This document shows, piece after piece, positions 1 through 64,000 of a DNA stretch of 64,000 nt. The translations under genes were made by a program, and so were the position numbers. The stretch's first letter is position 1, and each line of letters opens with the position of its first letter. Under the pieces are notes generated by a model, which did not search any database, was not told where the DNA came from, and saw only the letters and a program-made list of their open reading frames with translations. The stretch covers positions 117,418,629-117,482,628 of the forward strand of contig NC_051063.1 in the NCBI RefSeq assembly GCF_004664715.2. Reading direction: 5' to 3'. Source of the DNA: Peromyscus leucopus (taxonomy: Eukaryota; Chordata; Mammalia; Rodentia; Cricetidae).

Positions 1-40
1 GGTGCTGGGATTAAAGGGTTATATCACCATGCCCAGCAAA
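1..40 (-). repeat. B1 SINE, 5' end fragment
   Basis: The first 40 bases read as the reverse complement of the B1 5' end (the 'gtgctgggattaaag' motif followed by 'caccatgcccagc'). The rest of the element lies outside the window on the left. Confidence 0.75.
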
Positions 41-789
41 AATCTAAGTACTAAGGCAACATGATATATGATCATTTAACTTGGACCATATATTTAAAAA
101 TAATTTCCTAAGATCACAATTCACAAACTCTTATTGGGGGTAATCTTCTCAGATAACTATTATTAGGTCTGTCTGAGGTCCATTGTGAGTGAAATATGAA
201 ATTTAAGTATCTTTCAGGTTATGCTGCTGCAAGTTGAGAGATTTCCTTACAGATAACAGCATATGTGAGTTATTTTAACTAACTTGAACTAGAGTCCTGT
301 TTCTAAGGCTGCCTGTAGTAGACTAAGGTCTACTTCACATATAATTTAAATAAAGCTCTATTAGCTAGAGACACAATATCTTGTATGTTAATGACGTACC
401 ATATAAACTTTTTTTATTGTCCATCATTCAGGCTGATGAATCTATCTTGATCATTCTGATTCCCTTTCAATCCATGCTGGTCTGTCTCTGCACTGTGAAT
501 ATATTTTTCCCCAGCACAGACACCCTTTAGTGTTCATGTTGTCTCCAGTTGCCCATCTCAAAGAGAATCAAGTTCTCATGACTAAAAGGCTAACTCTAAT
601 TTGACCTTGGGACTTACTCCAAGTCTCACATTTCTGTTTGAATTCTTTTTGCACTTTTCCAATGATACATGAGGCATGTTTATGCATCATGGCACATCTC
701 TGTAATTAGATTAAATGTGAAGACCTTTTCAGTATATTATGAAGTATGCATTTTGTTGTGGACACATTCACAGGCCTTGTTATTTCTTT

Positions 790-793
<4 letters not shown>
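41..793. other. Mostly unrecognised AT-rich sequence; one stray copy of a 44-bp unit
   Basis: No gene or full repeat is recognised. Positions 364-407 resemble the 44-bp tandem unit found at 2680-2821 (shared 'agagaca', 'atatctt' and 'gttaatga' blocks), and 'tcttgatcattct' follows at a similar distance in both places. This suggests a dispersed family rather than a private local duplication. Confidence 0.5.
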
Positions 794-845
<52 letters not shown>

Positions 846-880
846 ATGTGTATGTGTATGTGTGTGTGTGTGTATGTGTG
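794..880. repeat. (TG)n microsatellite, interrupted
   Basis: A pure TG run to about 843 is followed by TGTATG and TGCATG interruptions. It abuts the composite SINE to its right and probably grew from that element's tail. A 78-residue frame across it is low-complexity Val/Cys and is not a gene. Confidence 0.97.
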
Positions 881-1140
881 TTCGTGATTGCACATACATA
901 ATAAAGGTCAGACGAGATGTTAGGTGTCTTGCTCTATCAATCTCTCACTTACTCTTCTCAGGTAGAATCTCCTAAAGAATTTGGAGCTAGCCTGGCAGCC
1001 AACACTCCTCAGTGATACTTGTATCTCCACCATTTCAACACTGGATTTATAGGTACACATATTTCTGACTTTTTACGTGGGCCCTGGATATTCTAATTCT
1101 CGTCCTCATGATTGTCCAGCAATCTCCCTTGCCCCCTGAG
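881..1140 (-). repeat. Composite rodent SINE (7SL-like plus tRNA-like), degenerate
   Basis: The order matches two other copies in the window (13996-14270 and 27060-27290): a TG-rich tail, 'gtgtcttgctctatcaatctctcacttactc'-type text, a B1-like middle, then 'tttttacgtgggccctgga' and a tRNA-like end with 'cctcatg' and 'caatctcccttgccccctgag'. It resembles B4/RSINE-type elements, but the subfamily is not assigned. Confidence 0.55.
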
Positions 1141-1314
1141 CTCTCTTCCTAGCCTAGTTCTTATTTTTCTTAGTGTTTTCTAATACTTTGATGTTAGCTT
1201 TGATGTGCTATACCTAAAGTTTATAATCTTGCCTCAACTGATATGAGAAGCAAACCTTTTAGCTAGATTCCTAGCTCTATTTTTGATGTCTTGGTGCAAT
1301 TTTAATAAAGCTCT

Positions 1315-1453
1315 TTTCTTTTGATAATTTTTTGTTTTGAGAATTTCATACATATGATGAAATATAATCATATTTGCTATATTTTTATGCCTAACTTCCT
1401 CTACATGTTCCCCAATGGCCTCATATTTCATATGCATATATATATGTTGTTTA

Positions 1454-1494
<41 letters not shown>

Positions 1495-1905
1495 CAGTTA
1501 GTGCTTCCCTATGAGAATGGATGTGGGGTCATCCACTGGAGCATGAAACTTCCCAGCAGACACATCCTCAAAGAGAATGATTCTCATTCCCTCACCAACC
1601 ATCAATGACCAATAGTTCCTCAGTAATGGGTGAGGCCTGGAGAGCCCCTATCTCATCTAGCTTAGAATCTAGACTGTCTTAATATTGTGCAGATCATATG
1701 CAGGTAACCACAGATATTATGCATTCATGTGACCTCTAACAATGCCATGTCCAGAAGACAGCATTTTATACCGCTCTGGTCCATCCTACAGCTCTTGGAT
1801 TCTTTTTGTCTCCTCTTCCAGGATGTTTCCTGATCCTTGGTGGATATAGAGGGTGCTTAATGTAGATATCTTATTTAGGTATCCCAAATCTATCATATAT
1901 TCCAT
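1315..1905 (-). mobile_element. L1 (Lx-like) 3' UTR, antisense
   Basis: The segment contains landmarks of the rodent L1 3' UTR read in reverse: 'gagaatttcatacat', 'ccatccactggagcatg', 'tcaatgaccaatagttcct', 'gcaggtaaccacag' and 'atgtccagaagacagcat'. A (TA)n tract sits inside at 1456-1491. It is directly adjacent to an L1 ORF1 fragment of the same orientation, with no ORF2 between. Confidence 0.7.
1456..1491. repeat. (TA)n microsatellite
   Basis: About 18 uninterrupted TA units inside the antisense L1 3' UTR. Length variation between individuals is likely. Confidence 0.97.
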
Positions 1906-1909
1906 CCAA

Positions 1910-2330
1910 GGATTTTTTTTTTAATTTACCAATGATCTTCAAAGAATGATAAATTTCCTCTACTGTGTCTTCCATCATTTATAGCTTTTTTCACATGGTC
2001 CATTCTATTTGTTAAGCCTTTCAATGAAGTTTTTAATTATTTTATTAGTTTTGCATTTTCTTTTTCATTAATTTGGCCTTTCTTTAGTAATTCTATCTCT
2101 TTATTGACTCCCCCTTTCATATTTTGGTTTGACTTCCTTATTTCATCTCTTTATTTTTGTTCTCTTGTAGTATTTCATGTTGTTTTTGAGTTGTTTAAAC
2201 ATAGTTTTAATCACTCTCTTAACATTTTTTGATCTGAAATTTCTTCCAAGTCATTCTAGTTGGACTGCATTATCATGTGATTAATTTTTGGAGGACATGT
2301 GTTGTCTTGGATTTTTTATGTTGTGTTTAC
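1910..2330 (-). pseudogene. L1 ORF1 remnant (N-terminal and coiled-coil part)
   Basis: Read on the minus strand, the segment begins with a region resembling the rodent L1 ORF1 start ('caagacaacacatgtcctcc') and continues as a Lys/Glu/Asn-rich stretch typical of the ORF1p coiled coil, the trimerisation domain of the L1 RNA-binding protein. Stops and frameshifts interrupt it, and the RNA-recognition and C-terminal domains are missing. The reading ends at a run of ten T (polyA on the minus strand) near 1913-1922, beyond which L1 3' UTR begins. It is non-functional. Confidence 0.6.
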
Positions 2331-2407
2331 TTCTAGCCTTGAATGTATACAGCTGAAGTTGGTTGAGTGGAAGTGAAATTTGGGGACTGATGGTCAGCAG
2401 GCTGCAT

Positions 2408-2675
2408 ATCTGTCAGTGTCAGAGGTTAGAGAACTGTAAAGGTGTGAGATATAGGCTCAGGATCCTCACTCCACTTACCTGTCAGCATCAGGAGTTAGAA
2501 GATGACTGCAGAAGTTTGGGCTGTGAGCTTGGGTCCAGGTATCCTTTACCTGTTGACATTGGGAGCTGAAGGGACTGCAGAAATTTGGTCTCTGTTCTCA
2601 TTGTCTAGTTACCCTTATCTATCATTGTGGAGAGCTGAGCAATGAATAGAAATTTGGGCTGAGGAAATAAAGTTG
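2408..2675 (-). repeat. Array of ~70-bp units, probable L1 promoter monomers
   Basis: Four diverged units begin at 2408, 2477, 2548 and 2617, giving periods of 69, 71 and 69 bp. Each starts with a form of 'acctgtcagcatcagga' and most continue with 'actgcagaaatttgg'. The array lies immediately upstream, in the minus-strand sense, of the ORF1 remnant, which is where rodent L1 elements keep tandem promoter monomers. The monomer identity is inferred from position. Confidence 0.7.
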
Positions 2676-2679
2676 TTTT

Positions 2680-2821
2680 GACTGCAGACATAGTATATTG
2701 TATAATAGTAATGAACTCCAATTGACTACAGACGTAATATCTTGCATGTTAATGATGGACTCTGAATGACTAGAGACATCATATCTTCTACATTAATGAA
2801 GAACTCTGAAAGACTGCAGAC
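2680..2821. repeat. 44-bp tandem repeat, ~3.2 units
   Basis: Units begin at 2680, 2724, 2768 and 2812, an exact 44-bp period. Each opens with a form of gactgcagac (gactgcagac, gactacagac, gactagagac, gactgcagac) and continues with 'atcttgcatgttaatga'-like text. The units differ by several substitutions, so the array is not recent. It abuts the ~70-bp array and may be the distal part of the same L1 5' region. Confidence 0.85.
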
Positions 2822-3599
2822 TTTTCTGAATTTCTCCTCGTTTGAATCTCACAATTAACAGTCTTGATCATTCTCTTGTATCATTTTTTCCTTCTCCACC
2901 TTCTCTGACTTTCATCTTATACCCATTCTTTTCCCATCACACACGTCATAGGTAGTGTGGTTTATCTTTATGATAGCCAAATTCCTCCCCCACTTCAATA
3001 GAATTCTGTTTTGTATTGTATTCTATCTTGGTGGCCTAGATTCTGGATTCTCTGAAGATCTCTTACCAGGTCCTTATCTCTGTGACTCAACACAGCTTCC
3101 TGAGCTCTTTAGAATCTTGTTAGAAACAGAAATCATCTTGGAGAGTCTGCAGTCTTCCAGATTCTACTCTCTTGAACACTCTCATTTCTTTGGGCTACCC
3201 TGAGATCTTTGTGGAGATTGAGTTAGGTTGGTGGTGGAGGTTTGAAAATCTGAGCTGTCCTCGTTTTTCCTCATAGGCTTTTTCTACAGTTTTTGTTTTA
3301 TTCTCCAGTTCCTATAATTTATGACTAAGCCTGATAACATGAGAAGTGTGTATACATAGGATGACTGCCATTTCTGAGAGATGATTTATTAAGTAAGATA
3401 CTGGGCTGTAGTTCTTTTCCAATTTGAATACATTGAATTTAGATTTTAGTCTTGTAAATTAAATCGTAACTTAAAGTAAAACTCTTTAAAAGAATTTCTT
3501 ATCTTAGCAGACTTGGAATAAATTTTAAAAATTTGTTCTTATGTTTTTTCTTTATCAAAGTTATATAAATACATTATTTTCTTGAAGTTGTACCACATT
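2822..3599. other. No recognised feature
   Basis: Pyrimidine-rich sequence to about 3270, then AT-rich sequence. A short open frame at 2955-3203 has no recognisable domain. An older repeat, possibly a continuation of the L1 5' region, cannot be excluded. Confidence 0.4.
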
Positions 3600-3735
3600 T
3601 ACTTATTTTGTATGTAAGTGTATGGAGGTCAAAGGACAACTTTTGGGAGTCAAATGTCTCCTTCTACAAGAAGGTCTTGGCAAGCTTAGGTCGGCAGGCA
3701 CCTTTACCCACTGAGCCATCTCATTGGCCCTGAAT
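3600..3735 (-). repeat. tRNA-derived B2/B3-superfamily SINE
   Basis: The segment reads 'gtatggaggtcaaaggacaac' then 'cctttacccactgagccatctc', the reverse complement of a SINE head with A and B box-like sequence. The truncated tail lies to the left. Confidence 0.8.
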
Positions 3736-3791
3736 AAACATACTCAAAGTGAGGGAAGAGAAAAAAATCACTCAATTTCATCCCTATAAGA

Positions 3792-4017
3792 CAGAAGTTC
3801 TCAACTTGTAGGTTGTGACCCTTCTGGGTGTCAAATAGCCATTTGACAGGAGTCACATATCAGATATCCTACATATTAGATATTTACATTACAGTTCATA
3901 AGAGTACCAAAATTACAGTTATGAAATAGCAACATAAATAATGTTATGGTTCAGGATCACTACCATATGAAGAACTTTATTAAAGGGTCACAACATTAGG
4001 AAGGTTGAGAACCTCAC
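3792..4017 (+). mobile_element. URR1-type hAT-Charlie non-autonomous DNA transposon
   Basis: Terminal inverted repeats are visible: 'cagaagttctcaac' on the left and 'ggttgagaacctca' on the right. Internal landmarks include 'cagatatc', 'tttacatta' and 'attacagttatgaa'. Length near 225 bp fits the family, and no transposase is present. The 8-bp target duplication is no longer clear (ctataaga against ctaagata). Confidence 0.85.
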
Positions 4018-5276
4018 TAAGATAAAAACCTGTTCCTGCCTACTGTCTCCAAACAATTGTTACAAATAAAATTTTGACAGGCAGAATTATGAGCACATTT
4101 AGTTTTCTTCTTAAGATGAGTTATCTTGTCCCTCTTAGGCTTGGCTACTTGGCCATTCTTTTTTTTTATTTTTATTTTTAGCTGTCTTTCACCTTGGTGC
4201 TTCAGTTCAGACAAACATCAGTAAGTTCTCCAATGCTCTCTCATTAATTTTTCTTTAATATTCCAGGCCAAAGAATTGTCCAAGAAACGGTATCAGCTAA
4301 GCCAATTAGGGATGAAGATACATTATTCTCCACCTCCTCAACAAAGGATGTGGACAAAGACTTAGCAAATGTTAGTACAGGGGATGACTTATCATCACCA
4401 TCCACATCTCCTCTCCCTTCCTTTTGCTTTCCTATTCGAGTCCCATCTTTTGTCTCTTTGTCTATGAGAGTAAGCACTGTGCTATTTTTTGAGATCACTC
4501 TGAGATATAGGATGAATAAGAATTTAACCAAATAGTATAATACTTAAACAGTCTCCAAGTTAAAAATTATTGACATAGAGAGTAGCAATATAAATATATT
4601 AACTATAGCCACACTATGTTGACGCATATTATAATTTTCTCTTAAATACTATTAAAAAGGCAAAATACAACAAAGGAACATCTTTATTTCATTTATGGAG
4701 AAAGGTTAATTCCTAAACATGAAAGCATTTAATTAAAATAAAAACACTGCCATCTGTCTTAGCTCAAACCCAGGCTCCTCTTATCTAGGAAACTTCCCTA
4801 AACTGCCTTCAAGCTGCTTTTGGCTTATCTTTCTGATCCATTACTCTTCCATTTAATCCCTTTTGACAGATTGCTCTCACATATTCAGTGAGGTCCATGT
4901 CCTCAGCAGTCTGTGTTGATGTCATCTTTCCCTGCTTCTGCAGTCCCACAACAACAGGTTGTCCTCCTGTCTCTTCCTACCAGACTTATTTAATTTCCCT
5001 GAAATTAAATTTTCCTTGTTTTTCACTGTTACAGCCACAGTTCCTTTCACAGTGGCCACTCTCCTTTCCTCCTCTTATTTATAAATAAGATTATGGAAAC
5101 GTATATAGCTAGAAAGATAGTATGGCTAATAAAGTGATATACTGCCATCCCCATTTTTTTTTACTCAAGAAATTAAGACTTGGATAGGTTTTATCAAATG
5201 TTGGATTGAAAAATTACTAAGTCAAAACTCAAATACCAGCAATTTGATAAATCTGATACAAAAGTTTCATACTTTA

Positions 5277-5279
<3 letters not shown>
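4018..5279. other. No recognised feature
   Basis: AT-rich sequence without a gene or an identified repeat. Open frames here are short and overlap on both strands. Confidence 0.4.

Positions 5280-5324
<45 letters not shown>
5280..5324. repeat. (GT)n microsatellite
   Basis: About 21 uninterrupted GT units directly before an ID-like SINE, probably expanded from the tail of that minus-strand element. Confidence 0.97.
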
Positions 5325-5325
<1 letters not shown>

Positions 5326-5397
5326 ACTGAAGTTAGAACTCAGTGCTTAAAGCATGCTAGGCAATTGATCTACCAGTGGGTTACATCCCTAGCCCCA
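5325..5397 (-). repeat. ID-type (tRNA-Ala-derived) SINE
   Basis: The text 'gcatgctaggcaattgatct' followed by 'acatccctagcccc' is the reverse complement of the ID head (gggg...gctagc...tgcc). Confidence 0.7.
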
Positions 5398-5536
5398 GTT
5401 GTTCTCACTAAAAAGCCCATGTGTGAATCTTCATTTTTAAAATATTACATTATTCTTGAAGAATGTAGAGTTGTATATTGCAACTATATAAATAGAAATA
5501 CACAAATCTATGCACAACAGTGGTCTATGTAAAGTA

Positions 5537-5542
5537 TACTTG
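5537..5542. other. Target-site duplication, left copy (tacttg)
   Basis: Six bases, tacttg, are repeated exactly at 5917-5922 on the other side of the LTR. Confidence 0.9.
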
Positions 5543-5916
5543 TGTAGCTGGAGAGTTTTTTTTCCAGGTTCTGCCAAGCCTCATCAGTCCAACAGCCCAC
5601 TTATAAAATAAACATACAAACGCTTATATTATTTAAATTGGCCTAATGGCTCAGGCTTCTAGCTACCTAGTTCTTACATCTTAAATTAATCTATTTCTAT
5701 AAATCTATACCTTGCCACGTGGCTCATGGCTTACTGGCATCTTTACATGCTGCTTGTCATGGAGGCGGCTGGCAGTATCTCCCTCCACCTTCCTGTTCTC
5801 TCAATTCTCCTCTCTGCTAGTCCCGCCTATACTTCCTGGCTGGCCACTGGCCAATCAGTGTTTTATTTATTGACCAATCAGAACAACACATTTGACATAC
5901 AGACCATCCCACAGCA
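5543..5916 (-). mobile_element. Solo LTR, family B copy 1 (class II-like)
   Basis: On the minus strand the 374-bp element begins TGCTGTGGGATGGTCTGTA and ends AGCTACA, so it has TG...CA ends. Exact 6-bp duplications (tacttg) flank it. It shares long segments with 58285-58804 ('ccttgccacgtggctc', 'agtcccgcctat', 'ttttatttattga', 'cagaccatccc'). A CCAAT-type motif and a GC-box-like 'ggcggga' are visible on the minus strand. No gag, pol or env sequence remains, as expected of a solo LTR. The 6-bp duplication suggests ERVK-type integration. The library family name is not known to me. Confidence 0.88.
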
Positions 5917-6055
5917 TACTTGCATGTAATATTTTATGAAATCCCCAAACGATGGCAGATTCAGCTAAGAGTGATGTGGCTCTTCATAGTTTGAATTTTT
6001 GACATTGTTTAAAATTACAAAGACAGAATGTAACACATTGGAGGTAAATTTTTTT

Positions 6056-6346
6056 CATTTTCTTTTTTTTTTCATTTTTCTTTATTAAGAAATTTTATAC
6101 TCACTCTACATATCACCCACAGATCCCCTCTCCTCTTTCCTCCCACTCTCCAGCCCTCTCTCCCTAGTCACCCCACATCACCCAAATCAAGGTCTCCCAT
6201 GGAGAGTCAGCAGAGCCCTGTTCAGAACACTGGACCTAGGCAGGTCCAAGCCCTGCCCCACTGCACCAAGGCTGCACAAGGCATCATAGCACAGTCACTG
6301 GGCTCGCAAAAGCCTGCCCATGTACCAGGGATGAAGCCCTGCCTGG
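6056..6346 (-). mobile_element. L1 3' UTR fragment, antisense
   Basis: A T-rich start (polyA on the minus strand) leads into 'cccacagatcccctctcctc' and then 'cagagccctg', 'caggtccaagccctgcccc' and 'gcctgcccatgtaccaggga', all reverse-strand rodent L1 3' UTR text. It is strongly 5'-truncated. Confidence 0.8.
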
Positions 6347-6502
6347 GTAAATTTTCACTCAATGTCTTTAGTCAAAACTGGAAATCATTTTATTTTTATA
6401 ATGTTAAACAAATGTGACACACAAAGTTTGACCAGCTGATTATATTCATTTATTTTTCATCTTAGCTATTAAAATATATAAGACCAATATCCTCAATATG
6501 TA

Positions 6503-6650
6503 AGGGCATGGTGGCACATGTCTTTAGTCTCAGTATTTGAAAAGCAGAGGCAGGTGGATCTTTATGAGTTTGGGGCCAGTTGGTCTACATAGTGAGTTCT
6601 GGGCTAGCTGGAACTACATAGTAAGACCCTCTCTAAAAATAAAAGAAAGT
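6503..6650 (+). repeat. B1 SINE
   Basis: A diverged full-length monomer: 'gcatggtggcacatgtcttt', 'gcagaggcaggtggatcttt', 'actacatagtaagaccctct' and a short A-rich tail. Confidence 0.88.
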
Positions 6651-6924
6651 GTAATAGGGAGTTTTAGTTATAAAATATCTGTATCTATGAAAATCCTTTT
6701 TGTTCACTGTTTTTACATACATTACACATTGTGTTTGCAAATCTCCTTGTGAATATGCTGTAAAAGATCTTATAGCAAAGCACACACACTCCATTTCCCA
6801 GGTTATCATAACATACTTCAATTTGTATTTTAAGTTTTTAAAGAAAACAAAAATAAAAGAATAGCTACTCTTCTGTTATAGTTTACATGGCTCAAACATG
6901 ATATTTCATGCCAAGTTGGCAAGG

Positions 6925-7300
6925 GATGATCTTGGAATACTTGTCAGCTTGACTGGAATTTGAATAAACTAGGAACCACAGTTCTGGCATATCTGAGGGG
7001 CCTTTTTAACTGTGGAGAGAGGACACTCTAAGTGTGGGTGGCACCATCTCTTGAGTTGGGGCCATGGAAGAGGAAAACAAGGAGAGAGTTGAGCAGTAAA
7101 ATCCATTTCTGTCTGCTTCCAGACTGGGTGGAATATGATCACATGCATCATGCTCCCACAACATAATTAGAGCAACTCTTACCCCATGCCTTTAAGGCCA
7201 AGATGGATTGTACAACTACCTGTAAGGCAAGATAAACTCTGTCTTTTCTAATTTTCTTTTGTCAGCTAATTCATCATAGGAACAAGAAATAACTAATATC
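6925..7300 (+). repeat. Rodent medium-reiteration repeat (unassigned)
   Basis: Landmarks of a common rodent interspersed sequence: 'tgtcagcttgactggaat', 'gtgggtggcaccatctcttg', 'ttctgtctgcttccagactg' and 'aagataaactctgtctttt...ttttgtcagctaattcatca'. The family is recognised from recurrence in rodent genomes, but I cannot give its library name. Confidence 0.6.
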
Positions 7301-7994
7301 CTATTAAGGCTAAACTACTAATAATAACTTCAGAGGTAAAAGTGTTAGATATAGTCCTATTACCCAACTGATGTTTATCTACACTACAGAAAGTTTTACA
7401 AGCCCATCACACACTTACACGTGTATTCTAATTGAGATTCTCCATCCTGGAACTGAGTCTGTACAATCCTGTTCTGCTCTCTGCTGAACCCACACTTGGT
7501 TCATGTTTCTAACTCCAACTTCAGATACCTGAACACATATGACATCGAGGAAACTGTTGCATATATGGTTTTTATTACTATTTCTGAGCCAAAGTTCTAC
7601 TAAAATCATCTTCCTATGCTTGATTCCCTAAACAAACTATGTACTTTGAGAACATCTGTTTTACTTTTCTCATCCTATTTAAAATCAGAGCCTAGCTGGA
7701 GTGACGCTTGGCATGCTTTTTTTTCTATTGCTCCAGCCCCTCTGCTGGTTTTATTTGTAAGTTTACCATGTAACTTGCATGAATTCAGCCTGACTTCCAG
7801 CTCAAAGTCATAAATGGGAAAGCAACCCACTCTTAGTTTCTTGACATTTGCAGAACATCTTCCCAAATCTGCTTCATTTGTTTGCTCCCTGTGGTCTTTA
7901 TGGAAGTTTTTAAACACTTGTATTGGTTTTGTTCAGAGTTCATAATTTCACCTCCATGTTGGTTAATCTTTTTTTTTTTTGAGACACTGTTTTA
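7301..7994. other. No recognised feature
   Basis: Ordinary AT-rich sequence. A short T-run with 'gagacactg' at 7968-7989 could be the tail end of a lost minus-strand B1. Confidence 0.35.
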
Positions 7995-8395
7995 GAGTTC
8001 TATTGCTGTGATGAAACACCATGACCAGAGCAACTTGAGAAAGAAAGAGTTTATTCAGCTTACACTCTTAACTTCCATATCACAGTCATCATCAAAGGAA
8101 TCAGGCAGGAACTCAAGCAGAGCAGGAAACTGGAGGCATTAGCTCTTGCAGAGGCCATGGAGGAGAGCTGCTTACTGGCTTGCTCCTCATGGTTTGCTCA
8201 GCCTGCTTCTTTATAGCACCCAAGACTAGCAGCCCAGGGATGGCACCACCCACAATGATCTAGGGCCTCCCAATCAATCACTAATTTAAAAAAATTCCCT
8301 ACTCCTGAATCTTATGAAGGCATGTTCTCAATTGGTGGTCCTATGATGACCATAGCTTCTGTCAATTTGACAAAAATTAGCCACCATAAATGCCT
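7995..8395 (+). repeat. Rodent medium-reiteration repeat (unassigned, second type)
   Basis: A nearly complete copy with 'ctattgctgtgatgaaacac', 'cagaggccatggaggag', 'cttactggcttgctcctcat', 'ggatggcaccacccacaatg' and 'gaccatagcttctgtcaatt'. This is a very common rodent interspersed repeat without coding content. Confidence 0.7.
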
Positions 8396-8397
8396 TC

Positions 8398-9645
8398 TTA
8401 TTTTGTTTTTTAAATAATTTTTTTCATAAACTATGTTTAATCCTCATAGATCATTCCCACTTTTCTATCCACCCAACATTTATTTCTCTCTCTCTCTCTT
8501 TAAAACAAAGTATCAAAACAAAATAAGCAAATAACAAAACCACAAAAAAGAAACATATACTAAAAAAACCTTACAAAACAGAAATCAAAATAAACAATCA
8601 AAAGACCAATAAGATTAAAAAAATGTTCAAACAAAGCAAAATAAGACAGAATACTTACAAAATACAATTGAGTTTTTTTGTGTTGTCCAACTACTCTTAG
8701 ACATGAGGCCTACCCTGTTGTATGTACTATACCCAGTCAGAGTCCGTTGGAGGAAATTGATTTTTTTTTCTTGCCATCAGTATAAATTGCATATAGTTTT
8801 CTGATCAGGGAAGAGAACCTGTATCCAACCTCCCTCTCAGTACTAGAATGTCTGGCTTGAGTCTGTGCAGTCCTATGATTCCTGTTACAGTCTTTGTGAG
8901 TGTATGTTAGCATCTATCCTGTTGTGCCTGGAAAACACTGTTTCCCTGGAGACATCTGTCACCTCTGGTTCTTACTCTTTTTCTGCTTCCTTTTCCACCT
9001 ATATCCGTGAGCCTTGAGGCAAGGGCTTTGGTGAAAACATTCCATTCAGGACTGAGTGAGCTCATATAAGCATGAATCATGCTGTGTCTGGAAGATACTG
9101 TTTCCTTTGAGTTATCTGCCATCTTTTTTTGTAATCTTTCTGCCTCCTCTTTCACCTACACTCCTGAGCCTTGGGAGGAGGACTTTGATGAAAAAAAAAA
9201 TCCCATCTAGGACTGAGTACTCCAAAGACTGTCACTCTCTGAATATTGTCCATTGTGAGTCTCTATGTTATTTCCAATCTACTGCAAGAAGAAACTTCTC
9301 TGATGAAGGCTGATAGAGGCATTGATCTAATGGTATAGAAGAATGTCATAAGGAGTCATTTTGTTGCTGTGTTCCTATACCAGAATAATAGTATAAAAAT
9401 TTCCCCTAGGCCTATGACTTATCTAGTCTCAGGCTCTAAGTCATTTTAACAATACCAAGTATAGATTCCATCTCATGGAATTAAAAAAAGTGGTTGTTTA
9501 CTTCTATAACATTTGTGCCACCAATGTATCAGTATATCTTCCAGGCAGGTCACTGCCATATGTCAAAGGATTTGTAGTTTGGAAATACTTGTGATTGCTT
9601 TCCTCCTCTAGTCTCATGCATAGTAACTTCCAGTTCTATGTTGTT
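8398..9645 (-). mobile_element. L1 (Lx-like) 3' UTR, antisense, long copy
   Basis: About 1.25 kb of reverse-strand L1 3' UTR. Landmarks run from 'gacatgaggcctaccctg' through 'cctgagccttgggaggaggac', 'ggagtcattttgttgctgtg' and 'tagtctcaggctct' to 'ggcaggtcactgccatatgt'. ORF2 is absent. An internal duplication of about 160 bp is annotated separately. Confidence 0.8.
8896..9222 (-). repeat. ~160-bp tandem duplication inside the L1 3' UTR
   Basis: Two diverged units lie at about 8896-9055 and 9056-9222. Paired landmarks are 'gtgcctggaaaacactgttt' with 'gtgtctggaagatactgttt' (offset 160), 'cctgagcc'-type text in both, and 'cattcaggactgag' with 'catctaggactgag'. The units are diverged, so the event may belong to the parent L1. 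Confidence 0.8.
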
Positions 9646-10189
9646 TAATCTTACCTTTAATCCCAAGAAAAGAAATCTGTGCATTAAGATTTTAATTTTC
9701 TTCCCCCCCCCCACATCAAATTATTGAAAGTCTTCATCGAAACTTCAAACCACTGCTTGGATTACCTTAAAGATTAATGTACACTATCTAATGACATGGA
9801 CATAAAGCTGTTTGTGAAGTTTTGTTTCTGAAAATTGAGTCAATATGTTTACAGTTTGTGCTCCACTTCTCCTACATTCCTATGAAAATCCAGAATTAAA
9901 ATTAATTAATTAATTTGGAGTGCTCATTATTTTTAAATGAAAAGATTTGTTTCTCAGAGTGATATGAAAATGCTCCTATACACTGTCTGTTGAATTATTT
10001 TTTATTTTATTGTGAATGAATGTTCCAAATCTCAGTCCTTAGAGACTTGTAACAACTACCTGCTTTTGTTTTGTTTTGTATTTTTATTTCACAGTCTCTT
10101 GGATTAGCAGTTAAGTGAAAAACACAGCATGGGTAACTGCATTGTGAACCTGCTGTCTGGGAGCCTGGTACTGTGAGGTGAATGTGCTT
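9646..10189. other. No recognised feature
   Basis: AT-rich sequence with a C10-11 homopolymer near 9703-9713 and an (AATT)n patch near 9898-9915. Confidence 0.4.
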
Positions 10190-10585
10190 TCCTCTTAATT
10201 CAATCGCTAAAATCTTAATTCCCATGTGACACTGCTATTTGATGAGGTCTCTATACCACAATTAAGTTTAGGTGAAGTCATGATGATAATGGGATCCTCT
10301 TGATGGAATTAGTGCCCTTCTAAGAAGCAATCAGAGAGTTTCCACGTACTCTCACACCCACACACCCTGCCTCACTAACCAGATCACATGAGGATGCAAC
10401 TAGCATCTACCATCTGCCGGCTAGGAAAGGAACATTGGCCAGTAATCCAAGTCACTGGCACTAAGATGTTTCATTTACTAACCTTCAATAGTGCAATAAA
10501 TAAATGTCTGTTGTTTCAGCCACTCAGTCTGTGGTCTGCTGTAATGGCAGAGTAAATAGACTAAGACATCAATGTCTCTGTTTGT
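10190..10585 (+). repeat. Ancient eutherian MER-type repeat, copy 1
   Basis: Matches a widespread mammalian repeat: 'aagtcatgatgataatggga', 'agtgcccttctaagaagcaa', 'cacatgaggatgcaac' and the ending 'aaatgtctgttgtttcagcc', 'actcagtctgtggtctgctg'. A second relic with the same ending is at 21640-21865. The library name is not assigned. Confidence 0.65.
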
Positions 10586-10837
10586 CTGTCTCTCATTGTT
10601 CTTCTTCTTCCTCCTCCTTTGTCCTCTTTTTCATTTCTCCTGTCCACTCCCTGTCTTTTCCTTCCTTGTTTTCATCTCTTCTGAGAACATGGAGCTCTGA
10701 ATTTTTACAAGATGACTCAGAGCTTCAAGAAACAGTGAGTATTTCATAAGACAGGGAATAGAAGCCAGCAGATTCCTAAGTCTTGAGACCTTATGTAGCA
10801 CAGCATCATTTACACTGTATCTGTTGTCCCAAATAGA

Positions 10838-10843
10838 CATAGA
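10838..10843. other. Target-site duplication, left copy (cataga)
   Basis: Cataga is repeated exactly at 11347-11352 on the other side of the LTR. Confidence 0.9.
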
Positions 10844-11346
10844 TGTTACAGGAATCTTAACAAGTCTTATTAATAAAATCAAACCTGAAGCCAGGTATTG
10901 GGGTGAATGCTGGAAGATCAGAGAAGCAGAACAAACCACAGCCACCTCACCTTGCCAATTTCTTGGCTGATCCTGTTTCCCCAGACTGGAAGCCTCTCAG
11001 TCCTCATCCAGAATGAATCTCAGCTGAACTGTTTCTTGAAAGCCTGAAGCATAACCAGCCTAGTTCCTGGTACTCATGCCTTATATACCTTTTTGATTTC
11101 TGCCATCACTTCCTGGGATTAAAGGCTCACTTTCTGAGATTAAAGGTGTGTGTCACCATGCCTGGCTGTTTCCAATGTGGCCTTGAACTCACAGAGATAC
11201 AGAAGGATTTCTGCCTCTGGAATGCTAGCATTAAATGTGTGAGTGCCACCATTTTCTAGTCTCTGTATCTAGTGGCTGTTTTGTTCTCTGACCCCAGGTA
11301 AGTTTATTAGGTTGCACAATATTTTGTGGAACACAATACCACCACA
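10844..11346 (-). mobile_element. Solo LTR, family A copy 1, with B1-derived segments
   Basis: The 503-bp element has minus-strand ends TGTGGTGGTATTGTG... and ...CTGTAACA, flanked by exact 6-bp duplications (cataga). The + strand opens with 'gtcttattaataaaa' and 'ccaggtattggggtgaatgc', shared with 35907-36491 and 49399-49853. Two segments (about 11115-11165 and 11180-11258) are pieces of a B1 5' half in the reverse sense ('gattaaaggtgtgtgtcacc', 'cttgaactcacagagata'). No retroviral genes are present. Confidence 0.88.
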
Positions 11347-11352
11347 CATAGA

Positions 11353-11826
11353 TCCTGCCCATGATAAGTTGAGTGAACATTTTCCCTCTCAGTACCCAGC
11401 CTCTTCTTCTCTATGTCTCCCTAGATTTTAACTAACTATAGTACCAGTCTAGGACATGAAGTTCATGATTTCATTATGAAATCTGGTCCTTGTGCATATT
11501 TGACTCCTCAGATGTTGGGATTCTCATGAAAACTTGTCAACTAAAAGAACAAGTTACATCTGCCTCTGTACATTCAAATGAAATGAAGCCAACCAAAGTA
11601 GGGTCACAACAGTTATTCTCATCAAAAAGTATAAGCCAAACTGGAAAGAAGTACTTAGTTTGGGCATAGTTGCATTCCTTCCTCAAGGTGGTTCTGTATC
11701 CTGAGAATGATTCTTCAGAACTCTTAGTTTGCCATACGAGCAATTGTTCATATTCCCTGGGTCTTTGCTCTGTTCCTGTAAGAAACTCTTAGACCTCTTC
11801 TTCTCTTCCTCTACTCTGACCTCTTT
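11353..11826. other. No recognised feature
   Basis: Mixed-composition sequence between the LTR and the pentanucleotide repeat. No gene or repeat recognised. Confidence 0.35.
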
Positions 11827-11895
11827 CCCTACCCTTCCCTACCCTTCCCTTCCCTTCCCTTCCCTTCCCTTCCCTTCCCTTCCCTTCCCTCTCCT
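11827..11895. repeat. (CCTTC)n pentanucleotide repeat
   Basis: About thirteen units, nearly perfect in the right part and with an 'ACCCT' variant at the left. It is a pure pyrimidine strand, and so a possible triplex-forming tract. Confidence 0.95.
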
Positions 11896-11943
11896 CTGTC
11901 CCTCTCTCCTTCCTTCCAGAATACTAGAATACTGTTTAGATTG

Positions 11944-12055
11944 ACACAGGCTAGGCCAGAACTCACTATATAGTGCAAATTTTCTTAGAACTCCTGATTC
12001 TTCCACCTCAATATCCGAAGTGTTTGATTAGAGGTGTGTACCACCAGGCTTTGCC
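11944..12055 (-). repeat. Old B1-type SINE
   Basis: Diverged reverse-strand text: 'ggctaggccagaactcacta', 'agaactcctgattcttccac' and 'ttagaggtgtgtaccacc'. Confidence 0.65.
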
Positions 12056-12405
12056 CAAGCTAGGTCTTTACTTCAGGTACACAGGAATAGTTCTGTTGCT
12101 TAAAAATTAAGTTCCAAAGGGCAAACTCCTCAGATAATAAAGGAGCCTTTTATTTAAAGAGTTGATAAAAAACAATCTTAAGTGTTTTTCTGAGGACATC
12201 ACAAGGTATTATAGAATCCTGAATTTTACCTTAATTCAGAGGCGTCATTCTATTAAGGGTAACTTTGATTCACTGGAAATCCTACCTCATACCTTCCTCA
12301 CTTGGAGAATATGCTGAAGTCCTATAAATGATTTTAAATTATGCTTGTAAATTAATAGATTTTTAAAGTTAATTTATCTTTACTTTATTATCATTAGCAT
12401 TTAGA
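12056..12405. other. No recognised feature
   Basis: AT-rich unique-looking sequence. Confidence 0.35.
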
Positions 12406-12409
12406 AACA

Positions 12410-12515
12410 TTTGAGGACTGGGAATGTAATTCAGTAGAGTAATACTTGCTTTCAAAATAAAATAAAATACTAAATATATAAACAAACAAACAAATAAATA
12501 AAAATAAACATTTTC
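12410..12515 (+). repeat. ID-like SINE with A-rich tail
   Basis: A diverged ID head, 'gactgggaatgtaattcagt' with 'gtaatacttgct', precedes a tail of AAAT, AAAC and ATAA units. Confidence 0.6.
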
Positions 12516-13139
12516 AAAGAAAGATGATTGACAAGAAGGTCCCTCTGGCAGAGAAAAGGGGTATAAGTAAGAAAAAAATAGATTCAATTCCAAAAAGGAG
12601 AAAAGAGGAAGAGCATCAGAGAGTCAGAATGGTAGCCATGAGCAGCTGAAAAGTGATGGGAGGTATATGAAAAGAAAGAAGCAAGGCAAACACAGCTTCA
12701 CTTACATGGCTTCCAGATTGGATTGGAAGCAAAAGCCTCATCCACAAAATAAACTGTGCTGCTCAACTGAGAAGATTCTGTCAGTCCCAGCCCCAGGACA
12801 AGCTTACATTCCCCATAAGTCTCAAATCCACTTACATATTTTCATGAGATTTGACAGATATTTCTTCTAAGGGACTGATCATCAGTGGGGAAGAATCCCA
12901 TTTCATCACTCTTTATGAGGACTGTGGATGGGAGCCATGTGGTAAAGAAGCTATTTTTAAAAACTGAGTGAACTGAGGTCTCTGAGAACAGAAGAAAAAC
13001 ATCAGCTAAGGAGCCTGAATTTATGCTAGTACTCTCTAAATTGAGCAAGAGTCCTAACAGAGAGCTGTGGAGACTGATGAATTGAAAAGTGCAAATTAAG
13101 AAGATTCTGCTTAGGTAAAGTATATGGGGAAAGTAGCCT
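12516..13139. other. No recognised feature
   Basis: No gene or repeat recognised. Short frames on both strands have no domain or codon signal. Confidence 0.35.
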
Positions 13140-13675
13140 TATTTTTTGGTGGTCTGGAGTAGAGTTCATCAACAAAACAAGATGAATGGATGAAAAAAAT
13201 TATGGTATGCATTCATAACAGAATTTATTTCAGTTCTAGATAACAGTGGAATTTTGACATTTGTGGGAAAATGGATTGAATTAAAGATCATGATGTTGAG
13301 TGAAATCAGCTGGACTCAGAAAGATATATATGATATATATCATACTTTCACATAAATAATGGTATAACTAAACACATATACTTGTATACATGTCTCTACA
13401 CACATACTCACACATAGATGACATGAAAGCATAAATGAGTCTATAACAGAGTCCAAGCAGTTTAATGGAGGTTGTGGAAGGAATAGCAGAGGGTAATGGA
13501 ACATATGTAATATAAAAACAGAAAGAGGGGAGACTATGTGGAGAGAGGAAGGGGTCCAGCAAGAAACGGGGGAGGGATATAGGAGAGCATGCTGGGAGTG
13601 GAAATAAGGATAAAACAAAAAGATTTATCTTTATAAAATGCCACAATGAAACCCATTGTATATTTAAAAAAATTT
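13140..13675 (+). mobile_element. L1 3' end (C-terminal ORF2 fringe and 3' UTR)
   Basis: Text resembling the L1 distal region: 'aacaaaacaagatgaatgga', 'ggaaaatggattgaattaaa', 'aaatcagctggactcagaaa' and later the purine-rich 'acatatgtaatataaaaaca'. It ends in an A-rich stretch near 13660-13678. The phrase 'atatgtaatatgaaaaca' recurs at 31300-31320, so both copies share a 3' UTR type. Confidence 0.65.
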
Positions 13676-13683
13676 AAAAGGGG

Positions 13684-13830
13684 GGCCAGGCATGGTTGCT
13701 CACACCTTTAATCCCAGCACTTGAGGAATAAAGATAAGTAGATCATCTCTATGAGTTCAAGCCTAGCCAATATGGGTGACATAGACCCTTATTAAACAGA
13801 ACAAAGCAAAACAAAACAAATAAAAACCCT
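13684..13830 (+). repeat. B1 SINE, diverged
   Basis: Begins 'ggccaggcatggttgctcac', then 'ctttaatcccagcacttgag' and 'gagttcaagcctagcc', with an (AACAAA)-type tail. Confidence 0.85.
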
Positions 13831-13995
13831 GAAGGGATGAAGGCAAGAAATTCTGTTGGAACTTTTCAGGTCTGCCTTGAAATCTCTATAACCATGAATA
13901 TATTTACTACACATGTATTGCATGCAACAGTGTAGAAGTCTAGTGCTATATGTCATGAGTGTTTCTGTCACGAGACAATGATTTTTTCTCACTTG

Positions 13996-14270
13996 CTTTT
14001 GAGGTTTGTGTATTTATACATGTGTGAGTGTGTGTGGAGCCCAGAGCTCAACCTTGAGTGTGGTTCCTCAGGAACTGTTCATCTGCCCTTTTTTGAGGAA
14101 GTGTCTGTCTCTGAGATCTGAGGCTCACCAGTTTATCTCAACTGGGTCATCAATGAGGCCTGAGAATATACCTACCTCTTTTTGTACAGTATCACTGTTC
14201 CCTCCTTTTTATGACAATACTATGAATGAAACTAGGTCCTGGGGCTAGTACACTCTTTATTCAAGGTTCT
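13996..14270 (-). repeat. Composite rodent SINE (7SL-like plus tRNA-like), degenerate
   Basis: Landmarks: 'tgtgtgtggagcccagagc', 'gtggttcctcaggaactgtt', 'tctgagatctgaggctcacc' and 'atcaatgaggcctgag'. Same arrangement as 881-1140 and 27060-27290. Confidence 0.55.
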
Positions 14271-15378
14271 ATTACTTCCTTCCAATGCTTGCTTTAGGAC
14301 TTCAATTATAACAACCCCCACTAATAGTTACTAGAGTGTTTTAAAATTAACCTCTAACCTAAACTAGGTGTTGATGCCTGGCTTTCAGCATCACTATTGT
14401 TTCCCAACTGGTGCTCATCATTTGCCTTAGTTATAAATTCATCATTAACTTTTTTAGAAAATGGAAATTAATAAATAATTTTCTATTATGCCTGCATAAA
14501 ATGTATTTTAATTCCCTCAATGCCAAAGATGTTTGCTGCAAGCTGAATATCCCCATACCAAACTATAGAACAGTAAGAATGGATTTTGGCTATTGGATAA
14601 ACTACCCCTAATGAACTTGGTATGTTTCCTGTCTAGAAAGAAAAGTGTGAATAGTTATCTTTCTACTGCAGATGTAATGCCTTTGCAATACATAGTTTAT
14701 GCACAACAGGAAATTGATTCTGCTTCCTAATTATTGGCCAAGAATGATTCAGAGAAAATAGCTTTAAAATAAAAATAATTATTTTCAAAAGATGTCATTT
14801 AATATTCATATGGCTTGTAGCCAATAGTCATATAACCTTGTTCATTCATTTAAATACCCGGAGGCATGCCTCTAAACTAATTTATTTTGAAAAAAATATT
14901 TATAACAGTACATTTAAAATCAGGAATTAGGTTAGTGGTTCATTGTTGGCTTATTCATTAACACTATGACAGTGATTATTTATGTGAGCCAAGATGTATT
15001 CTTTTCTGAGGAATTAATAAAATATTTAGGCAGGAAGAAACTGTGTAGAATAGAAAGCCTATTCTATACATGCCTCTTTGGAACTGGCCACGGCTGTGAA
15101 TGAAAGGCTTTTCTGTGTAACCTAAAATGAAGTGTCATAGTTTAGCTTTGCTTGCTCTTCACTCGCTCTTTTCCATCCTTCCTTACTGCCTGGAATGAGG
15201 ATGTTGTCATCTGTCCCTAGGAAACAAGCATCATAGCTGAAGGAAAGACACTGTCTCTACTGAAATTTTAAAGTGTTAATGCACTTGCACAAATAGTATG
15301 TAGAACAAAATAACAGAAATAACTTAGAGTCATTTCAGAAATTGTTGGAAATTGCCATTCCCAAGTCAAAATAGTTAA
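14271..15378. other. No recognised feature
   Basis: About 1.1 kb of AT-rich sequence. Nothing coding or repetitive recognised, so it may be low-copy DNA. Confidence 0.4.
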
Positions 15379-15510
15379 TGTATTTTTTATTTAGAAAAAA
15401 AATTTTTAAATTATAAAATTGCAACATTTCTCCCTTCCCTATCCTCCCTCCAAACCTTCCCACATACCCACCCCTGCTCTTTCTTTTAATCAAACTCAAG
15501 TCAGGAACTC
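15379..15510 (-). mobile_element. L1 3' UTR terminal fragment, antisense
   Basis: A T/A-rich start is followed by 'tctcccttccctatcctccc', 'cccacatacccacccc' and 'tcaaactcaagtcaggaact', reverse-strand L1 3' terminus text. Confidence 0.6.
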
Positions 15511-15527
15511 AAAGGCAATTTTTCAAG

Positions 15528-15735
15528 ATCAATTTATTCACTTATTCATGTGTATGTGTGTGTGGCAGTGTGAGTTTATGTACACCATATACATAGAGGA
15601 GCATGAGGGAGTACTGAAGAAGACGCTCGGTCTCCTGGAACTGGAATTACAGGTGCTTTTGATCTGCAATGCTGATATGTGGAACTGAATCTGGGTCCTT
15701 GGAAAGATCAGTAAGTTATCTTAAGCACTCAATAG
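15528..15735 (-). repeat. B3-type SINE
   Basis: A TG-rich tail comes first, then 'ctcctggaactggaattaca', 'ggaactgaatctgggtcctt' and 'gttatcttaagcactc', the reverse complement of a B3 element. It faces the next B3 copy head-on. Confidence 0.8.
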
Positions 15736-15754
15736 AAATTAAAAAAAAAAATTA

Positions 15755-15900
15755 AACATTCATTTGAATGTCTCACAGCTACCTGTAACTCTAGTTCCAG
15801 GAGATCAAGTGCCCTATTCTGGCCTCTGCTGGCACTTATACATAAGTGGTATACATTCATACACAATTCACACACACACACAAATAAATCTTTAAAATGA
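15755..15900 (+). repeat. B3-type SINE, 5'-truncated
   Basis: 'gtaactctagttccaggaga', 'attctggcctctgctggcac', a CA-rich tail and 'aaataaatcttt'. The head is missing. It forms an inverted pair with 15528-15735. Confidence 0.82.
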
Positions 15901-16000
15901 AAACCTGTAGTTTAAATATATAATAATTTGACAGATGCTAAGAAATGATGGTTGAAAAAAAAACAAATGATGGTTGGAAATTATCAAAACTTTTGAAGAG

Positions 16001-16435
16001 TATTATTTTGAGATGTTACTTTTGTTTATGTTGCATTTGTTTAACTGTGAAGCTGTGTTACTTTGCCTGTCTGAAACACCTGATGATCTAATAAAGAACT
16101 GAATGGCCAATAGTGAGGCAGAAGAAAGGATAGGCAGGGCTGGCAGGCAGAGAATATAAATAGAAGGAGAAATCTGGGAGGAAAAAAAAAGAACCAGAGA
16201 AGGAGGAGAGTGCTAGGGGCCAGCCACTCAGCTACACAGCAAGCCAGCAAGTAACAGTAATATTTACAGAAGTAAAAGAATGGGGAAAGTTCAGAGGCAA
16301 AAGGTAGATGAGATAATTTAAGGTAAGGAAAGCTGGTAAGAAACAAGCCAAGCTAAGGCTGGCTATTTATAATTAAGAATAAGCCTCCATGTGATTTATT
16401 TGGGAGCTGGGTGGCAGGCCCTTCAAAACAGCAAA
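16001..16435 (+). mobile_element. LTR-like element related to cricetid class II LTRs
   Basis: Contains 'gaagctgtgttactttgcct', 'aataaagaactgaatggcca', a TATA-like 'atataaatag' near 16155, 'aagccaagctaaggctggct' and 'atttatttgggagctgggtg'. I recognise this as a recurring cricetid repeat whose start resembles family B LTRs. Both edges are diverged, the initial TG is not intact and I could not find a flanking duplication, so boundaries are approximate. Confidence 0.65.
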
Positions 16436-17324
16436 AATACAATCAACAACACAAAACATTGAATGTCTATTTTCTGTAATTAAACCATTTTGTTTATATG
16501 AAAGCACCTAAGTGCTGATGAAGTAAAATCATTGCAACTCATGACATTCAATAGTGGAGAATCTGAGCTGAGATGTCTCAGGCATTATTGTGTGGTATCA
16601 TGAATCATCAAGGCATACACCATGCAAAGTGTGTGTTTAAAACAACAGTGATAAGAAACTACACAATGCACCAAAGCTGAGATCTGCCAGAAATGACCTG
16701 GCATTATTTTTATTTTGAAATATCTTTGGTCGTTGTGAGTTCACAAAGCTTTTACTGACTCTAGCTTGTGTCAAGTTGGCATAAAAACAGCAAGAGCACT
16801 ACTCAGTGGCTGAATATATCAGAAAACCCAAGCTTTACACACCTTAAATGCATAGTGTCTTTTGAGGAAGGAGATTTATTTGGCAAATTTTTCTGAATTT
16901 TTACAGTTAAATTGGCTAGCAAGTTTTTCTCTTGCTGTCTTGATTTGTAAGATGGATAGAATGCAGCTAAAACAAGCTTTATTTTTGTTCCATTTCTCTC
17001 TGCATATAGCTTGACAGTCACCACAAAACTAGTGATTTTTCAGCAAAAGGTCATCTCATCAGGGGTAAGGCATTTACTTTTACATATGTCTTCCTGCTTA
17101 CACCATGGTTATGGAAATGAGGCAGTTTCTGTCCAGTAGAAACCTTTGAAAGATTCTACTCTCTATCTAAATTAATCAATATCTGTATGAAAGCACTCAA
17201 AATTACCTTTATGTTTTTCATTTATTAAATTCTTCTGTTTTGTGATTCAAATAAGAATCTCTGGCAAATATAATTTCAGAAAATTTAAGTAATATTTCTA
17301 GCAAAGTGAAACAAACAGTGAATG
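16436..17324. other. No recognised feature
   Basis: About 0.9 kb of unassigned sequence without coding signal. Confidence 0.4.
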
Positions 17325-17425
17325 TCTATAATTCAAACTATTCAAGAGCTTGATTTCTTGGTCTTGGGGATTTAAAGTTAGTCTGGACAAAATAGGATGG
17401 GCCCTCTCAAACAAACAAACAAATG
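17325..17425 (+). repeat. Old B1-like SINE fragment
   Basis: Weak match: 'gtctataattcaaact' in place of the B1 'cctttaatcccagcac', then 'ggatttaaagttagtctgga' and an (AAAC)n tail. Confidence 0.45.
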
Positions 17426-17547
17426 AAAACTAGAAATATTTCTAAGTTTCTGCAGATGTAAAATTATGTAACTGGATAAAAATTAACAATTGATAATGTG
17501 TTCAACACGTTATTTAAGAAATAAAACTTATGAATAAATTTACAATG

Positions 17548-17698
17548 TTTTTTTTTTCTTTTTTCTTTTTTTGGTTTTTCAAGACAGGGTTTCTCTGTGT
17601 AGCTTTGTGCCTTTCCTGGAACTCACTTGGTAGCCCAGGCTGGCCTCACCTCGAACTCACAGAGATCTGCCTGGCTCTGCCTCTTGAGTGCTGGGTTT
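17548..17698 (-). repeat. B1 SINE, 5' end missing
   Basis: A polyT tract, then 'ttttcaagacagggtttctc', 'gtgtagctttgtgcctttcc' and 'ctcttgagtgctgggttttt'. The last ~25 bases of the head are absent. A small internal duplication gives 'ctcacctcgaactcac'. Confidence 0.93.
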
Positions 17699-17700
17699 TT

Positions 17701-18839
17701 AGTAATATGCTTACAGCAAGCTTTTAATAGCAGAGACATTGGAGGCTGGGTATATAACGCACAAGTGTTGTCTCTGTAAGAACTGTGAGCCCCAAGTATT
17801 GGAAAAAATTGGTAACTAATAGAGAAATTTATTTCACAGTAACTCTGCTGATATCTTATCACTATATGTCTTTAACTTGAAATGGATTAATCAAGGCACA
17901 GACTTGGATAATAAAAAGTTTTAAAAAGTTTTTTATCACCATCAGTTCATCTCTTCTCATTATACCATTGTCATGCATTGTCATGATAAAAACTGAGAGT
18001 CAGGTTTTGCCAACATTACATCTCTACTTTTTTTTTTTCACATTTTAAGGAGCTTTGTAAAACTGATTTTTTGGGTGTAGAATCATATATTAACATCATA
18101 TTCCTTAACTGGTATAGCTTCCACTTTATCAGAGAGAGATGCTGCCTTCATGATAAGATTTATCAAAGACTTACAATATGATTTTCACCTAACCTGGGCA
18201 TCACCTCAAGACTCATTTGGTAAAAGCCCAAGTCTATTGCTTTCAAAGTCTTGTTAAATATAGCAATGACACATTCCCAGTTTGTAAACAATACCGATGG
18301 TCTGTGAAATTAGAGTAATTTAGGGGAAGAGTATTAGGCTTATCCAGACCTGTAATCTTGACATGCTTGATATCCTTTGTGCTCATGGTACAGTCTTTCT
18401 TTACATTCTTAAAGTTGCCTTTGACTCATAGGTTGTGTCCCAGGAAGGACAAAGGACTCTAGGTAGAGATGGAGGCCTGGCTCTATCATGTAGTAGGCCT
18501 GGGAACTGAGTCATGTGGCTAGCCTATTCAATATCTCATAACTTCTAAGCTAGCTTATTTATAATTCTTATTGTTATCTATAAGTTTTGAAATTGTATGA
18601 TGATTAAATACAATGGTGCTGCGGGTCGCAGGAATATATCATAAGAACTCAGTTGGTTATGGCAAAGTCACTACCTGGAGGAATCAGGGAATTCCTCCAG
18701 AGGAAGCCAAATCCCAAAAAGTTTTTGGTGTTACTTGGCTTGTTATATATCAGCTGTATTCTGTTATGAAAATCATGTGTGCCTTCATAGTTTTCTCAAT
18801 TGACTTTTCCCCTAGAAGGGCTAACAGTGTGGATTAATC
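17701..18839. other. No recognised feature
   Basis: Unassigned sequence. A 74-residue frame at 18613-18837 has no domain and may be the left edge of the adjacent LTR-like element. Confidence 0.35.
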
Positions 18840-20150
18840 ACTCTCTGGACATACACATTCCAGGTATTTGGAGAACAGCCTCGGGAAAGGTTTTCTCTGG
18901 AATCAGATATCTCCCTTAGCCACTTTCAATGACTACAGGAAACACCGCCCAGGTGGGCGCCCAACTTCGGAGGACTAACAATGATAGCAGCCCACATTCA
19001 AGTATCCTGCCTTAAGGTAAATTCCACAAGGAGACACCTCCTAGATGAGGTGGATGTTAAGTAATAGCTTTACACGATTTAGCTCAGACCCTCCTTTCTT
19101 ACAACCTCACTAACTTTATAGACCTCTAACTCCTTACTTAACCACTTCTAGGAATATTTAGATAACCCTCTGCACTGATAGCTATGCTCAGCCAGAAGCC
19201 CAGTTCAAGCCTCCCTGTAATTATCATCATTGGCAGCATCCGGCCAGGTCCATCCCCAGATGGAGGAAAGTACTTTATCAGAGATACCTCTGTACTCTCT
19301 AAGAACAGACTTAAGCATCCAAGCTACCTGTTTGAGAAGGCCTGGCGGATGTGCCAATTAAGCTTTACTTCCTCCTTTCCCAAACCTTACCTCTAGTTCC
19401 AGATGTCCCTTTAACCAGAGGCATCTAGCTTTACAGGTTGCCTAGCGACCGAGTACACTTTCCCTGACCCTGCAAAAAAATGGCAGATAGCTTGGATAGA
19501 TATGAGTCACAGGAAAAAAAGAAGACAGTTTATTTTCTCTCATTGACCTAGCAACTTTTAGATTCTTAACATTTTCTACCAATCACGTTTAAGATTATAG
19601 TTAAACACATAAGACCTCTTTTTGGATATTACCTGAATTTAACCTTTAGTTAATTTATTTTCCCCATTGGTCACTTCCCTTTGGGGTTGCAAATGATAAT
19701 TAATGGTTATTGCCTCCCTATGTGTTTCTTATCACCCCTCTGTTTGACCCTGGAAGCCTGGCTTTGCACTGCTAAGGGAATACTGCGTGTAAGTGTATAT
19801 ATACCAGGACTTCCAGGGCAAGTGGAGGACAGAGAAGAGAAAAGAGAAGAAGAAGGGCTAGAAGAGAGTACTAGAGAAACAAGATGGAAGATGAGAAAGA
19901 GTCAGATGGGAAAGCCCTAGCTGGGTAAGAACAAGGTGAAAAGGACCTAGATGAGGCAGAATTAAGACGAGAGAATTAAGATAGAACTTAAGAGGAAACA
20001 GTAGATAAACAGAGAGAAATCAGGCAAGAAAGGAGCTAGGCACAAGAACAGAACTGAAGCTGTGTAAATAGGATGTTATCCCAGAGGAATTAAAGCAATT
20101 GGACTATAGAGCTTGGTGTGCTGAAATTCTATTTCCTGAAAATAGTCTTA
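18840..20150 (+). mobile_element. Long rodent ERV LTR (RMER17-like), boundaries approximate
   Basis: The right third is purine-rich with 'aggcaagaaaggagctaggc', 'aagctgtgtaaataggatgt' and 'gaattaaagcaattggacta', which resemble the end of long class II rodent LTRs, with a decayed polyadenylation signal (aattaaa). The left part includes 'caccgcccaggtgggcgccc'. A TATA-like 'gtatatatacc' is at 19794-19804. No retroviral reading frame is visible. Termini and target duplication were not found. Confidence 0.5.
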
Positions 20151-21639
20151 GACATTAGTAGTTCTCTCTCCTGAGTCCCTGGGATGTATAATATTAAGGC
20201 TGGTCCCTCTAATATTATACAAGACAATGGAACAAATTATGTAATATATGTTAAACATAGCATACATTATTAATGAAGTAAGTCTGCACCCTACAGTGCT
20301 TCAACATCTCACTAAAATTGATCATACTGTATTAGTGGTCAGGCTTACAACACCTCAGTTCTTATCTTTTCATGTTTGCATGTACTTTTTATACCGTGTT
20401 GCCAATTGTCTCTTAATCATTTTTATGACACATGTTAGGATTGCTTTTGAACCCTTTCTGTTTTTCCAGATTATGTAAAATGAGAGAAATACTAGAAGGT
20501 ATAGTCTGGAATGATTACAGATCTATCATCAGAACTTGAGTTTCTAGTTTCTTAGTCCAGAAATCTTTCAGTGCTGTCTGTTTTCTCTCCATAGAAAGCA
20601 CACAACAACCTCCAAGTTAACATACCACATGAATCAATGGATACCATTTATTTAGTGAATTGAATTTTATATTAATGAGAGGAAGCAAATTTACTGACAT
20701 ATATGCTCTTTCTATTTCAACATATACTCAAATGATAATAACATCTTCTGGGTTTGGTTTGACTAGACAGTGCTCCATTGCGTATGACAATAGATCAGAT
20801 ATGATCTACTAATCAGATTAATGTTCAGTGTTCTAGGTTCTCATTATTTGAAACTTGGTCCCTGGACAACACCATTCAGATCTCCAGGTATTTGTTAGAG
20901 TAGCACAATGTCAAGTCTCACTCCCGAGTCAGAATCTGCATTTCAGTATGAACTTCATATGATTTACATGCCCCTTGAGCTTATGACAACAAGGCATGCC
21001 ATCTGTGATTGTGGTTGCCAGACTTGATGACAAACAGGGATTCATTGAACCACCACAACAGAAGCAAAACAAACAAACACAAAAACAGTCAAACAATGCT
21101 ATAGAGGTCCCATGAACAAAGTTCTAGATTAACTGAGATGGTTTTAGGTATTTTGAAAACTTCACCAGGTAATGCTAATGCACGGCTATGGTTGAGAATC
21201 ATGAGAGCTATAGGACAGATAGATTATGTAGTTGAATCTGTTCAGTATTTTTCCATAGACCTTCATCTGTAGAATGGAGAACCTGTGCCACTTTCTTATT
21301 AGATTTCATCCATACTTGATGGACATGTAAACACACATGGCTTCCACTTCAGAGCAAGAGAATGTTAATGGAAACAAAAGACCTCAGAAACTCAACCTCT
21401 AATGTTGATAATTTTGTAAAAGAATTAAATGAAATTTGGCAGGGGACAATTAGTGCAGTTAATTTCTGTAGGAAAAGTGGAATGATTATAGAGAAAAATC
21501 AGGAAAATGGTAAGATACGCTGAAAACTTATATCCAACCCAAATTAAGACACTAAAACTCTGATACCAATTTGATGGCATTTGGAAGTGGAGAATTTTGG
21601 AGGTAATTAAGCAGTAAAGTTTGGGCCTCCTTAAAATGG
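20151..21639. other. No recognised feature
   Basis: About 1.5 kb of AT-rich sequence with no gene and no repeat I can name. Confidence 0.4.
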
Positions 21640-21865
21640 TGATGTCCTCATTAGAAAAGACCAAGAAGCCAGTTACATCTTCAGGTCACATGAGGACACA
21701 AAGGGAAGTCTGTTGCTGGCATCCAGAAACAGCCCTTACTGTCTTGTCACTTTCCTGATTCTGCAGTTCTGGTTTCCAGAGCAGTGAGGAATACATTTCT
21801 ATTGTTTATAAGCCACTGAGTCTGTGACACATTGTAATAGCATTGAGTGACCTAGGAATTGGGAC
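21640..21865 (+). repeat. Ancient eutherian MER-type repeat, copy 2
   Basis: Shares its ending with 10190-10585: 'cctcattagaaaagacc', 'gtcacatgaggacacaaagg' and 'ttataagccactgagtctgt'. The 5' part is too diverged to delimit. Confidence 0.6.
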
Positions 21866-22300
21866 ATGTAACATCAAAAAGAAACTCAGGACTGGAGGGT
21901 ACAGAAAAGACCAGGGGACTTGGGGCAAGGTGTAGGGGATGCACTGAGGCAAGGCCTAAGAAGTAAGGCCTTCTCTCTCAAGATCAAGAGAAGGAGGCAT
22001 TAGATTTCTCTGTCCATCTGCCAAGATTGTCTCTCCTTTCCTTTCCCATGTCTCTCTCACTAGACAGTTGTTTGAACAGCTTTAAGGACCTTCGCTAAAA
22101 TCTGATGTTTTATGCAAAAGTGGGTGGAATGGAATCTATCACTTTGAACTGCAGATTGGAAGTCACTGCTGTGGTTGCAATCTGCAGACACCAGCTGGAG
22201 AAGCCATAAAACTTATCTCCAGACTCACCCAGCCAACTAAATCAAAGGGCCTTTCCCTATCTGATGAGGGGGGGGATTCCCTTAAATTTTCATTTGTTCC
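21866..22300. other. No recognised feature
   Basis: Mixed sequence with a G-run at 22269-22275. Nothing recognised. Confidence 0.35.
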
Positions 22301-22620
22301 AACACTGTTAGTAATTTTTCAATTAGAAAAAGGTAAGTGTGATAAATATATAAATGTATCTTCTTTTTTTTTTTTTTTTTGGTTTTTCGAGACAAGGTTT
22401 CTCTGTGTAGCTTTGCGCCTTTTCCTGGAACTCACTTTGTAGTCCAGGCTGGCCTCGAACTCACAGAGATCCGCTTGTTTCTGCCTCCGGAGTGCTGGGA
22501 TTAAAGGCGTGCGCCACCACCACCGGCCGGCTCTCTATTTCACTTTCTACAGAGGAAATTCCCAACCCTGTTAGTAATCTTTTAATTAGCAAAAATTAAA
22601 AATAAATAAAATGTAACTAT
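22301..22620. repeat. Diverged direct duplication flanking a B1
   Basis: Positions 22301-22360 and 22564-22620 share 'aac(a/c)ctgttagtaat', followed by 'tt(c/t)aattag' and an A-rich end. The B1 at 22364-22530 lies between them. Subtracting the B1 leaves a ~90-bp spacing, so an older tandem duplication was later interrupted. Confidence 0.7.
22364..22530 (-). repeat. B1 SINE, full length, young-looking
   Basis: Starts with a long polyT, then 'ggtttttcgagacaaggttt', 'gtagctttgcgccttttcct', 'gcctcgaactcacagagatc' and 'aaaggcgtgcgccacc'. Several CpGs survive, which suggests fairly recent insertion. Confidence 0.96.
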
Positions 22621-23004
22621 ATCCATTTTACCTACTACCAAGGTAAGAAGGAGCTGGAGCTTCTTTTTATTGTTGACTGTGCTTTCTACTACTCAATCAT
22701 CTTGTATTTCTTTTTACAATTAACTTTATAATAAACACTAATAACAAGGCATTATGAAGCAATGTTATTGTATTAATTTCATTAAATAACACTGTGCTGA
22801 ATCTATGCTTTGTAGGTCCCCTTTGATTTTTTTCACAAGTAGATGACTTCCATAACCAATTTCATTTTAGCTCTCTGCTGTATTTTATAGCATTTAATTA
22901 GCTCTTCCTTCTCATCATCTTCCCCTGATTTGGTTATGAGCCTTGTTCTTTTGCTTTGTGGTGATCTTATGTGAAAACATTTGGCATGTGTAATTATACA
23001 GTGC

Positions 23005-23007
<3 letters not shown>
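22621..23007. other. No recognised feature
   Basis: AT-rich sequence without a recognised element. Confidence 0.35.

Positions 23008-23052
<45 letters not shown>
23008..23052. repeat. (TA)n microsatellite
   Basis: About 22 uninterrupted TA units. Frames crossing it encode only Ile-Tyr repeats. Confidence 0.97.
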
Positions 23053-23055
<3 letters not shown>

Positions 23056-23221
23056 GCAATCTGTAGTAAAAAGTATTTTAGTTGGTACCTTACCGCTTTC
23101 CTCACACAAATGCACACATACACACTATCACTGGAAGAAATCACTATGAAAATTACCATTCTTTCTGTGTGTGGTGCTGTCTATATCTTTCCTCCACACC
23201 ATCCTCATAAAAATGCAGGAT

Positions 23222-23364
23222 AATAGGCCAGTGAGATGGGTTAGCTGATAAAGGTGCTGGCCACAGAGCCTGAAAACCTGCGTTTGATCCCTGGAAATCA
23301 CAGGGTGGAAGGAGAAAGTTGACTCCAGTAAAATGTTTTCTGACCTCCACAGATATGCTGTAGA
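23222..23364 (+). repeat. tRNA-derived B2/B3-superfamily SINE
   Basis: 'ggccagtgagatgggttagc' with 'gataaaggtgctggccacag' marks the head, then 'gggtggaaggagaaagttga' and 'tctgacctccacagatatgc'. It is followed directly by a (GT)n tail. Confidence 0.85.

Positions 23365-23416
<52 letters not shown>
23365..23416. repeat. (GT)n microsatellite
   Basis: About 26 uninterrupted units grown from the SINE tail on its left. Confidence 0.97.
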
Positions 23417-23419
<3 letters not shown>

Positions 23420-23534
23420 GAAATGACATAAAATATAAAGATGCTGGCTGTTAATAATTTTATAATAAACAAGTCACAACCCAGAGTTTATGAAACACTA
23501 ACAATATAATACATATTTGAAGCAAATGCTACAG

Positions 23535-23603
23535 TTCTATTTTAAATGCAAGAAAACTGAAACTGAGAGGAAGCAGGTTAACTTTCAAATGGAAAACTGG
23601 AGA
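23535..23603 (+). repeat. Possible MIR fragment
   Basis: 'aatgcaagaaaactgaaact' with 'gaggaagcaggttaactttc' resembles the MIR 'gaggaaactgaggc...ttaa' segment. Short and diverged. Confidence 0.4.
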
Positions 23604-23619
23604 CTACAAGTCAGTTCTT

Positions 23620-23769
23620 TTTTGATTTTTCGAGACAGGGTTTCTCTGTGTAGCTTTGAGCCTTTTCTGGAACTCACTTGGTAGTCCAGGCTGGCCTCGA
23701 ACTCACAGAGATCTACCTGGCTCTGCCTCCCGAGTGCTGGGATTAAAGGCGTGCACCACCACTGCCTGG
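23620..23769 (-). repeat. B1 SINE with 16-bp target duplication
   Basis: Full B1 in reverse sense with a short T-rich end. The 16-bp sequence 'ctacaagtcagttctt' is present exactly at 23604-23619 and 23770-23785, typical of L1-machinery insertion. Confidence 0.97.
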
Positions 23770-23799
23770 CTACAAGTCAGTTCTTACAGTCTTGATTTT

Positions 23800-23890
23800 A
23801 AGTAAGTGTACTGTGGTATATATACACAATGGAGTACTACTCAGCATTAAAAAACAATGACATCGTGATTTTGAGTAAAAGATGAGCTCT
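23800..23890 (+). mobile_element. L1 ORF2 3' fringe fragment
   Basis: 'tgtggtatatatacacaatg' and 'gagtactactcagcattaaa' match a well-known L1 segment near the ORF2 end. It stops abruptly after 'acatcgtga'. Confidence 0.75.
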
Positions 23891-24334
23891 TTTTTTGTTA
23901 TCCAGGTGAGGACCACAGTAAGACATTGGCACCATTTCCAATGGTTCAGTCTTCTGAGTTGCTTTCTCTATAGCACACACATTGTGCCTAGCTTGTCCTC
24001 ATTTACTGTCCTATCTGGCATCCATCAGTGGTCCTTGGTATTTCATTGTGATTTAACTCTTGCAGAAACAATTACCAAGTTCCTGTGAATTGTTCTTCAG
24101 TTTAACTTTATCTTTTTTTTTATGCTCTTAATATGACTTTCTTAATGTCTCACACTCAGACTATTACAGGTCTTTTATATTAGCTCGTTGAGATTTTCTA
24201 CAGTGTATTTGTATTGTATTTGCCTATCTCCCAACTCCTAGAAGTTCTCCAGTTTCCTGCCGACCCAACTCTGCATCCTCTTTTGTGATTTTAAACACAA
24301 AACTCTAATTTGTGCTGCCAAGATAATCTTGAAT
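23891..24334. other. No recognised feature
   Basis: Unassigned sequence between two L1 fragments. Confidence 0.35.
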
Positions 24335-24655
24335 ATGTGACCAAACAAGATATGTGGCCATCCACTGAAGTGTGGGTTTACCTATCAGGGGTTACTTCCT
24401 TAAAGAAAACTGATTCTACTTTTCCCAGAAACTATCAATTGTCAATAGCTCCTAAGGTATGGCTGTTACTTTATGCCCACTTTTATTCTCAATACTGGAT
24501 TTTATCTGGCTTAAGCTTGTACAGATCTTGTGCCTGATGTCGTAATTACTGTGAGTTCATATATGGAACTACCCTATTGGGTCCAGAAAACAATTTCTTT
24601 GCATTTTTTCCACTGCCTTTGTCTCTTACATCTTTGGCAGCAGATTATTAACACA
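24335..24655 (-). mobile_element. L1 (Lx-like) 3' UTR fragment, antisense
   Basis: 'ggccatccactgaagtgtgg', 'aactatcaattgtcaatagc' and 'ttactgtgagttcatat' parallel the antisense 3' UTR at 1500-1760, more diverged. Confidence 0.65.
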
Positions 24656-24854
24656 GAGAACCACAGTGGGCAAAGATACTAACAATAAGAGACTGAGGAA
24701 TTCTCAAACTGGAACTGGGAATCTATATCACTTCCTCTCCCCACAAGGTTCAGAGATCATTGTGGAAAATAACTTATGTGTTACAAATCTTTATAAAGAT
24801 AATACATGCCATTTGATCAAGAAAAGTATAATCCACCAGGGGTCACATTTTTAA
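24656..24854. other. No recognised feature
   Basis: Short unassigned spacer between two minus-strand L1 segments. Confidence 0.3.
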
Positions 24855-26757
24855 AATATTAATTTAAAAATATTGCATCATGTATTGCATCCTGATGGCA
24901 GTTTCCACTCTCTCCTCTCTTCCTCTCCTACAAGTCCCTCCCCACCACATCCCCTCTCCCACAGATCCATTCCTCCTCCTTTCCCTTCAGAAAAGACAGA
25001 CCTTCCAGGAATATCAGCCAAACATGGCATGTCATGTTATAATAAAACTAGGCACATCCCCTCATATAAAAGCTGGATGAGGCAACCCAGTAAGAGGAAA
25101 AGGGTCCCAAAAGCAGTCCCCATGTCACTGTTAGGAGTCCCATAGAAACAACAAGATACACAATAGTAACATTTATGCAAAGGACATAGGTCAGACTCAT
25201 ACAGGCTCCCCAAATGTCAATTGAATCTCTTTGAGTCCATATGAGTCCTGGTTAATTGATTATGTAGGTCATTTTCTCATAGTGCCTTGACCCTTCTGGC
25301 TTCTACATTCCTTCCTTGCCCTCATCTGTACCTGAGTTCTGCTTAATGTTTGGCTTGTGTCTCTGCATCTTCTCCATCATTTGCTGGATGAAGCCTCTCT
25401 GATGCTGATGATGATTATGACTCCAGTCTACAAATATAGCAGAGCATCATTAAGAATAATTTCATTGACTTTTTTTTCAGAACTTGTTTGGTTCTATCTA
25501 GACTCTGGTTCCTGGCCATCCAGGCAATATCTGGCATGGGCTCCTTCTCATGGCATCGGTTTCAATTTGGATCAGTCATTGGTTGGCCACTCCCACAAGT
25601 TCTATTCCTACTTTACCCCAGCATATCTTGAAGATTGGACTAATTGTAGGTGGAAGGTTTTGTGGCTGGAATGGTGTCCTAACCCTTCCACTGGAAGACT
25701 TGCCTGGATACAGAAGATGGCCAGTTCAGTTCCATATCCTTCATTACTAAAAATATTCACTAGGGTCATCCCCATGAATTCCTGGGAGTTTCCATTGCAC
25801 TAGGTTTCTACCTCGTCTATGAAATGCCTCATGATTCCAGTTGTCTTCCTACCCCACCCCCACCTAATCCATCATGTTCCTATCCCCATCTGCCCTAGTC
25901 TACTCATGAAATTAATTTATTTTCCCTTTCCAGGGAGATCCAAGCATATCACCTTGGACCTTCCTTGTTGTTTAGCCTCTCTGGTTCTGTGTATTATAGC
26001 ATAGTTATCCTTTATTTCACAGCTAATAGCCAGTTTTACGTGAATACACACCATGTTTGTCTTTTTGGGTTTGAGTTACCTAGCTCAGGATGAATTTTTT
26101 CTAGTTCCATCCATTTGCCTGCAAATTTTATGATGTTATTTTAACAGTTGAGTAATGCTCCTTTGTGTAAATGTACCACATTTTCTTTATCCATTTTTTA
26201 AGTTGAGGGACATCTAGGTTGTTTCAAGTTTCTGGCTATTATTAATAAAGCTATGAACAGAGTTGAGCAAGTATTCTTGTGGTAGGATGGAGCATCCTTT
26301 AGCTATATACCCAGAAGTGGTATAACTGGGTCTTGAGATCAATTCCCAATTTTCAGAGGAACTGCCATATTGACTTTCAATGTGGCTGTAAAGTTCGCAC
26401 TCCCACCAGCAATGGAAGAGTGCTCCCCTTGCTCTGCAACCTCGACAGCATGAACTGCCACTTGTAGTTTTGATCTTAGCCATTCTGACAGTTGTAAGAT
26501 GGAATGTCAGAGTTCATTTGATTTGCATTTCCCTAATGGTTAAGGATGTTGAACATTTCTTTAAGTGTTTCTCTACCATTTGAGTTTCTTCTGTTGAGAA
26601 GTCTCTGTTTAGTTCTGTACCCAATTTTTAAATTGTATTATTTGGTTTGTTGATGTCCAATTTCTTGAGTTCTTTATTTATTTTGGATATTAACCCTCTG
26701 TTGGATATAGGGTTAGTGAATTTTTTTCCATTAGGCAGACTGCCATTTTGCAGAATT
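24855..26757 (-). mobile_element. 5'-truncated L1, antisense: ORF2 C-terminus and 3' UTR
   Basis: The left end is A/T-rich, then 3' UTR text ('ccaaacatggcatgtcatgt', 'tggatgaggcaacccagtaa', 'actgttaggagtcccatag'). From about 26040 to 26757 the reverse complement is the ORF2 C-terminal region ('ctatgaacagagttgagcaa', 'atacccagaagtggtataac', 'gccattctgacagttgtaag', 'ttgatttgcatttccctaat'). Stops and shifts make it inactive. It is cut off at 26757 on the 5' side, the usual pattern for truncated L1. A 148-codon open frame at 25357-25803 on the + strand is antisense to this element. Confidence 0.9.
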
Positions 26758-27059
26758 TACAGCTCTCTAACTTTATGCTACTTCTATGGGTAGCATAGAA
26801 GTGTGTGTGACATCAAGATTAGTTACATGTATTTTTTTCAAGTGTCTCAAACAAACAAAAAACAGATCAATGAAAATAATCACAGTTTTAAGTCAAAGGG
26901 AACAAATGGTATCCTGAAAATAAGATGTGAGAGCAAAGAAAAAACATGGAAAATTAAAACTCTGCATCTTGTGTATGTGTATATATGTGTACATGTTCTT
27001 ATGTGTGGATATCTGTGTGCAAGTATGAATGGAAGCCAGAAGTCAACATTTTAATCTTC
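26758..27059. other. No recognised feature
   Basis: AT-rich sequence with a short TG-rich patch near 26976-27020. Confidence 0.35.
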
Positions 27060-27290
27060 CAGTGGAATTTTGAGACAGGGTCTTTCACTGAAACTGAAGG
27101 TTGCTGATTGGCTGGACATGGTGATCACCAAGCCCCAGGGCCTGTCTCTTCTACCTCAGGACTTAGATTACAGGTGTGCATCACCACACTTGACTTTTAT
27201 GTGAGCAATTGGTATATAAACTTAGGGCCTCATGCTTGTACAGTAAGAATTCTACCAACAAAACCATGTGCCTAGTCTTCTAGTATCTTC
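27060..27290 (-). repeat. Composite rodent SINE (7SL-like plus tRNA-like)
   Basis: 'ttttgagacagggtctttca', 'gctgattggctggacatggt', 'accaagccccagggcctgtc', 'ttacaggtgtgcatcaccac' and then an ID-like end, 'cttagggcctcatgcttgta'. The best preserved of three copies in the window. Confidence 0.7.
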
Positions 27291-28259
27291 AAGAGCAATA
27301 AAATTCTAGGGAGAGATATTCTAATCAATATTTTAGGAGAGGAAATATTAAAGATAAAGAACATGAATTCAATCATGTATAAAAAGATGTGGGAAAGTTA
27401 CTTCAGTTCAGATCGAAACTAATTGGCAAGGTTAACTACATAGCTCTCTATTGTTACCCTTTGAATTTAGTTCAACTTCTACCTGAGACAGATCAATAAT
27501 AGATGCAGTGATCTCTGACAAACTCAGCTTAGAATATGAAATCACTTGGCATTGTTATGGAATATGGCAGAGGATAGCAAACCCAGCTAAAATGGTCTGG
27601 GCAAGCATTCTTGCAAATGTGCATGATATTTTAATGGAAATTCGATGTCCACAATACTGACTTCATATGTGCACTCACATTACCATGACAACCAGGAGCT
27701 CTCTATAGTTCACTGTGGAATAATGATTTGCTTATGCCTGAACATTTAACATAACAGTTTTTCATCCCACTAACAAAAATTAAATTGAAAAAAAACCTTA
27801 AGCCAAATTTGACTTAAAGGAGTAAACATGTTTCTGAAAATAAACATCTAAAATAATTGCTGGTTGCATTTTCTTCTTAATTCTGAGACTAACTCGAAGG
27901 ATATGTTAGTGTAGCAAAGTCTTGACCATGAATGTTTTTGGTGATCTTCTTAAGTGAAGATGACTTTGCAGCATGAACTTGAATAATAATCACAGCCAGG
28001 GCCGTGCTGGAAGCATTTAGCCGGCAACTGCTTCTCTGGGAAAGGAGAAATGCAAGCCTGGTCAATTAATTACATCTCTACACAAAATCTCTCCTGGAAG
28101 ACTTCTTGTTTTCAATTCCTGCCACATCAGTGACACATTATTGAGGAGTAAATCACATCCAATAAACACTTATCATTTTATCTGATGCTTTGCCTTCCTT
28201 CTGTTGGCTCCACATAAGCAACTGCCAGGTATTGTCATAATTTGAAAGGACCCCAATCA
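27291..28259. other. No recognised feature
   Basis: About 1 kb of low-repeat sequence. No gene signal. Confidence 0.4.
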
Positions 28260-28318
28260 ATCTTTCTCTCCCTTCTCTCTGTCTTTCTCTGTGTCTCAGT
28301 CTCTGTCTCTCTCTCTCA
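28260..28318. repeat. CT-rich low-complexity tract
   Basis: Imperfect TCTCTC and TCTGTC units. A minus-strand frame across it is Arg/Glu-rich only because of the GA repeats. Confidence 0.9.
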
Positions 28319-28785
28319 CCTGAAACTGACCAGGTTGATAGGCACATGAAGAATTATTGTGGCATTTTATATTCCCAGAGTTCTTTCTCCGTAACCACTA
28401 AAGATGCTGCTGAAACGAAGCTACATCCTTGGGGCTGAAGCCTTTCATGGGGGAATGAGTAATGAGAGCCAGGTATGATCTCAGTTATCTAACATAGGAA
28501 TGGAAACAAAAAGACTTGAGGGAGAAAGGGCTGACCGTGCTGTCTCTACACTGAAGGAAGTTCTACTTCATATGGTCTGGGAAAGATAGGGGGGAGCCAA
28601 AAGAAAGTAGACTTTCAAGTACAGAAACTAACATTTTTGAGAACTTCTGTTTCCAAAAGGGCTTGGGGTCTTAATGTAAGTTCTATTTGTTCTTTTCCTC
28701 AGCTCCAGAATCCAAAGCAGTCATGCACCTTGCTTCCTGTATTTGTAAATAAGTTATATTTTATTATTTATTTTATTTTATTTCA
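28319..28785. other. No recognised feature
   Basis: Unassigned. A T/A-rich patch near 28757-28785 leads into the next SINE. Confidence 0.35.
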
Positions 28786-28976
28786 TGTGATGTGTATGGA
28801 ACTTTTGCCTGAATGCTTGTCTGAGCACTTCTTTTGTGTCCAGTGCCTGCAGAGACCAGGAAAAGGTGTCTAATTCCCTGGAACTGGGGTTACAGACAGC
28901 ATTGCTAGGAATCAAATCTGTCCCTTTGGAAAAGCAGCCAGTGCTCTTCACGACTAAGCCATCTCTCCAGATCCTG
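28786..28976 (-). repeat. B3-type SINE
   Basis: 'atgcttgtctgagcacttct', 'cctggaactggggttacaga', 'aagcagccagtgctcttcac' and 'taagccatctctccag' are the reverse complement of a B3 element, head on the right. Confidence 0.88.
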
Positions 28977-29439
28977 GAAGTCAGTAATCTTGTAGCCTGG
29001 ATGAAGCCACAAGAGACAGCTCTTCTTTCTCTAAATCAAAACATTCTTTTTTTTTTATTTTTACTCAAGTTGCTCCTTAGTTACAGGCACTGTTTTGGCT
29101 GAGAGTGAATGAACATTACTAATTGACAAAACTTTTGCTATGTAAAGACACAACCTTATTAAGCAAATTAAATCAGTCACAGAAAGAAAAACGTTATTTT
29201 CTGTCATTTGAAAGGCCTTGACTTGAAAGATACCTGAATTCATGTATGTGCAGATGACTTGAAAGCAGAGCCGAATCTCTCTAGGGAACAAAGCAGAAAA
29301 GAGAAGAGGATAGAGGCTGTGAAATACACTCTGACTATGCCCTGTACTATGTGTTTACACAAAAATGGCCTTGCATAGATTTCTATAATAACTTTAAAAA
29401 CATTAAGAGACCTTCCTTAATGATTAATGACAGCTCTAT
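28977..29439. other. No recognised feature
   Basis: Unassigned AT-rich sequence. Confidence 0.35.
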
Positions 29440-29620
29440 TAATCCCACAAAATTTATACTGATGCTCACATTTATGAGATGGGGAAACAAAACTGTGGAG
29501 AAGTTGGGTACATGGTGAAGGATAATTCATTAATCTGTGGTTGATTACCTAATCTATTATGTCTATTTTCAAAACCTGACTCTGCTCTTTCTACTGTACT
29601 ATGCATTCTAAGTCTGAATC
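29440..29620 (+). repeat. MIR-like ancient SINE
   Basis: 'tttatgagatggggaaacaa' with later 'ctgactctgctctttctact' and 'gtactatgcattct' correspond to the MIR core-to-3' region. Heavily diverged. Confidence 0.5.
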
Positions 29621-29639
29621 TTTGGTAACTAAGTGAGAG

Positions 29640-30140
29640 GTTGGAAGTGAATGAATAAATGGAATAAAACAGGAACAGACATGACTTCTTCTAGGTATGG
29701 TGGAAGAGAAAGTTTACTGTAGGTAAAAGGGAGAGCATAACCAGAATCATGGACACCTAGGAGAAACCAGAGTGGACATGAACAGACCGAACTGGGCCAT
29801 GTGAGAAGACAGGGGAGGGGAGAAAGGAGAGAAGCCACTGACCAAGAGGGACAGCCTGGGTCAGAGGTTAGCCAAGAGAGTAGACAAAAAGGACCAGGTA
29901 ACCAAAATGGTTGGATTAGATAAAGAAGGTAGCGTGGAAGGGCAGCCCAGCTGCTAGACTGAAGATATTTAGGGTAGAGACTGGGGTATGCCAGTCATAT
30001 TCTTTAACAGGTAGAGACTGAGGGATGCTGGGAGAACCTGGTGGCCAGGTCCACTTTGATATGTTAACTGGTGGTGATATGTCCACCAGTTCCAGGTTTG
30101 AGGCCTAACAGGAATAAATTGTACTCTTACTATAGGTGTT
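29640..30140. repeat. Rodent interspersed repeat, LTR-like, unassigned
   Basis: 'ccaggtaaccaaaatggttg', 'gactgagggatgctgggaga', 'acctggtggccaggtccact' and 'ttgaggcctaacagg' belong to a recurring rodent repeat. Edges and class are uncertain. Confidence 0.55.
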
Positions 30141-31142
30141 ACTGCCTACATGTAGATAATTACCTATAGCTCAGAAGCCATCAATAATGCCTATTTCCCC
30201 TGTCCCATACTATAAAATAGCTTTCATTATACTTTAGAGTAAGCCAGGGTAGTATTTTGAGAAGGCATTTATTATTCTAATGTCTATGGCGGGCCCATTT
30301 TTCACCCCATGTAGCTCTTTTCATAAATGTCTCTAAAGGATTCTCTCAGACATTCTATATATAATGATTGATGATATATACTACTTTACATTCCTCTCTT
30401 TGATTGCCAAGCTCTTGGCTTAGAATAAGCTTTCTACATTCTAGAAGCCATTCACTAGGTATGTGAAATGTACACCTCTCTTAATTTTACTAGTTTCACA
30501 AATCTGATAGAATGATGATTATTTACCAATACAAACAAGGCAAGGTTACAGGTTTTCAGCCAGGATTAAACAAACAACTCAGAAAACAATATGAAACAGT
30601 GGCTATGATCATTCCTTAACCTTGACCCATCACAGAAACTAGTACAGTTGTCCTTTAACAGCCAAGAAGTGACGTACTTGAATTCATATATGACTAGGGG
30701 TTGAGGGTCAGCAGTCAGGTGACATCTTGAAAAATCTTTGGTTAAAAACTGAACTGCCTGAGAGCCTGAAATTAGAGAACATTCACAGGTGAGGAACCTA
30801 AATTTGACTTGTCACACCTCATCGGTAAAAGAAAGGGAGCTGTGGAAAACAGGAAGTCAGGGGCAATGAGACTCTCATGATTGACTCAGGCTGGGATGTG
30901 CATAAGAAAGATAGCCTCAATCTCAAGGCTCATCTCATCTACTGAGAATAATTGTGGAGTTTCTTATCTCTGAGCCTGAGGAGTGGTGTATCAAATTTTG
31001 CAGTTACCAATCTGTTGTTCAGTGCTTCAGGGTCTGAGAACTCTGAAGTTTCTGCAATATACTTGATATTTATGATTTCATCTGCATATTTTCTCTCATA
31101 TGTAAAACCTGGATTTAAAAATACTTGAAGGTATATGACAAT
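30141..31142. other. No recognised feature
   Basis: About 1 kb of unassigned sequence without coding signal. Confidence 0.4.
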
Positions 31143-31169
31143 GTGTGTGTGTGTGTGTGTATGTGTGTG

Positions 31170-31202
<33 letters not shown>

Positions 31203-31230
31203 GTATGTGTGTGTGTCTCTCTGTGTGTGA
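31143..31230. repeat. (TG)n microsatellite, imperfect
   Basis: TG runs broken by TATG, TCTG, GGTG and TCTC interruptions. Confidence 0.95.
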
Positions 31231-31239
31231 TTTTAGGCT

Positions 31240-31430
31240 GTGAAGCTATAAAGGAGAGATGAGTCAAAGACATCTTAAGGGATGCATAAATGGGGTAAAA
31301 TGGAAAATATGTAATATGAAAACAGAAAGCTGAATCATGGGGGAAGAAAGGGAAGCCATTGCACGGAGGTGATAGAGAAAGGAAGAAAGGGAGAGGAATG
31401 AGTGAAAACAAACCATGCATGCCTTGATGA
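31240..31430 (+). mobile_element. L1 3' UTR fragment
   Basis: 'gaaaatatgtaatatgaaaa' and 'cagaaagctgaatcatgggg' followed by purine-rich text, paralleling the 3' UTR at 13490-13590. Confidence 0.55.
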
Positions 31431-31559
31431 AATTCATTATTTTGTAGGCTACCCTAGAAAATCAATACAATGGGAAATATATTTTCACTCTAATTAGTCT
31501 GGTGATCATTAATAAACATAGTCATTACCTTCATTGAGGACACTTTTCTTCGCAATAGA

Positions 31560-32155
31560 CAGAGACCATTACAGAAAACCAGGTACAATCAAAATGTTGA
31601 GTTGTGATGCCCAGTCCCAGTAGATACATCTATAAAGCACTCCCACACTTAAAACTCCAGGACCATTGCAGAAGACAGGGCAAACAATTTTAAGAGCCAG
31701 AGAATCTATGAATTTGCTGTGAGATTGTTTCTCCCAGTAATGTCAGAATCTACAGCCATAAAGTCTCACCAACATGACTGTCTAAACCTGAGCTGAGCAA
31801 GGACACCTATAATAGACACACTGAAGTGGAAGGGGAAAGCCAGGAGGCCTCAACCCTATACAAAGAACTACAGGCCACTAAAAAAATGCTGAGTATGGAA
31901 GAAATTGTCTTCCCCAGGGAAAAGTATACCATTTGGCTATCCAATGCCAAGTGGTCATCCCTAAAAACACACATACTAGTAATATACAGATTAAGAAGTT
32001 TTTATTTAGGAATATACACATACATGTATTAATGAAAAAAGCCATGAATTTGAAAAACTACATGAGGGATATATGGAAGGCTTTAGAGGGAGGAAAGAGC
32101 AGGTGGAAATTGTATAATTATATTATGATCTTGAAAAATGAAAGAAATAATTAAA
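31560..32155 (+). mobile_element. L1 (Lx-like) 3' UTR end
   Basis: 'gtagatacatctataaagca', 'tacaaagaactacaggccac', 'gtcttccccagggaaaagta', 'gctatccaatgccaagtggt' and the terminal 'tgtataattatattatgatc' with an A-rich tail. ORF2 is absent. Confidence 0.8.
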
Positions 32156-33187
32156 AGCTAAGTAAATAACTGCACAATCACCAAATATCAGACCTACAAA
32201 GAACAAAACAGAATCAGAAAGAAAAATAATGGGCTCACAGTGGGAAACTTTCCTAAGGAATTACATTGAGGCCTAAAAACAGTGCAAGAGGTAAACACTG
32301 CTCTCTGGTACATATTTAACAGCTTGGGTCCTGTGGGGAAAAATGGCCTGGTTTTTAATGGTAGTTGATCTGTGTTATAAATACTTCTGCTTTCTTCTAT
32401 TTCAAACAGCTAAAGTGATGTCAGCACACTTGGATTTAGGGAACTTCATGAACATCGGATTTTGTTTGGTTGTTTGTTTCTTCCCTGTTTTTCAAATAAC
32501 AAAAGAAAAAACCTAAGAAGCATCAGACTCAGATAATAGACAAAAATAGCATAATAAACAGATAGTGATAAAGTAAGGCTTAAACATTTATGTCCTCTAT
32601 GTTAAATTTAATTACTAAAAATTTATATAGATTTAATTTTAAAATACAAATAATTGTTGTATTTAGCAGCTATGTCTGAAAAATTTTTAATTGACTCATG
32701 CATTAGTTTGAGCTGGAAAGTAAATTAGAGCTGGAAGAAGTGCTATTCAATGGATATGATGCATGAGAAGCTTCTGAACTGAGAAGGGGGCCATTGTATT
32801 AAACCATTAACAGCAGTCCCACCATAATATTTAATGTCTGTTACAGGTATCACTGTTAGAGAAGACGAAGCCTTTTGTCCTAGGAGGTCAGTTAGGGACT
32901 AGGATGAATATCAATCTAACAACTAGCATTTTCATAGGAAAAAGGCAATTTGGACAAAGACCCAGGGATGATTCATGTGTGACTTAGTGAGCTAAATGAG
33001 CAAGATACATTTTCAATGATCTCGTGGCCCTAATAGACAAATGAAGAACTAATACAGCTTACATGGTTCATGAAAAAAGATTTCTATTTAATTTTTATTG
33101 ACACATAAGATAGAGAATGAAAGAAAGTGATAGCTACATAGAAATTTGAGTGCAACTCTGACTAAATAGATGCAAAACTCTGATATT
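32156..33187. other. No recognised feature
   Basis: About 1 kb of AT-rich sequence. Nothing recognised. Confidence 0.4.
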
Positions 33188-33227
33188 GTTATTATTATTA
33201 TTATTATTATATTATTATTATTATTAC
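33188..33227. repeat. (TTA)n trinucleotide repeat
   Basis: About 13 TTA units with one phase slip near 33210. Confidence 0.95.
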
Positions 33228-33479
33228 ATCAGAAAAATATTCCTCTTCCTGTTAGCTTTATGAACATGAGAAATCTATATTACTATCCAGAATATGACTC
33301 ATTGGCATTGATAGCTAGAAGAAGTCTATATGTCAAAGCCTAGACTTATTAAGATGGAACTAAAAGTAATAATAGTGACAATAATTACTGCTGCTATTAC
33401 ACAAAGCATAATGAGCAAATGTATTTCTTCACACCTTGGATTAAAGTATAGAGAGTTCTTTATTCTATACTTCATAGTA

Positions 33480-33830
33480 ACATTCCTCATTTACTCTTAG
33501 CAAATATCTCCTCAGCTGACATTCTGTACCTGCCACAGTAATGGGTTCTGGGGTCACACAGTAACAAAGAAAAAGGCCTTGCTTTCATGGAACTTACAAC
33601 TTCATGGGTGACACTGACTGTAAACAAGCCCACATGTGGGATTACAGATGGCAGTAAGTGCAATAGAGAAAAACAGAGCAGAGTGTGAGGGGCAGGGGGG
33701 TTACCAGGTGTCTTTGCCACTTTGCACAAGGTGATCTGGAGCACGGTAACTTAGAGAGTGGAAAGGAGAGGATCATGTAGATATCTGAAAGAAGATCACT
33801 TCTGGCAGAGGGAAGAACTCCAAATATTTT
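33480..33830 (-). repeat. L2 LINE 3' region, ancient
   Basis: 'gtaatgggttctggggtcac', 'gccttgctttcatggaactt', 'gactgtaaacaagcc' and 'gcagtaagtgcaatagagaa' match the reverse complement of the L2 3' end. Such a relic indicates old sequence here. Confidence 0.65.
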
Positions 33831-34494
33831 AGACTGAATAGCTGCTGCTTCATTTGCTAAAACAATGGTCTGAGTGGTTAAGATGAGTTATTTACAAACT
33901 CTCCAAGTATTAGGATAATCTTATCCACACTGTTAGTTAAGATGCTGCTGAAATCATTTGCTACATGCCAAATAGTTTTAGGACAGATTGACTATGAATA
34001 ATTATATCTATAATTATTCTACAAATCTATCTATATAGATTTATTATATATTATTTATATATTATATAATATATACTTATATATTATATATTATATAGAT
34101 ATAAATAATTGTTCTATAAAAATATCTATAAAATCAGATAAAAGAAAATTAATGGTAATTAAGAAACTTTGGAAAAGCAACTTGAAAACAAGAAAGCAGA
34201 ATTGAAATAGAAGGACATCAGAGTGAGTGAAAGAAAGGTGGAAATCTAGGGAGAACTAGCCTGTGCCTAATTTACATGATGCTCATAGATGAAGTAAAAT
34301 ATGAAATTGTGTTAGCCAGCGAATGAACCAATCAAATTACTGGTGTAAGAACAGGTGCCATACACTACTTACTTAAGAAATCACTATTTCAGTAAGTCCC
34401 AATGACCTCCTTTGCTGTCCTTTTACTTCCACAAATTCCGTCTTCTTCCTTTCTCTCCTCCATTATTCTTGATTTCCTGCCCCCTTCTTTTTCC
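33831..34494. other. AT-rich segment with palindromic patch
   Basis: No gene or named repeat. Positions 34010-34125 are almost pure A/T with many self-complementary 'atatat' and 'tatata' runs and mirrored 'ataattattct' and 'ataaataattgttct' edges, able to fold on itself. Confidence 0.5.
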
Positions 34495-34569
34495 AATTTT
34501 AGGAATTAATCCCAGGGGCCTGGCACACAGTAGGCAAACATTCTAGCATTGAACCATACTCCATCCCTC
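34495..34569 (-). repeat. ID-type SINE
   Basis: 'aatcccaggggcctggcaca', 'gtaggcaaacattctagcat' and 'catactccatccct' match the reversed ID head. Confidence 0.65.
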
Positions 34570-34666
34570 TTTTTTATTTTTTGTTTTGAGACAAATTCTT
34601 TTAGTTAACCAAGCTTTGGTCACTCTATAACACAGTCAGATCTTGAACTGTTGTCCTCCTGACACA
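34570..34666 (-). repeat. Old B1 SINE, interrupted by an LTR
   Basis: 'tttgttttgagacaaattct' and 'cagatcttgaactgttgtcc' resemble a reversed old B1. It ends where the family A LTR starts at 34673, and the B1 head does not clearly resume beyond it. Confidence 0.55.
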
Positions 34667-34672
34667 ACTACT

Positions 34673-35126
34673 TGTGGTGATATGTTATTTGTATGTTAAT
34701 AAATACAGTTTGCCTGGAGATCAGAGGTCATAGAACGCCATAAACAAAAGTCTGGTAGTGGTAGCACACGCCCTTAATCTGATTACATGGCAAGTAGAGT
34801 CTCTGTGTGTTCAAGGAAACACTAGAGAACAGGTAAGCATAGTGACACATGCTTTTAATCACAGTACCAACCATAGAGACCTGGAGCTCTGTATAGACAG
34901 GCAGTGACAAGGAAGTGAGGTAGCTGGGCTAAGAGCCAATGAGAAGGCAGAACAAGGCAATAATGGTGCAGGTTAGACTGGAAGAAGCTCACTTGGGAAG
35001 CTATGGTAGCATGGTGAGCTAAGGTTAGTTGGTGGTTCTCACTATTTCTCTGATCTCTACGGCTTTCACCCCTATGTTTGGCTCTGTGTTTCTTACTTAA
35101 TAAGACTGTTTAGAAATTCATCTACA
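34673..35126 (+). mobile_element. Solo LTR, family A copy 2, with B1-derived segments
   Basis: The 454-bp element runs from TGTGGTGATATG to CATCTACA, flanked by actact (34667-34672) and actatt (35127-35132), a 6-bp duplication with one mismatch. It is the only plus-oriented copy of the family here. An AATAAA lies about 30 bp from the 5' end. B1-like pieces sit at about 34753-34817 ('gtagtggtagcacacgccct') and 34836-34870 ('catagtgacacatgctttta'). No coding remains. Confidence 0.85.
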
Positions 35127-35132
35127 ACTATT

Positions 35133-35900
35133 CAAGTAACAAGTATTTGGGTCAGTTACCCCAGACTCAGGTCTTTTCTATCTTTTCCTTCCCTCTCTTC
35201 TTCTCCATCTTCTACATTTACCTTTTCCCAACTCCTCTTCCTGCCTCCTCTCTACTTCATGCCACTATCAAGCACTCAATTCAGACACTATGATATTATT
35301 AGCCTCACATATGAATCATGAAAGTAGCTTCATTCATAATCCCCTCTGTCCCTCCTCCCTCTGATTCTACTGCTGTCATAGATATCCATAACCTGTGCAC
35401 ATTAACGATGTGAAGAGATGGAAACATATGGGACACTCAATCTTGTACAGTGCATGTAAATGACTGCAACATTCCAGCAGAGGAGGGGGCACCATCTGGA
35501 TTTCCTACATTGAGCCCTCATTATCACAAGTGCCAAGAACAATGGCAGTAGTGTTCAGGTAACAGAATCCCTCCATTGCTTCCTTATCTTTCACATGTAA
35601 TTTTGCATCTGTTGGACCTCTTCATCTGGATTTGGGAAGGATTTGAATCTAGAGTGTCTTCAGTTTTTGTTCTTTTTCAGTTCTTTCATGGTAATAAAGA
35701 CCTCACAGCTCAGCTCATAGGTTAGAATAAGATTCAAAGGCTCAGCAGTGTGGTGAATTAACAGTCTAGTGTTTAATATTTAGTAAAAATTGTTTAGAAG
35801 TTGCAAATTATCTCAATTTTAGCAAATTAAGCTATCAGAGGCATTTTTGTCTGTGTGCCAAAAGCCTGTAGAGAGAAAAGTTGGTCTGATAAGAGAAGCA
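35133..35900. other. No recognised feature
   Basis: A pyrimidine-rich patch (35170-35260), then unassigned sequence. Confidence 0.35.
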
Positions 35901-35906
35901 GTGGAC

Positions 35907-36491
35907 TATAAGATGAATCTTAAATGGTCTTATTAATAAAAAAAATACCTGGAGCCAGATATTGGGATGAATGCTGGAAGATCAGAGAAGCAGAACAAAC
36001 CACAGCCAGCCTCACCTCGACAACTCCTCAGCTGATCCTGTTTCCACAAATCATCAGACTGAAAGCATCTCTTTCAAGAAAGCAAGTGTTCCTGTTTCCT
36101 CTGACTGAAAGCTTCTGAGTCCTCACTCCTGAGGATCTCAGTTGAGATGCTGCTAAAAAGCTTCTAGTTCCTGGTCCTCAAGTCTTAATAAACCTTTCTG
36201 CTTCCTGCCATCACTTCCTGGGATTAAAGGCATGTGTCCTTCCAAAGCAAACACATGAGATCTCAAGTTCTGGGATTAAAGGTGTGTGCCACCCATGCTG
36301 GCTCTGTTTCTATTGTGACCTTGAATTCATAGAGATCCAGATGGATCTCTGCCTCCTGAGTGATAGGATTAAGGGTGTGTGTCACCACTGTCTGGCCTCT
36401 AAGTCTAATTTAGTGGCTGACTTTGTCCTTTGATCCTGAGATAAGTTTATTAGGGTACACAATATATTGGGGTACACAGTATAACACCACA
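35907..36491 (-). mobile_element. Solo LTR, family A copy 3, with B1-derived segments
   Basis: The 585-bp element is flanked by exact 6-bp duplications, gtggac at 35901-35906 and 36492-36497. The minus-strand 5' end is TGTGGTG, and the opposite end has lost its CA through one substitution. Shared landmarks are 'gtcttattaataaaa', 'ccagatattgggatgaatgc' and 'atcacttcctgggattaaag'. It carries one extra B1-like head segment compared with the 454-bp copy, explaining part of the greater length. Confidence 0.88.
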
Positions 36492-36497
36492 GTGGAC

Positions 36498-38609
36498 AAA
36501 GTAAGAAAAAGCCAAGTTGAGGGTGGTCTTGAGAGAAGTTGAATCAGTGCTATTTTTAAATCAAATTCTAAACATTAGAGGTTTCAAATTATTGCTTTTT
36601 ACTCTAACCAGTTTTCTGTATTATCTGGGTCTTTTCTTATCTATCTAGCCACTGAAGTCTGTCTATGTTTCTTTCCAATTAGAAGACTGATATTTATGCC
36701 AAGTACCATAAACTAATATGCTTAATATAGCTTAGAAGATTCATCATAAGGTGTTTGTTCTCAACTCAAGAACCCAGGTCCAAAATTCCTTCTGAAGCCT
36801 TGCTATACCTATAACAGAGTAGACTATGCCTATCTTCCTAACTTTATGACACCAATCTTGTGTAAACTCTATGGATCTTTTATCTTTTATTTATTGTTTT
36901 ATGACTCTGTCTCTACAACTATATCATGGTATCTTCAATACAGGTTCAAATACTTTATATTCAATATTCTGTTATCAACCTACATGATTCCTGGAATAAA
37001 GTTGAAACTTAATGTAAACTTTTAATATAGACCAGAGAAAATAATTTAGAGCAATCTAAGGAATGGCTCAAGAAATTAATATTAATGCTAAACCACACAA
37101 GCACAGGCCAGGAAGTACTCCTAAACTCTGGTTGAAGAATGAACAGCAAAGATATCACTGACATTAACCTCCAGGAATTCTAAAGTTCTGTATCCTCAGA
37201 CCTTACAAAAAAGGAGCCATCAAAACAAAATGAAGAACTAGATCTTGAAAAAAAAATGATTAAGATAAAACATTTCTAGTAGTGTAGTGTATAATAAATA
37301 TTGTGGGAAACAAAGAAAGGGATCATTTTAAAATTTAATGTGCCACCAAAGTGCAACACTTCTATGCTGTCTTCCTGAGACCTGAGATAAACTTGGAAGA
37401 CTCTAACCCAGGCTTGAAGATTGCAGCTGGAACCCCTGGCTCTAATGACAATACTGAAGACAAGTCAATTGCTAGAGAGAGAATTTATTTGACCTATTGC
37501 AGAAAATGTCATATAGGATTAAAGTTTTATTTTGTTCTCTTATATGAAATACATCATCAAAATATGTTGTATGAATTGTTTTAAAAACATGTAAATAACT
37601 GGTAATAAAATGAGATATTTTTATGGTCTAAATTTTATCAGTCTTTATGTGGAATAAAATTATGGTTATGGGAAGTTTGGGAAATCATTCACCACACTCA
37701 ACATGATGATCTCCAAGCTTGCATGGTAACGCTGACCTTCATAGAGATATTTTCATATGGAGGACTGCTGAGCTAGAAACAACTGTGCTTGCTTTTACAG
37801 AAGCTTATACTATTCCTAGTCTCAGCCTCTTCCTCTTTTCCCCCCTTGTCCTTTTCCTCAATCCCTTGGCTTCTTTTCTCTTACTTTCACCAATATGCAT
37901 TGTCCCTTTAAAACCTCAAGTGGATACAAAATACTGAATCTTTATTGCAACCCATTGACTGTTCTTTGTCACAGTTGGAGACTCTAGAAAAGCAGTCCTA
38001 AAGAAATAAATATTGATGGACCTTCTGGCTTCCACAGCTTTAAATCCATAGATTGCCCATGTCTATATATGACCCCTTCTTTCTGAACAATTGTTCAGAT
38101 TTTGGGAAGCTAAACCAATGATTAAGTTCTCTGAAATGCTTTGCATCTGCCTGTTTTTTCATAACATGATCTGTCTCAACTTTTTAAATGTGCAATATGT
38201 TATTAATATATACTTATCTGCTTCAAGAACTTTGCATAAAAAAGCTTAGTCAACAGTAAAATATGACACAAGATTTATTATTAATTTTATGCAAGCATAA
38301 TCCTCCAAATATTTCAAATTTTAATATCAATGTACTTCTTTATTTTGGCAATCCACTTTTATTATATTTTCAGGAATGATGTATTAGATATATTTAGATA
38401 TAGAAGATTAAGTCACAGAATGCTCAAGGAAATTTGATTTTGAAAATATAAGATATGAACCAATTTTCTTAAGCCATTCACATATTTTGCTGAAAAACTG
38501 CCTGTTTGGAAAGGGCTCAGATAAAAAATTTAGATTAAAGAATCCAAGGAAGAGTAACTATTAAAGATCTTTTATAATGAATTGAGAACTTTGAAAGTAT
38601 TGCTTGAAG
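36498..38609. other. No recognised feature
   Basis: About 2.1 kb without a gene or named repeat, one of the longest low-repeat stretches and a reasonable place to look for conserved non-coding DNA. Confidence 0.4.
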
Positions 38610-38760
38610 TTCATAACATAACCTAGAAAGATAAGAATTATTATCTCAATTTTACATAGGAGGAAATTGGGAGTTAGAAGGATTAAATCAATTGCAAAAT
38701 GTGTATAGCTAGTTAATCATCCTGCTGGAATTCAGATCAAGCTTATTACAACCGCAGAGA
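38610..38760 (+). repeat. MIR ancient SINE
   Basis: 'ttattatctcaattttacat' with 'aggaggaaattgggag', then 'attaaatcaattgcaaaatg', 'atagctagttaatcatcctg' and 'ggaattcagatcaagc' follow the MIR order. Confidence 0.7.
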
Positions 38761-39269
38761 TGAATTTTTTCATTCTGTAGCACAAAATAGCCTCTCAAGA
38801 TGTCACTATATTTGCCTGATCCTCTCTAATTAGCTTACAATCTCTTTGGAAGGACTGAAATGAAATTATTCATGAATTAACTCAAATATGCATGAATTTA
38901 AATATTAATAAAATCTTAAAACAGATGCAGAAAATCTTTTTTTTTTATACCAAGGATTATAAAATAACCTAAGAAAAGTATGTGTAATTTTATGGTCACT
39001 AAATTACATATTTCTGAAGCAAATTTCTTAAAATATAATTTTAATGACTATCAATCAATTTGTACAACTTTGGGAAGGTTTAATATCTTAATTTCATAAT
39101 TTGTATTTTCTTGGGATAGAGTTGGGATATTTTTGTTATGAAGATTTTCAATGTTAGATGACTTAATAACCCTTATGTATGTGTACCTCATTTTTCTAGT
39201 TTATTATTTGAATGATTATAAATAATAGCTATAATTTACTAGTATTATTACTTTCTATAATACTGAAAT
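38761..39269. other. No recognised feature
   Basis: Very AT-rich spacer before the L1. Confidence 0.35.
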
Positions 39270-39638
39270 AGGCAAGAGACTCCCTGCTGGATCAGAGGCT
39301 GAACAGGTCTCAAGAACTTTTACCCCCAACTAGGGCAGAAACTCCATGCTTAATCACAGGCCATACAAACCAGAAGATCAGAGAAGAAAAAGAAACCAAA
39401 GAAGAAAGTAGCCATCTAACAAAGACAAACTCAGAAATCAGCACCTAGACCTATAATCACCACAAACACAGATGCTTGGACACCAGCAAAAGAATACAAT
39501 CAACAACAGTCAGGACAATATGTCACCACCAGATTCCAGATTATTCACTGAATGTTTCAACACAAATGAAACACATGAAACAGACCTTAAAATCAAATTT
39601 ATGAAGATGATAGAGGTCTTTTAAGAAGGAGTAAATCA

Positions 39639-39817
39639 GCCGGGCGGTGGCGGCACACGCCTTTAATCCCAGCACTCGGGAGGCAGAGCCAGGTGGATCT
39701 CTGTGAGTTCAAGGCTAGCCTGGGCTACCAAGTGAGTTCCAGGAAAGGCACAAAGCTACACAGAGAAACCCTGTCTTGAAAAACCAAAAAATAAAAATAA
39801 AAAATAAAAAATAAAAA
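39639..39817 (+). repeat. B1 SINE nested in L1 ORF1
   Basis: Complete B1 with a CpG-containing head and the cricetid-type 'ccaggaaaggcacaaagcta' segment. Exact 13-bp target duplication 'aaggagtaaatca' at 39626-39638 and 39818-39830. Confidence 0.97.
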
Positions 39818-40639
39818 AAGGAGTAAATCAATCCCTTAAAGAAATCAAGGAAAAGACAAAAAAAAATTGGAGGAAACAAATAAATCCCTTTAAAAAGCCA
39901 AGAAAAACAAATAGTTGAGGGAAATGAATAAAACTGTTCAAGATAAAAATATGGAAATAAAAGCAATAAAGAAAACACAGAATGAGGGAATTCTGAACAT
40001 GGAAAATTAGGTATGTGAACAGGAACTATAGATGCAAGTATCACCAATAGAATACAAGAGACGGGAAGACAGAATCTCAGGCACTGAAGATATAAAAACA
40101 AGATACAGTAGTCAAAATGTTAAATCGAAAATAAAAATGCTGACAGACAACATCCAGGAAATCTGGCATACTATGAAAAGACCAGACCTAAGAATAATAG
40201 GAATAGGGGAAGGAGAAGAATCCAGTTCAAAGGCCCAGAAAATAATTTCAACACAATCATAGGAGAAAACTTTCCTAACCTAAGCAGGAGATGCCTATAA
40301 AGATACAAGAAGCTCAGAAAACACCAAGTAGATTGGATCAAAAGAAGAAAGTTTCCTCATCACATAATAATCAAAACATTAAATGTACAGAACAAAGAGT
40401 ATTTAAAGCTGCAAAGACAAAAGACCAAGTAGCATATAAAAGTAGACTTATTAGAATTATGCCTGACTTGTCAATATAATCTCTGAAAATGAAAAGATGC
40501 CCTGCAGACTCTAAGAGACCACAGAAGCTAGCCCAGACTACTATACTCAGCAAATCTTTCAATCAACATAAATGGAGAAAACAGGATATTCTATGACAAA
40601 ACCAAATTTAAACAACATCTATCTATAAAACCAGTCCTA

Positions 40640-40819
40640 GCCGGGCAGTGGTGGCACACGCATTTAATCCCAGCACTCGGGAGGCAGAGCCACGCGGATC
40701 TCTGTGAGTTCGAGGCCAGCCTGGGCAAACAAGTGAGCTCCAGGAAAGGCGCAAAGCTATGCAGAGAAACCCTGTCTCGAAAAACCAAAACAAACAAACA
40801 AACAAACAAACAAACAAAA
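40640..40819 (+). repeat. B1 SINE nested in L1 ORF1
   Basis: Complete B1 with an (AAAC)n tail. The flanking duplication ends in 'cagtccta' (40632-40639 and 40822-40829), with one mismatch upstream of it. Confidence 0.96.
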
Positions 40820-40941
40820 AACAGTCCTAAAGAAGATAGTAGAAAGAAAACTCCAACACAAGGAGGTTAACTGCACCCATTAAAACACAGGAAATAAATA
40901 ATTTCACACTAGCAAAACCAAAAAGAAGACAAGCATGCCTG

Positions 40942-40942
<1 letters not shown>

Positions 40943-40994
<52 letters not shown>

Positions 40995-41005
40995 ACGCAT
41001 GCACG

Positions 41006-41036
<31 letters not shown>

Positions 41037-41038
41037 TA
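40943..41038. repeat. (CA)n / (CGCA)n microsatellite
   Basis: A compound repeat of CA units with a central CGCACG/GCATGCACGC block (40981-41010) and CA units again. Alternating purine-pyrimidine throughout. It lies in the L1 linker between ORF1 and ORF2. Confidence 0.97.
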
Positions 41039-41056
41039 CCACAACCAACAACAACA

Positions 41057-43555
41057 ATGAAATAAGAGGAATTAGAAATAATTGGTCATTGATATCTCTC
41101 AATATCAATATTCTCAATCCCCCAATAAGAAGACGCAGAGTAACAGAATGGATGTGAAAAAAAGGATCCGTTCTGCTGCTGCATACAAGAAACATCTCGC
41201 CGGGCGGTGGTGGTGGCACACGCCTTTAATCCCAGCACTCGGGAGGCAGAGGCAGGCAGATCTCTGTGAGTTCGAGGCCAGCCTGGGCTACCAAGTGAGC
41301 TCCAGGAAAGGCACAAAGCTACTCAGAGAAACGCTGTCTCATCTCAACATCTCAACATCAAAGATAGACATTATCTCAGAGGAAAGGGTTGGGAAAAGGT
41401 TTTCCAAGCAAACGAACCTAAGAAGAAAGCTGGTGTAGACATTCTAATATCTAACTTCCAATCAAAATTAATCAAAGAGATGGGGAGGGACAATTCATAT
41501 TCATCAGAGGAAAAAAATCTTTCAAGATGACATGTCAATTCTTAACATCTACTCCTATTCCCTGAAAGCAAGGGCATACACGTTGTCAAAGAGACATCAC
41601 TAAAACCACATATTGACATTCACACATTGATAGTGGGATACTTCAATATCCCACTTTCACCACCAGGGAGTTCATCAAAAACTAAACAGAGAAGCACTGG
41701 AGCTCACAGATGTCATAAGCTAGATGGATCTAAAAGATATCTACATAACATTTCACCCCAACACAACAGAATACAATTTCTTCTCAGCACCTCATGGAGC
41801 TTTCTCTAAAAATTTCCACAAACTTGGAGACAAAGAAAGTCTCAACAGATAAAAGAAAATAGAAATGACTCCTGTACTCCATCAGGCCACCATGGATTAA
41901 GGATGGTTATTAACAAGAACAGAAACAAATGAAAGCTTACAAACTCATGGAAACAGAACATTCTCTACTAAATAAAAAATAGGTCAAGACAAATAAAGAC
42001 AGACATTAAAGACATTCTAGAATTCAGTAAAAATTAATACACAACTTATCCAAACTTATGGGTCACAATGAAAGCGGTGCTAAGTGGAAAGTTCCTAGCA
42101 CTAAGTGCCTTCATTAAAAAAAAAAAAAATTGGAGAGAACTCATACTAGCAACTTAACAACACACCTCAAAACTCTAGCAAAAAAACAAAAGAAAAGAAA
42201 AGAAAACAAAACGAAGTAAGCACACCCAAGTGTAGTAGATGGCAGGAAATAATCAACGTGAGGGCTAAAATAAATAAAATAGAAACAGACAATACAAAGA
42301 ATAAATGAAACAAAGAGCTGGTTATTTGAGAAAGCAAAGAAGACAGACAAACTTTAATACAAATTAACTGAAGGATTGCTGAAGAATATTCAAATTAAAA
42401 AAAAAAACAACAGAAACAGACAGGAGATATAACAACAGACCTCAAAGAAATCCAGAAAAGCATAAGCACAAAATTTAAAAAACTTTACTCCATTAAATTG
42501 GAAAATCTAAAAGAAATGGATACTTTTCTTGATAGGTTCCACTTAAAAATGTTACATCGAGATCATATGAACATTTAAAATATACCTGTAACCCCTAGTG
42601 AAATAGAAGCAACCACTAAAAGATTCCCAACCAAAAAAATTCCAAGGACAGATGGTTTTAGCACAGAATTATGCAGATTTTCAAGAATTAAAGCCAGTTA
42701 TTTACAAATTATTCCACAAAATAGAAAGAGAAGGAAAACTGCCCAATTCATTTTATGAGGCCATAGTTACTGTGATACAAAACTACATAAAGTCTCAACC
42801 AAGAAAGAGGATTACAGACCAATTTCCCATATGGAAATGGATGCAAAAGTACTCAATGAAATACTTACAAACCAAATCCAAGATCAAACAAAAATATCAC
42901 CCACCATGATTAAGTAAGCTTCATTCCAGATATGCAGGGATGGTTCAAAACATGAAAGTCAGTAAATGTAATCAATCACATAAATTGAAAGAAAAAAACC
43001 CTGATCATCTCATTAGATGCTGAAAAAGCCTTTGACAAAATCCAATACCCTTTCCTGATAAAAAGCCCCGGAGACATCAGGCCTTAAAGGAACATACCTA
43101 AACATAATAAATGCAATATACAGCAAGCCTATAGCCAACATCAAATTAAATGGGGAGAAACTCAAAGCTATTTCACTAAAATCATGAGCAAGACATGGCT
43201 GTCCATTCTCTCCATATCCATTTAACGTAGATCTCAAGTTCTAGCTACAACAATATAATGGAGAAAAGTGAAAGTGGAAAAGAAGTCAAAGTTTCTTTAA
43301 TTGCAGATGATACAATAGTATATATAAGTGACCCTTAAAGGCCACTAGGGACTCCTACAGCTGATAAACACTTTCAGTAAACTAACTGGATGCATGACTA
43401 ATGCCCCACTCTCAAAAGAGGTCAGTAGCCCTCCTATATATAAATGAAAAATGAACTGGGAAAGAAATCAGGGAAATAACACCTTTCACAATAGCCCCCA
43501 AATAATACTGGTTTAACTCTAACTAAGCAGGTGAAAGACTTGTATGACAAAAATT
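41057..43555 (+). pseudogene. L1 ORF2 remnant (endonuclease and reverse transcriptase)
   Basis: ORF2p supplies the endonuclease and reverse transcriptase of L1. The start near 41057 leads to an endonuclease segment containing 'tatctctcaatatcaatatt', interrupted by a B1 at 41199. The RT shows a recognisable LDAEKAFDKI core near 43013 and the catalytic ADD motif at 43303-43311, followed by TIVYIS. The frame is broken repeatedly, including stops soon after the ADD motif. Thumb and Cys-rich domains are missing because the element ends near 43555. Confidence 0.88.
41199..41345 (+). repeat. B1 SINE nested in L1 ORF2, no A-tail
   Basis: B1 with head 'gccgggcggtggtggtggca', flanked by 'aacatctc' at 41191-41198 and 41346-41353. 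The body ends at 'gctgtctcatctc' with no A-rich tail before the duplication. L1 sequence resumes directly after it. Confidence 0.95.
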
Positions 43556-44671
43556 GTCCTTCAGAATCCCATAAACGTTATTAACGTTACATTACATTTC
43601 TTTAAATTTCCTGCCTTCCCTATATCATGCATGACAACTGGATCTTTGGAGTCTTTCTTGATCCTCTACAGCATTTGTTCCATGTGCCTGCTCCAAGCTC
43701 CTCTAAGACTGTCGTTTGTTTTGTTCCAAGTTTGATGTTAGGAATTAAAGTTCAACCATGAAATTCACCAAGTGCACAGACTCTGGCAGGTGATCAGCAA
43801 TGGGGAATCCCTCTCAAGTGTCTGACCTAGACATCTGAATGCTTCTAGCCCTAGAATTTGTCTCCATATGCTCCCATCTCCATGGCCAGGACACTTCCCT
43901 GGGCATCGCAGACTGTGCTCTGAACTGGCATTTCTCTCAGCACCTGGTAGCTTAGGCACTAAGAACTTGTTTCTCATAAATAGGGAGATTTTTGCTTGGT
44001 GTTCGGTTCCAGAAAAGCTGCAAACAATATTCACATCTCAGAAACGACAAACATATTAGTGAATATGGCATTCAAACTTTCTTCATGTTTGAAATTTAAA
44101 AGTTGCTCATGCGAGTGAAATAATAATAATTCTTTTGTTCTGGTTATTGAATGGCCAGAGCAATGTGATTGATCTTTTTACAAGTTTGACAAAATTTCAA
44201 AAAGATTGCATGCCAATCAAATTACTTTTAAAAGTATAATTGCCTTGGTAGGTTTCTGATGTAATCAGGCTGAGGTCTGAGAAAGATCTTCCCCTTAATG
44301 CTGCATAAGCCCAAGTGAAACTCAGTGTTGTTTCTTTTTAACATTCTCTGTGGTTATTAACTAACAGACTGCTAGTGCTGGAAGAGACCTTGAGGTCAGC
44401 AGCAGGTTCCTTTCTGAGTTGGATAAAGGCAGTGTAATCTCAACCTTCAAAAAATAAAACATTAGCTAAGTTCATTCCTCTTTCTCACTGAAGTATTATC
44501 CATACTAAGATTCCTACTGCTTCCATTTCTTTGAGTTAACTTCTTGGCAGTATAATTTATAAGTTTATTTATAATAAATCATTGCCATTTATTTATTTTT
44601 AAAACATTTATACTCATTCTTTCCTACAAGGCTATATATTTTTAAATTTATTGTTAATATGTTCTTCATTT
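43556..44671. other. No recognised feature
   Basis: About 1.1 kb without a named repeat. Two opposed short frames at 43765-44059 have no domain. Balanced composition makes this a candidate for low-copy or conserved DNA. Confidence 0.4.
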
Positions 44672-44742
44672 GAGTTGGGGATTAAATATATGGCCTTATA
44701 TAGAAGAGGCAAGCACTCCAATACTGAGTTATACCTCCATTA
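44672..44742 (-). repeat. ID-type SINE, diverged
   Basis: 'ttgagttggggattaaatat', 'gaagaggcaagcactccaat' and 'actgagttatacctcc' correspond to the reversed ID head. Confidence 0.6.
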
Positions 44743-44954
44743 AATGCCACTTTTATTATTTTAAAATTTTCATTGTTATAAAACAGGTAATCAAATGCCC
44801 ATATTCCTTTCCTAGAGAAGAGTTTCCCACTGGGTAGCACCGATACCTCTCTATTACCAGCATCTCTGGGGTGTCTCTGATGTATCTTTCAGAATTGTTT
44901 AGTAGCCTGGTCCCTCTGTTGTCTGCCTTTCACACTGAGTAAATATTCCGAGCC

Positions 44955-45030
44955 CTGTGTCTTTGCTTATGAGAACCTACTATTATGCTTTGCACACTGT
45001 ACTGGCTCAAGAAATGAATGAATAAGTAAA
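44955..45030 (+). repeat. Possible L2 3' tail
   Basis: 'tgctttgcacactgtactgg' with 'ctcaagaaatgaatgaataa' resembles the L2 end that closes with GAAT repeats. Confidence 0.4.
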
Positions 45031-45756
45031 GAAAAGATGTATAAAGAACTGTTTTGTCAACATCAGACTCAGTATACACCTAGACTGAATGACAGCCAAA
45101 ACCTAGTGACAGTTGAAAAGCGACTTTTCACCTTCTAATGGACCTTCTAATATTATTATGCTAACAGTTAGACTAACCAAATGCCATGTTTCCACCTAGA
45201 TAGTGATCTCCAACTTGTCCTTAAAATGAGGAAATTCCATTCTTTGTGTGATTTTCCCTGGCTCGCTTCAATAGCATTTTATTTTAGTTCTTTTAATCAT
45301 GTATCATCACATTGTAATGCCATTTTCTCTTCTAGAATCATGTAGACCCCAAGAAAGAAATAACTAGGAGTCTTCATGCATCGTTACAAGGTATTTGTTG
45401 TATTTTTATTTTGAGGTTTGGACTTTTTCCTTAAAACATTCTCAATGGTTCATATAAAAGTTTGGTGGGTTAGTATCAATTTCCAATCGTAATTCAATTG
45501 ACCAACTTTAGATCTTACTTTGCGACATAACTAATTATTATTAAAATTATGGTGTCAGACATCTGAAATGTAGTTAAAAAACAAATGCATGTGTATAGCA
45601 CAGATAACTAAATATAGTGCTTAGTTTTGACATTGTAATTTACAAGAATTCTATGTCATTTGAATGTCATCAACAATAGAAAATTGTAAGCAGGCTATGG
45701 GAACCACTTATTGTGAAGAAATGAATACCACATGTCTTTAAATTTTTTTTAAATGT
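45031..45756. other. No recognised feature
   Basis: Unassigned AT-rich sequence. Confidence 0.35.
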
Positions 45757-45964
45757 ATTTGTATGGACATTTTGCTTGCAAATATGATTTGCATCATGTA
45801 CTTACCCAGTGCATGAGGAGGCCAGAAGAGGGAATTAGGTTGGCTCACCTAAATTTAGAGTTACACACAGTTTCAAGCCACCATGTCAATTGGACCAATA
45901 TAGGGAATTGAAGCATGGTTCTCTGTCAGAGCAGTCAGTGCTCTTAACCTCTGAGTCATCTCAA
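45757..45964 (-). repeat. B3-type SINE
   Basis: 'gcatgaggaggccagaagag', 'tcaagccaccatgtcaattg', 'tcagagcagtcagtgctctt' and 'aacctctgagtcatctca' are the reverse of a B3 element with its head on the right. Confidence 0.82.
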
Positions 45965-47644
45965 TATTCCCTATTTTATACCTTAAATAGTAGTGACTTA
46001 TTTTTTGAAACATAAATTCTAAGTAATTCTAAGTAGCAATTTTTAATATGACTCAATATTTAAAATGCCCAAATAAAATCTTCTAATCTCAAAAATACTC
46101 ATTAAAATTGCATACATGTATATGTGTGTGTAAAAGTGTGCATAAATATAAAGAGATTAATATGTATACTATTTATCCATTTAGAATATTTTACTGGGAA
46201 ATGATGTAGGAGCTTGTTCATAATCAGAGTCTTTCCATACGTATTCATTTTGGCTTGTGCCATAGTAATTCTTATGACATGGTCTAGCAATTGTCAAGAC
46301 CTTTCTGGTTGAATGACCTCTGTCTACTCCTTGAGGCCCCCAGGCTTCTCTTTCCAATTAAAGAATCATCATTGCTGTCTAACTCAATACTGCATTTTCA
46401 CATCTCTGGCATTATCTGAGGCCTCAGCTTTACTGGATGTGACAGAACCTGACATGGAAGGTTTGTTCATGCGGCTTGAGGCCATAAGTCCCCTTAGGTC
46501 TCTTTTGGAGTGTTTATAACTTACTTTCCCAAGATAAGCTTCTTCCCTTCAGTGCCTTCTGGTAAACTTTCATTTCTTGGGCCTGTTTCGTTTCTCCTAT
46601 TTTCTTATATTACTAACGTTCACCTTCCTTTCTAGAACCAATTATTCATGGTAAGTAATCTCCACCCTATATTCTCACCCTAACAATGTGTGGTTATTTA
46701 TTTCTTGGCATTGACTAAATGGGGAAATACTTTAGAAAAACACTATGTGTTGGAAGAATATTTGACTCTGGGGCATGAATCAACAAGTGTTCTCTGAAGA
46801 GAGCCACAGAGTTTATACCTTAGACTCTGTGGACCAGGCAGTATCTGTTGCAATTAATCATCTGAGCCACTGGAACACAGAAGTATCCTTAGATAAAATA
46901 TTAATGAGTAATAATAGATGTTTTTTCAATTGTAAAGCATCAGTTACAAGCTTGGCCATAGGTAGTATTTCAGAGCCATGGATTTCAAACCCAGCTCTAA
47001 CATAGAAGGTACCCACTCTCTTGTGCTCTTTGTTTCATAGCAATAAAATGGTGAATGAGAAACCATGTAAACTTCCATTTAATTAGTCCTCAATTCTTAT
47101 GTACAACATCCTTTATCCTCCATTAACTCAGCATACTTGATCAAACGCCCTGGTCATTTCTGAGCATATTTTAAAGAATCTGATGATTAAACAACACTCT
47201 TCTGTTTAAAATTAGGCTTATCTGGTATCTGAAATGTCCGTGGCAACCATTTAAAGTCTGAATGCAAAAAATTCAATTTCATCCTATTTAATAATTTGTT
47301 ATTAATGTCAATATTGAGTATCTCTCCTTGAGATCCATTTCCACTACCAATTTGTGGCCACAATGTGGATGTGTTCATCAGACATCAGAGCTCTCCAGCA
47401 CCTCATAGAGAAGATGACAGTCTATAAACAGAATTCCACTCACTCATTACAAGCTTCCTGTCTCACAATTCTTAGATTCCCTTAGTTCTACCAAAATTTC
47501 CAACGAATCCTTTTGTTCTACCAAAATTTCCATTGAATCTAGTTAATCTTAAATTTCCTTGGCTTCATTTTTTTTTGCCCAAACCCCTGTTTTGTTGTTC
47601 TCTACTTCCTTTCCTATTCAGTTTTAATCCCTATAATAAGAGTA
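45965..47644. other. No recognised feature
   Basis: About 1.7 kb of low-repeat sequence. No open frame longer than ~76 codons and no splice-supported exon that I can defend. Confidence 0.4.
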
Positions 47645-47770
47645 GTTAGAATTTATTGACTATTTATTGCCAGGCATTATGTTAACTATTTTAGATGCAT
47701 TTTATAATGTTCAACCTCAAAAGAATCCTACAGGGAAAATAGGATTATCTTCAGATGAGGAAATATGATT
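47645..47770 (+). repeat. MIR ancient SINE
   Basis: 'tattgccaggcattatgtta' with 'actattttagatgcatttta' and 'ttatcttcagatgaggaaat' follow the MIR 'aggcactgtgctaag...gatgaggaaa' order. Confidence 0.75.
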
Positions 47771-49392
47771 GTCAACAATAAAGTTTAAATTTCATTACTG
47801 GTGTCAGAATTGGCCACACCTCAACATACATCATGCAATAGAATGTAACTGATTACTCAAGGATAATTTTGGTGGTGTTTACGTATGATACCTTGTAACA
47901 ACTAAGAGGAATTCCATGGAGAAAAAGACAAAGTAATAGAATAGCAATGAACAGAAAATTAATGACTTTTAAAGGAAAAATACTTACTAAATAAAGATAT
48001 ACTGTAAACACTGGAATTTACCTGAGAGAAAAAATATAAAGAGCATCTCAGAAGGAGAAGCACCAAGTAAAGAGCATGGAGGTGCCCTTTACCTTACATC
48101 ATTGAGCTTCTACTAGAGTCCACCACAAGGAAAAGACTGGGACTGTGAAGAGATGAATTCAGGAATCAAGTGTGAGACTTCAAAGTTCCATTAAAGGTCC
48201 AAGTGGATGAAGACAATCAGGCCTCAGAGATGTCCCCAAAGCTAAGAAAAGAGAACACACGTATTGAGAAGGAGTGGTTCAAAACCTTTCAAATAGGGAT
48301 GGAGACAATAAAAACTATTTTATTAATGGCTTTGAAATAACTTCACTGGAGTCTTGAAGGCAGAGATCAAAGAATGATTTTGTTGGATAAATAAAACTAG
48401 ATTCATGTCCTCAATTTGCTTATAAATATCTAGTTGTGTATAACTGATGATGATTTTCATCTTTTTTATTTTTGTAAAGTTTGGAGAGGGTTGTATTGTT
48501 TTTAGAATTTGAAGACACTGCAGAAGAGATGGCCATCTCTGGTGTGTTTTATGATGGTATTTGATGCTGAAGGATGACCAGCAGAAGCATTGTTTTTCTC
48601 ATTGCCACGCAAGCCCCCAGGTTTATGAAACAACCTGTTTTTCTTACAGTGTCTGATGTTCTTCCATTTTGTTTCTAGTCCTGTGTTGAGAATCTACAGG
48701 ATTACAATTATTTTCTCAGTAATGCTGAAGTACTTTTACTTTGCTCTGGTAAAAATGAAATTCCTTGTTTAGAAAGAATTACCACTTTTCTACAGTAAAT
48801 TTTAGATTTTGCTGCTTTATTTTTTCTGATTTAAATAAATTTATGATCATAGCAAAGACAAAAAATGTGAATTATGTAATAAACAGTACCTTACTGTCAA
48901 CACAGGAAAAAATAAACATGTTTGGCTAAAAACAGTTGTTTATAAACTTGGCTTTTAAAAAGATTATAACAGAAAAGCAGCATCTTGAAATACAGTCCAG
49001 AAATCATGCACTTTAGACTAAATGTGCTTCCTATTTTGAAAAGATGGAAATACTGATGATTGTGCTCATTTTAAGTCTGGATGGGTCATAAGGCTCCTTT
49101 GCAATCATGCAATAATGAATAACTAATTAATAGTGTGAACTTGCTTCTTCAGCATCTGTGCCTGTCCCTGAGACAGGTCAAAGTGAGATAGAACTTTTCA
49201 CCCTGTGTAGGATGCAGGATTCTGCAGAGGGGGATAAAGTAAAACATTATTACTTGAAATTATTTTACAGTAATGATTGTGAAATAAAAATGATCCTTTT
49301 CAGCTGATTTCATCTTGTCTTATTTTGATAACGATGCCATAGGGGGATTTGGGATAGACTTCTTATGAGCACCATTTATTTTACAACCTTTG
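47771..49392. other. No recognised feature
   Basis: About 1.6 kb between a MIR relic and an LTR, with no young repeat. A candidate conserved non-coding interval on that ground only. Confidence 0.4.
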
Positions 49393-49398
49393 GAGTAC
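49393..49398. other. Target-site duplication, left copy (gagtac)
   Basis: Gagtac is repeated exactly at 49854-49859. Confidence 0.92.
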
Positions 49399-49853
49399 TG
49401 TAGCATGAATCGTTGAAGGTCTTATTAATAAAAACAAACCTGGAGCCAGGTATTGGGGTGAATGCTGGAAGATCAGAGAAACAGAACCAGCCACAGCTAC
49501 CTCACTTTGCCAATTCCTCAGCTGATCCTGTTTCTTCAAACTGAAAGCCTCTGAGTTCTCATCCAAATGGATCTCAGCTGAACTGCTGCTAAAAGCCGAA
49601 AAGCTTAACCAGCTCTAAGTTCCTGGTCCTCACACCTTATATACTTTTCTGCTTTCTGCCATCACTTCCTGGGATTAAAGGCGTGAGTTACCATGCCTGG
49701 CTGTTTCCAGTGTGGCTTTGAACTCACAGAGATTCAGATGGATCCCTGCCTCTGGAATGCTAGGATTAAAGGTGTGTGTTACCACTGCCTAAACTCTGTT
49801 CTGTTCTCTGACACCCAGATAAGTTTATTGGGGTGCACAATATATCAACCACA
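49399..49853 (-). mobile_element. Solo LTR, family A copy 4, with B1-derived segments
   Basis: The 455-bp element has the clearest ends of the family: + strand TGTAGCATGAATCG to ATATCAACCACA, giving TG...CA, and exact 6-bp duplications (gagtac). B1-like pieces in reverse sense at about 49668-49705 and 49718-49790 ('ggattaaaggcgtgagttac', 'ctttgaactcacagagattc'). A 137-codon + strand frame at 49693-50106 runs out of the LTR into unique DNA and shows no domain. Confidence 0.92.
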
Positions 49854-49859
49854 GAGTAC

Positions 49860-51019
49860 ATTCAACTTATGGCCACATCAACATTTCCTGAGCACAAGGC
49901 CTAAGTATAGTGCTGTGGAAAATGTAGCTCTTTCTCAGAGTGAACAGTGTAGTGTGGGTGGCAGAATGTATACATGGTGCCGGCTAAAAGACATCTTGTT
50001 TTCATGGGGTCCTGCTAGTCTCAAATGTGCACCTCAAGAGTTGATGTATTGGGAATTTAAGTCCATAACTCTATTTGTATTTGATGGTGGAGTCATTGGG
50101 AAGTGATCAAAGTCAGACTTGACCATAAGAGTGGGGACCTATGTTGACATTGATAGCTTTATAAGAGAGACCTTTAGCATGCTCACTCTGACTTCTGAAT
50201 ATGATGCCTTTTATCAAGTCATAATTCAATAAGAAATTCTTGGCAAGCTGAGCAGAGACTGGCACGAAGTTCTCACATTTTCTTGCCTCCATAACCAAAG
50301 GCTACCTAGACTTCTGTTGTTTAGAAATTATCCAATATCAGACACTTTGTTAAAGTAACTGAAAATTGACCTTTCAGTAATATTAGGAATATAAAATGCG
50401 TTCCCTCTCAACCTCTTAGGGTTATTCTCTAACCACAATTAAGAAATAAATTAAATCCACCAGCTAATTAAATTAGTTCTGTACCCTAATCCTAAGGCTG
50501 AAAATTTTCTAGACAGGTTAACTTACCTTGTCTTAATTATTAAGAAATCTTCCTGACCCTATTTCCATTAGAAGTTTCTGTCTTGGAATTCAGCTACTAG
50601 ATTGCTCGAATCCCAAGTCACATGACATGGTCACATAGAAGAGAAGCAACTGCAAATTTTTGTGTTCATCTGACATTTCTGAGATGCCAGGCAGTATCCA
50701 GACTCAACTACAGCCATGTGAGTGAACCATCTTGAAAGTTATTGTCCCAAAGACTTTTCAGGCAACTGCATGACTAGCAACATCTGATATAATATAGAAA
50801 AAGAACCATGTGGCTGTTCCCACTCAGTCCAATATTATGAGAAAGAAAAATAATTAAAAGTTATTTTAAGACAGCAAATGTCAGGATCATATGCTATAAA
50901 GAAAGACAAATTGAAATATTAATTATTAACTGAATATTTTATTTATTAAATTTCCTATGAATGTTGTCTCATAATATATTATTTTTATTTGCTTTTTATA
51001 TAAAATTTATTTGACAAGA
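49860..51019. other. No recognised feature
   Basis: About 1.2 kb of unassigned sequence. Confidence 0.4.
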
Positions 51020-51150
51020 AAGCATGGACTTGGAGATCAGTGACACTTATTTGAAAATAAATCTTGATTTTTTAGTAACTATATGAATTTGGGCCAAGTA
51101 TTAAACTTTCCTTAATCTCACTGTAATTTGGAGTAAAATTAAGTTAAAAA
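51020..51150 (-). repeat. MIR-like ancient SINE
   Basis: 'atatgaatttgggccaagta' with 'ttaaactttccttaatctca' resembles the reversed MIR 'gaccttgggcaagttacttaacctctctg' stretch. Confidence 0.6.
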
Positions 51151-52805
51151 AATCTGTCAACTAACAAGTACTTTGGCACCATCGCTGACTTACTTCAGAT
51201 ACTTAAAAATGTTAATTTCCATTTACCACACGCAATTTTTTCTCTTTTCTTACTTGATTCAGTATATTCCTAACTTGTTACATCTTCAAAGACTGAAAAA
51301 GAAAATTTAGAGTAAAAAGTATTGATTCACAAAATAGCAAAAAGTGTTTCTGCACTTCCAGGACATTCTTCCATGTTATTTCTGCTTTATGATGTGACTC
51401 CCCATCCCCTGTGCAAGTATGAATTCTGCTAGAATAAACCCACGCCAAGATGCTCACAGAAGGAAAGAATAGTGTGGACACAAGTTGTCCTTCTTACTGT
51501 CCTCTATGCTAATAGTTATTAACTCATTATTAGTCCCTTCATTATTGTGTGTCATTCATGCTCTCAGTAGCCACTGAAACTTGCCTTGACAACTTGGTCA
51601 TCTACATCAATGTTCCTGAGAGTTCCTCCTTTCAACTTCACTCTTTATCTCTGTCGTATGTGATTTCTTACTTCAAAAAGTATTCTGTTATTGCAATTGC
51701 TTATTTCAAAACTCAATGTAATCCATCATTTCTATGAAGCTTTCTAAATGCAGTTGATCTTGTGATAATCTCTCCTTCCTTTGAATTTCAAAATCATAGA
51801 TTTCATATCTGGGCTGTGGCAAGTACTCAGGGGCTGTCCTTTGATGTGCATTTTGTTTTTCAGTTACATCACAGTTCCTTGCATATTGTTATTTACTCAC
51901 CCACAGTGACAGCTTCTTAAGGGCAAAATCCAAAAGTCACCATGTGTTTGATACACAAGTTTTCCAGCTTCTTACAACTTAGATAATGGAGGTTATGAAA
52001 TATTCCTCTCCATTATGTATTCAAGGAGATAAACAATTGGAATACATTGCATAGCCTGAAAGGAGATTGAATTTAAGTGGGTAAATATTTATGCTATGTA
52101 GCTATATTTGTTGTAGCTATATTTTTGTTGAAATACAGCTACAAATGCCTGTTCCACAATAGGATCAAAAACACAGCCTAAATGCTGGGCTCCTGAAGTA
52201 CTCATGTATTAATTAAAAGCTGCCATTTAAAAACATTGTCCTGCTATTATAAGAAAAGCAGTCAATTTCTATATAGATGATACACAAAGATAGCAACATA
52301 TACTCCTTGAATGAGTGACTGTTTCTTTTAGAGAGATCCTGATAATGTCAAATCCTTAGGCCTTATAACTTTTAGCTATTAAAATTTTTCATTCTGATTG
52401 TTTTAGTTTCAACACAGGAAATAAAATCACATGTGTGGAAATGATGTTTGCCTTTTGGGTACAGGCTTAAAATAACCATCCAGGGCAAATGAGGACAACA
52501 TGAATATGTTAAAAGCAAACAATGGTGAAGAGGAGAAAAAGAAATCCAGATTGAAAGATAGATGAAAGACCTTTAAAATTAAAGTTTTACTACTTTGTAA
52601 TTTTTATGACATCAAATAGTCTCAGCTTTAAAGAAATACCATTCATATAGTCCAAACACACATATAACTGTGGTTAAAGGAAGTTATTCACAGCAAAAGC
52701 ATGCTGATGTGGATCAAACATGTTGTCAGCCTCCTGGCTCTTTGTTTAGAGCTCTCTACATTAATATCTTCTGCACAATGATTTGGGTTCAGCTTTCACA
52801 GCAAT
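51151..52805. other. No recognised feature
   Basis: About 1.65 kb of low-repeat, AT-rich sequence. Short frames only. Confidence 0.4.
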
Positions 52806-52838
52806 ATACATACATACATACATACATACATACATACA

Positions 52839-52875
<37 letters not shown>
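52806..52875. repeat. (ATAC)n-(TG)n compound microsatellite
   Basis: About nine ATAC units to 52842, then about sixteen TG units. Confidence 0.96.
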
Positions 52876-52877
<2 letters not shown>

Positions 52878-53384
52878 CCAGAGATCAGTGCTTGCTTACT
52901 AAGAACACATGGATATTGTACAGGCTTTTTTAGCTCTGTTTTATAGATTGTTTAGAACCAGAGTTCACTCAAGAGTAAAATGGTTGGACCCCACCTGGCT
53001 TTGGTCTTCCCTAGGTAGAAATAAGGATACCCAATAAACATTACATCTACTACATCTATGTGAGAATAATTACACCATCTTTGTCTCTTCACAGATATTT
53101 TCTCATTATCTAATAAGAAGAGACAAGTATTATTGATAATTGAAAGGATTTAAGTTTACAAAGAAAAAAAAAAGGACATGAATCATAGGAAGAATGGTTA
53201 AAAAGCACTAAGAGGAGAATGACCTATCTGTACATACATACATATCATCATGGATCTGTCTGCTACCCACACTTAGTTAATTGAGCTGCTTGAAAGAGAG
53301 ATTACACAACATTGGCCAAAGTATCTGTATCTTTTGTCTGTTGTTAAAATAGAATTGTTTAATAAAAGGAATTTAAGGGAGAAG
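52876..53384. other. No recognised feature
   Basis: Unassigned. A run of A near 53165-53175. Confidence 0.35.
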
Positions 53385-53624
53385 GTATTTATTCTGGCTT
53401 AAAGTTCAAAGTGCAGGTCACTACAGTGAACAAGTGAAGGCAGCATGAGCTCAAAGCAGCTGTTCAAACTGCACCCACATCCAGAGAGTAGTGAGTGTAT
53501 GATGCTGCTCAGCTCACCTACTTCATTTGAAATATTCCAGGATTCCATTCATGGAATGGTGCCACACAAAGTGAATGGATCTTCCCTGCTCAATGAATGT
53601 AATTAAGATAATCCTCAAGGGAGA

Positions 53625-53761
53625 TTGATTGATAAAAACAATTGTCACACAAGCCTACTGACCTGAGTTTAATTTCTAGAACCCAGGTTAAATGGAGAGA
53701 ACCAAATCCCAAATATTGTCCATTGAACACTTCATGAATTCTGTGACATGCACACACCCCT

Positions 53762-53764
<3 letters not shown>
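53625..53764 (+). repeat. tRNA-derived B2/B3-superfamily SINE, nested
   Basis: 'gataaaaacaattgtcacac', 'aagcctactgacctgagttt' and 'gtgacatgcacacacccctc' match the same SINE type as 23222-23364. Its tail has become a long CA repeat. Confidence 0.75.

Positions 53765-53817
<53 letters not shown>
53765..53817. repeat. (CA)n microsatellite
   Basis: About 26 uninterrupted CA units at the SINE tail. Confidence 0.97.
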
Positions 53818-53820
<3 letters not shown>

Positions 53821-53910
53821 CCCCTCACAGGCGTGCTCAGATGCTCTTCTTCTAGGTGATCCTAGACTCTGTCAAGTTACCAATGCCAGCCATCACAATT
53901 AGCAAAGAGA

Positions 53911-55224
53911 AAAATCAGAAAGAAAATGCCTATAGAATTTTTCTTGAAGTGAGAACAGACAATATGGCTTTGTAGTAAACTGGTAAGTGTGGTCTGGGCA
54001 GTATCTGGCCATAAGAGATAAGCAAGTTTTCAAAGTACCAGCCACTAGTCTTCTTTCTGAGACACTTAAGTTCAAAACAAGATGTCATCTTTTGTTAAAA
54101 TGCATTAGGCTGAATCCATATCAGGCTACGCACAGATGTATTTCCAGCTCTGGGACTTCTGGGTTTGGAGCATCTACACTCACATGTGCCTATGCACCTT
54201 CATATATACATGATTAAAAATTATAATTTTTTAATCAGGCTGAATGAGGTAATAACATTCAAACAATTGGGCTTACTTAATTTGTTTGCATGTCATAACC
54301 TAGTACAGTAATTTATTTATGGAAAACCAGTAGGGATTGTTTTGTAAATTGCCATTTACACGTTACCTTACCTTTTCTGAGTGACCTTGCTCTTGTGTAC
54401 CAGGCATTTCTGGAGAGAGAGCAAGAAGAAAATAACTTTCTTTTTGAAGTGAATATTCTAAAACTTTTTGTGAAAATCAAGGTTGTTATTATTTTACTAA
54501 TTCCATCCAAGTGGTTGCTGAGGAAACACCTGAGAGAAAAACACCAGCTGGATATAGATAAAAGGTAGTTTTCATTTCTGGAATATACCAGATGTATTTT
54601 GTTATAAAAATTACTGCCATGAACATCTGGCACCCTGAGTAATTCACTCATAATTTATCAGGTTTATCAGGATGTTTCCTCACAATGTTTTCAGAGAGAT
54701 TGCAAGTACTGGCATTTTTTCCTTTGAATCTAGGGAAGGTACCATGACCACATTAGGGTATGAGGAATCAATTGTAAATACCCAAGGAATAAACTAGTCT
54801 TTTAAAGCCTGGAGTACTGAGAAGTATAATTTAATTATGAATATTACTGAAAAGAGGTAAGATGGCAAATAAGTGAAGCAAACACCCTTAATAATGAGGA
54901 ATCTTCCTATTTCATAGTGAAGCATGGGTAATCAGTTCACAGTTTATAATCAAACAGTCATAAACATTTCCAACGAAGCTGGCTATGAGGAACACATCCT
55001 TAGGTTTATTTACAACAGTCAAATAAAAGAAAACAGTTTCCTCATCATTATCTAGGTAAGGAACACAAATTCTTTCTCCCTAAGAAATATAGCTTATTTG
55101 GTGATAGCAAACTGAATAAATCTACTTGTCGATTTCAAGCAATAGTGAGAACAAAGTACAGTGTTCAGAACTAAGCTTAACAGAGAGAAAATTAGAATCT
55201 GTGATTAGTTAAAAATAAGCCCAA
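53911..55224. other. No recognised feature
   Basis: About 1.3 kb unassigned. A 112-codon minus-strand frame at 54313-54651 has no recognisable domain and no codon signal. Confidence 0.35.
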
Positions 55225-55227
55225 AGC

Positions 55228-55395
55228 CCAGAATCATGGTGCATGCCTTCAATCCCAGCATCCTGGAGGCAAAGCTAGGCAGATATCTGAGTTCAAGGCC
55301 AGCCAGGTCGATAGAGCTAGGTCCAGGACAGCCAAAGTTATATAGGGCTTCTCAACAAACAAATAAATAAATAGATAAATACATAAATAAATTCA
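55228..55395 (+). repeat. B1 SINE
   Basis: 'gaatcatggtgcatgccttc', 'gagttcaaggccagccaggt' and 'gtccaggacagccaaagtta' with an (AAAT)n tail. The 'ccaggacagcc' segment is the older, Mus-like form, unlike the nested young copies at 39-41 kb. Confidence 0.9.
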
Positions 55396-55554
55396 AGATG
55401 ACAACAAGAAAATAGTGTTCCAGATACAATAGGATTAATGCACATATGAGCTCACAGAGACCGTGGGAGTACACACAGGGCCTGCCCAGGTTCAGGGCAG
55501 ATAGAGTTTTAAAGTTGAAAAGGGAAGTGGACATTGTATTCCATCCCTAACCAT
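55396..55554. other. No recognised feature
   Basis: Short unassigned spacer. Confidence 0.3.
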
Positions 55555-56010
55555 GAAGCTCTTTCTATCTTATATTTTCCCAGTGGAGTCTCCCTTGGAA
55601 TACAGATCACCCTTAAGGACAGGATCCATGCCCAGCAGTAGATGGTCAACAAAAAAAGGTCAATGGTGTTTCTGTAGAAGATATTTTTGTTCTTATACTG
55701 CTTTGTTTCGGCATTTTTAAAAATCTTACTAGTTTTTTACTTTTATATTATGGTTTTTGAGTTTGTGTTTTTAATGGGTTTATTTTTATTTGTGTGAGTA
55801 TATTTGTACAATTTTTGGTGCTTTTTTCTGTTATTAATTTTTTAAATTTATTTCTTTGTTTTATTCTGTTTTTTTTTAATTCCATAAAGAGAGAAGGAAT
55901 TAATAGAGTTGGATGGGTGGAGAGGTGGGGAGGGGATGGGGAAACCATGATTAGAACATATTGTATGGACTTTCAATACAAAACATTTTTAAAAAAGAAA
56001 TTGTCAAAGA
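55555..56010 (+). mobile_element. L1 3' UTR and tail
   Basis: 'cttggaatacagatcaccct', 'cagcagtagatggtcaacaa', then a T-rich stretch and the purine-rich end 'gagttggatgggtggagagg' with 'acatattgtatggactttca'. Same class of 3' UTR as other plus copies, different subfamily. Confidence 0.7.
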
Positions 56011-57779
56011 ACAAGTTAATCGATAAAAAGAAAAATCTGTTGGACTCTAGAAGATTTATGTAACACAGCTGTAATCATTGAGTATACTGTACTTCAAGAA
56101 GAGAGAATCTTGTGACTATTAAGTTGAAGTGCCAAACAATCCTCACCTCAAAGAGAATAAATGACAGCATATTCAGAGGTGAATAAATATCAATATGACT
56201 GGGAACATGGTTTCAGGTTGTCTCAAATAACCTGTTCCAATGTGGATGTAGTCACATAAACATTTCATAGCTACAGAACAAAGGGAAATTGTATCTCAAA
56301 GCATTACCAAAGACATTGATAGGAGCATCATGTAGGTAAGTTACATCATAATCAGGGCCTTTCTTCTCCAGGCTTCCATGTTACTTGATGGCATTCTTGT
56401 GAATTTGGGATGCCAGTTTTTTTCTGAGTTAATATAGTTCGAAGCTTTAGCCTGATAGTAGACAAGACAGCAAATCAGTTACTGGCATGGACAGTAAATC
56501 ATCATTACACAGACTGTAATGTTAAAAGTTTAAAAAGACTTAGAGGCTCTTTACAATTTATAGACCATCATAATAATCAGAGTAGACAATGAAGAGAGTA
56601 GCAAAAAACAATTTTGAAACCTGAATCTGAATCCAGGAAATGTTTTCCAGTGAATAATTTCCCCTTCCTCTGCCATTGCCTGGGCAGGCTACCTGGGATG
56701 ACAGGAAGTATTGCTATGGAAACTGGCAGGACAATCTGATGCTGCTCAAGGGTAAACTCAGGCAGGTGGACCATCTATATCTCCTCAGAGCTTCAGTCAC
56801 ACAAGGCTCTGTTTGTAGACAGACCAATTCTCAAATTAAAAATGACAATGCTTTAGCTTGCAGGTGAGAGGTTCCAGTTCAGAGAATTCTGGCAGAATGT
56901 GATCTTCAGTGACAGAAAATTTTTCTTCTGCAAGGACACACCAACTTAAACTGTTTAAAAGGTTGGTATTTACATCTATACTCCTCATCTGTGGAGACTG
57001 CTACAAAAAATAGTCAAAGGCAAAGAAGAAATAACATCCCGATAAAGACAAAACACTGGCTGGAAACTGAATGCCTTCCATTTGATGTTATTACTTTAAA
57101 CTAATTAATTAGCTCTTATAGTTTTGTAATTAGATTGTTAGGTTGTGTTTCAGTCTATTGTAAGAAAAGACATTTATGAATGTTGTTTTTTTACATCCAC
57201 ACCATTCTTCTACACTTATAATAGTTTTGTTATTATTGTAATTCTAATGTATACATTTTACTTCGTATTCTCATTTTATTTACTTTCACTCCCTTTTTCC
57301 ATTCTTTCTCAGTTCACTACTAAAATATTGATGCCGTTACCTGAAGAAAAATACAAATTACATCCTCCTCAACTATTACCCTACTTGACATCTCTGAACC
57401 TCATGAGGACACAAGTGAAGTGCACCATGTCTTCTACTACAAGTCAAAACTGATAGTGCTGTTAAATTATACTATCTGCTACAATCACTTTCCTCTCTAA
57501 ATAGTAGTAGAAAGCATAGAGCCAAGGGTCAACAACTCAATAGGAAGGCTCATCTATAATGAAAGAAGCCAAGCAAAAGTTGAAGATGAGGGGGAAACCA
57601 GAAACATGGATTTGTTAAATAGAGACACAAAACACAACAGAAACATCAAAACTACAAAATAACAGTCTACTAAAACATGTCCAGATATTTCTAATTCTTC
57701 ATTATTGGAAAATAAAAAATAACTAGATAGTTGAAATGTCAGAACAATATTGCATTGAACACATGGATAATTCAAATAA
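56011..57779. other. No recognised feature
   Basis: About 1.8 kb of unassigned sequence. A 102-codon frame at 57145-57453 is hydrophobic at its start but lacks any family signature, and I do not call it a gene. Confidence 0.4.
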
Positions 57780-59300
57780 GAAGATGAAAGAAATAAGGGA
57801 ATTGATTTAAGGCTTATGTAAGAATATCATCAAAGCGAATGACATGATCAATAAAACAGAGATTCAAAACTCAAAAATAAAGAAGAAAATTTCAGAAAAC
57901 AATGCCACCTGAAAAAAAAAAAAAACAGAAAATCTGAAAATGAAGCAGTCAATCAATATTGCTCAATTAACAATAAACAAAATTGAAAATGTCATCAGAG
58001 ACATTGAGAGAACACATCTTAGACTAGAAGATAAGGTTGAGATAATAATACAGTCATTTATGTATAAAGGAAAAATCAAAACAATAGTACAACTATTCTG
58101 GGATATATTCACAGTAATAAAATATAAACTTACAAAGTAGATGAGTGGAGATAAAGTCTAAATGCACAAACAACTTATTCAATGGAATTATAACAGAAAA
58201 CTTCCTAAACATAGGGAATGAAAGAGAAATGGGAACAAAAGAGACATTTAGAAACCCAAACTAGACATGGGCAGAGAATCTCTCTGTAGCTACAGTTTTC
58301 CTGCCTTGCCCACAGTCAGGACAAATCTTTGTCACCCGCCAGTCCCACAGCCGCTCAGACCCAACCAAGTAAACACAGAGACTTATATTGCTTACAAACT
58401 GTATGGCGGTGGCAGGCTTCTTGCTAACTGTTCTTATATCTTAAAGTAACCCATTTCTAGAAATCTATACCTTGCCACGTGGCTCGTGGCTTACTAGCAT
58501 CTTCACATGCTTCTTGTGCTGGCGGCATCTGGCAGTCAGTCCTTCTGCCTTCCTGTCCTTTTATTTCTCCTCTCTGTTAGTCCCGCCTATCCTTCCTGCC
58601 TAGCCACAGCCGATCAGGTTTTATTTATTGATCAATCAGAACAACTTGACATACAGACCATCCCCCAGCACAGCCAAGTGCAGACCATCTCAGACACCTG
58701 CACTCAGGCCCATGGTCCTAATCATCCTCTATGCGGACCTGCTGGGTAACGCCACAAAGAACCCAAGAAGGGCTCCCACAGGACATACAGAACATCCCAC
58801 AGCATCTCTCCATGTTACATCAAAGTCAAAATGTCAAAAATAAGAAACACAATAAGAAAACTGAATGCTTTAAAAGAAAAATATCAACTTACAAAAGCAG
58901 AAACATGAGAACAACAAACCAGGAATTCTAACAACACCAAGGAAATATCTGAAGCCATGAAACCTTTTTTTTAAAAAAAAAACCCCAAATTGTTATATCT
59001 GATAAAATTCTCTCTTAACATTGGACAAATGAGAACATTTCAAGATAAGTTAAAAGTTAAGTCAAATATTGACCACCATGACAAAACCACCAAGAAATTC
59101 TTAAAAAAAATAATATGTTATCATAAAGAAGACAATCTCATCTAAACAACACAAAAGAAACAAACAAAAACCCCAAACAACCAAAATAGAAAAGAATACT
59201 TTCCTATGAAATTAGAGGAACAGAAGAAATGGAAGGAAAGAGTCCATGAGTCCCAACACAACACAACAATAACCCCTAATAATAGTTGAGGAGAAATTAA
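57780..59300 (+). pseudogene. L1 ORF1 remnant, split by an LTR
   Basis: Coiled-coil and RNA-recognition pieces such as 'aatgtcatcagagacattga', 'gaagataaggttgagataat' and 'aaaacttcctaaacataggg' precede the LTR. After it come C-terminal-like and linker pieces (58830-59300). Numerous stops. Confidence 0.7.
58285..58804 (-). mobile_element. Solo LTR, family B copy 2, inserted in L1 ORF1
   Basis: The 520-bp element, minus-strand sense TGCTGTGGGATG... to ...GTAGCTACA, is flanked by exact 6-bp duplications tctctc (58279-58284 and 58805-58810). It shares 'gccacgtggctcgtggctta', 'agtcccgcctatccttcctg' and 'ttgacatacagaccatcccc' with 5543-5916. It is longer by about 145 bp, including an extra stretch near 58670-58790 with a second 'acagaccatc'/'acagaacatc' motif. 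No retroviral genes. Confidence 0.9.
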
Positions 59301-59929
59301 AGAACTACCAACAATTCAATTAAGCAGAATGATAGGAAATAACAAAATACTCTGAAAAAAAAAACCCTTAAATGCAGCCATTTAAATCCCACCAACTGAA
59401 CAAAACAGACTAATTACATTTTTAAAAGCCAGAGCCAGTTATCTATTGTCCTAAAGAAACACACATTACCTGAAAATACATAAAAATAATGAGAATCAAA
59501 GGCCAGAAATCAAGTAACCAACAAATGGAAGCTATAAGCAAGCTGATATTATGATTATGCTATATGATAAAGTGGATTTCAAATAAAATCTAGTCAAAAC
59601 TTTTTAACTGGCCACTTCAGATAAATATGGGAAAAGATTTATCAAGAATATTTGACAATCATGAATAATAATTCATTGTATCTTGGGGTTCCTAATTTCA
59701 TAAAGCAGACCTTAAAATGTGTGAAAGGCAAGATATGTGGCAATACAATAATAGTGGAAGATTTCTATTTACCACTCTCATCTTTAACAGATTTTCCAAC
59801 ACAAAATGCTGCAAAAGCCTTCAAGATAAATTATACCATCAGTCAAATATATTTGACAAACATCTACAGAATATTCCATCCAAAAAAATAGAAATATACA
59901 ATCTTCTTACAGTTCATAAAATTATCAGT

Positions 59930-60104
59930 TAACTTATTGTATCTTGTTTTGTCCTGTCTTGCTGCTATCTCTTGGAGCCCTGCTGCTTTCTGAAGGGAAA
60001 TGGAGGGGGAGTCGAACTAGGGTAGAGGGGAAGGCAAGTGTGAGGGTTGGAGGGAGAGGAAACTGTGGCTGTATTATATTGGAGAAAAATCAATAAACAT
60101 AAAT
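59930..60104 (+). mobile_element. L1 3' tail nested in L1 ORF2
   Basis: 'gctgctatctcttggagccc', 'tgaagggaaatggagggg' and 'gaaactgtggctgtattata' followed by an A-rich end is an L1 3' UTR terminus, in the middle of ORF2 text of the host element. Very short 5'-truncated insertion. Its exact edges are not clear. Confidence 0.7.
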
Positions 60105-60978
60105 CACCTCTAAAATCCATCATGTTGTATGCAACAAAGCAAATATTAACAAAAAATTAATGAAGCAATTCCTTATATTTTATTGTGTGGTACTGAAATA
60201 ACTCTAAAAATTAACAGCAAGAGAAACCAAAGGCACCAAAGAAATACTTAAAAACTGGACTATACTTTTGAATGAACATAAAGCCATTGAAGAAATCAGT
60301 GAGAAAATTCAAATTCCTAGAACAAAATAAAAATGCTATCACAATTCCAAGGGTAGAGCTGAAACAGTTCTAAATGGCAGTTTATTTCTATAACTATACA
60401 CAGCAAAGAATCAGAAAAACACCACATAAATAACTTAATGATACACCCTAAGTTCTTAAGAAAACAAGAACAATCCAAACTGATAAAGAGTAGATTACAA
60501 GAAATAATACAGATTATGACAGAAATTAATAAAATAGAGATGACAAAATCAATATATGAAATGAATGAAACAGAGTCATTGAAAAGATTAAATGCTTGAC
60601 ATACCTCTAACAAAACTAACCAAAAGAAAGCAGACTGAGATAAGATGAAAAGGAATTTGCAACATACTCCAGTGAACCCTAAGGATCATGAAGGAGTATT
60701 TTGAAAAATTATATTCCTCCAAAGCTGAAAAACCTAGAAGAAATAGATAGATTCTTTAAAATGTGTGACCTCATAAAACTCAGTCAGGAAGTAACAGAAC
60801 AAACCCAGGAGAAGCAAGAGATTTAAGCAGCAAATGAGTGTTCCCACAAAGAAAGCCTAGCGACAGATGGACTGACTACTGAATTCTACCTAATGTTTAA
60901 GGAAGACTTCAACTTTCACAACATGGAAATCAAAAGAACATCCTTTCGTAAGCTCACTATCACCCTGAAACCAAATTT

Positions 60979-60980
<2 letters not shown>

Positions 60981-61016
<36 letters not shown>
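60981..61016. repeat. (AC)n microsatellite
   Basis: About 18 uninterrupted AC units inside L1 ORF2 text. Confidence 0.96.
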
Positions 61017-61019
<3 letters not shown>

Positions 61020-61100
61020 GGAAACAAAATTGTAGACCAATTTTCCTAATGATCATAAATATAAAACCCCTCAACAAAACATTTGCAAACAAGAACACAT

Positions 61101-62670
61101 TATAGCAAAGAATTGAAAATTCTATAAAACTTCAGTTGATAGTATATTGTATTTAATTTGCTCCACACTTTAATTTTTTTCAGGTGTACACATTGACATT
61201 TTATTCAGATATTTACAAAGTTACTGCAATAAATATCACAGCCTTATATTTTTTGACTTTTGTAGAGGATAGACATGAATGAAGCACCTTTTCAGATAAG
61301 AAAAAATTAATAGATAATGTTAAAATTTTCAGCTAAAACAAATTTATGCACAAATCTTAATTATTTCCAAATCAACATAAAATTCAGTGGTCTGAGGTGT
61401 TTCTGGAAGAGCCCAAAGTTTTTGAACTACTTGTTTGATGGTCTTCATGTGATATAACTCTATCAAAATGAGTACTTTTTTCATTCCTGGTAGTGGATCT
61501 AAGAATTGTGTTCTTCACTGCTGGTCAGGGAAATCATTCTTGCTTCCAGACTCCAGGATTGCCCTGGGGGAACTTAGCAGAGAGACAAAAGCACAAGAAG
61601 CTCAGGTGTACTTCAGAAATCTAATGTACAACTGAACAGGACTTTTCTCAGAAGGTTCTTGGACAGGAAGGCTGGTGGACTGCATGTCCAGTGAATCCTA
61701 GATTAGCTAACCTGGAATCCCAGAACAGATGATGAGTGTTTAGCAAATTGTAATGGTAGACTTAAAAGTATTTCTCTAATTGTTCGCCAGTTTCCTGTCA
61801 CCTTATAATGAACATATACATGGCAGTCTTTTATTAATTACACTTCATTTCTTCCTCTCTGTTCCCCACTTTCTCAAGAACCAGGACTTCCTCCATGTTA
61901 TCTTCCTGTCTGAGTTTCTTCTCTGCTTTACCAGACTTCAAGTTTGGGCATTTTATCTAGCATGCCCCAGGAATAAGCATAGTTTGTAACCTACTATAAA
62001 AATGAGAGGCAAGCATGCAAGTTGCCTCTATCAAAAAATAGTTTGAGTGTTCCCTGGCTGTACTCAGTTTTGCTCAAACAGGCCTCCTATTAAAATGGTT
62101 CATGGGTTTCCATTTTTGCTGTGTTGTAGAAAAAATAGGCAGTGTGACTAGAAACCTGAACAATCTGGCTCACCATGAACTGTGCAAAGTAATGAGATAC
62201 AAACATAAATGTCTTATGTTTTGATGGGATCAAGTCATATTAAAATAGGGAAAAAGTTATTGTCTCTATATCTCCATGAAAAAAGCAGCTCAATTTCAAA
62301 TCATCAACTTTGAGAATAGTAGTGAATATCAATTGGTATCTCTGGGACTCATCCATATTAATATGTGTGCTCAGTAGTGAGTAAGTGTTCTACCTAGTGT
62401 ATCCAAGAGTAGAGATCTGTTCCAGAAAGACTTGGAGCCTGAGGGACAGAATTTCATAGATGTAGTGAAGAAAACTGACCAAATTTATATCTGGCATTTT
62501 GAAGCATAATATTCACAAGATCTTTATTGGGGGAATGGGCTGACAGCAGATGAAGGCAGTCATGAACTAAAGCTTGCATACAGTAAATGGAAGACAATTA
62601 AAGAAGCTGATTTAATGAATCTACAGATTGTGGTCAAATTGAGGCAATAAAAAACAAGTAAAAGATAGTA
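61101..62670. other. No recognised feature
   Basis: About 1.6 kb of AT-rich sequence with no repeat I can name. It leads directly to the GC-rich block. No exon is defensible here. Confidence 0.4.
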
Positions 62671-62675
62671 GGTAT

Positions 62676-62976
62676 TGGCCGCGGGAGGGGCGGGAGGGGC
62701 GGGGGGAGGGGGGCTGGGAAAGTTGAGGCCGTGCTGCCGCCGGGTCTCCGGCCTCGAGGGCTCGGGCTCGCTGCGGCGGCGGCGGTGGCCGCGAGGAGAG
62801 GCGGCGGGGGGGGGGGAGAGGAGGGCCCGGGCCCGCGCTCCCCCAGCCCCGCAGAAGCAGGCGGCGGCTGCGGACCCAGAGGTTCGCCTGGCCGGCCAGA
62901 CACCGCTGCCTTCCGCTCCTGGGATCATGACCCAGGCGGGGGTCGCCGCCACCGCGGCCCGGAGCGCGTCGCCGGC
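62676..62976 (+). other. CpG-island-like GC-rich block with GC boxes
   Basis: 301 bp of very GC-rich, CpG-rich DNA with abrupt edges in AT-rich surroundings. It starts with two GGGGCGGG boxes (62687-62694 and 62696-62703), continues with CGG repeats (62774-62785) and a G-run (62808-62817), and has an ATG at 62927 in a plausible context opening 17 codons (MTQAGVAATAARSASPA) before the right edge. The layout resembles a housekeeping-type promoter or 5' UTR with an initial coding exon. 'ggtat' occurs at both edges (62671-62675 and 62977-62981). I do not recognise the peptide. It may be an inserted or retrocopied first exon, a true local promoter, or an assembly join. Confidence 0.7.
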
Positions 62977-62981
62977 GGTAT

Positions 62982-63204
62982 GAAATGGTGCTTCAAAAAA
63001 TACATTCTCTATGTATATCAGTGAGTTTATGAATGAGAGTGCGTGTGAGAACGGGTTTTAAAGTATAGACTGGTCCTTGCTATTGGAGATGTCTATCATA
63101 TATATAAATACATATATCATGTTGTACATGATAAATAATATAGTCTTATCTCAATTAAAAATGAACAGTAGGACTGCCATCTGCAGGTGGAAAATTGAGA
63201 CTTT
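62982..63204. other. No recognised feature
   Basis: AT-rich sequence immediately right of the GC-rich block, with no gradual fall in GC. Confidence 0.35.
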
Positions 63205-63212
63205 CTCTAGAG
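63205..63212. other. Target-site duplication, left copy (ctctagag)
   Basis: Eight bases repeated exactly at 63399-63406, the length expected for hAT transposons. Confidence 0.95.
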
Positions 63213-63398
63213 CAGTGGCTCTCAGCCTTCCTAATGCAACCCTAACTGGTGACCCCAGCCATAAAATTATTTTCATTTCTACTTCATAACTGTAATTTTT
63301 CTACTGTTATGAACTGTAATGTAAATATCTGTGTTTTCCAATGGTCTTAGATGACCCCTGTGAAAGGCTGTTTGTGACCCACAGGTTGAGAACTCCTG
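63213..63398 (-). mobile_element. URR1-type hAT-Charlie non-autonomous DNA transposon
   Basis: 186-bp element from CAGTGGCTCTCAGCC to GGTTGAGAACTCCTG, giving imperfect terminal inverted repeats, with 'acttcataactgtaattttt' and 'actgttatgaactgtaatgt' inside. Perfect 8-bp target duplication ctctagag. No transposase. Orientation is opposite to the copy at 3792-4017. Confidence 0.95.
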
Positions 63399-63424
63399 CT
63401 CTAGAGCATGGGAAAACAGGAGGT

Positions 63425-63670
63425 GGTTTTTTTTTTCTTTAATTCTCTCATACATTACATCCCAATCACAGTTTGCCCTCCCTCCACTCTTCCCAGCGCC
63501 CCTCCTCCACCTCTCCTCCAGATCCACTTCTCCATTTCCTTCTAGAACAAAAGAGCAGGCTTCCCAGGGACCTCAACCAAACATGGCGTGACGAGTTACA
63601 GTAAACTAGACAGAAACTTAATATCCAGGTTGGACAAGGCATCCCACTAGGAGGAAAAGGGTTCTTCTGT
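63425..63670 (-). mobile_element. L1 3' UTR terminal fragment, antisense
   Basis: PolyT start, then 'cattacatcccaatcacagt', 'ccaaacatggcgtgacgagt' and 'catcccactaggaggaaaag', reverse-strand L1 3' UTR of the same type as 24880-25100. Confidence 0.88.
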
Positions 63671-64000
63671 AGATGTTTTTTAACCCATTGAGTTAGTAAC
63701 GATTTTAAAGCATATATTAAATCTTGAGAACTTAAAACTAAGAAAAAATTATATGTACTGAATTTTTTAAAACCATTTAAACTCTTAGCTTTCAATTGTT
63801 GCTCTATTCTGTTGAAAACATTATCCCAATGAAGCCTCCCAGGCCTGGTCAGAGCAGATACTGCTGAATGCCGGTCTACAGGCACAGTGGAAAGGAGATT
63901 GCCTGTGCTTAGTCAGCTGTTTTCACCAGACCCCTCCCTCCGCTTCCACTGCCCTTGAAAATCACCCCGTCCTGGTGAACAAAACAAACCCGTGTTTCCT
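63671..64000. other. No recognised feature
   Basis: Unassigned to the window end. The last ~130 bp are less AT-rich. Confidence 0.35.

Follow-up and report, generated by a model that had tools for sequence, protein, structure and literature searches.

A GC-rich block in Peromyscus leucopus DNA is exon 1 of a young processed Usf3 retrocopy that lacks the coding region

The stretch of Peromyscus leucopus DNA analysed here (the window, 64 kb, C1:117418629-117482628) has 36.7% GC and a CpG observed/expected ratio (o/e) of 0.127, and yet it holds one sharply bounded block (62676-62976) with 80.7% GC, 40 CpGs and an o/e of 0.84. How did such a block come to lie in CpG-poor DNA? A first-pass annotation proposed a recent insertion of an exon-1 fragment, a genuine orphan promoter or an assembly chimera. 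We find that the block belongs to a young processed Usf3 retrocopy, the RNA template of which had lost the coding region, most probably by splicing.

The CpG-rich block and its parent exon in Usf3

Composition counts confirmed that the block is real and far outside chance for the window. It is the sole GC-rich DNA in the 64 kb, as first described, since the next separate GC-rich stretch peaks at 52% GC (300-bp windows, 10-bp step). By the usual criteria for CpG islands (>200 bp, GC >50%, o/e >0.6), the segment 62677-62978 is an island, with 81.1% GC, 41 CpGs and an o/e of 0.86. All the letters behind the earlier promoter-like description are in the sequence: two GGGGCGGG boxes at 62687 and 62696, a CGG run, an ATG at 62927, GGTAT at both 62671-62675 and 62977-62981, and a GT at 62978-62979. 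The ATG does open a short frame on the + strand (62927-62983), but this frame is closed, with 18 codons followed by TGA at 62981-62983, instead of the 17 open codons reported. Scans of the 64-kb window for tRNAs and Rfam families gave no match. Raised CpG o/e values were also seen at 40481-40780 and 41131-41430 (0.49 and 0.54, with 47-50% GC), where the translations of overlapping frames resemble B1-type SINEs.

Aligning the 301 bp to the same genome (2.475 Gb, 1840 contigs), as the first-pass annotation had suggested, revealed two places, namely the block itself and C11:52066615-52066912 on the minus strand, with 99% identity. The latter is the parental exon 1. The homology covers 62678-62978 on the + strand, corresponding to C11:52066912-52066613 on the minus strand, instead of the 62676-62976 first given, and an extra G lies at 62677. 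Over the 299 aligned bases of exon 1, copy and parent differ by a single substitution; three single-base indels, all within or next to runs of G, come on top of it.

The parent gene is Usf3 (KIAA2018), located on contig C11 and thus on a different chromosome from the copy. Downstream of the parental exon 1 lies an open reading frame 2213 codons long (with masked bases kept as X), a 600-residue part of which matched 375 proteins at E <= 0.001 among 7983 scored candidates. USF3 of Peromyscus maniculatus bairdii heads the 120 matches listed, with 100% identity over 600 residues, followed by USF3 of Cricetulus griseus with 98%. The C11 frame differs from the P. maniculatus bairdii protein at 19 positions, in addition to 21 gap positions, in two main aligned segments. 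Searches of Pfam and the PDB (E up to 1 in both) with 1499 residues encoded by the last Usf3 exon gave no match. The start-codon exon of USF3 is located at C11:52025457-52025410, about 41 kb beyond the parental exon 1, and the stop codon ends at C11:52004899. Because the start codon lies in that other exon, exon 1 is a 5' UTR exon and not the first coding exon that had been supposed. Given also that its frame closes at the TGA, the ORF at 62927 is an upstream ORF in this 5' UTR exon.

At the parental locus, exon 1 sits inside a larger CpG island, the GC content of which declines gradually over some hundreds of bases on either side. Upstream of the match start, the parent carries ATTGG (inverted CCAAT) at -77, -109 and -199, so the match begins where a Usf3 transcript could well begin; the base just before the first matching base is a T. 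At its other end, the parental match stops at CGG/GTGAGT, a splice donor. The parental intron right after this donor repeats TGGCCGCGGGAGGGG, identical to the first 15 bases of the block from 62676, which is probably a coincidence of GC-rich sequence and could mislead 5'-end alignments. A literature search on USF3/KIAA2018 and on Peromyscus retrocopies, covering titles and the starts of abstracts, found nothing on this locus, and one on CpG-rich ectopic inserts found no papers.

Structure of the retrocopy and hallmarks of its insertion

The whole insert is a complete processed retrocopy of the L1 type, about 2.5 kb long (62677-65192), in which the block forms exon 1; the window covers about its first half. 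The 218 bp to the right of the block (62977-63194) match C11:52003604-52003821 on the minus strand with 99% identity, on the same strand as the parental exon 1 and 63 kb downstream of it. The 300 bp to the left of the block (62376-62675) had no second match in the genome in a search that skips very common words. When the comparison was extended beyond the window, the match proved unbroken from 62977 to 65192 (C11:52003821-52001612), with 97.4% identity. The second exon of the copy, which is part of the Usf3 3' UTR, occupies 62979-65192 on the + strand (the window ends at 64000) and corresponds to C11:52003819-52001612 on the minus strand, with 52 mismatches and six indel columns over 2208 aligned bases. 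The finding of this second match led us to drop an early candidate, a free exon-1 splicing intermediate.

In the parent, the second exon is preceded by the acceptor TTTTTCTTGTAG and begins with GTATGAAATGG. The 62,792 bp between the GTGAGT donor and the TTCTTGTAG acceptor are missing from the copy, as is typical of intron loss. The second exon starts about 1,080 bases past the USF3 stop codon, inside the 3' UTR. As exon 1 is 5' UTR and the second exon is 3' UTR, the retrocopied RNA held none of the USF3 coding region, and the longest + strand ORF of the copy that starts with ATG spans 66 codons. Both edges of the block are abrupt in composition, as first noted, but the right one is an exon-exon junction within an insert that runs on to 65192. 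The GT at 62978-62979, once considered a possible splice donor, is not one: the parental acceptor shows that it marks the start of the following exon. A repeat-like stretch at 63195-63405, starting near GAGCAGTGGCTCTCAGCC and resembling a rodent SINE, is present in copy and parent alike and is thus older than the retroposition.

Directly behind the second exon, the copy has 27 As (65193-65219) that the parent lacks, with an AATAAA ahead of them at 65164. The insert is flanked by a target-site duplication, composed of AAAAGATAGTAGGTATT at 62660-62676 on the + strand (13 bases unambiguous, 62664-62676, and 17 with four As) and its partner GATAGTAGGTATT at 65220-65232, outside the window and directly behind the poly(A) tail, an exact 13-base match. 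The 5-bp GGTAT pair, earlier described as flanking repeats, is accidental and was rejected as a target-site duplication: its left copy lies inside the true duplication and its right copy spans the exon-exon junction. At the implied nick, the bottom strand reads CTTTT/ACTTG, which resembles the L1 endonuclease consensus TTTT/AA and differs from it at one base. Intron loss, a poly(A) tail and target-site duplications are described as hallmarks of L1-mediated retrocopies (PMC7692494), and from these hallmarks we infer that L1 was the enzyme source. In addition, the single G at 62677 on the + strand belongs neither to the target-site duplication nor to the parental sequence. One report took the lone untemplated guanine at an L1 insertion's 5' end to indicate that the template was capped (PMC6425141), and the G at 62677 was probably added opposite the mRNA cap, which would mean a capped template here as well.

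Alternative explanations, age and CpG retention

Compositional edges that are abrupt on both sides might be expected of an assembly chimera or a native CpG island. Neither explains the poly(A) tail, the spliced structure or the 13-17-bp duplication at the two ends, which exclude the chimera, nor the fact that copy and parent have diverged by 2.4% (2208 bases). A native orphan island or promoter is rejected for a further reason: at the parental locus this sequence belongs to a larger island, the edges of which are graded, and the copy carries the marks of retroposition. We regard both possibilities as practically negligible. The proposal of a recent insertion came closest, being right about an inserted exon 1 with its parent in the same genome, although the insert is a complete ~2.5-kb retrocopy and no fragment. 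How the coding region was lost is less clear-cut. Exact GT-AG splicing of the assembled parent predicts GGCGGGTATG at the junction, whereas the copy has GGCGGTATG, one G fewer. The junction GGCGG/TATG is exactly what would arise if a full-length Usf3 mRNA had served as the template and the reverse transcriptase had jumped at a shared GG, and splicing needs a further one-base change; a later deletion from a full-length copy is a variant of the same idea. Nevertheless, both junction sites lie within one base of a strong donor and of an acceptor with a pyrimidine tract, which a jump or a deletion would have had to strike by chance. Moreover, exon 1 has three further single-base indels at or next to runs of G, so that a G lost from the copy, or one too many in the parental assembly, would be no surprise, and the true letters of the parental donor may be GGCGGGTGAGT or GGCGGTGAGT. 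Altogether, we prefer splicing as the probable route and consider a jump or deletion unlikely, though worth keeping in mind.

The 3' part of the copy differs from the parent at 2.4% of sites (52/2208), or about 1.2% per branch on the assumption of equal change in the two. At 4-6 x 10^-9 substitutions per site per year, a rate for rodents, the retrocopy would be roughly 2-3 million years old, an estimate drawn from the comparison of copy and parent. Exon 1 appears better preserved than the whole 3' part, with 1/299 against 52/2208 substitutions (Fisher p = 0.017). Its CpGs tell a similar story. None of the 41 copy CpGs in exon 1 is TpG or CpA in the parent, which has 42, one of them lost from the copy by a one-base deletion. 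In the 3' part, five of 20 parental CpGs are TpG/CpA in the copy and four of 20 copy CpGs are TpG/CpA in the parent, giving p = 0.0026 (5/20) or p = 0.00006 (9/25) against exon 1. Mismatches are spread unevenly along the 3' stretch (62979-65192), with 3, 7, 2, 5, 3, 12, 14 and 6 in successive eighths. Compared to the adjacent 1,378 aligned bases, exon 1 showed no significant difference in substitutions (1/299 versus 20/1378, p = 0.15) or in CpG change (0/41 versus 1/10, p = 0.20). The distal 830 bases, by contrast, hold 32 mismatches and changes at 4/10 CpGs (p = 0.0009 and 0.0008 versus exon 1). Since the exon-1 contrast stems from these distal bases, it does not establish low germline methylation of the transplanted island, which is possible; the uneven mismatches may also reflect a mutation rate that varies along the copy, or gene conversion between its 5' part and the parent.

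The same counts bear on whether the transplanted island acts as a promoter, or stays unmethylated in the germline and plays a regulatory part at the new site. The GC boxes are retained, no island CpG has turned into TpG/CpA and substitutions are scarce, as such a role would predict. The two contrasts, however, are owed to the most distal third of the 3' part and vanish against the adjacent 1.4 kb, the changes between copy and parent are unpolarised, and the upstream region of the parent with its ATTGG boxes was left uncopied. Moreover, a retrotransposed GFP island is described as hypomethylated in male germ cells simply as an inserted CpG island (PMC4509998). In human, 68% of retrocopy-associated CpG islands were methylated in a study cited by a review (PMC5408686), and in another cited study none of 104 intronic CpG islands of suggested retrotransposed origin had parent-of-origin methylation (0/104; PMC4537222). 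The best-known consequence of such an event is the imprinting of human RB1 by the PPP1R26P1 retrocopy, the CpG85 island of which acts as a promoter (PMC4537222). A promoter or imprinted role of the Usf3 copy is thus possible, the one observation pointing to it being CpG retention, and we judge an active or regulatory island improbable. Still more doubtful is a bolder scenario in which capped, polyadenylated Usf3 RNA in the germ line splices exon 1 to the 3' UTR, discarding ~6.6 kb of coding sequence, and in which the retrocopy seeded an autonomously unmethylated CpG island that serves as a lineage-specific promoter, perhaps with parent-of-origin methylation. Most likely, the retrocopy now does nothing.

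Proposed origin and comparison with known systems

We propose, with a probability of roughly 96%, that a Usf3 RNA which had been capped, spliced and polyadenylated was copied into this site through target-primed reverse transcription by an enzyme of the L1 type. The template would have begun at or near the Usf3 transcription start and contained exon 1, the donor of which would have been spliced straight into the 3' UTR acceptor, yielding an RNA without the whole USF3 coding region. Insertion would have taken place roughly a few million years ago. What makes the copy resemble a solitary GC block with abrupt edges is the contrast between exon 1, a CpG island, and the AT-rich 3' UTR that makes up the remainder; the anomaly of the block is thereby explained.

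This is an ordinary kind of event, and processed retrocopies are already known as a kind; the mild oddity is that the copied RNA skipped the entire protein-coding part, and the points of interest that the Usf3 case adds are modest. It illustrates that a retrocopy of an RNA whose first exon is a CpG island can be mistaken for a lone promoter or an assembly chimera when only its 5' part is noticed. Here a natural event has moved a CpG island into CpG-poor surroundings, and the site offers a possible test of whether CpG density alone keeps islands unmethylated in the germline. The copy also appears to record a Usf3 splice form without the coding region, which can be searched for in rodent RNA data.

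Similar to L1-mediated processed pseudogenes of mammals as described (PMC7692494), the Usf3 copy combines intron loss, a 3' poly(A) tail and target-site duplications; unlike them, it is 5'-complete and derives from a template of 5' UTR and 3' UTR only, without a coding region. Retrocopies of MIR302CHG are reported to preserve a parental splice form with a novel alternatively spliced exon (PMC7692494), and the Usf3 copy would likewise preserve one. However, the parent here is a protein-coding gene, the preserved form apparently skips the coding region, and only one copy was found. As in the Usf3 copy, PPP1R26P1 with CpG85 in human RB1 is a case in which a retrocopy carried CpG-rich DNA to a new place (PMC4537222). 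CpG85 is described as an imprinted promoter in a host intron, and the PPP1R26P1 islands as having evolved from smaller CpG-rich regions (PMC4537222), whereas the island of the Usf3 copy, known here from sequence alone, arrived ready-made as exon 1. The GFP CpG-island marker placed by L1 at new locations in mice, and reported as hypomethylated in male germ cells (PMC4509998), is engineered and recent; compared to this marker, the Usf3 copy is a natural case read purely from its DNA.
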